Assembly (NCBI GenBank): GCA_019561615.1
Contig: JAHEQA010000037.1
Coordinates: 1-40,543, forward strand
Length of the DNA stretch: 40,543 bases
DNA from: Methanothermococcus sp. SCGC AD-155-E23
Lineage (GTDB): Archaea; AGJL01; Methanococci; Methanococcales; Methanococcaceae
Reading direction: 5' to 3'
This document shows positions 1-40,543 of this stretch, one piece after another; within the stretch, counting starts at the first letter, position 1; every line of letters begins with the position of its first letter. Position numbers and translations under genes: made by a program. The notes below the pieces were generated by a model. It did no database searches, had not been told where the DNA came from, and was given only the letters and a program-made list of their open reading frames with translations.

Positions 1-33
1 TTTTGATTATTATAGGGATAATAACGTGATACC

Positions 34-1377
34 ATGGATATAGAGGAGTTTGTAAGGAGAAGTCTAAGGAAGAAGATACCTGAGGATGTTATTATCGAGG
101 AAGGTGTTAAGATAGTTATGGAATTTAAAAAGATAGACAGGGAACTTGCCAGGGAATTTGTTGAGGCAGTTCTAAAGGAGGTAAAAACTGCAGAATCCTA
201 TAGAGATCTGGCAGATCCAAAGTTAAAGTATATCCTGGACTACAGGAGATCTGGAGTTACCATGGGGGAGATAGGTGGAGGTAGTAGGGGAAAAGGTGAC
301 TTCTTCCTACATCAACAGATAGGGAAGATCGTTGAGAGCACAGGACAGAGAACAGTTGTAGATACTAGGGATCAGGATGACGGTGGAGTTGTAGAGGCCA
401 AAGGTAAGTACATAGTAGCTACAATTGACGGTACCCGTTCCAGACTAAGTGAGTTTCCCTTTCTCGCAGGTTTCCATGTGACAAGGGCATGTCTCAGGGA
501 TGTATACGTTATGGGCGCAGAACCTGTTGCCCTTCTAAGTGACATCCACCTGGCAGATGACGGAGACGTATCCAAGATACTAGATTTTACAGCTGGAATA
601 TGTGCAGTTTCTGAGAGTATAGGGGTTCCACTGGTTGCAGGGAGTACCCTTAGGGTAGGTGGGGATATGGTGTTAGGGGAGAGGATGGTAAGTGCAGTAG
701 GTGCTGTTGGAGTGATAAAGGAGGATATGCCCACTGCAAGGAGGAGGGCTCAAGTTGGAGATGTGATACTTATGACCAGGGGTAGTGGAGGAGGTACTAT
801 AGCAACAACTGCCATATACCATGGGATGTTCTCCGTGGTCTATGAGACCCTCAATATAGATTTCTTGAAGGCATGTAAGAGGATATTGGAGAGTGATCTA
901 CTTAAGTACATCCATGTTATGACAGATGTGACAAATGGGGGGTTGAGAGGGGATGCCTACGAGATTTCAAGATCTGCCAAGGTCTCCCTGGAGTTCTACA
1001 GGGACAGGGTCCTTGACGTTATTAACCCCAAGGTCCTAGAGATGCTGGAAAAGTTGAATATAGATCCCTTGGGAGTCTCCATAGACAGTTTGTTGATAAT
1101 AGCCCCCCAGGAGTATGCAGAGGAGATTGAGAAGAAAACTGGTGCCAAGGTTGTAGGGGAGGTGAAGGAGGGAGAGGGAAGTTATATTGTAGATGGGGAT
1201 AGGAAAATACCACTCCTCCCAAGGTTTAGGGAGTCTCCCTACACCCCTGTAAAGAAGGTTGTAGATAAGATGAAACCTGATAGAGAGGAATTTGAACTTA
1301 TGAAGAGGAGGATAGAAGAGGCCTGTAAGGAAGCCATTAAAAAGAAGGAGTTTGTAAAGAGTCTCTTATCAAGGTGA
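34..1377 (+). CDS. AIR synthase-related protein (selenophosphate synthetase-like, COG2144 type)
   Basis: 447 residues. The core has the PurM/HypE/SelD-type two-domain fold: a glycine-rich GGGSRGKGDF stretch (about 81-90), DQDDGG (113-118) and VATIDGT (128-134) resemble the ATP/Mg-binding N-terminal AIRS domain, and the region from about 235 onward fits the AIRS C-terminal domain. About 75 residues of helical, charged sequence precede the core, making it longer than typical 320-350 residue relatives. Members of this superfamily use ATP to activate or phosphorylate a small substrate; the substrate here cannot be read from sequence. The ATG follows a weak GTGAT ribosome binding site. The TGA stop overlaps the ribosome binding site of the following HD-domain gene, so the two are probably translated from one mRNA. 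Family assignment is fairly sure, function is not. Confidence 0.75.
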   Translation: MDIEEFVRRSLRKKIPEDVIIEEGVKIVMEFKKIDRELAREFVEAVLKEVKTAESYRDLADPKLKYILDYRRSGVTMGEIGGGSRGKGDFFLHQQIGKIVESTGQRTVVDTRDQDDGGVVEAKGKYIVATIDGTRSRLSEFPFLAGFHVTRACLRDVYVMGAEPVALLSDIHLADDGDVSKILDFTAGICAVSESIGVPLVAGSTLRVGGDMVLGERMVSAVGAVGVIKEDMPTARRRAQVGDVILMTRGSGGGTIATTAIYHGMFSVVYETLNIDFLKACKRILESDLLKYIHVMTDVTNGGLRGDAYEISRSAKVSLEFYRDRVLDVINPKVLEMLEKLNIDPLGVSIDSLLIIAPQEYAEEIEKKTGAKVVGEVKEGEGSYIVDGDRKIPLLPRFRESPYTPVKKVVDKMKPDREEFELMKRRIEEACKEAIKKKEFVKSLLSR

Positions 1378-1382
1378 CTTCC

Positions 1383-2051
1383 ATGGAGGAGATTTTAGAG
1401 AAGATATACAGGGCCTTAAATGGAGAGGAGAAGTACATCCCAGAGGTGTCCAAGGTATTCCCCTACATCAACAACAGGAGATTTAGAAGGTACTACTCCC
1501 TACTTTCAAAGCTCTGTAGTAGAGATGTAGTTATGCACTCTTTGGCAGTATCCCTCTACACCTATGAACTTGCTTCAAAGTTAAAAAATAGAGGTTATAA
1601 CATAGACCTGGACCTGGCAGTATTTGGAGCCCTCCTCCATGACATAGGGAGAAGTAGAACCCATGGTATAAAACATGGAGTTGAAGGGGGGAGAATAGTA
1701 AGGGAGCACAACTTAGGTGAGGAATTGGCTCTCATAGTGGAGAGACATATTGGGGGAGGTATACCAAAGGAGGAGGCTGTCAAGTTAGGGTTACCACCAA
1801 GGGACTACATCCCCAGGACACTGGAGGAGAAACTTGTGGCACACTGTGACAACCTAATAAGTGGTACTAGGAGGGTGGATATAAACTTTGTAGTGGAAAA
1901 ATTCAAGAGAAGACTTGGTTGTAAAGATATAAACCACCCTGTAATAATGAGGATTATAAGGTTAAACAATGAGATCAACTCTTTACTTAAAGAGGATTCC
2001 AGTCATATTCAGTGTAACGTAGAAGGCCAGCATACCAAAGGTCATACATAG
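1383..2051 (+). CDS. HD domain protein, TIGR00295-like
   Basis: Probable metal-dependent phosphohydrolase of the HD superfamily, 222 residues. The metal ligands are visible as MHS (His about 52), the LLHDIGRSRTHG motif with HD at about 86-87, and further conserved His near HGVEGG and ERHIGGG. The start is placed at ATG 1383 because the ribosome binding site AAGGTGA (1371-1377) lies 6 nt upstream; the GTG at 1374 is part of that site. It directly follows the AIRS-like gene. The last 69 bp run into the 3' end of the opposing membrane-protein gene, so the C-terminal tail (about 22 residues) is encoded antisense to it and is unlikely to belong to the conserved domain. Substrate unknown. Confidence 0.8.
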   Translation: MEEILEKIYRALNGEEKYIPEVSKVFPYINNRRFRRYYSLLSKLCSRDVVMHSLAVSLYTYELASKLKNRGYNIDLDLAVFGALLHDIGRSRTHGIKHGVEGGRIVREHNLGEELALIVERHIGGGIPKEEAVKLGLPPRDYIPRTLEEKLVAHCDNLISGTRRVDINFVVEKFKRRLGCKDINHPVIMRIIRLNNEINSLLKEDSSHIQCNVEGQHTKGHT

Positions 2052-2873
2052 GGCACAACCTATTATCATCCTACTAACCTTTAAGCCAAATAGTGGGATG
2101 GTAAACAACAGTCCAAAGATTCCAGTACCTATCTGGATAACCTCCATACACTTTGCAATCTCTTCAGGTTTTACAGGGGTGGCGTTAGGTAGCAAACTTG
2201 ATATTATATTGAGATAGCCTCCAATAATACCTGCAGTTGCAGGAACTACTCCACAGAGTATTACAAGCCCCACTGCAAGACCGTTTGCAGTAACACTTAA
2301 GAGCTGTGACCTTAGGTTCTGGAGATCCTCCAGGGTTTTTGCAAGGGTTGTTAGAGTCTCTGCTAACTCCCCTCCATACTTCCTAGTCTCGATAAGGAGC
2401 CTTCCAACTAATTTAAATATATGGGAATCCATACTGTTTGCAACTATATAGACTGCCTCCTCAAAACTTAACTTTCTCTCCTTTATTAGTAAGATGATCT
2501 TTAAGAAGACCTTATCTACCTCCTTAATACCACTGTCAACAACCTCCTGAATTGCATCAACGATGGAACGTCCTGACTCCAGGGAAAGTACCATTACATA
2601 GAGGGCCTTAGGTAGGTTACGTTCAAACTCCTCTATCTTCAACTCGTAGATTACCTTAGGTATCATAAGAACTGAGAGGACGTAAAGAACAATGAGTAGA
2701 GTAACACTTCTTAAATTGAGGTGGACTATAAACTTCATTACAATAGGTACTACAACAGCCAGTAACAGTATCATGAGATATTTGTTTTCATCAATTTTTC
2801 TAAATCCAGCTTTTCTCAGTAAGATCACATTGCGTTTTATAATCCTTTGAAATATCTCCCCAATATCCGCCAT
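1983..2873 (-). CDS. TadC/T2SSF-type pilus assembly membrane protein (second of two)
   Basis: 296 residues with a type II secretion F-like (GspF/TadC) architecture. Hydrophobic segments lie near residues 30-70, then a cytoplasmic helical part (about 75-185, with LPKALYVMVLSLESGRSIVDA), then two or three segments toward the C terminus. Such proteins form the inner-membrane platform for type IV pilus-like filaments and contact the assembly ATPase. It is the third gene of a minus-strand run: KlbA ATPase, first TadC-like protein, this gene. The upstream stop TGA is separated from this ATG by only 4 nt, indicating translational coupling. In Methanococcus maripaludis a comparable trio (epdJ, epdK, epdL) is needed for type IV-like pili; equivalence is inferred from gene content and order. 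Prepilins and the peptidase are not in the window. Confidence 0.8.
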   Translation of the reverse strand: MADIGEIFQRIIKRNVILLRKAGFRKIDENKYLMILLLAVVVPIVMKFIVHLNLRSVTLLIVLYVLSVLMIPKVIYELKIEEFERNLPKALYVMVLSLESGRSIVDAIQEVVDSGIKEVDKVFLKIILLIKERKLSFEEAVYIVANSMDSHIFKLVGRLLIETRKYGGELAETLTTLAKTLEDLQNLRSQLLSVTANGLAVGLVILCGVVPATAGIIGGYLNIISSLLPNATPVKPEEIAKCMEVIQIGTGIFGLLFTIPLFGLKVSRMIIGCALCMTFGMLAFYVTLNMTGILFK

Positions 2874-2877
2874 TTTT

Positions 2878-3921
2878 TCACTCGATTTTAAACTTTACAA
2901 ATATTGCAAAGACTAGGGCTAGAACAGGTGCTATCTTTGTAAGTACTAAATCTACAGTGTTGATTACACCGGTGAGACCAGTATTCCCCTGGAGTGCAGA
3001 GAGCATCATCCCTGAGAAGGGTAGTATCACCCCAACTCCAAATACCAGGTTACCTAGATTAGTTATCTGGAACTTTGAGGATTCTATCTTGGACATAGAC
3101 TCTCTCAGTATGTCCTTATAGAGGTTTTTCAGAAGTAGCTGTGCTCCCCCCTTATTTAGGGAGATGAGAAGTTGAGTGTAGAGTTTTTTCATCAGAGGTA
3201 CCTTTGTCCTCAACCTCGCCCTTTCAAGAGCCTCTTTTAAACTGTAACCTCTTTCTATGTCCTTTATAATACTTCTAAATTCAAAAGAGGGGATACCAAA
3301 TTCTGGACTATCTGCTATGTTTTTAATAGCCTCCTGGAGAGACATTCCAGCATTTAACAGTGATATCATGGTTAACAGTGCTACAAGTATCTGCATCTTT
3401 ATCTCTCCACGGAAGAGCAGCAACTTTATCTTTGGATAGAACACCCCTAGAACAAATATAACAGTACTTGCAACTATCCCACTTACAATAGCCATAGGTG
3501 GATTGTCCAGGAAGTATAGGAAGTATGCAAAACCTATAAGTAGGGAAATAACTGTTAATTTTAAGAAGTATTTATTGACGTCTTTGATACCAGCGTATTG
3601 AAAATCTATCTTAGAGGGTAAGAACTTTGTACGTACTACACGATAGGATATCTCTCTACTGTATCTTTTAAGGACTTCTACCTCTAACTCCTCCAATATC
3701 TTGTCAATGTCTACCTCTGTCTCCATCCTTCTGCCAGGTCCCTCTCCAGTACCCTCGTAGACATCGTAAAATATTAACTCCTCTTCAACTTCATCGTAAA
3801 TAGTAGGTACCTTTTCAACTAGGAGGGTGGAGACTTTTTTTCTTCTCCTCCTTCGTCCCCTAATAAGATACACTATTTCATCCAAGAAGTTTGAAAAAAA
3901 CCTTTTTACCACTTCTGCCAT
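2878..3921 (-). CDS. TadC/T2SSF-type pilus assembly membrane protein (first of two)
   Basis: 347 residues. An N-terminal basic stretch (RGRRRRRKK, about 21-29) and an acidic cytoplasmic region precede two membrane helices at about 125-165. A T2SSF-like helical domain follows (about 175-285, with LLNAGMSLQEAIKNIA), and two more hydrophobic segments close the protein. It should form the membrane platform with the next gene product, driven by the ATPase encoded just upstream. The ATG at 3921 follows a good ribosome binding site (GGTG, 5 nt spacing). It lies 17 bp downstream of the ATPase gene and 4 bp upstream of the next gene, so all three are probably one operon. Family call is firm; assignment to pilus assembly rather than another filament system is inferred. 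Confidence 0.8.
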   Translation of the reverse strand: MAEVVKRFFSNFLDEIVYLIRGRRRRRKKVSTLLVEKVPTIYDEVEEELIFYDVYEGTGEGPGRRMETEVDIDKILEELEVEVLKRYSREISYRVVRTKFLPSKIDFQYAGIKDVNKYFLKLTVISLLIGFAYFLYFLDNPPMAIVSGIVASTVIFVLGVFYPKIKLLLFRGEIKMQILVALLTMISLLNAGMSLQEAIKNIADSPEFGIPSFEFRSIIKDIERGYSLKEALERARLRTKVPLMKKLYTQLLISLNKGGAQLLLKNLYKDILRESMSKIESSKFQITNLGNLVFGVGVILPFSGMMLSALQGNTGLTGVINTVDLVLTKIAPVLALVFAIFVKFKIE

Positions 3922-3938
3922 TTAATCACCACAAAAAA

Positions 3939-6104
3939 TTAAATCACTATACTCCTTAGTAGTTTATCTGGATTCTCCTGGTATTTCATTATAAGTTCTC
4001 CTACCCTCTTGATATCCCTTATATTGTTCTTGTATGCATACTTCAATACCTCTATTCTATTTTTCCTATCCTCCAATAACTCCTCCCTAGTTATACCTGC
4101 AATATTACAGACCTCCTCCTCCCACATACAGATACCTGTTTTCTTTATGGCATCCTCCATACCGTCGTATGTAAAGAGTGTAGTTTTGGATATCTCTCCA
4201 CCAGAGCCTGTAATCTCTATAACTTCCAGTATTCTTCTAATAGTCTTTCTATTCCTCTTTATCCTCTGCTGGTTTATAATAAAGTCCAGGGAGGTGAGCA
4301 TAATCTTAGGTACATTCATAGGTGGATTTATCAACCTAGTTATAGCCTCACTTGCACTGTTTGCGTGGAGAGTTCCAGAACAGTTGGAGACTACGATACC
4401 TCCGTTACTTCCCCCTATATAGGTATGGTTGTCCACAACTGTTAGATCGTAGATATAACCCTGATACCTTACCTCCTCAATAGAGACTACCCTATCCCAG
4501 GAGATACCTGGGGAGGAGTATACACTCTCTACCATTACATCCCCATCTGTACCGTAGCTACTAATACTTTTACCTCTGTATCCACTGGGAATAGCTATGT
4601 AATCTCCAACCTCTAGGGTGTTGGCATTAACCTCGAAGATAATCCCCCTTAGCAGGTACAGTGGATGGTCGTGGGTAAGGGTTATCTCCCTGCCACTCTC
4701 AGTTCTTATCTTTAGAAGTTTTCCAGAGTACCTCTTTCTCCATACATGGGATATTAACTTGTCCTCAATTTTTAGGGATCTCTTGTTAAAGCTGTTGATG
4801 TATATACCCTCTCCACTTATATCTATCCATTCAAATCCGTTATCCTCCCTTACCACCTTATATCCCTTCTGGAAGAAACTATCTACAAGGTCCCCTATCT
4901 TTACAACCCTATTATCGGAGAGGTGTATCAACTCTTCACCAATTAAGGCACCGTCGTGACCTGTGTTCATAGCTACCAGGAGGGAACGGGCCTCCTCTCC
5001 CCTTACCTCCCCTACAAATATCCTATCAGGTCTCATCCTCAGGGCGTTCTTAATAAGGTCGTCCATGGTGATCTCGTAGTCTGGGACTCCAGGTCTTGGT
5101 GGTCTAGTTACCATCCTTATTACATGGTCATGGGGTATCTGGAGTTCTGGAGTATCCTCGATGGTAATTATTCTATCGGTATACATGGAGAACATGGATA
5201 TTACATTTAGGGTGGTAGTCTTACCAGAACCAGTACCCCCTACAATCAAGGTGTTGGCAGGTTTAGATCCAAAGTATCCCTCAACAGCCTGCCAGAGGAA
5301 GGCTGCAAATTCAAAGTTAAAGGTACCAAATCTTATAAGATCTATCACAGTTAGAGGATCCTTGGAGAACTTACGGATGGTCAGTGTATTTCCATCAGGT
5401 GTAACCTCCTTTAAGGTGGCATTTACCCTACTCCCATCTGGTAAAAAGGCATCTAGCATAGGGGTTCTGGCATCTATGGTCCTTCCTGCAAGTAGTGCTA
5501 TACTCTCTATAATTCTTGTCAACTCCTCCTCGTCAAAGGTGATATTAGTTCTACACATCTGGTATTTCCTGTGGAAGACATAGGCAGGCCTGTACTCCCC
5601 GTTAACCATTACCTCCTCTAATCTATCGTCACTAAGGGGTATCTCAAGTAGACCTAACTTACCAAGGACTAAGTAGAAGTACTTTGCCAGACTTTGTATC
5701 TCAGGTTTTTTTAGGTTTAAATTGTTCTCCTCTACGTAGTCCTGTAAGAATTTGTATATCTCTCCAACCTTCTCAAATCCCTCTTCAGATAGGATGGACC
5801 TTATATCCTGGAGGGTATCCTCAGGTAACCTGGAGAGTATCTCCATTATCTCATCTACTTCAGGTACAATATACAGTGTCCTTCCTCCCTTTTTCTCGAT
5901 AACTATCTCAAATTCTACCTCCCCCACCTGTACACTGTAGGTGTCCAGGACATTTGGGGATAGAGAGGTACCTACTTTACTAAAAGTAGTTGTAAAGCCA
6001 GTTGGAGTAGTCTCCCCCTCTTTTTTCTCCTCCTTTAAAGTACTGTCCTTTTTAATAGAAACTCCAGCCTTACCCTTCTTTTTAATTCTATCTAATAGTC
6101 CCAT
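3939..6104 (-). CDS. klbA: KlbA: TadA/VirB11-type assembly ATPase interrupted by an intein
   Basis: 721-residue precursor; removal of a 189-residue intein leaves a 532-residue ATPase. Walker A is GGTGSGKTTT (about 289-298), the Asp box is ITIEDTPELQ (about 313-322), and Walker B lies in RPDRIFVGEVRGEEA (358-372). The His box is split by the intein, with GHDG (382-385) before it and CSGTLHANSA (575-584) after it, so the ATPase should be inactive until splicing. The N-terminal part is charged and lacks a signal peptide. Such ATPases power type IV pilus-like assembly, and two TadC-like membrane partners follow in the same operon. The ATG has a GGTG ribosome binding site 5 nt upstream. The M. jannaschii homologue also carries a class 2 intein (known from the intein literature), at what looks like the same site. 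Confidence 0.9.
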   Translation of the reverse strand: MGLLDRIKKKGKAGVSIKKDSTLKEEKKEGETTPTGFTTTFSKVGTSLSPNVLDTYSVQVGEVEFEIVIEKKGGRTLYIVPEVDEIMEILSRLPEDTLQDIRSILSEEGFEKVGEIYKFLQDYVEENNLNLKKPEIQSLAKYFYLVLGKLGLLEIPLSDDRLEEVMVNGEYRPAYVFHRKYQMCRTNITFDEEELTRIIESIALLAGRTIDARTPMLDAFLPDGSRVNATLKEVTPDGNTLTIRKFSKDPLTVIDLIRFGTFNFEFAAFLWQAVEGYFGSKPANTLIVGGTGSGKTTTLNVISMFSMYTDRIITIEDTPELQIPHDHVIRMVTRPPRPGVPDYEITMDDLIKNALRMRPDRIFVGEVRGEEARSLLVAMNTGHDGALIGEELIHLSDNRVVKIGDLVDSFFQKGYKVVREDNGFEWIDISGEGIYINSFNKRSLKIEDKLISHVWRKRYSGKLLKIRTESGREITLTHDHPLYLLRGIIFEVNANTLEVGDYIAIPSGYRGKSISSYGTDGDVMVESVYSSPGISWDRVVSIEEVRYQGYIYDLTVVDNHTYIGGSNGGIVVSNCSGTLHANSASEAITRLINPPMNVPKIMLTSLDFIINQQRIKRNRKTIRRILEVIEITGSGGEISKTTLFTYDGMEDAIKKTGICMWEEEVCNIAGITREELLEDRKNRIEVLKYAYKNNIRDIKRVGELIMKYQENPDKLLRSIVI
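4383..4949 (-). mobile_element. KlbA mini-intein (class 2, Ala at position 1, no endonuclease)
   Basis: Codons 386-574 of klbA. The element starts with Ala (codon at 4947-4949) instead of the usual Cys or Ser and ends in VVSN, followed by Cys575 as the +1 residue. Block B is visible as TLTHDHPLYL (intein residues about 90-99, with the TxxH signature), block F as YIYDLTVVDNHTYIGG (165-180), and block G as IVVSN/C. At 189 residues with no LAGLIDADG motif it is a mini-intein. Class 2 inteins splice without an N-terminal nucleophile because Cys+1 attacks the N-terminal junction directly, as shown for Mja KlbA. The stretch of about 35 residues between the two splicing halves (PSGYRGKS to SSPGIS) makes it about 20 residues longer than the 168-residue Mja KlbA intein as remembered. 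Confidence 0.93.
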
Positions 6105-6155
6105 ATTAACACCTAAAATAATAGTTGCCCTTAAAATTATATTAATATTGCTGGT

Positions 6156-6169
6156 AAAAAAGAAAAAAA
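6156..6169 (-). terminator. T-rich terminator after the TFB gene
   Basis: On the minus strand, immediately after the TFB stop codon, the sequence reads as two T runs (T7 C T6). Archaeal RNA polymerase terminates at such U tracts without a hairpin. The pilus ATPase gene begins 50 nt downstream with its own AT-rich promoter-like stretch (about 6132-6146), so gar1-tfb and klbA are probably separate transcripts. Confidence 0.6.
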
Positions 6170-6172
6170 GAG

Positions 6173-7150
6173 TTATAGGGTAACGTCGATATCTAGATGC
6201 TCTGTCAATTCCTTGTACCTGTTCCTTATAGTTACCTCTGTAACTCCTGCAACATCTGCAACCTCTCTCTGGGTTCTCCTTGTCCCATGGAGTACACTGG
6301 CGATGTATATTGCAGCTGCAGCTACACCTGTTGGTCCCCTACCACTTGTCAACCCCTTCTCACTGGCCTTCTGAAGGATGGCAATAGCCTTGGACTCCAC
6401 CTCCCCAGGTAGGTTAAGTTCTGAGACAAATCTTGGGACGTAGTCTATTGGACTTGTTGGAGCCAACTTTATATTCAACTCCCTTGTTAGGAACCTGTAG
6501 GTCCTTCCTATCTCCTTTCTATCTACCCTGGAAACCTCTGCAATCTCATCTAAGGTCCTTGGAACCTTACATATTCTACAGGCGGCGTAAAGTGCGGCGG
6601 CAGCTACCCCTTCTATACTTCTACCTCTAATAAGCCCCTTCTCCACAGCACCCCTGTAGAGTATTGCGGCGTTCTCCCTAACATTCCTTGGTAGTCCCAA
6701 CTTAGAGGCTATCCTGTCTAACTCAGAGAGGGCATAGGCAAGGTTTCTCTCTGAGGCATCAGATACCCTAATTCTTCTCTGCCACTTTCTCAACCTGTAG
6801 AGTTGAGCCTTCCTCTCTGCAGAGATCTCCTTCCCATAGCTGTCCTTGTTCCTCCAGTCGATAACGGTGGATAACCCCTTGTCATGTATGGTGTAGGTTA
6901 TTGGAGCCCCTACCCTACTTCTCTTTACCCTCTGTTCATGGTCGAAGGCCCTCCACTCTGGTCCTGTATCAAATAGATTTTCCTGTAGAACACATCCACA
7001 GTCTGCACATACAATCTCTGCCCTCTCGTAATCCTTAACTATATTCTTACTGTTACAGATAGGGCAGACTAGCTCCTCCTCCTTCTCTATAATAACATTT
7101 TTTGAGTTCTTAGCATTTTTCTCCTCTACTTCTAATGTTTTTGCCTTCAT
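6173..7150 (-). CDS. tfb: Transcription initiation factor B (TFB)
   Basis: 325 residues. An N-terminal zinc ribbon (Cys 29, 32, 48, 51: CPIC and CADC) binds RNA polymerase. The B-reader/linker region follows ([19 protein letters not shown]), then two cyclin-like repeats (about 120-215 and 220-315) that bind TBP and the BRE; the second ends with a helix-turn-helix ([19 protein letters not shown]). The length equals a normal intein-free archaeal TFB, whereas the M. jannaschii protein carries an intein. The gene lies 30 bp downstream of gar1 on the same strand and is followed by a T-rich terminator, suggesting a gar1-tfb transcript. The ATG at 7150 has a GGTG site 7 nt upstream. Confidence 0.95.
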
Positions 7151-7180
7151 AGGCTAACACCGTAGATATAGGCTTTTATT

Positions 7181-7456
7181 TTAACGTCGACCCCTCCTGT
7201 TGGAGTATCTCTTTCTCCTCTTCTCCTCCGAGATAAAGGCCTCCCCCCGTCTCAGTGCTATCCTCTTCCCAGTTTTATCTGTAGGTATTATGGAGATGTA
7301 GGGTTTATTAACTGGGCCAAAAACCTCGTACACCTTCCCAAGTACCCTCCTCCTAGATCTATCTGCAAAAACAGTAGATCTTAACTTAGGTTGATAGTCC
7401 GCCCTCCCTATAACCCTCCCGTTGGGAAGCTCATGTAGTATCTCTATCCTCCTCAC
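7181..7456 (-). CDS. gar1: Gar1, H/ACA RNP subunit
   Basis: Small basic protein of 91 residues from the chosen start. The conserved core (HELPNGRVIGRADYQPKL, then RRVLGKVYEVFGPVNKPYIS) is the Gar1 six-stranded barrel that binds Cbf5 and promotes product release in H/ACA-guided pseudouridylation of rRNA. The tail is very basic (EEKRRKRYSNRRGRR). The start is placed at GTG 7456: GGAGG (about 7467-7463) lies 6 nt upstream, while the TTG at 7474 has no ribosome binding site. It precedes tfb on the same strand and is transcribed from a promoter that mirrors that of the divergent precorrin-2 dehydrogenase gene. Confidence 0.88.
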   Translation of the reverse strand: MRRIEILHELPNGRVIGRADYQPKLRSTVFADRSRRRVLGKVYEVFGPVNKPYISIIPTDKTGKRIALRRGEAFISEEKRRKRYSNRRGRR

Positions 7457-7498
7457 GGTACTCCTCCACTTCAATATAACTAATAGATTTAGAAATAT

Positions 7499-7524
7499 GG
7501 ATATAACGTTGATACGATATATCC
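7499..7524. promoter_or_regulatory. Imperfect 26-bp palindrome at the predicted gar1-tfb transcription start
   Basis: GGATATA (7499-7505) and TATATCC (7518-7524) are perfect inverted arms of 7 bp; after one mismatch on each side a further CGT/ACG match extends the symmetry. The element lies about 25-30 nt downstream of the minus-strand TATA box, where the gar1-tfb transcript should start. It could be a repressor operator or, if transcribed, a leader hairpin. Function is inferred only from position and symmetry. Confidence 0.4.
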
Positions 7525-7546
7525 ACCTATCCCTTTTGCAGTAATC

Positions 7547-7576
7547 CTATATAAACTTTTCGAAAAATATATATAG
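7547..7576. promoter_or_regulatory. Mirror-image divergent promoter (shared BRE palindrome, two TATA boxes)
   Basis: The plus strand reads CGAAAAATATATATAG (7561-7576); the minus strand reads CGAAAAGTTTATATAG (7562 down to 7547). The two BRE/TATA elements match at 14 of 16 positions and share the palindrome TTTTCGAAAA (7557-7566). Both fit the methanococcal BRE (CGAAA-type) plus TATA consensus. The plus promoter should start about 20 nt before the precorrin-2 dehydrogenase gene, the minus promoter about 65-70 nt before gar1. TFB and TBP could bind in only one orientation at a time, so the promoters probably compete. Confidence 0.8.
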
Positions 7577-7619
7577 AAGTATCGACCTGCACTAAATTTA
7601 AATTCCAGAGAAGGAGAGG

Positions 7620-8246
7620 ATGATACCTGTATTTATTAAGTTAAAGGGTTTTAAGGTGTGCATCTTTGGATTTGGAGAGGTGGGGAGAAGAAGGTTAAAG
7701 AAGATACTACCTGGAGAACCGGAGAAGGTAACTGTCTATACCAAAGAGGAGGTAGAGGGGGAAACTAGGAGGCACTACGAGAATCTCTGTAACATAGAGT
7801 TTATAACCTGTGACCTGGAGGAGCTAAGGGATGAGGATATCGAGGAGATAGTAAAGGAGCATGATATTGTAATAGCTGCCATAGACGAGAGGAACAACAG
7901 GAGGATTGTAGAGATAGCCAAAAAATTTAAAAAGTTTATAAACTCCTCCACCTTTGAGGAGGATGTTAACTTTGTAATCCCAGCCTACTGCTATAAGGAG
8001 GGGATATACTTCCTGGTGTACACCCAGGGTAGGAGCCCTCTGATGGCGAGACATATTAGGGAGTTAGTGGAGAAATATATCGAGAATAATAGACAGGAGA
8101 TAGACCTCCAGAGTAATTTAAGAACATTTTTAAAAGAATGTGTCCCATCCCAGAGAGAGAGAAAGGAAATTTTAGAGGAAGTTTTTAAAAATGAGGAGTT
8201 TAAAAGGGAACTGTTGAATCTAATAGAGAGGTATAAGAATAAGTAA
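7620..8246 (+). CDS. Precorrin-2 dehydrogenase (siroheme synthase N-terminal type)
   Basis: 208 residues, the size of the Met8/CysG-N family. It begins with MIPVFIKLKGFKVCIFGFGEVGRRR-type sequence: a Rossmann NAD-binding motif (GFGEVG, about 16-21) right at the N terminus. NSSTFEEDVNFVIPA and the TQGRSPLMARHIRELVE segment are typical of this family. It oxidizes precorrin-2 to sirohydrochlorin with NAD+, the branch point leading to coenzyme F430, siroheme and cobalamin in methanogens. The ATG is preceded by AAGGAGAGG. Marker protein 2 follows 37 bp downstream on the same strand, so co-transcription is likely. Some family members also act as ferrochelatases; that cannot be judged here. Confidence 0.9.
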   Translation: MIPVFIKLKGFKVCIFGFGEVGRRRLKKILPGEPEKVTVYTKEEVEGETRRHYENLCNIEFITCDLEELRDEDIEEIVKEHDIVIAAIDERNNRRIVEIAKKFKKFINSSTFEEDVNFVIPAYCYKEGIYFLVYTQGRSPLMARHIRELVEKYIENNRQEIDLQSNLRTFLKECVPSQRERKEILEEVFKNEEFKRELLNLIERYKNK

Positions 8247-8283
8247 AGTTAATTACTCCACACAATTATCAGTAGGGGATTCT

Positions 8284-9258
8284 ATGAAGTTGAAGGAGAT
8301 AATTGAGGCCATAAGAAACTTTGAAGGTGTAACTAGAAAGAGAGGTATAAAGGAGATAGTATCTAATTTTAAATTTAAGGATGAGGACTACAACTTTGAA
8401 ATTATAGCCTCTTTTGGAGAGGATGCTGCGGTAGTAGCTATCAACGGTGAGGATGCTATTTTACTGGCTGCAGATGGTATATGGGAGAAGGTGTTGGAGG
8501 TAGATCCCTGGTGGGCAGGGTACTGCTCTGTACTTGTCAATGCCAACGATATAGCAGCCATGGGTGGTAGACCTATAGGTATGACAAGTGTAATAGGGGT
8601 AAGAAACTGGGATGTATGTAGGGAGATCCTTAAGGGTATAAGATACGGTATAGATAAGTTTGGTATCCCTATGCTGGGGGGTCACACCCATCCAGATGCA
8701 AGGTGCAACGTCCTAGATGTCTCCATTACAGGTATTGTAAAGAAGGACAGTATTCTAAGAAGCGACTCTGCCAAGGTTGGGGATAAGATAGTATTCGCCT
8801 ACGATCTAGATGGTAAGGTCCATGAAAAGTTCAACCTCAACTGGGATACCACCACCATGAAACCAAAGAAACTTGTAAGGGATCAGTTAAGGACCCTTGA
8901 AGTTATAGGAAGGGAGAAACTGGCTAACTCCTGTAAGGATATAAGTAATCCAGGTGCCCTAGGTACCCTAGGTATGCTCCTTGAAGTCTCCAGGAAGGGA
9001 GGCTATGTAGATATAAGGAAGATACCAAAACCTGAGGGTATACCTATTGTTCAATGGTTGAAGATGTATCCTGGATGTGGGTTTGTATTTACAACACCTG
9101 AGGAGAAGGTGAAGCCCCTTAAGGAGATACTGGAGGATGTAAATGTAACTGCGGAGGTCTGTGGAGAGGTAGTTAGGGAGAGGAAACTTGTAATAGGGGA
9201 TGGAAAGGAGAAAGGTGTTCTCTTTGACTTTGAGAAGGAGTACATATGTGGGTGTTAA
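8284..9258 (+). CDS. Methanogenesis marker protein 2 (AIR synthase-like)
   Basis: 324 residues, the family length. It has the PurM/ThiL-like fold: [23 protein letters not shown] (about 45-66, cited in part) carries the ATP/Mg-binding acidic residues. [18 protein letters not shown] (about 88-105) and [20 protein letters not shown] (about 132-151) are typical of the methanogen family TIGR03267. The family is nearly confined to methanogens and its reaction is unknown; relatives phosphorylate or activate small substrates with ATP. It lies downstream of precorrin-2 dehydrogenase, which hints at tetrapyrrole/F430-related work, but only from context. Its TAA stop overlaps the stop of the opposing hydrogenase gene (TTAA at 9255-9258). 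Confidence 0.88.
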
Positions 9259-10379
9259 ACCTTTTTTCTCTCTATGACCAGTAGGGATCTATCACAACAG
9301 GTGAAGCAGGGATCACAACTTGTTATAATAACCTCTGCATCAGATACGTGATGTCCCTCAAGTATAGCCTCCATACAGGCCAGGTTTGTCACCGTGGGGG
9401 TTCTAACCTTTGAGTGGATAACCCTGCCCTCACTGTTCACACCGTAGGAGTAGTATACCTGCCCCCTCTGGGCCTCGTTATATGTATCTATGGGCTTAAA
9501 CTCCCTTATCTCGTAGTTGGGGTTGTAAAACCTCTCAGGTAGATGGTAGAGACCCTTTAACCCCTGCTTTATTATTTTACTACTTTCAAAACACTCGTAC
9601 ATCCTTACAAGTACCCTGGATAGGACATCTCCCTCATCTAAAATTATCTCTTCAAATTCAAAGGGGTCGTACTCTGGCACGTAACCCATCTTCCTCATAT
9701 CACATCTTATTCCACTACCTCTAGCTGTAGGTCCCAGGGCGTGGTACTTCCCAGCTATCTTTCTATCCATTACACCTATGTCCTTCATACGGGAGATCAG
9801 TAGTGGATCCCTCAAGGTTCTATCTAGGAGTTTCTCCATCTTCTCCTCAAATCTCTCTATCCTCTCTATTAAAGAGGGGATACGTTTATCTGGGATATTA
9901 CACCTTGGTCTAATTCCTCCTATTATTGGACAGGAGTACTGGATCCTACTTCCACTTATCTCGTAGAGGGTCTGGAGTATAGGCTCCCTAATCATGAAGG
10001 CCCTCATAGCCATGGTCTCATGACCTAGTACCTCGAAGATGTGACCAAAGAGTAAGGTGTGGGAGTGTAACCTCTCCAACTCCTCAACTATCACCCTTAT
10101 ATAGTTGGCCCTCTCTGGAACCTCGATATCACACCCCATCTCAGTAACTCTAACTGCACACCAGAGATGGATATGGGAACATATACCACATATCTTCTCT
10201 GTAAGTATGGTGGCCTTCTCTGGAGGTAGTCCCTCCATCAGCAACTCCACACCCCTGTAATTTACCCCTATTGTAAGTTCTGCATCCCTTATTATCTCGT
10301 CCTCTATAAACAACCTTAACCTGTGAGGTTCAAGGATAGAGGAGTGTATAGGTCCTATAGCTATCTCTCCCTCGTACAT
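9255..10379 (-). CDS. ehbN: Energy-converting [NiFe] hydrogenase large subunit, EhbN-like
   Basis: 374 residues from ATG 10379; that codon has a GGGGT site upstream and begins the conserved [19 protein letters not shown] segment, while further-upstream starts run into the divergent pth2 region. The Ni ligands are present as CGIC (64-67, in [11 protein letters not shown]) and, near the C terminus, CDPCFTC (355-361) followed by CDR. The DPCxxC-type ending is characteristic of group 4 (Ech/Eha/Ehb) enzymes, which lack the cleaved C-terminal peptide of other hydrogenases. It also resembles NuoD/complex I 49-kDa proteins. Ehb couples ion flow to ferredoxin reduction for CO2 assimilation. No other hydrogenase subunit is nearby; scattered ehb genes are known in Methanocaldococcus. 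EhaO is the main alternative. Confidence 0.8.
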
Positions 10380-10451
10380 ATTTACCCCATATTTATAATG
10401 ATAAATAATGATAATTAAAGGGGATATTAAAATCTTTTTTATGGGGAAAGT

Positions 10452-10802
10452 ATGTACAAGCAAGTTATCGTTGTCAGGACAGATCTAAATATGGGTAAGG
10501 GAAAGATTGCAGCCCAGGCATGTCACGCCTCCATAGAGGCATTTATAAAGGCTCAGAGGGAGTGTCCAGAGGTTGTTGAAAAGTGGTTGAAGGAGGGGCA
10601 GAAGAAGGTTGTGGTAAAGGTGAAATCTGAGGAGGAACTTATGGAGGTATTCCAGGAGGCGTTGTTGGAGGGACTACCCTGTAGCCTAATAAGGGATGCT
10701 GGAAGAACTCAACTGACACCTGGGACATGTACCGCAGTTGCCATAGGTCCTGAAAGGGAGGAGAGGATAGATAAAATAACTGGGAAGTTGAAATTACTTT
10801 AA
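10452..10802 (+). CDS. pth2: Peptidyl-tRNA hydrolase, archaeal/eukaryotic type (Pth2)
   Basis: 116 residues, full family length. The signature [21 protein letters not shown] (from residue 2), ACHAS (about 23-27), and the C-terminal [19 protein letters not shown] are diagnostic of Pth2. It hydrolyses peptidyl-tRNAs released prematurely from ribosomes. GGGGAAAG precedes the ATG. It heads a tight plus-strand run: the DNA glycosylase gene starts 10 bp after its stop, and marker protein 14 follows that after one base. The gap to the divergent ehbN gene is 72 bp and must contain both promoters. Confidence 0.95.
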
Positions 10803-10812
10803 GGGCGCTACA

Positions 10813-11475
10813 ATGAATCTTATGGATATCTACAGTAGATTACTCTCCCACTTTGGACCTCAAAATTGGTGGCCTGCTGAGACCCCCTACGAGGTTGTGG
10901 TAGGTGCCATACTAACTCAGAATACCTCCTGGAGGAACGTAGAGAAGGCCATAGAAAATCTCAGGAGAAACAACCTACTAGAGGAGAGGAGGATATTAGA
11001 TACACCCCTTAAAAGGTTGAGAGAACTTATTAGACCTGCAGGATTTTACAATATAAAGAGTAAGAGGTTAAAGGATGTCACAGCCTATATAGTGGATAAC
11101 TACGGGAGTACAGAGGGGTTAAAGAGGTGTAATAAAGATCTCTACAAATTAAGGGAGGAACTCCTCTCCATTAAAGGTGTAGGGAGGGAGACTGCAGATA
11201 CCATACTACTTTACAGTTTAGAGAGACCTATCTTTGTAGTGGATAATTATACAAGGAGGATCTTTGGCAGATATGGAGTCATAGAGGGAGACCTAGATTA
11301 CGACAGTATACGTACATTTTTTGAAAGGGGTATTCCAAGGGATATAGAGATCTATAAGGAGTACCATGCACTTATAGTTCAACTGGGAAAGACCTTCTGT
11401 AAAAAGAGGCGTCCCAGGTGTGAAGGATGTCCCCTCTCTGAGGGGTGTAAAAGGTTGATATCTTCTGAGGGATAG
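10813..11475 (+). CDS. Endonuclease III-family DNA glycosylase, MagIII-like
   Basis: 220 residues. It shows the helix-hairpin-helix GPD fold: ILTQNTSWRNVEKAIENL (about 33-50), the hairpin LLSIKGVGRETADTILLYS (about 117-135), and the catalytic Asp in FVVDNYTRR (about 141-149). The C terminus carries a [4Fe-4S] loop with Cys spacing C-x6-C-x2-C-x5-C (FCKKRRPRCEGCPLSEGC). The hairpin has GVGRETA where bifunctional endonuclease III has GVGRKTA. The absence of that Lys indicates a monofunctional base remover, as in Helicobacter MagIII (3-methyladenine). It should act in base excision repair of alkylated DNA; the exact base is inferred. It sits between pth2 and marker protein 14. Confidence 0.85.
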   Translation: MNLMDIYSRLLSHFGPQNWWPAETPYEVVVGAILTQNTSWRNVEKAIENLRRNNLLEERRILDTPLKRLRELIRPAGFYNIKSKRLKDVTAYIVDNYGSTEGLKRCNKDLYKLREELLSIKGVGRETADTILLYSLERPIFVVDNYTRRIFGRYGVIEGDLDYDSIRTFFERGIPRDIEIYKEYHALIVQLGKTFCKKRRPRCEGCPLSEGCKRLISSEG

Positions 11476-11476
11476 G

Positions 11477-12928
11477 ATGGGATTTCTAGAGGGGATACTT
11501 AGTATCTTCAAGAAAAGTCCTAAGGTAGCCTATGCAAGATCCCAGAGTGTAGATCTAATAGAGTTGAAGAGAAACCCCTACTACATAGTGGCATCTGTGG
11601 AGTTGGGAAATACCACCACAAAGTCCATAATTACTGCAACAAATATGGATACAGGTAACACCTACATCGTCAGTAAGTACGTGAGAATGACAAGGGAGGT
11701 AAGGCCTCCAAGGAAGGGGGAGAAGGTATTTGGGAAAACTATATGGGGTGTGGAACTTACTAAGGAGTCAGTTGCAGAGATGGTAAGGGATGTACTACTT
11801 GGAGCCCTGAGAAGGGGGAACCTTACAGTAGAGGATCTCCACTTCGTAGTTAGAAGTACTGGAGTTACTGCAGGGTTTGCCACCCCAGAGGAGGTATCTA
11901 ACATGATAATAGCCCTTGCAGAGGGATGCTTAAAGGCTGGAGTCCCTCCCTCAAAGATGACCCCTGCCATGAGTAAGAGTCAACTTCCAAAACCCTTTGA
12001 CAGGTACAGTCTCATGGATAAGGTTATATTTGACGGTGCAGTTACAGGGGTGCTCCCTCCCACAGGTAAGGAGGTTGTAGCCAACGAGATGGAGGGGGAG
12101 TTGGTCACTGCAGGGATAAAGGTAGGGGCGAAGTGGACCCATGTAGATTTTAGAAACCCCTGTATGAGTATAGACTTTGGTACAACACTGGCAGGTAGGA
12201 TAACAGATGACAGTAAACCCTATGCACATGTAGTTGGCAACCTATGTGGTCTTGCAGGTGCCATTGCAGATAGTATAGTTAGGGGCAGTGGGTTGGTAAG
12301 TAGGGAGAAAGGTGCAGTATTGGATATAAAGAGTAAGGGAGGTAAAATAGATAGGGAACTTGCAGAGGAGTATGGGGAGGAGATACATAAGTATATAAGA
12401 ATCTGCGAGGTTCCCAAGGGTGTGAAAAGGTTTGGAACTGTCCCTGTAGATCCAGAGAGTGCAGAGAAGGCTGGGACAACCCTTATAGGCTGTGATGTAG
12501 GGGAGAATGGAAGTGACCTTCCCAAGTTAGAGGAGATTGGAAGGAGGATCCTGGAGGAGAGTAATATCCCAACCTTACTCTACACCTTGGATGTGGTATC
12601 TGCAAAGACTACTGAGAGACTTGTAAAGTTGGCATGGAAGAAGGGCCTTATAAGTGATAGAAGTGCCCTTGGTGTAACTGGAAGGGCAGGGATAACTGGA
12701 GAAAAACCTAGGTTGATACTGGAGAGGTTAAGTGAGTTAGATATATGGGATAAACCTGAGGACAACCTGGTATTTGTCGAGGATGGTCTTGCACTGGGGG
12801 CCAGTATCATGGCCAGGTGTATGAACTGTCTAGGTACACCTCAGAATCCAGTAGGTGGAAACAGGGGAGACAGGTGTATACTGGGGGAGAGAATAAGGTG
12901 GCAGAAGGAGAGAGGCATGATAAGGTAA
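11477..12928 (+). CDS. Methanogenesis marker protein 14 (ASKHA-fold)
   Basis: 483 residues, family TIGR03285. Two glycine/threonine loops look like the phosphate loops of the actin/Hsp70/sugar kinase (ASKHA) fold: VELGNTTTKS (41-50) and SIDFGTTLAG (231-240). The segment LIGCDVGENGSDLPKLEEIG and the late CMNCLGTPQNPVGGNRGDRC are family-like. Proteins of this fold that occur with corrinoid or radical enzymes are often ATP-driven reactivators, so a role in activating a methanogenesis enzyme is plausible but unproven. The ATG is one base after the glycosylase stop, with GAGGGATAGG overlapping that gene's end. Its TAA abuts the opposing PAC2 stop as TAATTA (12926-12931). Confidence 0.88.
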   Translation: MGFLEGILSIFKKSPKVAYARSQSVDLIELKRNPYYIVASVELGNTTTKSIITATNMDTGNTYIVSKYVRMTREVRPPRKGEKVFGKTIWGVELTKESVAEMVRDVLLGALRRGNLTVEDLHFVVRSTGVTAGFATPEEVSNMIIALAEGCLKAGVPPSKMTPAMSKSQLPKPFDRYSLMDKVIFDGAVTGVLPPTGKEVVANEMEGELVTAGIKVGAKWTHVDFRNPCMSIDFGTTLAGRITDDSKPYAHVVGNLCGLAGAIADSIVRGSGLVSREKGAVLDIKSKGGKIDRELAEEYGEEIHKYIRICEVPKGVKRFGTVPVDPESAEKAGTTLIGCDVGENGSDLPKLEEIGRRILEESNIPTLLYTLDVVSAKTTERLVKLAWKKGLISDRSALGVTGRAGITGEKPRLILERLSELDIWDKPEDNLVFVEDGLALGASIMARCMNCLGTPQNPVGGNRGDRCILGERIRWQKERGMIR

Positions 12929-13711
12929 TTATCCAATATACCTTAAATCCTCCTCTCTCTGCCTCTTATCCTTCTCCCTAACCATGAGATGGCCCTGCTC
13001 CAACTGTTTCTCAAATCTCTTAATCCTCTCTAAGAAGGCCTCCATCTCCCTGGCCCTCTTCTCCAACTCTCCCATATCTATCTTAATGTCGAGTACCTTG
13101 GAGAGTACCTCCAACACCTTCCTTGCAGATTTTGGATCTATGAGGTAACCAGGGGTCTCACCCATTAGACATGCCCCTTCAATACCCATCAACTTTGAGA
13201 ATGTTAACATCAAACCTGCAGCACCTACTATACCTCCACCATCTGCCCTAAAAAGTGCACCATGTGCCCTTATCCTCTCTGCAAGTTCCTTTGAAGTAGC
13301 TGCAACGTAGACTAGAGGATCCTCCTTTATACGTCCTATACCAAATCCACCAAGGGTATAGGTTACCCTTGCACCGTACTTAATTCCAATCTCAACTAAC
13401 CTCTCGGAGAGTTGATACTGCCCCATAGGTGACAGGGCCTGGGTATTTCCAGTGACCACCACCATAGGTATAGGCTCCCTTATAATATAGATCTCGTTGT
13501 TCATACTCTCTATGGTACCGTCCTCGTTTACCAGTACCTGAGGGGGGAAGTCGTAACAGTAGAGTTCCATGACCTTCTCCCCCTGGAACTCCTGTATAAG
13601 ATGTTCCGCTGCTATCCTACCAACATGACCTATACCTGGAAGTCCCTCTATAAGCACTGCATCTTTTAGAGGTTCAACCTTCTTTATCACCCTCTCTATA
13701 ATCTTCACCAT
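12929..13711 (-). CDS. PAC2-family protein (proteasome assembly chaperone-like)
   Basis: 260 residues. AVLIEGLPGIGHVGRIAAEH (about 18-37) and the later GGFGIGRIKEDPLVYVAATS and GLMLTFSKLMGIEGACLMGE are typical of the archaeal PAC2/PbaA-like family. Some family members help assemble the 20S proteasome or act as ATP-independent chaperones. The C terminus is a charged coiled coil (about 205-255) ending in YIG. The proteasome-activating HbYX motif needs Tyr at the penultimate position, so it is absent and direct docking to the 20S core is less likely. GGTG lies 5 nt before the ATG. It is the gene after nurA on the same strand, separated by 63 AT-rich bases that could hold its promoter. Confidence 0.82.
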   Translation of the reverse strand: MVKIIERVIKKVEPLKDAVLIEGLPGIGHVGRIAAEHLIQEFQGEKVMELYCYDFPPQVLVNEDGTIESMNNEIYIIREPIPMVVVTGNTQALSPMGQYQLSERLVEIGIKYGARVTYTLGGFGIGRIKEDPLVYVAATSKELAERIRAHGALFRADGGGIVGAAGLMLTFSKLMGIEGACLMGETPGYLIDPKSARKVLEVLSKVLDIKIDMGELEKRAREMEAFLERIKRFEKQLEQGHLMVREKDKRQREEDLRYIG

Positions 13712-13774
13712 AGTTACACCTTGAAGTTTTTTTGAAAAAAGTTATCGTTTTTGTCATTATTATTTTTTATTGTT

Positions 13775-14890
13775 TTATATTACCATGTCCCTGTCCCTGC
13801 TGTCGTACAACTTCAACAACCTGGCACAGATCTCCATATCCTTGTCACTGATCTTTACATCCTCATGACTTCTCCTAAGTATATAGGGGTACCCTCCTAC
13901 AGATATGTCCTTTAGATTTGCAAAGAACTTCTCCTCTAACTTCTTAAATGATGTAATGTTTAGAACCCCTCCCTTACTGTCCAACCTAACAAACTGATAG
14001 TACAACTCAGGGATGTGGAGATGGAACCTCTTTAAGTAATGTATACTGTAGTAGATGTTGTAGTCTACCTCCTTTCTATCTGCCAGGTTGATAGGTTTGG
14101 AGTATCCAGTACCCTCTGCACTGGAGAAGATACCTATATCTGGTAGGGTTTTAAAGAGGGAATTTCCATTGTCGTTGTACCTTTTAAAGTATATACTCAT
14201 CTTGGAGGTCTTAGATACCCCTATAAATTTGTCCCTGTACTTTTCAACGATCTCCCTTAGTAACACTATGTACTCCACCTGTTCCAGGATAATCCTAAGT
14301 TTCTCATCTTCGGCATTTCTCACCGTGGAGGTTACAGGTGTTAACCTGTTATCAGCTAGGTCCTGGTAGATCTCATCTTTTATCTCTTTTTTATAATTCC
14401 TGTAGTAATCTAGTATCTCCCCGTAGTCCTCCTTTATCTCTCCGTTAATCCTACCTCCGTATGTATGGGTCTGTATAATGAGGGAGTAGAGGGAGCCGTC
14501 AAAGAGGTAGTAATCTATATCCCTGTTTTCAAGGTTCCAAAGTGCAGTCTTCAACTCCATATTGATCATGTAGAGTTTAAGCCTGTACTCTACATATCTG
14601 TAGGGGAGAACGATACCAGGTTCCCAGAAGGAGATGGAGTCCTCTAACCTCTCCCCTACCTTGTTTGTATAGGATACAGATCCCACAAGGTAGAGACATA
14701 GGTTGATATAGTCTATCCTGTTGAAGCTGCCATCCCCCCCTCCAAAGGTGTAATCTGCCCCGTTACCTTGGAAGTTGCTACTTATCCAGCAGTCATTTAA
14801 TATCTGTTTCTTATAGTCGATCTCCCTATTTATCCTCTCTATCAACTTGGATATCTCCTCCTTCTTACTGAGGATATAGAAGTACTTCAA
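13775..14890 (-). CDS. nurA: NurA 5'-3' nuclease of DNA end resection
   Basis: 371 residues. The two Asp motifs of the NurA family are present: GGGDGSFN (about 50-57) and FDGSLYS (about 131-137), plus a late FHLHIPELYYQFVRLD segment. NurA works with the HerA translocase to resect DNA double-strand breaks, after Mre11-Rad50. herA is not in the window, but mre11 lies about 2.6 kb away. The start is placed at TTG 14890: AAGGTG is 6 nt upstream, and the GTG at 14899 is part of that ribosome binding site. An AT-rich divergent promoter region (14891-15007) separates it from the zinc-ribbon gene. Confidence 0.88.
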   Translation of the reverse strand: MKYFYILSKKEEISKLIERINREIDYKKQILNDCWISSNFQGNGADYTFGGGDGSFNRIDYINLCLYLVGSVSYTNKVGERLEDSISFWEPGIVLPYRYVEYRLKLYMINMELKTALWNLENRDIDYYLFDGSLYSLIIQTHTYGGRINGEIKEDYGEILDYYRNYKKEIKDEIYQDLADNRLTPVTSTVRNAEDEKLRIILEQVEYIVLLREIVEKYRDKFIGVSKTSKMSIYFKRYNDNGNSLFKTLPDIGIFSSAEGTGYSKPINLADRKEVDYNIYYSIHYLKRFHLHIPELYYQFVRLDSKGGVLNITSFKKLEEKFFANLKDISVGGYPYILRRSHEDVKISDKDMEICARLLKLYDSRDRDMVI

Positions 14891-14935
14891 AGGAGACACC
14901 TTATCAGTTTATTACTAGATACCAATCTTTTGATA

Positions 14936-14972
14936 TTTTTATATATAGTTTTTATAGTAAGTATATATAAAT
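14936..14972. promoter_or_regulatory. Divergent TATA boxes for nurA (minus) and the zinc-ribbon gene (plus)
   Basis: A plus-strand TATATATAAAT (14962-14972) lies about 40 nt before the GTG start of the zinc-ribbon gene. A minus-strand TATATATAAAAATA (about 14949-14936) lies about 45 nt before the nurA TTG. Both positions allow short leaders carrying the ribosome binding sites. Transcription starts are inferred from spacing only. Confidence 0.5.
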
Positions 14973-15007
14973 CTATCTTTAAATAGGTCTTAAAATATGG
15001 TGATACT

Positions 15008-15355
15008 GTGAAGGATAGAGAAAAGGAGATAGATATTGTAAAGATAGCTGCAGATGAAATGCTAAAAGGCTCGAAGATGCTAGGGGAACATTGTAAGGTA
15101 TGTGGCTTCCCCCTCTTCCAGGATAGAAAGGGGAACAAGTACTGTGTATACTGTAGGACCTTGAAGGAGAGGGAGGAAAAAGAGGTTAAAAGAGAGATAG
15201 TATCCCCTTCCAGTGGTGACAACTATGAAAAAATAGTGGATAAAAAGATAGAGTACCTCTTTAAGAGGTTGGAGGGGGAGTACGACGTTGCCAGGATAGT
15301 GGAGATTACAGAGGCCATCAAGGCACTTCTGAAATTAAAGTCTAAGTTAGAATAG
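15008..15355 (+). CDS. Zinc-ribbon protein, Sjogren/scleroderma autoantigen 1 (p27) family
   Basis: 115 residues. One zinc ribbon is visible: CKVCGFPLF followed by KYCVYC (Cys about 29, 32, 47, 50), in the arrangement of the archaeal and eukaryotic autoantigen p27 family. A charged helix rich in Glu and Lys follows. The molecular role in archaea is not established. The start is GTG 15008, with GGTG 5 nt upstream. The last 9 bp overlap the opposing aCPSF2 gene. It stands alone on its strand. Confidence 0.8.
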   Translation: MKDREKEIDIVKIAADEMLKGSKMLGEHCKVCGFPLFQDRKGNKYCVYCRTLKEREEKEVKREIVSPSSGDNYEKIVDKKIEYLFKRLEGEYDVARIVEITEAIKALLKLKSKLE

Positions 15356-16612
15356 AGGTAGTACACTTCCCACTGGAGGTGCAAAGGTAGGTACCTTAAG
15401 GGATTTCCATATGGTCATGGCCAGGGAGAGGGATTGATACCTCTCCCCATGAACCACAAATACCTTCTCAGGTGTAGGTATCTTTTTCAAATATCTTATA
15501 AGGGAGTTGTAATCCCCATGTGCAGAGAACTCTATCTTGACAACCTCTCCCCTAACAGGTATCTCATGTTTAAAGGGCTTAATTACCTTTGCCCCCTCCT
15601 CCAACGCCCTTCCTAGGGTATCCTCTGCCTGATAACCTGTTAGGATGATCTTGTTTTGAGGGTACTTCAGGAGTTTCAAGTACTGGAGTACTGGACCTCC
15701 CTGGAGCATTCCAGATGTGGATATGATGATACAGGGCTCCTCCTTGAAGACATCACTGTCAGCCTTCCTTACATATCCAAAGGGGTTCTGTCCACACTCC
15801 AACATCCTCCTTATCTTGGGATTTAACCAGTGGGAGTAACTTAGATAGACCCCAGTGGTATGTATAATGGAGCCGTCTACGTATACAGGTACATCCTCCA
15901 AGACCCCACTGTTTCTGTAGTGGTATATCACCGCCATTATCTCCTGGGCCCTACCCACTGCAAATACAGGTATTATTACCTTACCTCCTCTCTCGATAGT
16001 ACTTGAGATCTCCTCTATAAGCTGCCTCTCCAAGGTCTTCCTAGCAGGTTTTATATCTAGAGGTGAGCCATAAGTGGATTCTATTATAAGGGTGTGGATC
16101 TCCTCTATATCTGTATCTGCAGGTTTCAAGGTTCTAGTTTCCCTCTCGTTTATATCCCCAGTGTAGAGTACCTTCTTCCCCTCTATATCCAGGTATATGG
16201 AGGAACTTCCAAGGATATGTCCGGCGTCGTACATCTCCATGGTGATGTCCTCGGTTATCTTCCTCTTCTCCCTGTAATTTACAGTTTCGATGGCATCCAA
16301 GGCCTCCTTTATCTCCTTTTCACCGTAGATCTTGGAGAGTTTTGAAACATCCTTCCAGAGTATGTACATAAGATCTGCAGAGGGTGCTGTACAGTATATT
16401 TTTTTGAAGTTAAAACAGGGTATAGCGCCACAGTGATCCAGGTGGGCATGGGACACCAACAGGGCATCTATATCACTGGTATCTATATTTGGTATGGTAT
16501 TTTTATTTGGGTCTATACCACAGTCCAGGAGTATCTTGGACTTTTTCGTATCTATCTCTATACAGGACATGCCTATTTGATGACATCCTCCGTGAAACTT
16601 AACTATCGCCAT
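15347..16612 (-). CDS. Beta-CASP metallo-beta-lactamase ribonuclease (aCPSF2-like)
   Basis: 421 residues without an N-terminal KH domain, so it fits aCPSF2 rather than the KH-containing termination factor aCPSF1. Metallo-beta-lactamase motifs: LLDCG, SHAHLDHCGAIP (HxHxDH, about 55-66), DAGHILGSSS and YTGDIN. Beta-CASP motifs: IIESTYG (A), EFSAHGDYN (B) and VFVVHGE (C). These enzymes are endo- or 5'-3' exoribonucleases in RNA processing. The start is chosen at ATG 16612 (MAIVKFHGG), matching remembered relatives; GTG 16621 is possible. The methyltransferase gene lies 25 bp upstream on the same strand, so an operon is likely. Its 3' end overlaps the zinc-ribbon gene by 9 bp. Confidence 0.88.
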   Translation of the reverse strand: MAIVKFHGGCHQIGMSCIEIDTKKSKILLDCGIDPNKNTIPNIDTSDIDALLVSHAHLDHCGAIPCFNFKKIYCTAPSADLMYILWKDVSKLSKIYGEKEIKEALDAIETVNYREKRKITEDITMEMYDAGHILGSSSIYLDIEGKKVLYTGDINERETRTLKPADTDIEEIHTLIIESTYGSPLDIKPARKTLERQLIEEISSTIERGGKVIIPVFAVGRAQEIMAVIYHYRNSGVLEDVPVYVDGSIIHTTGVYLSYSHWLNPKIRRMLECGQNPFGYVRKADSDVFKEEPCIIISTSGMLQGGPVLQYLKLLKYPQNKIILTGYQAEDTLGRALEEGAKVIKPFKHEIPVRGEVVKIEFSAHGDYNSLIRYLKKIPTPEKVFVVHGERYQSLSLAMTIWKSLKVPTFAPPVGSVLPLF

Positions 16613-16637
16613 AACTCCCACATTGCAAAAATATTTA

Positions 16638-17432
16638 TTAGTGAAGATATCCCTTTATAATATGCCTTACCCTCTTACCTACCTCTATCCTATCTCTCTC
16701 AAGGGTTAACCCTAAATTAACAACCTCCTTTTCAATTATCTCCCTTCTCTCCCTGGGTTTGTGGGGTAACATCAATCCTATAATTCCCCCTTCTCTTAAA
16801 TACTTTATACCCTCCCTGAGAATTCTCAGGGAGAACTCCTCCCCGTACTTTCCCCCACCGATTAACTCCACCTCCCTGGCGTAGGCACCTCCAAAACTCC
16901 TCTTAGAAGGTACTGAATGTGTAGAGTAAAAGGGAGGATAGGATAAAATTATATCGAACTTTTTACCCTCAATTTCAGGTATACCCTCAATTATCTTACC
17001 CCTGGAATCAACTATCTCCACCTTTTCCTCTAAGTTGTTTCTCCTAAGGTTATTCCTGGCTAACTCTATATACTCCTTTACAACTTCGGTGGCGTAGACC
17101 TTACATCTGTAGTACTTTGCAACCATGATGGCCAGTATACCTGAGCCTGTCCCAATCTCCAGTACCTCTTTTACATCCCTTCTATTTTTCTCCCTAAAAC
17201 TCTCACATAGGTTTTTTATAAAGAGATAGCGACTTACAGGTGTAGGTATTAAGGCATCCCTGTGAAAATCCATATCTATCTTGAATACATGTTTAAGTAC
17301 AGTTTTGTTGTAGAGGTGGAGGGCGTCCTTATCTCTAAAGTCTATTCTCATCTTTCCATCTTTGTAGTAGGTATATTTTTTTAACTCAGGGTTTAACCTT
17401 ACAGCGTCCTCTATTTTTAGACCTAACTTCAT
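16638..17432 (-). CDS. METTL16/RlmF-like N6-adenine RNA methyltransferase
   Basis: 264 residues. The N-terminal LNPELKKYTYYKDGKMRIDFRD-type region and HRDALIPTPVSRYLF (about 57-71), then the SAM-binding motif VLEIGTGSGILAIMV (about 89-103), match the family of E. coli RlmF (23S rRNA m6A) and METTL16. The catalytic motif, NPPF in those enzymes, reads SYPPFY here (about 164-169). Other N6-adenine methyltransferases use D/N/S-PP-Y/F, so activity is still plausible. The substrate RNA cannot be deduced. ATG 17432 has a GTGGGAT site. The gene is followed by the aCPSF2-like ribonuclease and is divergent from mre11 with a 67-bp gap. Confidence 0.75.
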   Translation of the reverse strand: MKLGLKIEDAVRLNPELKKYTYYKDGKMRIDFRDKDALHLYNKTVLKHVFKIDMDFHRDALIPTPVSRYLFIKNLCESFREKNRRDVKEVLEIGTGSGILAIMVAKYYRCKVYATEVVKEYIELARNNLRRNNLEEKVEIVDSRGKIIEGIPEIEGKKFDIILSYPPFYSTHSVPSKRSFGGAYAREVELIGGGKYGEEFSLRILREGIKYLREGGIIGLMLPHKPRERREIIEKEVVNLGLTLERDRIEVGKRVRHIIKGYLH

Positions 17433-17499
17433 AAGGATCCCACAAAACTGTTAAATACACTGTCCTTATCATTACTTTAAAAATTAACAGGTGATTAAC

Positions 17500-18606
17500 T
17501 TGCAATTTGTACACATTGCAGATAACCACCTTGGATATAGGCAGTACAACCTAGACGAGAGGGAGAGGGATATTTACAGGGCATTTGAGGAGTGTATAGA
17601 GAAGATAATAGAGATAAAGCCAGACTTTGTTGTGCACAGTGGGGATCTCTTTGAACATTCAGAACCTTCAGTTAACGCCTTGTATACGGCGATGGAGGGC
17701 TTCAAGAGGTTGAAGGATCATGGAATACAGATCTACATGATACATGGAAACCATGACAAACCTAAGAGGGATTTTAAGAAATCCCCCTTCACAGTACTTA
17801 AAAGTGTTCTAGGTGACTACTTCAGGACCTTCACTAAAAAGAAGTATCATATATTTGAGAAGGGAGGTAAGGAGGTTTTTATAGGAGGTAACGACTTCAC
17901 CTCAAGGAGTAATGTGGATACCCTTCATAAGACCTACAGAATGATAGAGGCGGTCTCAAAGGACTACAGGGATAGGATACTACTATTCCATCAGAGTATA
18001 TACTCCTACTCAAACCTTCCAACCTACGAGATACAGTTGGAGGACCTTCCCAAGGGATTTAAATATTACGCGGGAGGGCATATACACCAGAGGATACTGA
18101 AAAGGGTGGGGGAGGGATATATCGCCTACAGTGGTTCTACAGAGATATACACCTATGACGAATACGAAGACTACGAGAAAAATGGGAAGGGATTCTATCT
18201 AGTGGATATCAGTGGGGAGGGCTGTGATGTAGAGAAGATAGATATTAGGTGTAGGGACTTTGTAGTGGAGAAGGCCATAACAGATGAGGAGTCCTTTAAG
18301 AGATTCCTTGAGAAGTTAGATTCCAAAAAAGAACCTGTGGTTATCTGCTCCGTCCTAAGGGAGTTGGCTGAAAAGTTGGAGAGGGTGTTGAAAAGTAAGA
18401 AGACCCTTTACAACAGGATAAATTATCTAGATAAAGTTAGTGAGGAGGAGATACTGGAGATATCCCATATGGATGTTGAAGAGGTGTTTAAGGAGTTCCT
18501 GAGGAAGAGGAATTACGATGTAGATTTTGTATACGGTATATACAGGGAGGTACTAAAGGGAGGAGATCTATATAAATACTTAGAGGATTACCTTAGAAAC
18601 TTTTAG
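17500..18606 (+). CDS. mre11: Mre11 DNA double-strand break nuclease
   Basis: 368 residues from TTG 17500, chosen because AGGTG lies 6 nt upstream and the protein then begins MQFVHIADNHLG, like M. jannaschii Mre11. The GTG at 17491 is part of the ribosome binding site. All phosphoesterase motifs are present: ADNHLG (7-12), HSGDLFEHSEP (about 48-58), GNHDKP, FHQS and GGHIHQ. The C-terminal third is the Rad50-binding and capping region. Mre11 normally works with Rad50 in DNA end processing; no rad50 gene is adjacent here, as the next gene is the opposing RNase Z gene, which overlaps the 3' end by 27 bp. Confidence 0.95.
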   Translation: MQFVHIADNHLGYRQYNLDERERDIYRAFEECIEKIIEIKPDFVVHSGDLFEHSEPSVNALYTAMEGFKRLKDHGIQIYMIHGNHDKPKRDFKKSPFTVLKSVLGDYFRTFTKKKYHIFEKGGKEVFIGGNDFTSRSNVDTLHKTYRMIEAVSKDYRDRILLFHQSIYSYSNLPTYEIQLEDLPKGFKYYAGGHIHQRILKRVGEGYIAYSGSTEIYTYDEYEDYEKNGKGFYLVDISGEGCDVEKIDIRCRDFVVEKAITDEESFKRFLEKLDSKKEPVVICSVLRELAEKLERVLKSKKTLYNRINYLDKVSEEEILEISHMDVEEVFKEFLRKRNYDVDFVYGIYREVLKGGDLYKYLEDYLRNF

Positions 18607-19572
18607 GTGGTAGGCGACATTTACTCCAAGGCTTCCTACCTCTTTTGGGATCAACGGATACTCCATAAGATCCTCTGCCACTATAACATCTAGGTTCTTC
18701 TCCTCTTTAAGTGTTTCAACCTCCTTTAGGTAGATATCCATATCCTCGTCATACCTTGCAGAGAGGTGGGTTAGTATAAGTTTCTCCACCTTGGCAATGC
18801 ATCCAATGTTTATGGCATCCTCTACTGTGGAGTGCATGGTTTCCAGGGCATGATCCTTCTTAGTACTGTCGAAGGTAGCCTCGTGGATAAGTATTCTACA
18901 GTCTAGAGATCTTATGAACTCCCCGAAGCCCTTGACTGGTAGGGTATCTCCACTGTAAGCCATAGATACGCCTCTCTTTGGGGGGAGGAGGACATCCTCA
19001 GGATATACCTTTTTCCCATCTTTAGATATGACAGGATAGCCCTCTTTCAACCTCCTTAGGTCTGGTCCCATCTTCACCCCTAACTCCATAGCCCTCTTTA
19101 TATCCAACTGTGGCTTTTTCTTCTCCTTGAATATGTAGCCCAGGGTAGGTACTGAGTGTTTCATAGGATAGGAGTACACCTGATACTTCTCCCCATCTAA
19201 GATACACTGAGGGCTGTCAACAGGGATCTCGTGTATATGTATTTCAAAGGTTGTACGGAAGCCTAACCTCATCATACTCCTTATTACATCCTCGGTTTCA
19301 GGGGGGCCGTAGATGTGGATAGGGGTAGTCCTCTTGTTTAGCCCCATAGACTGTAGAAGACCTGAGATACCAAATATATGATCTCCGTGAAGGTGGGAGA
19401 TAAATATATACTTTATCTTCATGGGGGAGATATCTGTATGGACCATCTGCCTCTGGGTACCCTCTCCACAGTCAAAGAGGAGTACATCCCCGTTATACTT
19501 AAGTGCTACAGAGGGCTGATTTCTCTTCTTAGTAGGTATGGAAGAACCTGTTCCTAGGAACACTATTTTCAT
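18580..19572 (-). CDS. rnz: Ribonuclease Z (tRNA 3' endonuclease)
   Basis: 330 residues, a short-form RNase Z. It begins MKIVFLGTGSSIPT and has the metal motif SHLHGDHIFG (His 60, His 62, Asp 64, His 65), plus AYSGDT, HEATF and LTHLSARY. It cleaves the 3' trailer from tRNA precursors. The ATG has an ideal ribosome binding site (GGAGGT). It follows the TrmB-like regulator gene by 10 bp, so the two are probably co-transcribed. The C-terminal 9 codons are encoded antisense to mre11. Confidence 0.93.
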   Translation of the reverse strand: MKIVFLGTGSSIPTKKRNQPSVALKYNGDVLLFDCGEGTQRQMVHTDISPMKIKYIFISHLHGDHIFGISGLLQSMGLNKRTTPIHIYGPPETEDVIRSMMRLGFRTTFEIHIHEIPVDSPQCILDGEKYQVYSYPMKHSVPTLGYIFKEKKKPQLDIKRAMELGVKMGPDLRRLKEGYPVISKDGKKVYPEDVLLPPKRGVSMAYSGDTLPVKGFGEFIRSLDCRILIHEATFDSTKKDHALETMHSTVEDAINIGCIAKVEKLILTHLSARYDEDMDIYLKEVETLKEEKNLDVIVAEDLMEYPLIPKEVGSLGVNVAYHLKVSKVIL

Positions 19573-19582
19573 AGTACCTCCT

Positions 19583-19981
19583 TCACTTCTTATTTTTAAT
19601 ATACTCCTCTATATACTTCTCCAACTCTCCACTGTCCATGGCCTCTATCCACCTTTTAACCTCATTACGCCACTCCTCTATAATCTCCAATATTTTAGAC
19701 CTTACCTCACTGAAGGGAATTGCCTCGTACCTGTAAAAGTACCCCCCCTTTCTAAGATTTACCTGCTTTCTCCTTACAAGACCTGCCTTTATTAAATTCT
19801 GCATAGACCTCTGGATTGTACTCCTGTCTCTATTTAACATCCTTGCAACAGTACTTACCCTCGAGGGCCCATTCTTCAACAGGGTGAGATATACTGCAAC
19901 ATCCAAAGGTTTTATACCAAATACACAGCACATTATATTTTCCAAGGTTAAGGTAGGTGATTTAGAGATAGATCTACTCAT
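19583..19981 (-). CDS. TrmB-like winged-helix transcription regulator
   Basis: 132 residues. The core fits a winged helix-turn-helix: LDVAVYLTLLKNGPSRVSTV (about 26-45), the recognition helix RDRSTIQRSMQNLIKAGLV (about 51-69), then a wing with RRKQVNLRKGGYFYRYEAIP. A C-terminal amphipathic helix (about 88-130) probably forms the dimer. There is no sugar- or ligand-binding domain, so it is shorter than true TrmB proteins. Cys18 and Cys19 (MCCVFG) are a possible redox or metal site, which is a guess. GGTG lies 5 nt before the ATG. It precedes rnz by 10 bp and is divergent from gatB over a 168-bp gap containing two AGTACTT sites that could be its operators. Confidence 0.78.
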   Translation of the reverse strand: MSRSISKSPTLTLENIMCCVFGIKPLDVAVYLTLLKNGPSRVSTVARMLNRDRSTIQRSMQNLIKAGLVRRKQVNLRKGGYFYRYEAIPFSEVRSKILEIIEEWRNEVKRWIEAMDSGELEKYIEEYIKNKK

Positions 19982-20149
19982 TAAATCACCGGTAGTACTT
20001 TTTGAACTTATACTATAAATACATTAAGTATCTACTTTTTTTCACAAAATGAGAACAACTACTCCTTTCCAAGTACTTAGAATTTTTAGGTATAATAATT
20101 TTTATAGTAAGGGATTTTTTAAGTAAAGTGAAAAAGAGAGGTGGTTCTC
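19982..20149. promoter_or_regulatory. Divergent promoter region between the TrmB-like regulator and gatB
   Basis: The largest gene-free gap in the window. A minus-strand TATA-like TTTATAG (20019-20013) serves the regulator; a plus-strand TTTTTATAG (20099-20107) serves gatB. AGTACTT occurs at 19994-20000, where the regulator transcript should start, and again at 20072-20078 as part of AAGTACTT, about 20 bp upstream of the gatB TATA box. No RNA gene is visible here. Confidence 0.5.
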
Positions 20150-21565
20150 ATGGACAGTGAGGCTACTATGAAGTGTGGTCTGGAGATACATGTCCAGGTG
20201 GAGACTAGGTCCAAACTCTTCTGTAGATGTCCCACCAACTACAGTGAGGTACCTCCAAATACCAACATATGTCCAGTATGTATTGGACTCCCTGGGGCAA
20301 GACCTATGCCTCCAAATAAAAAGGCCATAGATGTTGCCATCATGGTAGCCAAGATGCTAAACTGTGAGATAGTAGTTAACAGGGATATCTACTTTCAGAG
20401 GAAGCACTACGACTACCCAGATCTACCAAGTGGTTACCAGAGAACAAGTGTTCCCATAGGTGTAGATGGAAAATTCCTCGATGTGGGGATAGCAGAGGTG
20501 CATCTGGAGGAGGATCCTGGACAGTACAAACCTGACCTAGGTCTAGTGGACTTCAACAGAAGTGGTATCCCCCTTATAGAGATCGTGACAGAGCCTGATA
20601 TAAGATCTCCAGAGGAGGCAAGGGAGTTTCTAAAACAGTTGATGAGGCTCTTTAGATATATTGGGTACCTAAGGGGAGAGGGTACTATGAGGGTAGATGT
20701 GAATATCTCCGTCAACTACAGGGGTATCCAGGGGAACAGGGTTGAGGTTAAGAATATCAACTCTATCAAGGGGGTTTACAAGGTTCTAAAGTACGAGTTC
20801 ATAAGACAGAAGAATATCCTTAAAAGGGGAGGAGAGGTTAAGAGGGAGACCAGGGCATTTATGGAGTCCCAGATGATTACAAGATCTATGAGGGCAAAGG
20901 AAACTGCAGAGGATTACAGGTATATACCAGATCCTGATATCCAGCCTATTGTAATAGACGAGGGGTGGGTTAGAGAGGTAGAGGCCCAGATGCCAGAGAC
21001 ACCCCTTGAGAAGGAGAAGAGGTTTATAAGGGAATATGGGATAAAGGAGGAGGATGCCAAGGTTTTAGTGTCTGATTTAGCCCTTGCCGAAGTCTTTGAG
21101 AAGGTTGTCCAGGATCTAGGTGTAAATGAGAGGAATGTAAACCTTGCAGTGACCTGGATAAGGAACGAGTTAAAGAGGGTTTTAGCCTATAACAAGATTG
21201 ACTTCCTGGAGAGCAACCTAAAACCTGAACATCTAACAGAACTTATAAGGTTGATAACTGATAACACCATAAGTCAGAAGATCGGTAAGAAGGTTATAGA
21301 GATAATGGTGGAGCACAGGGGGAAGAAGTCACCTAGGGAGATTGTTGAGGAGATGGGACTAACTGTAATTACAGAAGATGATATCCTTCTAAAGGCCTGT
21401 GAGGAGGCTATCAAAAACAACCCCAAGGCTGTTAAGGATTACCTAGATGGGAATAAGGTGGCCCTCCACTTCCTTATGGGTCAGGTTATGAAGTTAACAA
21501 GGGGCAGGGCAGAACCTAAGAAGGTTGTTAAAATACTGAAGGAGAAGTTAGACGCTATGACCTAA
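20150..21565 (+). CDS. gatB: Asp-tRNA(Asn)/Glu-tRNA(Gln) amidotransferase subunit B
   Basis: 471 residues. The signature CGLEIHVQVETRSKLFCRCP (cited from residue 9), CPVCIGLPG, RKHYDYPDLPSGYQ and HLEEDPGQ identify GatB, whose cradle domain phosphorylates the misacylated tRNA; the C-terminal helical and YqeY domains (about 320-471) bind the tRNA. In archaea GatCAB mainly makes Asn-tRNA, because GatDE handles Gln. gatA and gatC are not in the window. The start is ATG 20150, with GAGGTGG ending 5 nt upstream; the GTG at 20141 is part of that site. The MFS gene follows after 26 bp. Confidence 0.97.
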   Translation: MDSEATMKCGLEIHVQVETRSKLFCRCPTNYSEVPPNTNICPVCIGLPGARPMPPNKKAIDVAIMVAKMLNCEIVVNRDIYFQRKHYDYPDLPSGYQRTSVPIGVDGKFLDVGIAEVHLEEDPGQYKPDLGLVDFNRSGIPLIEIVTEPDIRSPEEAREFLKQLMRLFRYIGYLRGEGTMRVDVNISVNYRGIQGNRVEVKNINSIKGVYKVLKYEFIRQKNILKRGGEVKRETRAFMESQMITRSMRAKETAEDYRYIPDPDIQPIVIDEGWVREVEAQMPETPLEKEKRFIREYGIKEEDAKVLVSDLALAEVFEKVVQDLGVNERNVNLAVTWIRNELKRVLAYNKIDFLESNLKPEHLTELIRLITDNTISQKIGKKVIEIMVEHRGKKSPREIVEEMGLTVITEDDILLKACEEAIKNNPKAVKDYLDGNKVALHFLMGQVMKLTRGRAEPKKVVKILKEKLDAMT

Positions 21566-21591
21566 CCTCTATTTTTTATCTGGTGAATAAT

Positions 21592-22812
21592 TTGAAGGAG
21601 GATTCTAACCTTAGGGAGACTGTAATTATACTCTGGTTGATATCCTTCATAACCATGCTTGGAATAGGGCTGATAGCACCTCTGATGTCAAAGTACGCCC
21701 AGACACTTGGGGCCTCAAACTTCGAGATTGGAGTTATCTTCGGCTCCTTTGCACTTGCAAGAACCTTTGCACAGATACCTGTAGGATACCTCTCAGATAG
21801 ATACGGTAAGAAGGTATTTCTCCTAATAGGTACCTTCTTCTACGGTTTTTTCACCCTCCTCTACCCCTTTGCAAAATCTGTAATCCATCTCATAGTCCTA
21901 AGGATACTCAACGGTATATCCTCCTCCCTTATAAATCCAGTGGCTGGAGCCTACGTTGCTACCGTGGCACCTAGGGAAAAACTTGGAGAGTATATAGGTT
22001 TATTTAACTCTGCACTACCTCTAGGTTTCTCCCTTGGACCTCTTGTGGGAGGAATGATTGCAAAGTGGTACGGAATAGAGGCACCCTTCTACTTCTGTGG
22101 AGCCTTAAGTTTCCTATCCTTCCTTATATGTCTCTTTAAGCTAAAGAATATTAGGATAAACAGGGATGGAAGTTTTACATACGTCTCAAAGCTTATTGTG
22201 AAAGAGGAGGGAACTACTAAGAGGAAGTTCTTCCCCTTAAAGTTTTTAAGGGACAGGTACTTCCTCTCAGCCTTTATGGTAAACTTGGCCTACTACGTTG
22301 TGAATACTGGCATCATAGCCTATCTAGCTGTATACGTGGGTGACTATATAGGGCTGGACCAGGTTGGTATCCTGATAGCCTCTACAAATTTAACCCTAGG
22401 TATTCTCCAGAGGAAATTTGGGGAGATATACGATAGAACAGGTGGGATTTTCCTCATATATGGAGGGCTCCTTCTAAGTGCCCTTGGACTATACCTACTC
22501 TCCATATCACCTCAATACCTTAAATCCACCCCCCTCCTTCTAAAGATGTTCTCTGCCCTGGAGTTGGTGGGCATAGGTGGAGCCATGTACCTCCCAGTTG
22601 TAAACTCCCTGGCCATGAAGAGGGTGGATATAGAGGAGAAGGGGGCTGCTATGGGTCTATTTACCACAAGTTTAAATATTGGTATGTTCCTAGGTGCTGT
22701 ATTGTTGGGATACCTGGCAGATCTCCTTGGACTCTCCAACATGTACAAGGTATCCTCTCTCATCTTAATCCTTGTAGGTGTATACCTCTACCTCCATATT
22801 AGAGGAGAGTGA
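21592..22812 (+). CDS. Major facilitator superfamily transporter
   Basis: 406 residues with about 12 hydrophobic segments. The MFS motif between helices 2 and 3 is clear: [10 protein letters not shown] (about 61-70). A central charged loop (about 190-215) separates the two halves, and the second half repeats the pattern, with GEIYDRTGG at the matching place. Substrate unknown; the length and lack of long loops resemble drug or small-metabolite exporters. TTG 21592 is chosen because GGTG lies 6 nt upstream; the GTG at 21583 is inside that site. It lies between gatB and pcm, its stop overlapping the pcm ribosome binding region. Confidence 0.85.
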
Positions 22813-22817
22813 AAGAT

Positions 22818-23468
22818 ATGGGAGTTATAAAGGAGATGATCCCTGTTGTTGAGCGGTTGAAGAGGGAGGGGTATATAAAGAGTGAGAAGGTTATCCAGGC
22901 CCTTTTGAAGGTTCCAAGGGAGGAGTTCCTACCAGAGGGTTTGAAGGAGTACGCCTATGTAGACACCCCCCTAAGTATAGGATACGGCCAGACCATATCA
23001 GCTATACATATGGTAGGTATGATGTGTGAGGCCTTGGATCTAAAGGAGGGGCAGAAGGTTTTAGAGGTAGGTACTGGCTCAGGATACCATGCTGCAGTAG
23101 TGGCGGAGATCGTTGGAAAGGATGGCCTAGTTGTAACTGTAGAGAGAATACCTGAGTTGGCAGAGAGGGCCAGGAAGGTGCTAAAGAAATTAGGCTATGA
23201 CAACGTTATAGTTGTATGTGGAGATGGTACCCTGGGTTATCCACCTCTCGCCCCCTACGACAGGATATACGTCACTGCAGCAGGACCTAAAATACCTAAG
23301 CCACTGATAGAGCAGTTGAAGGATGGGGGAAAGATGGTAATACCTGTAGGTAAGGACCTTCAGGAGTTGATACTCCTGGAAAAGAGAGGAGGTAAGATAT
23401 TTAAAAAGAAGTTATGTGAGGTTGCATTTGTCCCACTTATTGGAGAGGAGGGGTGGAAGGAATATTAA
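22818..23468 (+). CDS. pcm: Protein-L-isoaspartate O-methyltransferase
   Basis: 216 residues. [20 protein letters not shown] (about 35-54), [19 protein letters not shown] and the SAM motif [17 protein letters not shown] (cited in part) are diagnostic. The enzyme methylates isoaspartyl residues to start repair of aged proteins, which matters at high temperature. ATG 22818 is chosen over GTG 22809 because GAGTG ends 6 nt before it, the spacing seen across the window. It overlaps or abuts the MFS gene upstream; 39 bp separate it from the thioredoxin gene. Confidence 0.95.
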
Positions 23469-23507
23469 ATATAAAGGAGAGATATAATACTTTTAAAAGG
23501 TGGTAGA

Positions 23508-23753
23508 ATGATAATCAGGGTACTGGGAACAGGATGCCCAAAGTGTAAAAAGACCTATGAGAATGTTAAGAAGGCTGTAGAGGAGCTAGGTATAGATGCA
23601 GAGATCCAGAAGGTGGAGGATATAGATGAGATATCCCAGTGGGTGATGCTCACCCCAGGGGTAGTCTTTGACGATGTAGTGGTATTTGAAGGCAAGATAC
23701 CCACTGTAGAGGAGATAAAGAGGGAGTTAATGGATTACTTAAAAGGTAATTAA
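23508..23753 (+). CDS. Small thioredoxin-like redox-active disulfide protein
   Basis: 81 residues with a CPKC active site (Cys 10 and 13, in VLGTGCPKCKKT) and the cis-Pro of the thioredoxin fold in LTPGVVFDD (about 48-56). It matches the redox-active disulfide protein 2 family (TIGR00412), small archaeal thioredoxins that reduce disulfides in target enzymes. GGTG lies 5 nt before the ATG. The upstream gap (23469-23507) has an AT-rich promoter-like stretch. The CGGC-domain gene starts 9 bp after its stop and the Tes-like gene follows, so it could be a redox partner of one of them. Confidence 0.9.
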   Translation: MIIRVLGTGCPKCKKTYENVKKAVEELGIDAEIQKVEDIDEISQWVMLTPGVVFDDVVVFEGKIPTVEEIKRELMDYLKGN

Positions 23754-23762
23754 GGTGATAAG

Positions 23763-24152
23763 ATGAAGGTAGGGATAATAGCCTGTGAAAAGATGGTTAA
23801 AATGGGATGTCCAGGGAAGGAGGCATGTGTATCCTGCTTTAAGGCGATAAATGAAAAAAGTGGAGCCTTTGAGAGGTACAAGGATGTGGAGTTAGTGGCA
23901 TTTACAAACTGTGGAGGCTGCCCAGGTAAGAGGTTCCCCTCTAGAATAAAAATGCTTAAAAAAGTCTGTAATGTTGAGGCTATCCATATAGCAAACTGTA
24001 CTTTTTTAGAGCCAAAGTGTCCATACATAGACTTTGAGAGCATCTGTGAGAAATTGATGAGGGAGTTAGGTATCCCTATAGTCTTTGGTACCCACACATT
24101 GATAAAAAAGGATGTCCTAGTATGTAGCTGTGACGAGAATAAGGAGAATTAA
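23763..24152 (+). CDS. CGGC-domain protein (putative metal- or cluster-binding)
   Basis: 129 residues. The CGGC motif (TNCGGCPGKRFPSRI, Cys about 50 and 53) names the family (PF08821). Other cysteines are ordered: CEKMVKMGCPGKEACVSCF (Cys 8, 16, 22, 25), ANCTFLEPKCPY and a final CSC. The number and spacing suggest binding of metal or an Fe-S cluster; no function is established. GGTG is 5 nt before the ATG. It lies directly between the thioredoxin gene and the Tes-like radical SAM gene, pointing to a shared redox role. Confidence 0.82.
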   Translation: MKVGIIACEKMVKMGCPGKEACVSCFKAINEKSGAFERYKDVELVAFTNCGGCPGKRFPSRIKMLKKVCNVEAIHIANCTFLEPKCPYIDFESICEKLMRELGIPIVFGTHTLIKKDVLVCSCDENKEN

Positions 24153-24154
24153 AT

Positions 24155-24173
24155 CTATTTTTATTATTTTTTA
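24155..24173 (+). terminator. Possible weak T-rich terminator between the CGGC and Tes-like genes
   Basis: T5 and T6 runs separated by a short TATTA stretch follow the CGGC-protein stop. They may cause partial termination, or serve as the AT-rich part of a promoter for the Tes-like gene, whose ribosome binding site AAGGGGAG follows at once. The tract is short, so read-through is likely. Confidence 0.35.
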
Positions 24174-24185
24174 AGGGGAGATAGA

Positions 24186-25643
24186 ATGAGAGAGGTTATA
24201 GAGAAAACACTATCTATATGTCCCAGGTGTTTTAAGAGGATCCCTGCTATTCTCTACGAAGAGGATGGAAAGGTATTTATGGAAAAGACCTGTCCTGAAC
24301 ATGGTAGATTTAAAGATCTCTACTGGAGTGATGCCCAGCTATACAGGAAGTTTAACAGATACGAGTATGTGGGTAGTATCCAGGTTACTCACACTAAGAG
24401 AGAGAAGGGATGTCCCTACGACTGTGGACTGTGCCCCAACCACAAGACTGCAACGGTACTTGCAAATATCGACTTAACCAACAGGTGTAACTTGAATTGT
24501 CCCATATGTTTTGCAAATGCAGGTAAAACTGGAGTGGTCTATGAACCAACCTTTGAGGAAGTAAAGAGGATGATGGAGATCTTGAGAAGTGAGATTCCAC
24601 CAACTCCTGCAATACAGTTTGCAGGTGGAGAACCTACAGTGAGAGAGGATCTCTTTGATATTATAAAGTTAGCCAGGGAGATGGGATTTTTACATATCCA
24701 ACTGGCTACAAATGGCATAAGGTTGAGGAAGAGGGAATACGTAAGGAGACTTAAAGAGGTTGGATTGTCTACCATCTACCTTCAATTTGACGGGATGTCA
24801 GAGAAACCCTATCAAATAGCCAGGGGGAAAAACCTCCTACCTGTTAAGATGAAGGTAATTGAAAACTGTAAGGAGGTAGGATTTAACAGTGTAGTCCTGG
24901 TCCCAACCCTGGTTAAAGGAGTTAACCATGGGGAGGTTGGAGATATAATAAGATATGCAGTGGAGAATTTTGAGGTTATTAGGGGTATTAACTTTCAACC
25001 AGTCTCCTTTACTGGAAGGATAGATGAGGAGAAGAGGTTGGAGGGTAGGATAACAATCCCTGACTTTATAAAGTTAGTTGAGGAGCAAACTGAGGGGGAG
25101 ATTACCAGGGATGACTTCTATCCAGTACCTGTTGTGGCTCCAATCTCCCTATTTGTAGAGAAGATACTTAATATGAAAAAACCTGTTATTGGATCCCATC
25201 AACACTGTGGAGTGTCCACCTACCTATTCCTTGATAACGGCAGGATGATACCCCTTCCAAGGTTCTTCGATGTTGAAGGCTTCTTAGAGATTATAAGGGA
25301 GAAAAATGAGGAGTTAGAAAAGGGAAGAGGTAAAATCACCTCTCTTTTGGACCTTGGTGTAAAAGTGTTGAAGTTTATTGACAGGGATAGGGCACCTAAA
25401 AGCCTCAATTTAAAAAGTTTAGCCCATATTATAGTGGACATACTAAGGGGTAATTATGACTCCCTTGTAAAGTTACACCACAGTATACTTATGATAGGTT
25501 GTATGCACTTTATGGATCCCTACAACTTCAACATAAAGAGATGTGAAAGGTGCTGTATCCACTATGCCCTCCCAGATGGAAGGGTTATACCCTTCTGTAC
25601 CTTTAACACCATCCATAGACCCCTGATATTTAGGGGAGGCTAA
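24186..25643 (+). CDS. tes: Radical SAM tetraether lipid synthase (Tes)-like, MJ0619 family
   Basis: 485 residues. The N terminus has a zinc or rubredoxin-like CPRCFKRIP...CPEHG pair (Cys 12, 15, 37), then GCPYDCGLCPNH. The radical SAM motif CNLNCPICF (about 99-107) follows, then the GGEPT glycine motif (about 147-151). A C-terminal cysteine cluster (CERCCIHYALPDGRVIPFC) would bind a further Fe-S cluster. This is the layout of the structurally studied M. jannaschii MJ0619, which joins archaeol chains into macrocyclic or tetraether lipids. An earlier report linked MJ0619 to pterin methylation. Thioredoxin and CGGC genes lie just upstream. The stop abuts that of polB as TAATTA (25641-25646). 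Confidence 0.85.
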   Translation: MREVIEKTLSICPRCFKRIPAILYEEDGKVFMEKTCPEHGRFKDLYWSDAQLYRKFNRYEYVGSIQVTHTKREKGCPYDCGLCPNHKTATVLANIDLTNRCNLNCPICFANAGKTGVVYEPTFEEVKRMMEILRSEIPPTPAIQFAGGEPTVREDLFDIIKLAREMGFLHIQLATNGIRLRKREYVRRLKEVGLSTIYLQFDGMSEKPYQIARGKNLLPVKMKVIENCKEVGFNSVVLVPTLVKGVNHGEVGDIIRYAVENFEVIRGINFQPVSFTGRIDEEKRLEGRITIPDFIKLVEEQTEGEITRDDFYPVPVVAPISLFVEKILNMKKPVIGSHQHCGVSTYLFLDNGRMIPLPRFFDVEGFLEIIREKNEELEKGRGKITSLLDLGVKVLKFIDRDRAPKSLNLKSLAHIIVDILRGNYDSLVKLHHSILMIGCMHFMDPYNFNIKRCERCCIHYALPDGRVIPFCTFNTIHRPLIFRGG

Positions 25644-27968
25644 TTACTTAAAGAAGTCCTGTAAGGTACACTGCCTACTTTCACTTTTAAGTTCCTCCCT
25701 GGATACTCCAAGAGACTCCATTATTCTTATCACAGGTGGGAGGACCTGGTGGTCTATATAGTAGTTTACATCGTAGTCCTTTGCATCCTCTGGTAACTCT
25801 GCCCTCTCACTTACAGGTCCACTACCACTTGTTATAATATATCCCACTACATCCCCTACCATCAACCTTCCCCCCTTCCTCAGGATCTTTTTTGCAACTT
25901 CAACATGGGGGGCAGTTGTCTTATACTTGGATATATCCTTTGTTATCTGTGTGTAAATAATTAGATCCTCCTTCTTCACCCTACCCTTTCTCAGATCCTC
26001 TATGGTGTTGATTACAATATCCTTGGCCATCTTAATATCTCCCTTCTCAAGTAGTGCCTTAAGTACCTCCTTCTGAGTCTTCTTCGCTATTTTGGACCAA
26101 TCCCTCCTAACAAGTTCCAACCCCTTTATCACTATCCTGTTGTTCTCATCGAGAAGGGCGTACTTCTTCTTTGTGACAAATATCCCTCTCTTATAGTATC
26201 CCTCAAATTCCAACTCCATATCCCCTGGAAGTTTCTTATTCATCTCCCTTAAAAACTCATAGGCCCTCTCCAATAACTCCTCCTTACTTTTCACCCCCTC
26301 CATCGTTGCATATAGACCATCTGTATCTGCGTATATCACCTTAAAGCCGTACTTTTCTACCTCCTCTATAGTCCTCTGGATAAACATCCTACCTAGATAG
26401 GTTATTACCTCGGCACATTCCTTGGAGTACCACCTTGCCCTTGGATAGGCTAGATAACCGTAGTGACTGTTTGCCAACACCTTCAAGGATCTCTGTTCAT
26501 AATCTAGGAGGGCGTAGTGGGGTGAGTCAGGATCCATCTTCTTCAACTCCTCCTTTATCTCCCTCCTCCTCTTGAGTAACTTATGGAGCACCTCAGGTAT
26601 AAGACCCCTTCTCCTCTTACAGAACCAGTGCCCAAGTATCTTCTCAGATTCCCCCTCACAACAACCACAGTCTATGGTATCTGGACTTATGTTGTAGGTT
26701 ATTATTATAGAGGGGTATAGGGATCTAAAGTCCATACTCACTATATGTTCATGGATACCCTTAATAGGTTCCTTTACATAACCCCCCTCGTAGTACTCCC
26801 TAAGTCTTCTCTTGTACTCCTCCTCAGAGGGTCTGTTAGGTGCTAAGAAATTCTTTTTATAGGAGTGTTTCAGTAGAAGATACTCCACCATCTGACTACT
26901 ACTCATTCTACTAACTTCAAAGAGGGTCTGATTTACAATCCTCGAGAACATCACCTCTAGAGGTAAAAAGTACTCCCCAACTAGATAGGTGTAGTAGGCG
27001 TCCTGGAAGGAGTACTCCACAAGGTTTCTATCCCCCTCCTCCCACAGCTTACCTATGTTCCCATGGCCAACTTCCAACTTACGTACCCCAAAGAGTTCAT
27101 AACATACCTCCTCCAAGGTGTACTTACTAAGATTTAACGTCCTCCTTACAATGGGGTAGAGATCCACATGTATCCTTCCAGGGATGTAACTCCTGAGATA
27201 CATCCCTCCCCTTGATATCCTTATATCCAGGGGGATCTTAACACCTAGGTATTTGGCCCTCTTTACCAGATATGGGAAGTCGAAGTTGTCTCCGTTGTAG
27301 GTATATATTAAGTTGTAGTCCCTAAGGATCTCTACAGTCCTCTTTATCAACTCCCTCTCGTTCTCCACCAACTCCAGGTACTTATGATCAAAGGGCTTGT
27401 AGGAGAGAACCTTCTTTACACCATTGGAGTAGATACTTACAAGAAGTATAGGGTCTCTATCTGGTACAGGTTCCCTACCTCTACAGTACACCTCCATGTC
27501 AAAGGCTATAGCCTTCAACTTCGGTATCTCCTTACTTACCACCTCCCTTCTCTCCCTGTCTTCAATATTCCTGTAGTATACCATGGGGATTATGTCGTTG
27601 TCTATGAGATACCTCTTTGTAAAGGGGATGTCATGCTCGTATATCTCCCCCAACTCCCTAAGTACCCTAAGTTTTGGCACATCCTTTGGGTACTTTACAA
27701 CTACTTTTGTAATAGGTTTCCTGATGATCCTCTCCCTACTTCTAAGATCCCTGTTTATTACAATCTTCTCTGTGTTTTCCATCTTCTCTATACGGTAGAG
27801 TAAATCTCTGTGGTTTTTTTCAAGGTATTTCTCTATCTCCTCTGGAGGTGCATCTACGTAGAAGTAGGGTTTAAAATCCCTGTCCTTTATAAGACCTTTC
27901 AGTAGATAGAGGTATATACACTTATCCTCAGGGTTGTAATCCACATCTATCAAGGCGTTTCTCTCCAT
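25644..27968 (-). CDS. polB: Family B DNA polymerase
   Basis: 774 residues from ATG 27968, chosen because GAGGGTG ends 5 nt upstream and the longer ORF lacks a site. Exonuclease motifs: FDMEVY (Exo I, Asp 157 and Glu 159), YNGDNFDFPYL (Exo II) and YSFQDAYYTY (Exo III). Polymerase motifs: DFRSLYPSI (A), KVLANSHYGYL (B) and YADTDGLY (C). Proofreading and synthesis should both be active. There is no intein, although the M. jannaschii enzyme carries two. The C terminus ends LQDFFK, a PIP-box-like tail for PCNA. It is divergent from the EamA gene and ends against the Tes-like gene. Confidence 0.97.
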   Translation of the reverse strand: MERNALIDVDYNPEDKCIYLYLLKGLIKDRDFKPYFYVDAPPEEIEKYLEKNHRDLLYRIEKMENTEKIVINRDLRSRERIIRKPITKVVVKYPKDVPKLRVLRELGEIYEHDIPFTKRYLIDNDIIPMVYYRNIEDRERREVVSKEIPKLKAIAFDMEVYCRGREPVPDRDPILLVSIYSNGVKKVLSYKPFDHKYLELVENERELIKRTVEILRDYNLIYTYNGDNFDFPYLVKRAKYLGVKIPLDIRISRGGMYLRSYIPGRIHVDLYPIVRRTLNLSKYTLEEVCYELFGVRKLEVGHGNIGKLWEEGDRNLVEYSFQDAYYTYLVGEYFLPLEVMFSRIVNQTLFEVSRMSSSQMVEYLLLKHSYKKNFLAPNRPSEEEYKRRLREYYEGGYVKEPIKGIHEHIVSMDFRSLYPSIIITYNISPDTIDCGCCEGESEKILGHWFCKRRRGLIPEVLHKLLKRRREIKEELKKMDPDSPHYALLDYEQRSLKVLANSHYGYLAYPRARWYSKECAEVITYLGRMFIQRTIEEVEKYGFKVIYADTDGLYATMEGVKSKEELLERAYEFLREMNKKLPGDMELEFEGYYKRGIFVTKKKYALLDENNRIVIKGLELVRRDWSKIAKKTQKEVLKALLEKGDIKMAKDIVINTIEDLRKGRVKKEDLIIYTQITKDISKYKTTAPHVEVAKKILRKGGRLMVGDVVGYIITSGSGPVSERAELPEDAKDYDVNYYIDHQVLPPVIRIMESLGVSREELKSESRQCTLQDFFK

Positions 27969-28000
27969 AATAACACCCTCTAGGGCTCTTAATAACAACC

Positions 28001-28033
28001 TATAAAAATAAAAAACTAGACTTTTTATTTTAA
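28001..28033. promoter_or_regulatory. Divergent polB/EamA promoter with a 10-bp AT inverted repeat
   Basis: AAAATAAAAA (28005-28014) and TTTTTATTTT (28022-28031) are perfect inverted arms around ACTAGAC. Read outward, each arm is a TATA-like box: the minus one (extending to TATTTTTATA, 28010-28001) about 35 nt before the polB ATG, the plus one about 45 nt before the EamA start. Position fits archaeal core promoters; symmetry in such AT-rich sequence could be chance. Confidence 0.45.
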
Positions 28034-28071
28034 TTCTCCATCATGGGAGGGAAGTTGAAAGGTGATCTCTT

Positions 28072-28500
28072 ATGAAAGGGGAGGTCCTGGCACTTATCAT
28101 AGCGATGATGTGGGGGATATTTCCCATTATTGAGAAGAAGGCGTTGGAGTATATAGATCCCTCGACAGCACTATTTCTTATTGTATCAATGAACTTTCTC
28201 CTAATATCCTCCCTATATATTTTACTGGGAAAGATCAGTATAGAGGGTCTCAAGTCTCTACCCTTTAAACCTGTTGTTTTTCTTGCGCTTGTATCCCTTG
28301 GAAGTGTAATATCCACCTACCTCTACTACAAGGCCCTAAAACTCTCTTCACCTTCAAAGATCGTATTGATTACCAGTGTATATCCCTTCTTTACCATACT
28401 TGTCAACTCCCTTATAACCAGGGAGTTACCCTCTATAAAAATAGTATTTGGGGCTTTTTTTATATTCCTGGGGGTGTACCTTGTGATGGATTATCTCTAA
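28072..28500 (+). CDS. Single-EamA-domain membrane transporter (half-size DMT)
   Basis: 142 residues with about five hydrophobic segments. It holds one EamA repeat: the LALIIAMMWGIFPIIEKKAL start, SLGSVISTYLYYKALKLSSPSKI in the middle and FGAFFIFLGVYLVM at the end. Most drug/metabolite transporters have two such repeats, so this one probably works as a dimer, as small multidrug resistance-type proteins do. Substrate unknown. A GGTG site lies 7 nt before the ATG. It is followed by sepF after 59 bp. Confidence 0.83.
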   Translation: MKGEVLALIIAMMWGIFPIIEKKALEYIDPSTALFLIVSMNFLLISSLYILLGKISIEGLKSLPFKPVVFLALVSLGSVISTYLYYKALKLSSPSKIVLITSVYPFFTILVNSLITRELPSIKIVFGAFFIFLGVYLVMDYL

Positions 28501-28559
28501 AAAAATTTAAATATTACAATAATTCTAAGAGAATCTAAATAATAGATCAGGTGGCAGAG

Positions 28560-29081
28560 ATGTTGAAGAGATTAAAGAGGTTTATCCTTGGTAACGACGA
28601 ACCTCCAAAACAACTTCCTATCAAGGAGGATTACATCATTATAGATGAAAAACCCTCTGCCTATGAGATAAGGGGGGATGAAGAGATACCTCTCCCTAAC
28701 TCTAAGATAGTGTCTAAATTAGAGGTAGAGAAAAGGGAATCTCTCCTAGATAGTGAGGAGGATAAGAATAACAGCAGGGAAAAGGAGGGTAAAGTGGATA
28801 TCCACAAGATACTACCTAGGGTATTAACAGCTAGGTTGAAGTCCCCCCATGACTTTGAAAACTTGAAGAAGATAATAGACCACGACGTTATTATCATCAA
28901 CCACGAGGAGATGTCCCTCGAAGTCTTTGAAAAGGAATTCCTAGATTTTAAAAAGTACATGGAAACCCTAAATTACTCCCTCTGGAGAGTTGACGACAAC
29001 GTAATCTTAATAGCCCACTCTGACGTGAACATTGACAAGTACAAGTCTGAGACCCTTGTGAAGAGTGTTAGGAACAACTAA
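28560..29081 (+). CDS. sepF: SepF, FtsZ membrane anchor
   Basis: 173 residues. The start MLKRLKRFILG is a short amphipathic helix, the membrane-targeting sequence of archaeal SepF. A charged linker (about 12-80) follows, then the SepF beta core: KSPHDFENLKKIIDHDVIIINHEEM (cited in part), and near the end RVDDNVILIAHSDVNIDK. In archaea SepF anchors FtsZ rings to the membrane during division. Start ATG 28560 is chosen because AGGTG lies 6 nt upstream; GTG 28551 is within that site and would spoil the amphipathic N terminus. The AK6-type kinase gene follows after about 9 bp. Confidence 0.85.
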   Translation: MLKRLKRFILGNDEPPKQLPIKEDYIIIDEKPSAYEIRGDEEIPLPNSKIVSKLEVEKRESLLDSEEDKNNSREKEGKVDIHKILPRVLTARLKSPHDFENLKKIIDHDVIIINHEEMSLEVFEKEFLDFKKYMETLNYSLWRVDDNVILIAHSDVNIDKYKSETLVKSVRNN

Positions 29082-29090
29082 GGTGGTATT

Positions 29091-29639
29091 ATAAAGTTGG
29101 CAATCACAGGTACCCCTGGGGTAGGGAAATCCACCATCTCTAAAGTTCTTAGAGATAGGCTTAGGGAGAAGGGCCTCTCTGTTAAATACATAGATCTCAG
29201 TGAGGTTGTAAAGAGGGAAAAACTCTATACAGAGAAGGATGAATCCATGGACTCCTACGTAGTAGATTTTCAAAAACTCAGGGAGTATTTAAGGGGTTTG
29301 AAGGGGGATGTTCTAATCCTCGATGGACATATAAGTCATCTTCTCGACGTGGACTACATAGTGGTACTTAGGTGTAACCCCAAGGTGATTGAGGAGAGGT
29401 TGAAGAGACGAGGTTATTCAGAGGAGAAAATTAGGGAAAATGTAGGGGCGGAGATACTAGATGTCTCCCTTGTGGAGTCCTTGGAGAGATTGAAGAGGGA
29501 TAACATACCTGTATACGAGATAGATACCACCAAGAGAAGTGTGGACTCCATTGTAGAGGAGATTGTTGAAGGTATGGAGAAGAGAAGGGTAAGGTACGGT
29601 ATAGTGGATTGGCTGGAGGACTACTTTTTTATGCTCTAA
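29091..29639 (+). CDS. AK6/Fap7-type adenylate kinase, probably starting at ATA
   Basis: 182 residues if started at ATA 29091. The P-loop is GTPGVGKST (7-15), with HISHLLDVDYIVVLRCNP and RLKRRGYSEEKI as lid and core parts, typical of the AK6/Fap7 family that combines adenylate kinase activity with a role in small-subunit ribosome maturation. Usual starts give only TTG 29097 (MAITGTP...), which is 11 nt from the ribosome binding site AGGTGG (29081-29086) and cuts into strand beta-1. ATA 29091 is 5 nt from GGTG and yields MKLAITGTPGVGKST, as in relatives. It follows sepF closely. The last 11 bp overlap leuB on the other strand. Confidence 0.85.
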   Translation: MKLAITGTPGVGKSTISKVLRDRLREKGLSVKYIDLSEVVKREKLYTEKDESMDSYVVDFQKLREYLRGLKGDVLILDGHISHLLDVDYIVVLRCNPKVIEERLKRRGYSEEKIRENVGAEILDVSLVESLERLKRDNIPVYEIDTTKRSVDSIVEEIVEGMEKRRVRYGIVDWLEDYFFML

Positions 29640-30627
29640 CCCTTTTGGCAACCTCCCTAGCCATCTCAAAGGTTGTAAGGGAGCCACCTAGATCTGGTGT
29701 TGTAAGTCCCTTCTCCAGCACCTCCTCAAGTGCCCTCTCCACCCTGTTGGCAGCCTCCTCCTCCCCTAAGTACCTTAACATAAGTACTCCAGCTAGTATA
29801 GTTGCAGTGGGATTTGCTATACCCTTTCCAGCGATGTCAGGTGCAGAGCCATGTACTGGCTCAAAGAGACCATGTCTATCTCCAATGTTTGCAGAGGGCG
29901 CCATTCCCAGTCCTCCAACTGTTCCAGCAGCTCCATCTGAGAGGATGTCCCCAAAGAGGTTTGAGGTAACAACTACGTCGAAGGTCTCAGGTCTTGTAAT
30001 GATGTACATATTCATGGCATCTATGTAGTAGTCCTCAGCCTCTATATCTGGATACTCCTCTGCAACCTCGTAGAATATCCTCTTAAATACACCGTCTGTT
30101 AATTTCAGTACGTTGGCCTTGTGGGCACAGGTGACCTTTCCCCTCTTACCCTCTCTTTTCCTCTTCTCAGCCAACTCAAAGGCAAATTTAAATATCCTCC
30201 TACAGACCTTCTCCGTAATCACCCTAGTTGCAGTGTATACACCATCTGCCACCTGGGCCTCAATACCCTTGTAAAGGTCCTCTGTATTCTCCCTCACTAT
30301 TACGTAGTCTATGTTCTCTTTTAAACACCTTATACCTCTGTAGGATTTAACAGGTCTAACGTTGGCGTAGGTATCCAGTATCTTCCTTAACTTAACTATT
30401 ACATCTGCAGCGGTCTCCCCAGCAGCTCCAAAGAGTACTGCATCACACTCCTTTGCAATCTCCACAGTCTCCTCTGGAAGGGCAACCCCCCTCTTTTTAA
30501 AAACCTCATCTCCAGCCTCTGCATGTATAAATTCAAAGTCTACTCCCGTTGCCTTTAAAACCTCTAGGGCTGCAGGTACAACCTCCTTTCCAATACCGTC
30601 CCCCTCTATTACACATATCTTGTACAT
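29629..30627 (-). CDS. leuB: 3-isopropylmalate dehydrogenase
   Basis: 332 residues. CVIEGDGIGKEVVPA, VRENTEDLYKGIEA, CAHKANVLKLTDG, SNLFGDILSDGAAGTVGGLG (cited in part) and FEPVHGSAPDIAGKGIANP identify an isocitrate/isopropylmalate-type dehydrogenase. The AAGETAADVIVKLR stretch matches M. jannaschii MJ0720 (LeuB) better than the homoisocitrate dehydrogenase AksF, as remembered. It catalyses the oxidative decarboxylation step of leucine synthesis. Start is ATG 30627: GGTG lies 6 nt upstream, and the GTG at 30636 belongs to that site. The methyltransferase gene ends 11 nt upstream on the same strand, implying co-transcription. Confidence 0.92.
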   Translation of the reverse strand: MYKICVIEGDGIGKEVVPAALEVLKATGVDFEFIHAEAGDEVFKKRGVALPEETVEIAKECDAVLFGAAGETAADVIVKLRKILDTYANVRPVKSYRGIRCLKENIDYVIVRENTEDLYKGIEAQVADGVYTATRVITEKVCRRIFKFAFELAEKRKREGKRGKVTCAHKANVLKLTDGVFKRIFYEVAEEYPDIEAEDYYIDAMNMYIITRPETFDVVVTSNLFGDILSDGAAGTVGGLGMAPSANIGDRHGLFEPVHGSAPDIAGKGIANPTATILAGVLMLRYLGEEEAANRVERALEEVLEKGLTTPDLGGSLTTFEMAREVAKRVRA

Positions 30628-30638
30628 CCCTTTCACCT

Positions 30639-31343
30639 TTACTTTTTAACAGCTACAGCACCAATATAACCACCAAAGTACTTTAAAAAACTTTTGTACA
30701 GAAGGTTATCTAGGGGACTGTTGGTTATACAGGTGGCAAAGGTATACTTTATATGGAAGTTATGTCTCCTCAGAAGATCCTCCACCTCTCTCAGGGAGTA
30801 AAACCTTGTACTAACCTTTATCCTCCTCCCATCTACCACCTTCCTAATATCTCCCCTCCTCTTTTTTATAGCCTTCAGTGTATCCCTCCATCCCCTTCTA
30901 AACAGGGATTTAAGTATCCATCTAAGGTGGTAGAGGTTTGCCAGTGTAAAAATAAATACCCCTTCCTTCACAAGGACCCTCCTTATCTCCTTAAGTGCCC
31001 TCTCTATCTGCACATGATTCAAGGCTCCAAAGAAGGAGATTACACATTGAAAGGTTCTACTTTTAAAGGGTAAATGCTGGACATCCCCTACAACTACAAA
31101 TTTCCCACTTTTATCCCTTGCCCTCCTAGCCATCTCTATGGAGATATCCAATCCAACTATGTTACAATCCTTTAGATACACTAGATGCTCCCCAGTACCA
31201 CAACCTACATCTAGGATTAAGTAATCCTCCTTAACCTCATCTCTAAGTACCCTGTACTCCACAGCCCTCATATACCTGGTATCCCTGTACAACCTGTCGT
31301 ACTCCCTAGCCAGGGTATTGTAGTAATCTATCACCCTCCTCAT
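30639..31343 (-). CDS. Class I SAM-dependent methyltransferase (Methyltransf_11 type)
   Basis: 234 residues. The SAM motif LILDVGCGTGEHLVYLKD (about 42-59), the acidic residue in IVGLDISIEMARRAR, GDVQHLPF and ISFFGALNHV form a standard small-molecule methyltransferase. A basic insert (about 150-170) precedes the C-terminal part. Substrate unknown. The start codon has only a weak ribosome binding site (TGGA). It lies upstream of leuB on the same strand and is divergent from cbiM, with a 15-bp palindrome (31357-31371) close to its start. Confidence 0.75.
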   Translation of the reverse strand: MRRVIDYYNTLAREYDRLYRDTRYMRAVEYRVLRDEVKEDYLILDVGCGTGEHLVYLKDCNIVGLDISIEMARRARDKSGKFVVVGDVQHLPFKSRTFQCVISFFGALNHVQIERALKEIRRVLVKEGVFIFTLANLYHLRWILKSLFRRGWRDTLKAIKKRRGDIRKVVDGRRIKVSTRFYSLREVEDLLRRHNFHIKYTFATCITNSPLDNLLYKSFLKYFGGYIGAVAVKK

Positions 31344-31356
31344 AATTCCACAAAAT

Positions 31357-31371
31357 TTTAATTGAATTAAA
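31357..31371. promoter_or_regulatory. 15-bp perfect palindrome between the methyltransferase and cbiM genes
   Basis: TTTAATT (31357-31363), a central G, then AATTAAA (31365-31371): 7-bp perfect inverted arms. It lies 14-28 bp before the methyltransferase ATG and about 15 bp upstream of the cbiM TATA-like TTTTTTATATTA (31385-31396). A role as an operator, perhaps cobalt- or cobalamin-responsive, is inferred from position. AT-rich palindromes arise easily by chance. Confidence 0.4.
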
Positions 31372-31438
31372 CCTAAATAGAAAATTTTTTATATTATCCT
31401 CCTAGCTTTAATTATTATACCTCCAATGAGGTGATATC

Positions 31439-32140
31439 TTGCACATAATGGAGGGGTATTTGCCACCGATGTGGTGTGCAATCTGGTATATCCTCTCAGG
31501 TATAGTAGTGGGCTATGGGATTATAAAGATAAACCAACTTCTCAAGGAGATGCCAGAGGTAAAACCTCTGTTGGCAGTGGCAGGAGCCTATATGTTTGTA
31601 CTTAGCTCCCTTAAGTTACCCTCAGTTACTGGAAGTTGTTCCCACCCCTGTGGTAACGGGTTAAGCGCAGTACTCTTTGGTGTACCAATTACAGCAGTTT
31701 TAGCCACTATAGTGTTGCTCTTCCAGGCACTACTGTTAGCCCACGGTGGATTGACTACTTTAGGGGCAAATATATTCTCCATGGGTGTCATGGGTCCCCT
31801 GGCAGGGGTAATAGTATGGAAACTTCTCAAGGGTAAGATAAACTCCACCTGGGCAGTTATGTTGGCAGCTATTGCAGCAGATTGGATGACCTATATTACC
31901 ACATCTATACAGCTTACACTGGCATTCCCTGGAGAGGATCCAGTAAGGACCTTGATGGTCTTCCTAAGTATATTCGCTGTTACCCAGATACCCCTTGCAA
32001 TTGCAGAGGGTCTATTGACAGCTGTACTCTGGGATAAGATAAAGGAGTTGAGACCAGATCTACTCTTGAAGTTAGGAGTTATCGATGAAAGTGAAGTACC
32101 TCACTACACCCAAGCAATGGATACTGGGGGTGCTGAATAA
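31439..32140 (+). CDS. cbiM: CbiM, substrate-capture subunit of the cobalt ECF transporter
   Basis: 233 residues with about seven hydrophobic segments. The N terminus MHIMEGYLPPMWC is the diagnostic metal-binding start: the free amino group and His2 bind Co2+. KLPSVTGSCSHPCGNGLSA and AAIAADWMTYITTSIQLTLA are also typical. The start is a TTG at 31439, with GAGGTG 5 nt upstream, fixed by the need for MHIMEGY at the N terminus. The TAA stop overlaps the ATG of cbiN (TAATG). Cobalt is needed for the corrinoid of methyltransferase Mtr. Confidence 0.96.
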   Translation: MHIMEGYLPPMWCAIWYILSGIVVGYGIIKINQLLKEMPEVKPLLAVAGAYMFVLSSLKLPSVTGSCSHPCGNGLSAVLFGVPITAVLATIVLLFQALLLAHGGLTTLGANIFSMGVMGPLAGVIVWKLLKGKINSTWAVMLAAIAADWMTYITTSIQLTLAFPGEDPVRTLMVFLSIFAVTQIPLAIAEGLLTAVLWDKIKELRPDLLLKLGVIDESEVPHYTQAMDTGGAE

Positions 32141-32439
32141 TGGAGAAAAAACATATCCTAATGATCCTAGGTGTAATAATCCTAGTTATTATCCCTCTTA
32201 TAATATATGCAGGTAAGGGAGAGGAGGAGGGATACTTCGGTGGGGCAGATGATGCAGCAGAGGATATTATAACAGAGGTTAACCCCAACTACCAACCATG
32301 GTTCAGTCCTATATGGGAACCTCCAAGTGGAGAGATTGAGTCCCTCCTCTTCGCCCTCCAGGCTGCAATAGGTGCCATAATAATAGGGTACTTTATAGGA
32401 TACAACAAGGCTAAAGTAGAGTTGAAATCCCAGAGTTAA
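32140..32439 (+). CDS. cbiN: CbiN, small subunit of the cobalt ECF transporter
   Basis: 99 residues with two membrane helices (about 6-25 and 69-88), and between them an extracellular loop with GYFGGADDAAEDIITEVNP and PWFSPIWEPPSGEIE. This two-helix layout and loop are typical of CbiN, which helps load metal into CbiM. The ATG overlaps the cbiM stop, so the two are translationally coupled. A strong T tract follows its stop. Confidence 0.95.
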   Translation: MEKKHILMILGVIILVIIPLIIYAGKGEEEGYFGGADDAAEDIITEVNPNYQPWFSPIWEPPSGEIESLLFALQAAIGAIIIGYFIGYNKAKVELKSQS

Positions 32440-32449
32440 ATCCTAACTC

Positions 32450-32470
32450 TTTTTTTCTTTTTTATTTTTT
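32450..32470 (+). terminator. T-rich tract between cbiN and cbiQ
   Basis: T7, C, T6, A, T6 right after the cbiN stop is the strongest terminator-like sequence on the plus strand of the window. It would end part or all of the cbiMN transcript. A TATA-like stretch (TTTAAATAATTTTTATT, about 32468-32484) follows and could start a separate cbiQ mRNA. Confidence 0.6.
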
Positions 32471-32508
32471 AAATAATTTTTATTATCACTGATTTTTCAG
32501 GTGATTAA

Positions 32509-33297
32509 ATGCAGGTGAACACCATAGACCATATTGCCCACAACAACAGGTTACGTCATATCAACCCCAAGTTAAAGGTACTATTTGCACTCTCTATGCT
32601 TTTGATTACCCTCTTCTCAAAATCCATCCTTGTACCTTTAATTGTAGCCTTAATAATGATAACCCTAACTGTTTTTGTAGCCAGGGTTCCACTGAGGATA
32701 TACCTACCCCTTTTATCAGTTCCCATAGGCTTTGGTATACTTACAGTAATCCTCATGGGTATCATCTACACAGGTGGTGAAAAGCTACTGTCTATAAATA
32801 TCTTCAACTTCAACATCTCCATCTACAGTTACGGTGTTAACTTAGGGTTGTTAGTATTCAGTAGGATGCTAGGGGGTGTTACCTCCACCCTCTTCCTGGC
32901 ATTTACAACCCCTATGACAGAACTCTTCTATATACTGAGGGAGTGGAGGGTTCCATCTACTCTACTGGATATTGCCATGATGATGTACAGGTATATCTTT
33001 ATCCTACTGGAGGAGATGATAAGGATAGTAAATGCCCAGCATACAAGGTTGGGATACAAGGATTTAAAAACCACCTACAAGTCCCTAGGTACATTGGCAG
33101 CTATCCTCTTTATAAGGGCCTGGGAGAGGGGGGAGAGATCCTTCATCACCATGAGTTGCAGGGGATACAGGGGGGACTTAAAACTTTTAAATAAAATAGA
33201 GTCTCCAGGTGTGAAGTATATACTCTTAATAGTAGTAGTGGATATATTTCTCCTGATACTCTCCTACTTGACTGCAGATTTTAAAGTGATTACCTAG
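32509..33297 (+). CDS. cbiQ: CbiQ, transmembrane coupling subunit of the cobalt ECF transporter
   Basis: 262 residues. IDHIAHNNRLRHINPKLKVL (cited from residue 6), four to six membrane helices and the cytoplasmic coupling helix with AWERGERSFITMSCRGY (the ERG-type ATPase contact) identify a CbiQ/EcfT protein. It links the CbiMN part to a CbiO ATPase. No cbiO follows, unlike in M. jannaschii; the next gene is taw3 on the other strand, 3 bp away. GGTG lies 5 nt before the ATG. Confidence 0.95.
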   Translation: MQVNTIDHIAHNNRLRHINPKLKVLFALSMLLITLFSKSILVPLIVALIMITLTVFVARVPLRIYLPLLSVPIGFGILTVILMGIIYTGGEKLLSINIFNFNISIYSYGVNLGLLVFSRMLGGVTSTLFLAFTTPMTELFYILREWRVPSTLLDIAMMMYRYIFILLEEMIRIVNAQHTRLGYKDLKTTYKSLGTLAAILFIRAWERGERSFITMSCRGYRGDLKLLNKIESPGVKYILLIVVVDIFLLILSYLTADFKVIT

Positions 33298-33300
33298 TAA

Positions 33301-33879
33301 TTACAACCTTTCTAAAGCCCTGTAGAATCTGTGGAATAACTCCCTGGATATCCTTAACTTAGTATTTCCAACCTTCAACAACATCTTAAGGTAGTCCTCA
33401 TCTACCAGGATATCTCCCTCTAAACCAATTGGTGCATCTATTTTATAGGTACTTACTATCTCCACCATCACCCTTCTCCCTGTTATGGACTTTATAGAGG
33501 AGGCCTTTAAACCGCTGTGGATGGCAAGATCCAGGAGTCTCTTTGCAGCAGGGATATCCCTGGCAGCTACATGGAGAATTGGAGAGTTCATTACAAAAAC
33601 TATCATCTCGAAATCCCTGGATCTCCTCTCCAAGGCCTCAAATAACTCCCTCTCCTCTCCGTAGTGGTGCCACTTCCCCAACCATCTCGAGTGCACCTTG
33701 GGATTCTTACCCCTTGGAAACTCCATTATACCACATCTTCCAAAGCAGGAGCTAGTTGTGTAGTAGTCCTCCATCTCGTTTATCCTCTCAAGGATATAGA
33801 GTATACCCCTATCCACAAGGTTTTTCTCTAGAGCCTCCCTTAACTTCTCCATAGCCTTTTCTTTATCCCTTGGAAACAT
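33301..33879 (-). CDS. taw3: Taw3/TYW3, wybutosine-synthesis methyltransferase
   Basis: 192 residues from ATG 33879. YYTTSSCFGRCGI (about 39-51) and KVHSRWLGKWHHYG (about 61-74) are diagnostic of the TYW3 family, followed by FVMNSPILHVAARD and GLKASSIKSI. It N-methylates the tricyclic base in the wyosine pathway at tRNA-Phe position 37. The ribosome binding site is weak (GTG, 6 nt); GTG 33888 is an alternative start. It is convergent with cbiQ (3-bp gap) and divergent from tusA; the 74-bp gap holds TTTATAC/GTATAAA, TATA-like in both directions. Confidence 0.92.
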   Translation of the reverse strand: MFPRDKEKAMEKLREALEKNLVDRGILYILERINEMEDYYTTSSCFGRCGIMEFPRGKNPKVHSRWLGKWHHYGEERELFEALERRSRDFEMIVFVMNSPILHVAARDIPAAKRLLDLAIHSGLKASSIKSITGRRVMVEIVSTYKIDAPIGLEGDILVDEDYLKMLLKVGNTKLRISRELFHRFYRALERL

Positions 33880-33953
33880 ATTGAACACTTTTTAAAATTA
33901 TTTATACAACAAACTCTCTAAGAGGTTTCAACTTATAAGTATTGGGGGAGACT

Positions 33954-34166
33954 ATGGAGTTAGATGTCCGTGGTCTTGTATGTCCAATGCCAGTCTTGAA
34001 GACAAAGAAGGCCCTGGAGGAATTGGCAAAGGGTGAGAGGTTAACTGTAATAGGGGACTACAAACCTGCCCTAGAGAATATTAAAAGGTTTGCAGAAACC
34101 CATGGTTATAGGGTAGTATCTGTAGAGGAATCCAAAGATCTCTTTAAAATTGTAATAGAGAAGTGA
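33954..34166 (+). CDS. TusA-family sulfur carrier
   Basis: 70 residues, LDVRGLVCPMPVLKTKKAL-type sequence from residue 3: the CPxP motif Cys (about residue 11) carries persulfide sulfur. ATG 33954 is chosen, with GGGGGAG just upstream; TTG 33942 would add four residues. TusA proteins pass sulfur to tRNA thiolation, molybdopterin or DsrE-type acceptors. The DsrE-like gene starts 11 bp after its stop, so the pair is probably one relay. A TATA-like box lies at about 33896-33908. Confidence 0.9.
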   Translation: MELDVRGLVCPMPVLKTKKALEELAKGERLTVIGDYKPALENIKRFAETHGYRVVSVEESKDLFKIVIEK

Positions 34167-34177
34167 GAGGTGATAAG

Positions 34178-34522
34178 TTGAAGTTTACAGTGATAATTAC
34201 CACAGCCCCCTACGGCCATGAGAGGGCCTACTCAGCCCTTAGATTTGCCCTTACATCCCTCCTAGAGGGTATCGATGTAAATATATTTCTCATCGAAGAT
34301 GGTGTCTACCTGGCCAAGAGATCCCAAAACCCCTCTGGCTTCCCAAACTACCTGGAGTACCTGAAAAACTGTATAGAGGCTGGGGCAGTTGTAAAGGCCT
34401 GTGGTCCCTGTTGTAGGGCCAGGGGTTTAAGTGAGGAGGATCTAATAGGGGGTGTGGTATTAGGTACCATGCACGACCTGGTGAACTTTGTAAAGGAGAG
34501 TGACAGGGTAGTCACCTTCTAA
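34178..34522 (+). CDS. DsrE/TusD-family sulfur relay protein
   Basis: 114 residues from TTG 34178, chosen because GAGGTG lies 5 nt upstream and translation then begins MKFTVIITTAPYGHERAY, the usual first beta strand. KACGPCCRARGLSEEDL (Cys about 76, 79, 80) carries the conserved active Cys region of the DsrE/TusD fold. GTG 34163 overlaps the tusA stop and is an alternative. With TusA it likely handles persulfide sulfur in the cytoplasm; the final acceptor is unknown. The last 4 bp overlap the opposing methyltransferase gene. Confidence 0.87.
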   Translation: MKFTVIITTAPYGHERAYSALRFALTSLLEGIDVNIFLIEDGVYLAKRSQNPSGFPNYLEYLKNCIEAGAVVKACGPCCRARGLSEEDLIGGVVLGTMHDLVNFVKESDRVVTF

Positions 34523-35661
34523 TCCACTGCAAAGAATAGACACTTGAGATACTCAAGATCCTTATTGGCCATGGTAATTACATGATCTGGAGATTGGGTC
34601 CTATAACCTCCAATCTGTTTAATCTCTTTTCTAGCCCTTAGGGAGGAGGATACCACAGTACTCTTGAAGGTCTCCCTGTCTATGTGGTGGGAACAGGAGC
34701 ATGTGACCAACATCCTTTTACTAAGTTTCAAGGCGAGATAGTTAAGGATGTTATAGGCCCTAAGTGCATTTTTAACATCCTTGGAGGTCCTTGTAAAGGA
34801 GGGGGGATCCAGTACTACGATGTCAAAGGACTCCCCCTCCTCTATCAACTCCCTCATAACGTCAAAGGCGTTGCCATGTATAAGGTGATACTTCTCGATG
34901 TTGTTTAGCCTCATATTCTCCTCTGCAACCTCCAAGGCCTTTTTGGATATATCTATCCCCCAAACCTCGGCACCCATCACCCCACAGTGTACAGCGAAGC
35001 CACCTGTATAGCAACATACATCTAACACCCTGTCCCCCTCCTGCACATACCTCTCTATATCTATCCTGTTGTCCCTCTGATCTAGGAAGAAGCCAGTTTT
35101 ATGCCCCCTTACATTAACCTTGAATCGCCCCCTGCCCTCCTCTATAACAGTCTCCATCTTACTCCTATCTCCAAATATCCTAGGTTTTACCCTGTTACCC
35201 TTCTTGGCACCTTGCATGTAGAGGGTGTCCATACCTGCAAGTTCCTCCACACATTCGTATATTACCGGTGCAAACCTCTCCATAACCTTGGAGGAGACCT
35301 GCATAGAGCCTATATCCTTATACCTGTCTAGTATTACACAGGGTAGGTAATCCCCCTCTGCATATATCATCCTGTAGGTATTCTTAAAACCAAGAACCTT
35401 CTCCCTGTATTCAATAGCCCTCTTTATTCTCCGGTAGAAGAAGTCCCTATCTATCTCCTCTCTCTTCAGTGTCAGTATCTTTACAGTGGCACTATCCCTG
35501 TTGTAGATGGCCCTGGCTACAAACTTGTCCCTGTAGTAGAGATCTACTATCTCATCCCTCTCAGGTAGATCCTCCCTATTCAATATACCCTTCAGGTATA
35601 CTATCCTGGAGAAGTTCTTGATAGATTCATAGGCCCTCTTATCTATCTGAAGCCTTACTAT
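34519..35661 (-). CDS. RlmI-like PUA-domain rRNA cytosine methyltransferase, probably starting at ATA
   Basis: 380 residues if started at ATA 35661. A PUA domain (1-75: VRLQIDKRAYESIKNF, then EIVDLYYRDKFVARAIYN) is followed by YRMIYAEGDYLPCVILDRYK, GHKTGFFLDQRDNR, the SAM motif VLDVCCYTGGFAV, VVLDPPSF and TCSCSHH with the likely catalytic Cys. This is the RlmI (23S rRNA m5C) family. The first ordinary start, TTG 35583, would remove 26 residues of the PUA domain and has no ribosome binding site. Upstream in frame there is no ATG, GTG or TTG back to the TAG stop, but AGGTG (35671-35667) lies 5 nt before ATA 35661. It follows atwA by 13 bp. Confidence 0.85.
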   Translation of the reverse strand: MVRLQIDKRAYESIKNFSRIVYLKGILNREDLPERDEIVDLYYRDKFVARAIYNRDSATVKILTLKREEIDRDFFYRRIKRAIEYREKVLGFKNTYRMIYAEGDYLPCVILDRYKDIGSMQVSSKVMERFAPVIYECVEELAGMDTLYMQGAKKGNRVKPRIFGDRSKMETVIEEGRGRFKVNVRGHKTGFFLDQRDNRIDIERYVQEGDRVLDVCCYTGGFAVHCGVMGAEVWGIDISKKALEVAEENMRLNNIEKYHLIHGNAFDVMRELIEEGESFDIVVLDPPSFTRTSKDVKNALRAYNILNYLALKLSKRMLVTCSCSHHIDRETFKSTVVSSSLRARKEIKQIGGYRTQSPDHVITMANKDLEYLKCLFFAVD

Positions 35662-35674
35662 GTTATCACCTGCC

Positions 35675-37327
35675 TCATTTGCCTAAAAACCTTGAGTTAC
35701 TTATCTCTATAAACCTATTGCAGACTTCCTCTGGATCCCCCTCCATCACCACCTTCCCCCTGTCTATAAGTATTACCCTGTCACTTATCTCCTTTATAAG
35801 TGGTATATGGTGACTTATAAGTACAACGGTGGTGCCATATCTGTCGTTTATCCTCTTTAAATAGTTTGCAACATCCCTCAAGGTAACAGGATCTAGGTCT
35901 CCAAAGGGCTCATCTAGAAGAAGTATCTTAGGTTTTGTCACCAGTTGTAGGGCAAGGGCTACCCTAACCTTCTCCCCACCACTTAACTCCAGAGGTGTTT
36001 TATTCAACACCTCCTCATCTAGGTTCAATGTTTTAAGGATCTCCACAGGATTGAAGTCCTCATCTACAAGGGCTGGAAAGAGGATATCTACAATATCCTG
36101 GGAGAGTCCCAGTTTCTCAAGTTTATTCCTCCTCTCCTCCTCTGGAAGATCTATCAACTGGTAGATCCCATCTACAACCTTTGGAGATATACCTAACTCC
36201 TTAGACTTTAACCTGGCAGAGGTGATGGCCCTCTCCCCCTTAACTCCAGCCCTGTACCTTAGCATCTCCCCTACTGTTAAGTAGTGGGGAAGGGAGAACT
36301 CCTGATGTAGTATCCCCATCTTCCTACGTAGCTCTATCCTCTTCCATCCGTACTCACTTAGATCCACCCCATCAACTATAATCTTTCCACTGTCTGGAAG
36401 TTCAAGGCCTGCAAGGAGTCTTAGAAGTACAGACTTTCCAGCACCACTTGGTCCAATGATGGAGAGTATCTCCCCCTCCCTAACCTGGAAGGAGATATTC
36501 CTCATATTCAAGGTCTCCCCACCCCCTACCACGAAGTACCTCTTAGATACATTCCTTACCTCTATTATGGCCCTATCCTTAGGTTTAGATCGCCTGATAT
36601 AGGGAGGTGACATCTCCTCTAAAAACTTCTCTATTACCTCCTCAGGTCTCCCCTCCATAACAATCCTACCCTCCTCCAGGAGGATGCACCTATGGCAGAG
36701 GTATCTATGGATCTCTGGGAGGTGGGAGGTAATTATTATAGGGACATTTAACTCCCTATTAATCTTCTTTAACACATCTAGGAGGATCTGCTTTGAGGCA
36801 GGACAGGCCATAGTTGCAGGTTCATCTAGTAGTAGTACCCCCTCTCCCCTCTCGTATATCTTTGCTATCTGCCTTGCCAGTATTAGACGTTGCTTCTCCC
36901 CCCCACTTAGCACATTTGCAAATACATCCTTCTTATGCTCCAACCCAACTAACCTCAATATCTCAAGGGCCTTTTTTTCATACTCCTCCCACTCCTCCTC
37001 CATAGGTAGGGATTCGTCACAGTTGTTCCTTACAGCGTATAACTTCCTTATGATGTTGTAGATTGCAGGTTCTGCCCAGAGTGCAAAGTTCCTCTGAAGA
37101 TGTATAGCTGTAACCTCCCTGAAGTTATCCCTTCTACCTAATATCTCCACATATCCCTCGTAGTCCCTATCTACACCCCTAAGTATCCTTATCAGTGTAG
37201 ACTTTCCAGCCCCAGATTTTCCCATCACTCCAAGTATCTCCCCCTTCTCAACCTGGAAGGAGATGTTATCCAGGGCCACCTTGTTATCATATCTCTTAGT
37301 TAGATTTTTAACCACCACTGCAGCCAT
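35675..37327 (-). CDS. atwA: AtwA, component A2 of methyl-coenzyme M reductase activation
   Basis: 550 residues, two ABC ATPase domains and no membrane segments. Domain 1: Walker A GKSGAGKST (about 35-43), LSGGEKQRL signature and LLLDEPATMACP. Domain 2: GPSGAGKSV (about 289-297), LSGGEKVRV and LLLDEPFGDLDP. The DEPATMACPASKQ stretch is typical of the methanogen A2 family (TIGR03269). It uses ATP in reductive activation of the nickel in MCR, with McrC and marker proteins. ATG 37327 is chosen: GGTG is 6 nt upstream; ATG 37339 is just before that site. It is divergent from the AGOG gene with 28 bp between starts; a TATA-like ATTTTATAATAT lies inside the AGOG coding region (about 37393-37382). 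Confidence 0.92.
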   Translation of the reverse strand: MAAVVVKNLTKRYDNKVALDNISFQVEKGEILGVMGKSGAGKSTLIRILRGVDRDYEGYVEILGRRDNFREVTAIHLQRNFALWAEPAIYNIIRKLYAVRNNCDESLPMEEEWEEYEKKALEILRLVGLEHKKDVFANVLSGGEKQRLILARQIAKIYERGEGVLLLDEPATMACPASKQILLDVLKKINRELNVPIIITSHLPEIHRYLCHRCILLEEGRIVMEGRPEEVIEKFLEEMSPPYIRRSKPKDRAIIEVRNVSKRYFVVGGGETLNMRNISFQVREGEILSIIGPSGAGKSVLLRLLAGLELPDSGKIIVDGVDLSEYGWKRIELRRKMGILHQEFSLPHYLTVGEMLRYRAGVKGERAITSARLKSKELGISPKVVDGIYQLIDLPEEERRNKLEKLGLSQDIVDILFPALVDEDFNPVEILKTLNLDEEVLNKTPLELSGGEKVRVALALQLVTKPKILLLDEPFGDLDPVTLRDVANYLKRINDRYGTTVVLISHHIPLIKEISDRVILIDRGKVVMEGDPEEVCNRFIEISNSRFLGK

Positions 37328-37355
37328 TAATATCACCATAATTGTTGTGATAACT

Positions 37356-38096
37356 ATGAGAGTAAATAGATTAAAGGATATTATAAAATCCCTGGGGATA
37401 GAATCTGCAAGACTTATCGAGGAGAAAATAGATCTACAGTATACCTATCTAAAGAATTTGAAAGAGAGGATAGATGAGGAGTTGTTTCTGAAACTTATAT
37501 TACTTAATGCCCTGGTATCCTATCAACTATCTACCACTGGAGAGAGGTGGTGGAGGGAGTTTTCAGAGTATCGCTGGGAGAGTATATCTGAGGATGTGGT
37601 GGAGGAGTATGTTAAATTTCTCTCCAACTCAAGGGGCAACAGGAGGTTTCTAGAGGGTAAGATAAAGAGAGTATATAAATTAAGACACTTCCTAGATACC
37701 CTATCCCTGGAGAGGTGTGAAAACTACTACAACAACATGGAGTCCCTGAGAAATGCCCTAGCAAGGGTGTTGAATACAAGGGGTGATGCAAAAACAGTGG
37801 TATTTGCAGTTAAGATCTTTGGATATGGAGGTAGGATGGTATTCAATAAATTTATCCCCTACCCCTACTCTGTAGAGATTCCCAGGGACAGTAGAATAGA
37901 GGGATACACCAGAAGGTTTACAGATGGAGATGTGATAAAATTTTGGAGTGAAGTTGCCCGGGATACTGGAGTCCCTCCTCTCCATATAGATTCCCTACTT
38001 TGGCCAGCTCTGGGAGACTGGGAGAGGGTAAAAAGACCTCTAAAAGCCCTAAATGAGGATGTGTATAAAAAGGTGAAGATGTTGATAGAGCTTTAG
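37356..38096 (+). CDS. AGOG, archaeal 8-oxoguanine DNA glycosylase/lyase
   Basis: 246 residues from ATG 37356; GTG with 6-nt spacing precedes it, and the longer ORF is antisense to atwA. LILLNALVSYQLSTTGERWW (about 48-67), DAKTVVFAVKIFGYGGRM (about 150-167, with the catalytic Lys likely in KTVVF) and TGVPPLHIDSLLWP (about 208-221) match Pyrobaculum AGOG. It removes 8-oxoguanine from DNA. M. jannaschii uses a different enzyme (Ogg2, MJ0724), so this is a possible difference between relatives. Its stop overlaps that of the beta-helix gene in TTAG (38093-38096). Confidence 0.88.
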   Translation: MRVNRLKDIIKSLGIESARLIEEKIDLQYTYLKNLKERIDEELFLKLILLNALVSYQLSTTGERWWREFSEYRWESISEDVVEEYVKFLSNSRGNRRFLEGKIKRVYKLRHFLDTLSLERCENYYNNMESLRNALARVLNTRGDAKTVVFAVKIFGYGGRMVFNKFIPYPYSVEIPRDSRIEGYTRRFTDGDVIKFWSEVARDTGVPPLHIDSLLWPALGDWERVKRPLKALNEDVYKKVKMLIEL

Positions 38097-39907
38097 GGCC
38101 TCTCTATCCTCACAGCCTCTCCATTCCTCCACTCTACGAAGATTGGCTCCCCTGGGAGGTCATCCAAGGTCTTGAAGTACTCCACTGCAGCCTTTGTACC
38201 CCATCTGTCAGAACCTGCCAGGAGTACTACTGTGTGACCGTTTATCTTCGTTACCTGTATAACCCCTCTATTCTTTCCTGGGTACTCGTTGGTTACCCTC
38301 ACTGGGAAGGCTCCCAGCTCCATGTACTTCCTCACTGTTGGATTTGCAACTGGACCTCCTATGAGGATACAGTCTTCCCTTATCTCTATGGGCGTCTTTA
38401 TCAACTCAACCTCTGATTTCAAATCCCTGGCAGAGAGGTCGAGATCTATCTCTGAACCTAGGATAACCCTTGCCTTAAGTACAAACTCCCTTATCTTCTC
38501 TGACTTGATGTCCTCTGAAACTATTATATAATGATCAAGGGTCTCTATTAGTGGATATTGGTCTCGATAGTACCAGTCTACTCTGTAGTATGTATCTCCA
38601 ATACCATCTCCATCCCTATCCTTTCCCCTATAGTCATACCAGTAGTTCCCCAGATAACTGGTATGTGGGATACCCCTGTAGCTGTAGGTTATCCTCTCAG
38701 GTGAGTGCCAGCTGTTGTTTTCTGAGTAGTAGGAATAGGCATTTTGACTGTTATTTATAAAGTTGTTTAGGTAGATCCTGTTGTCCTGAGAGTTAATGAG
38801 GTAGACACCCCACTTACTGCCTTGGATGGTGTTATACCTCACAGTGTTCTCATCCCCATACCAGAGGGAGACACCTATGTTATTCCCCTCTATACCATTA
38901 CCCTCTATCTCCACCCTTGTAGAGTAATCTAATTTAACACCTATCCAGTTATCCTCGATGAAGTTACCCCTGAGGGTACTGTTGTAGGAGTGCCAGAGGT
39001 GAATACCTCTCTCACCCCCTCCCCCCATACTGTTCCCCTCTATAAGACAATTCTCTGAATACCAGAGATAGATGCCGTTACCACTGTTCCAAAATCTATT
39101 ATCCCTCACCAGGATATTGGAGGAGTAGACAACTGTAACACCAACATCCACGTTACTTATATTGAGGTTTTCAACTCTCATATTACTACAGTTTAAAAGG
39201 ATCAGCTGTCCAGCATCTTCTGGGGCATGTCCCCCTACTTTATTCCTGAGATAGTAGAGAGGTCTACCGTTAACAGTGTTATTCTCTATACTATGGATCC
39301 AGTGTTCCACCTTCCAGCCTTCAATAAGTATACTGTTGTTGACAAAGATGTTGTTCACTATACTGTTGTTCCCAGAATAGAGTAGATATACACCTCTACC
39401 GTTGTTCACTATACTGTTGTTCTCCAGGAGGTTGTCCTCAGAGTACTCTAGTTTTACACCCCTCCACTTGTTGTTCACCACGGTATTGTTAGCTATAACA
39501 TTCCCCTCTGAGTGTTGGAGATAGATCCCCACGGAGTTATTCAATATATGATTGTTTCTTATAATGTTGTTGTTGGACTTCACCATAATTCCTGCAGAGT
39601 AGTTATTGGAGTTTTTAACTGTGAACCCCTCAATAACAACACCATCTGCCTTAACCACTATTACATCTCCAGACCCCTCCACATCGATGGTACATCTCTC
39701 AGGTCCATTTTTAGACCTTAAAGTTATAGGTTTGTCAATGACGATCCTCTCGTAATAGGTGCCATCTCCAACAACTATTACATCTCCAGGATTGGCAGCA
39801 TCTACAGCCTTCTGAATTGTAAAATACTTGCCAGGGATGTATATAGTACCTCCATAGATGGAAGTAACACCTAAAAATAGAAAGAGTATAAGAAGTATCC
39901 TTCTCAT
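38093..39907 (-). CDS. Secreted NosD-like beta-helix protein with S-layer C-terminal domain
   Basis: 604 residues. The start MRRILLILFLFLG is a signal peptide. Residues about 25-430 are right-handed parallel beta-helix repeats rich in NN (NNSIVNN, NNIIRNN, WYSENCLIEGN), as in NosD/CASH proteins that often bind polysaccharide. A calcium-type DRDGDGIGD (about 431-439) follows. The last 140 residues (CILIGGPVANPTVRKYMEL, then VVLLAGSDRWGTKAAVEYF) resemble the C-terminal domain of methanococcal S-layer proteins. There is no C-terminal membrane anchor. The protein is probably outside the cell, in or on the S-layer. GGTG lies 5 nt before the ATG. The DNA of the beta-helix contains direct repeats. 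Confidence 0.82.
   Translation of the reverse strand: MRRILLILFLFLGVTSIYGGTIYIPGKYFTIQKAVDAANPGDVIVVGDGTYYERIVIDKPITLRSKNGPERCTIDVEGSGDVIVVKADGVVIEGFTVKNSNNYSAGIMVKSNNNIIRNNHILNNSVGIYLQHSEGNVIANNTVVNNKWRGVKLEYSEDNLLENNSIVNNGRGVYLLYSGNNSIVNNIFVNNSILIEGWKVEHWIHSIENNTVNGRPLYYLRNKVGGHAPEDAGQLILLNCSNMRVENLNISNVDVGVTVVYSSNILVRDNRFWNSGNGIYLWYSENCLIEGNSMGGGGERGIHLWHSYNSTLRGNFIEDNWIGVKLDYSTRVEIEGNGIEGNNIGVSLWYGDENTVRYNTIQGSKWGVYLINSQDNRIYLNNFINNSQNAYSYYSENNSWHSPERITYSYRGIPHTSYLGNYWYDYRGKDRDGDGIGDTYYRVDWYYRDQYPLIETLDHYIIVSEDIKSEKIREFVLKARVILGSEIDLDLSARDLKSEVELIKTPIEIREDCILIGGPVANPTVRKYMELGAFPVRVTNEYPGKNRGVIQVTKINGHTVVLLAGSDRWGTKAAVEYFKTLDDLPGEPIFVEWRNGEAVRIERP
39351..39422. repeat. 21-bp direct repeat in the beta-helix coding region
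   Basis: The same 21-bp sequence begins at 39351 and at 39402, 51 bp apart (17 codons), and encodes NNSIVNN twice. It reflects recent duplication or conversion between beta-helix coils. Such repeats can expand or contract, changing the length of the surface protein. Confidence 0.75.
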
Positions 39908-39933
39908 TATCTCACCTTAAAGTTTTATAATAA

Positions 39934-40543
39934 CTACTTCCTCTCCCCAACCCCTACAACTATCCTGTTCCTGCCACACTTACCCTTGGCTATGGAGTAA
40001 AGTTCTATGTTCTTCCTCCTGGCGTACTCCTCCACCTTCTTCCTACCACTGTCGTAGGACTTCTCACCAAAGGATATCACCACCAGGGTATCCCCTATCT
40101 CCCTGGAGCCAAGTACTGGCCTCTTAACCTTCAACCTCCCCAACTCCTCTATACCCTCCAGGTGGGTAACTATACCGTAGGCGTCCTCAACAAAGGGGAA
40201 GTCTTGGAGATACTTAACGATAAAGTCTATGTTATCCTCCCTCTCCTGACCGTACCCCTTTAACTTCACATCGTAGTAGTTCAACCTCCCCTCAAGGTAG
40301 TCCTTTATTACTGTCTTCGCAGTTCTTTCCATGTCCACCTCCCCACCCTTCTCCAGGTAATTCAACTTCCTCCCTATCTCCCTAAGGGTATCCTCCTCTA
40401 TTGGCGCCTCACCAACATCCACCCTGTAAAGTCTCTTAATGGCATCCTTGTTAAGGGCATGGATACTTCTAAGTATCTCCACTGCAGGGGCCACTGGATC
40501 CCTTATCTTCTCATACCTTATAGCCCCAAGCATCACCAACTCA
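39934..40543 (-). CDS. C-terminal part of a probable YlqF/Nog2-type GTPase (partial)
   Basis: The reading frame is open to the window edge (upstream codon is Glu), so the gene probably continues beyond 40543. GAIRYEKIRDPVAPAVEIL (near the edge) resembles the segment just after the switch region in circularly permuted archaeal YlqF-like GTPases. The GTP-binding motifs themselves would be outside the window. The final 90 residues (DFPFVEDAYGIVTHLEGIEE, then VVISFGEKSYDSGRKKVEEY) form a separate alpha/beta domain I do not recognise. YlqF/Nog2 relatives act in large-subunit ribosome assembly. A start at ATG 40533 or TTG 40539 is formally possible but would give a protein without a clear N-terminal domain. 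The beta-helix gene starts 26 bp downstream. Confidence 0.55.
   Translation of the reverse strand, partial: ELVMLGAIRYEKIRDPVAPAVEILRSIHALNKDAIKRLYRVDVGEAPIEEDTLREIGRKLNYLEKGGEVDMERTAKTVIKDYLEGRLNYYDVKLKGYGQEREDNIDFIVKYLQDFPFVEDAYGIVTHLEGIEELGRLKVKRPVLGSREIGDTLVVISFGEKSYDSGRKKVEEYARRKNIELYSIAKGKCGRNRIVVGVGERK

Follow-up and report, generated by a model that had tools for sequence, protein, structure and literature searches.

TFB is a general transcription factor required to start archaeal transcription. It stimulates its own production, and such a loop should run away or collapse unless it is damped. The locus described here bears on what might damp it, and more generally on how archaea set the amounts of their general transcription factors. 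In the window, by which we mean the whole 40,543-nucleotide stretch of Methanothermococcus sp. SCGC AD-155-E23 that was analysed, the operon encoding TFB lies behind a palindrome composed of two archaeal core promoters that point away from each other. Is the reason for this mirroring to be sought in the gene on the far side, in a regulator that reads the palindrome, or in the supply of TFB itself?

Two opposite core promoters at one dyad

The gar1-tfb unit is encoded on the minus strand. Its first gene, gar1 (7181..7456), specifies an H/ACA RNP protein (NCBIfam match at 1e-19, below the curated cut-off) and probably starts not at TTG 7474 but at GTG 7456, just behind a GGAGGAG. The second gene, tfb (6173..7150; NF001658, 1e-166), encodes transcription initiation factor B. 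On the plus strand lies a lineage-specific divergent neighbour, a precorrin-2 dehydrogenase-like gene of the CysG N-terminal type (p2d, 7620..8246; PF13241, 9e-16; TIGR01470 just below cut-off), with a methanogenesis marker 2 gene downstream of it (8284..9258; TIGR03267, 2e-149). The names that the first-pass annotation had given to these four genes are thus borne out by profile matches, those for Gar1 and TIGR01470 falling below their cut-offs. Downstream of tfb, a type II/IV secretion ATPase gene (3939-6104, minus strand) contains an intein splicing domain (PF14890, 5e-22). In many relatives (G030:C56, G034:C16, G006:C1, G004:C1 and others), the tfb match begins only at residue 84 and lies within open frames of about 670-860 aa, which looks like an intein at the same point; the tfb of the window is without this apparent intein.

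Positions 7547-7576 read CTATATAAACTTTTCGAAAAATATATATAG, and within them, at 7548..7575, lies the mirror-image double core promoter, assigned to neither strand: an 8-base TATA box and a 6-base BRE on each side of a dyad between 7561 and 7562, the two BREs innermost. BRE is used here in the strict sense of the six bases preceding the 8-base TATA box. The minus arm, directed toward gar1 and tfb, consists of the BRE GAAAAG (7556..7561) and the TATA box TTTATATA (7548..7555), which equals the methanogen consensus quoted in PMC5512572. The plus arm, directed toward p2d, consists of GAAAAA (7562..7567) and TATATATA (7568..7575). Both arms agree with the archaeal core promoter, TWTATATA after a purine-rich BRE in which positions -3 and -6 are the most specific. 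The extended strong BRE MRCCGAAAAG, selected with Methanocaldococcus jannaschii TBP and TFB (Li et al. 2008, as quoted in PMC5512572), ends in the six BRE bases of the gar1 arm. This arm is nearly identical to the whole motif, with one of the two consensus C residues before the G replaced by T, as the mirror demands.

Judged on the window alone, two complete and opposite BRE-TATA units therefore lie at one palindrome between two divergent genes, one of them facing gar1-tfb, just as the first-pass annotation had it. It had also described the BRE as shared. The two 16-mers on which this was based are indeed present and overlap by the central CG; strictly, however, the BREs abut at 7561/7562 and are not shared. 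The corollary that only one complex can bind at a time is likely, given that the M. jannaschii extended BRE of 9-10 nt would cross the dyad. The exact motif CGAAANNTWTATA has two matches in the 40.5 kb window, which are the two arms; no further site was found there at 0 or 1 mismatch, nor a second full mirror with up to 2 mismatches in the 1.04 Mb of the organism's own genome that were searched.

The TATA centres of the two arms are 20-21 bp, or about two helical turns, apart. By the rule that transcription starts 26-27 bp from the TATA centre (PMC5512572), gar1-tfb is predicted to start at 7525 on the minus strand with a leader of ~69 nt, and the opposite arm at 7598 on the plus strand with a leader of ~22 nt to p2d. 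The predicted starts are ~73 bp apart and diverge. At its predicted 5' end (7498-7525, minus strand), the leader of gar1-tfb can form a hairpin, TGGATATA...TATATCCA, with a z-score of -1.9. The two nearest relatives preserve or extend the arms of this hairpin, and in L006 they are disrupted.

Conservation and specificity of the mirror

A pattern search detected the mirror in 31 of 36 genomes of the order Methanococcales, at 36 sites, while a reversed control pattern gave 3 sites across the same genomes. All 31 genomes have the mirror just upstream of gar1-tfb, which accounts for 34 of the sites, the other 2 lying elsewhere. Inspection of gar1 promoters in the order found every one of them mirrored (30/30), and a genome missed by the pattern search (G022) keeps the mirror with one letter changed. 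The flanks cannot be aligned between the two families of the order. In a thinned set of 16 loci, the two arms show about equal conservation, with most of their positions exceeding 1.4 bits per base; further out, most positions fall below 0.7 bits per base. A phylum-wide search starting from the window added no genomes to the same 36. One relative (locus L048, G018:C1:1059091-1076719) carries four identical tandem copies, with a period of 5405 bp, of the segment comprising gar1, tfb and the mirror, either a true tfb amplification or an assembly artefact.

Conservation of the mirror in relatives, which had been proposed as a check, was confirmed, but what the mirror follows is gar1-tfb and not the gene pair. 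Within the order, a head-to-head arrangement of gar1 and p2d was found in just 4 genomes. The far-side gene varies between p2d, a RuBisCO-like gene, a radical SAM gene, a type 2 IPP isomerase gene and a cyclase gene (the cyclase identified by profile search, the RuBisCO-like, radical SAM and IPP isomerase genes named from reading their sequences), and the mirror stays constant. The pairing with precorrin-2 dehydrogenase is incidental. The suggested link of general transcription and ribosome modification to tetrapyrrole supply is not supported, as the mirror also persists beside other or co-directional neighbours.

Beyond the order, the same 28-29 bp geometry is found, with altered letters, at gar1-tfb in Methanobacteriales and Halobacteriota-type genomes, the group labels of part of the genomes being inferred. 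In Methanobrevibacter the mirror reads TATAAATGTATC/GATACATTTATA (the slash marks the dyad), so that the letters differ and the geometry is constant; other forms are TATATAAAGGTATC/GATACCTTTATATA (L111 and L147) and TATATAAATGTATC/GATACATTTATATA (L136 and L146). A search of 504 kb found the mirror at gar1-tfb in 41 tfb loci, mostly of Methanobacteriales, and nowhere else. Across 12 whole Methanobrevibacter-type genomes the pattern occurs only at tfb, the exceptions being two stray sites with one mismatch. A degenerate form, TTTAAA...TTGC/GAAA..TTTATATA, occurs in genomes from the phylum of the Archaeoglobi-type record L142, and clear mirrors exist in further lineages, some of them within GC-rich DNA (L282, L283). 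The best opposite promoter keeps a strict offset, at 0 or -1 in most cases. In about half of the thinned Methanobacteriales loci, in Methanosphaera, largely in Thermococcales, in one group labelled f3 and in the single haloarchaeal locus covered, the opposite arm is weak or missing, with coverage thin for Thermococcales, Thermoplasmata-like, haloarchaeal and Thermoproteota genomes; the mirror device is thus not universal. The design is kept at the tfb gene across very distant archaea, including places where the far side has no gene to drive. A regulatory architecture that is unique to one operon per genome and still recognisable between archaeal orders despite unalignable flanks is rare.

Is the mirror specific to this operon? 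For the comparison, the best forward promoter before gar1 was fixed and an opposite-strand BRE plus TATA was scored at the mirrored position, as was done for other promoters drawn from sampled stretches of relatives. The opposite-arm score reached the threshold at 100% of tfb loci versus 12% of other promoters in the order (Mann-Whitney p 6e-11), at 39% versus 0% in Methanobacteriales (p 1e-4) and at 60% versus 6% in Halobacteriota (p 3e-7). Restricted to perfect forward motifs, mirrors were found at 15/15 tfb promoters of the order and at 0/22 others (p 1e-10); the corresponding figures for the other two groups are 11/17 versus 0/4, the strong-promoter control set of Methanobacteriales being small (n=4), and 4/6 versus 0/8. 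In 400 kb of one relative, tfb has the sole mirrored promoter among 15 strict ones, several of which precede tRNA-like sequence. The architecture is therefore specific to the tfb operon. Chance or AT-richness as its source is ruled out by the uniqueness, the fixed offset and the matched control promoters, and a general feature of strong promoters by the 0/22 other perfect-motif promoters. A feature shared by the genes of general transcription factors is ruled out for tbp, whose promoters in the order show no mirror enrichment (12%, equal to background).

What the opposite arm may do

The most straightforward explanation would be an ordinary bidirectional promoter, whose opposite arm transcribes whichever divergent gene adjoins it. 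In the window, p2d begins ~22 nt past the predicted plus-arm start, behind a good ribosome site, and all loci examined within the order have a divergent gene as their closest upstream neighbour, 38-453 bp away. Alone, this would fit a plain bidirectional promoter. However, the mirror stays while its neighbour changes identity, and outside the order 33 of 42 mirrored loci (16/18, 11/14 and 6/10) have a co-directional gene nearest upstream, with orientations taken from our own ORF calls and not from annotation. In Methanobrevibacter, for example, a co-directional RraA-like gene ends ~113 bp before gar1, and at several Halobacteriota loci the co-directional upstream gene ends ~10-20 bp from the dyad, so that the opposite arm there can only make antisense RNA. 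Since the mirror is mostly kept beside a co-directional upstream gene, its purpose is not to transcribe a divergent one, and we consider the bidirectional promoter an unlikely explanation. Another idea is that a non-coding RNA made from the opposite arm, upstream or antisense, or else a polymerase moving away from it, insulates gar1-tfb from upstream read-through or keeps histones off it, without any autoregulation. Co-directional upstream genes often end ~10-60 bp from the dyad, and the opposite transcript would be antisense to these; antisense transcription from symmetric promoters has been documented in Pyrococcus (PMC6640164). Yet an Rfam search beside the mirror at 16 loci returned no match and no conserved RNA family, and insulation leaves unexplained why gar1-tfb, and not other operons in a like setting, is mirrored; this reading, too, seems improbable to us. 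In three Methanococcus-type loci (L044, L045 and L047), the opposite arm and the IPP isomerase gene that it faces are separated by ~380 bp of non-coding DNA containing a T-rich tract, which leaves room for a small RNA or a long leader; no Rfam family matched there.

What reads the element is a separate matter. Perfect or near-perfect palindromes, such as those of L111 and L136, are typical of dimer operators, and the mirror might accordingly be bound by a dimeric regulator in competition with TFB for the BRE. In that case the half-sites should change together across species. They do not: left and right arms, compared as whole arms in four groups, show no covariation (permutation p 0.12-0.98) and match each other no better than shuffled pairs, as expected if each arm is read as a promoter. 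A dimer operator was rejected on this absence of covariation. Half-sites also differ between orders while the TATA/BRE geometry stays constant, and what is kept is the BRE and TATA consensus, not the mutual match; altogether, a dimeric regulator strikes us as quite improbable. That each arm keeps the BRE/TATA consensus independently argues for TBP-TFB as the probable reader over a dimeric repressor.

The unit begins with gar1 wherever the mirror is seen, so its target could be gar1 and not tfb; for instance, the supply of H/ACA RNP might be matched to stable RNA transcription through a BRE and TATA of tRNA-class strength. The arms do resemble strong tRNA-type promoters, and the three genomes in which tfb is not preceded by gar1 (L205-L207) have no BRE-BRE mirror. 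On the other hand, there is no evident benefit to Gar1 from mirroring as distinct from mere strength, and among the lineages covered, some of them thinly, no genome was found in which gar1 is separated from tfb and itself bears a mirror. We regard this possibility as very improbable. In L205-L207 the TATA box lies inside a palindrome of its own, GATCTTTATATATAAAGATC, a symmetry unlike that of the BRE-BRE mirror.

The persistence of the mirror at tfb, even without a far-side gene, suggests that TFB limits its own production through it. From the promoter layout we infer TBP-TFB binding, mutual exclusion, firing in both directions and a regulatory purpose, which could fit together as follows. The gar1-tfb unit would be driven by two complete BRE-TATA units that face away from each other and keep a constant spacing of 28-29 bp. 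TBP-TFB could assemble in either orientation, probably one at a time, as the recognition surfaces would meet at the dyad; one orientation would transcribe gar1-tfb and the other would send polymerase away. TFB driving its own gene constitutes a positive feedback loop. With two competing high-affinity sites, the promoter would saturate at lower TFB, and forward occupancy would be capped near K1/(K1+K2), about one half. A single site would be occupied as Kx/(1+Kx), whereas two exclusive equal sites would give a productive share of Kx/(1+2Kx), saturating sooner and at one half; for equal arms, the log-gain of the loop would drop from 1/(1+Kx) to 1/(1+2Kx). Were both arms fillable at once, which is doubtful because an extended BRE of 9-10 bases would presumably cross the dyad, even though the TATA centres lie about two helical turns apart, an x-squared term would appear, output would fall at high TFB and the promoter would shut, amounting to true negative feedback. 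In either mode, tfb output would be less responsive to TFB than other promoters are, and the mirror would make the supply of TFB self-limiting without calling for a separate repressor. The earlier proposal that the TFB level chooses which side is used does not follow: both arms bind the same TBP-TFB ligand, so the equilibrium ratio K1/K2 is constant whatever that level.

We give an even chance to the proposal that the gar1-tfb mirror is a self-limiting double core promoter, whose exclusive TBP-TFB sites cap and flatten the self-stimulating loop of TFB. The broader generalisation is more tentative, and we hold it at somewhat below even: that this is an ancient promoter design in many euryarchaea, with mirrored core promoters letting the general machinery regulate TFB supply without a dedicated regulator, by orientation competition or double occupancy. 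The question is directly testable with the purified TBP, TFB and polymerase available for Methanocaldococcus and by genetics in Methanococcus maripaludis, both of which belong to the lineage with the strongest mirror.

Comparison with known promoter systems

The haloarchaeal gas vesicle genes gvpA and gvpD have closely spaced divergent promoters with overlapping activator sites for two known genes. As at gar1-tfb, two opposite promoters are near enough to interfere. In contrast, the core elements themselves abut in the mirror, and its far side is often without a gene to drive. As for strength, each arm nearly carries the strong tRNA-type core promoter of M. jannaschii (MRCCGAAAAG plus TWTATATA, quoted in PMC5512572). 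Unlike that promoter, the element at gar1-tfb consists of two mirror-image copies, and none of the 22 further strong promoters in 400 kb from a relative is mirrored.

Among the open papers searched, none was found that describes the mirror architecture or deals with gar1-tfb promoters, most subscription papers lying outside the search. The gar1-tfb locus goes unmentioned in the text of the M. maripaludis dRNA-seq paper. The closest layout is that of the bidirectional BRE-TATA-BRE promoters described in Pyrococcus furiosus in 2019, in which one shared TATA box serves starts 49-50 bp apart (PMC6640164). These occur at many genes and were taken as noise; one was tested in vitro (PMC6640164). The symmetric layout is common to both systems; in Pyrococcus the core elements alone give opposite transcripts, which at gar1-tfb are predicted from sequence. 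The arrangement, however, is inverted: instead of one TATA box flanked by two BREs, two outer TATA boxes flank BREs that abut centrally, with predicted starts ~73 bp apart. Moreover, unlike the Pyrococcus type, the mirror described here is tied to one operon and conserved between orders.
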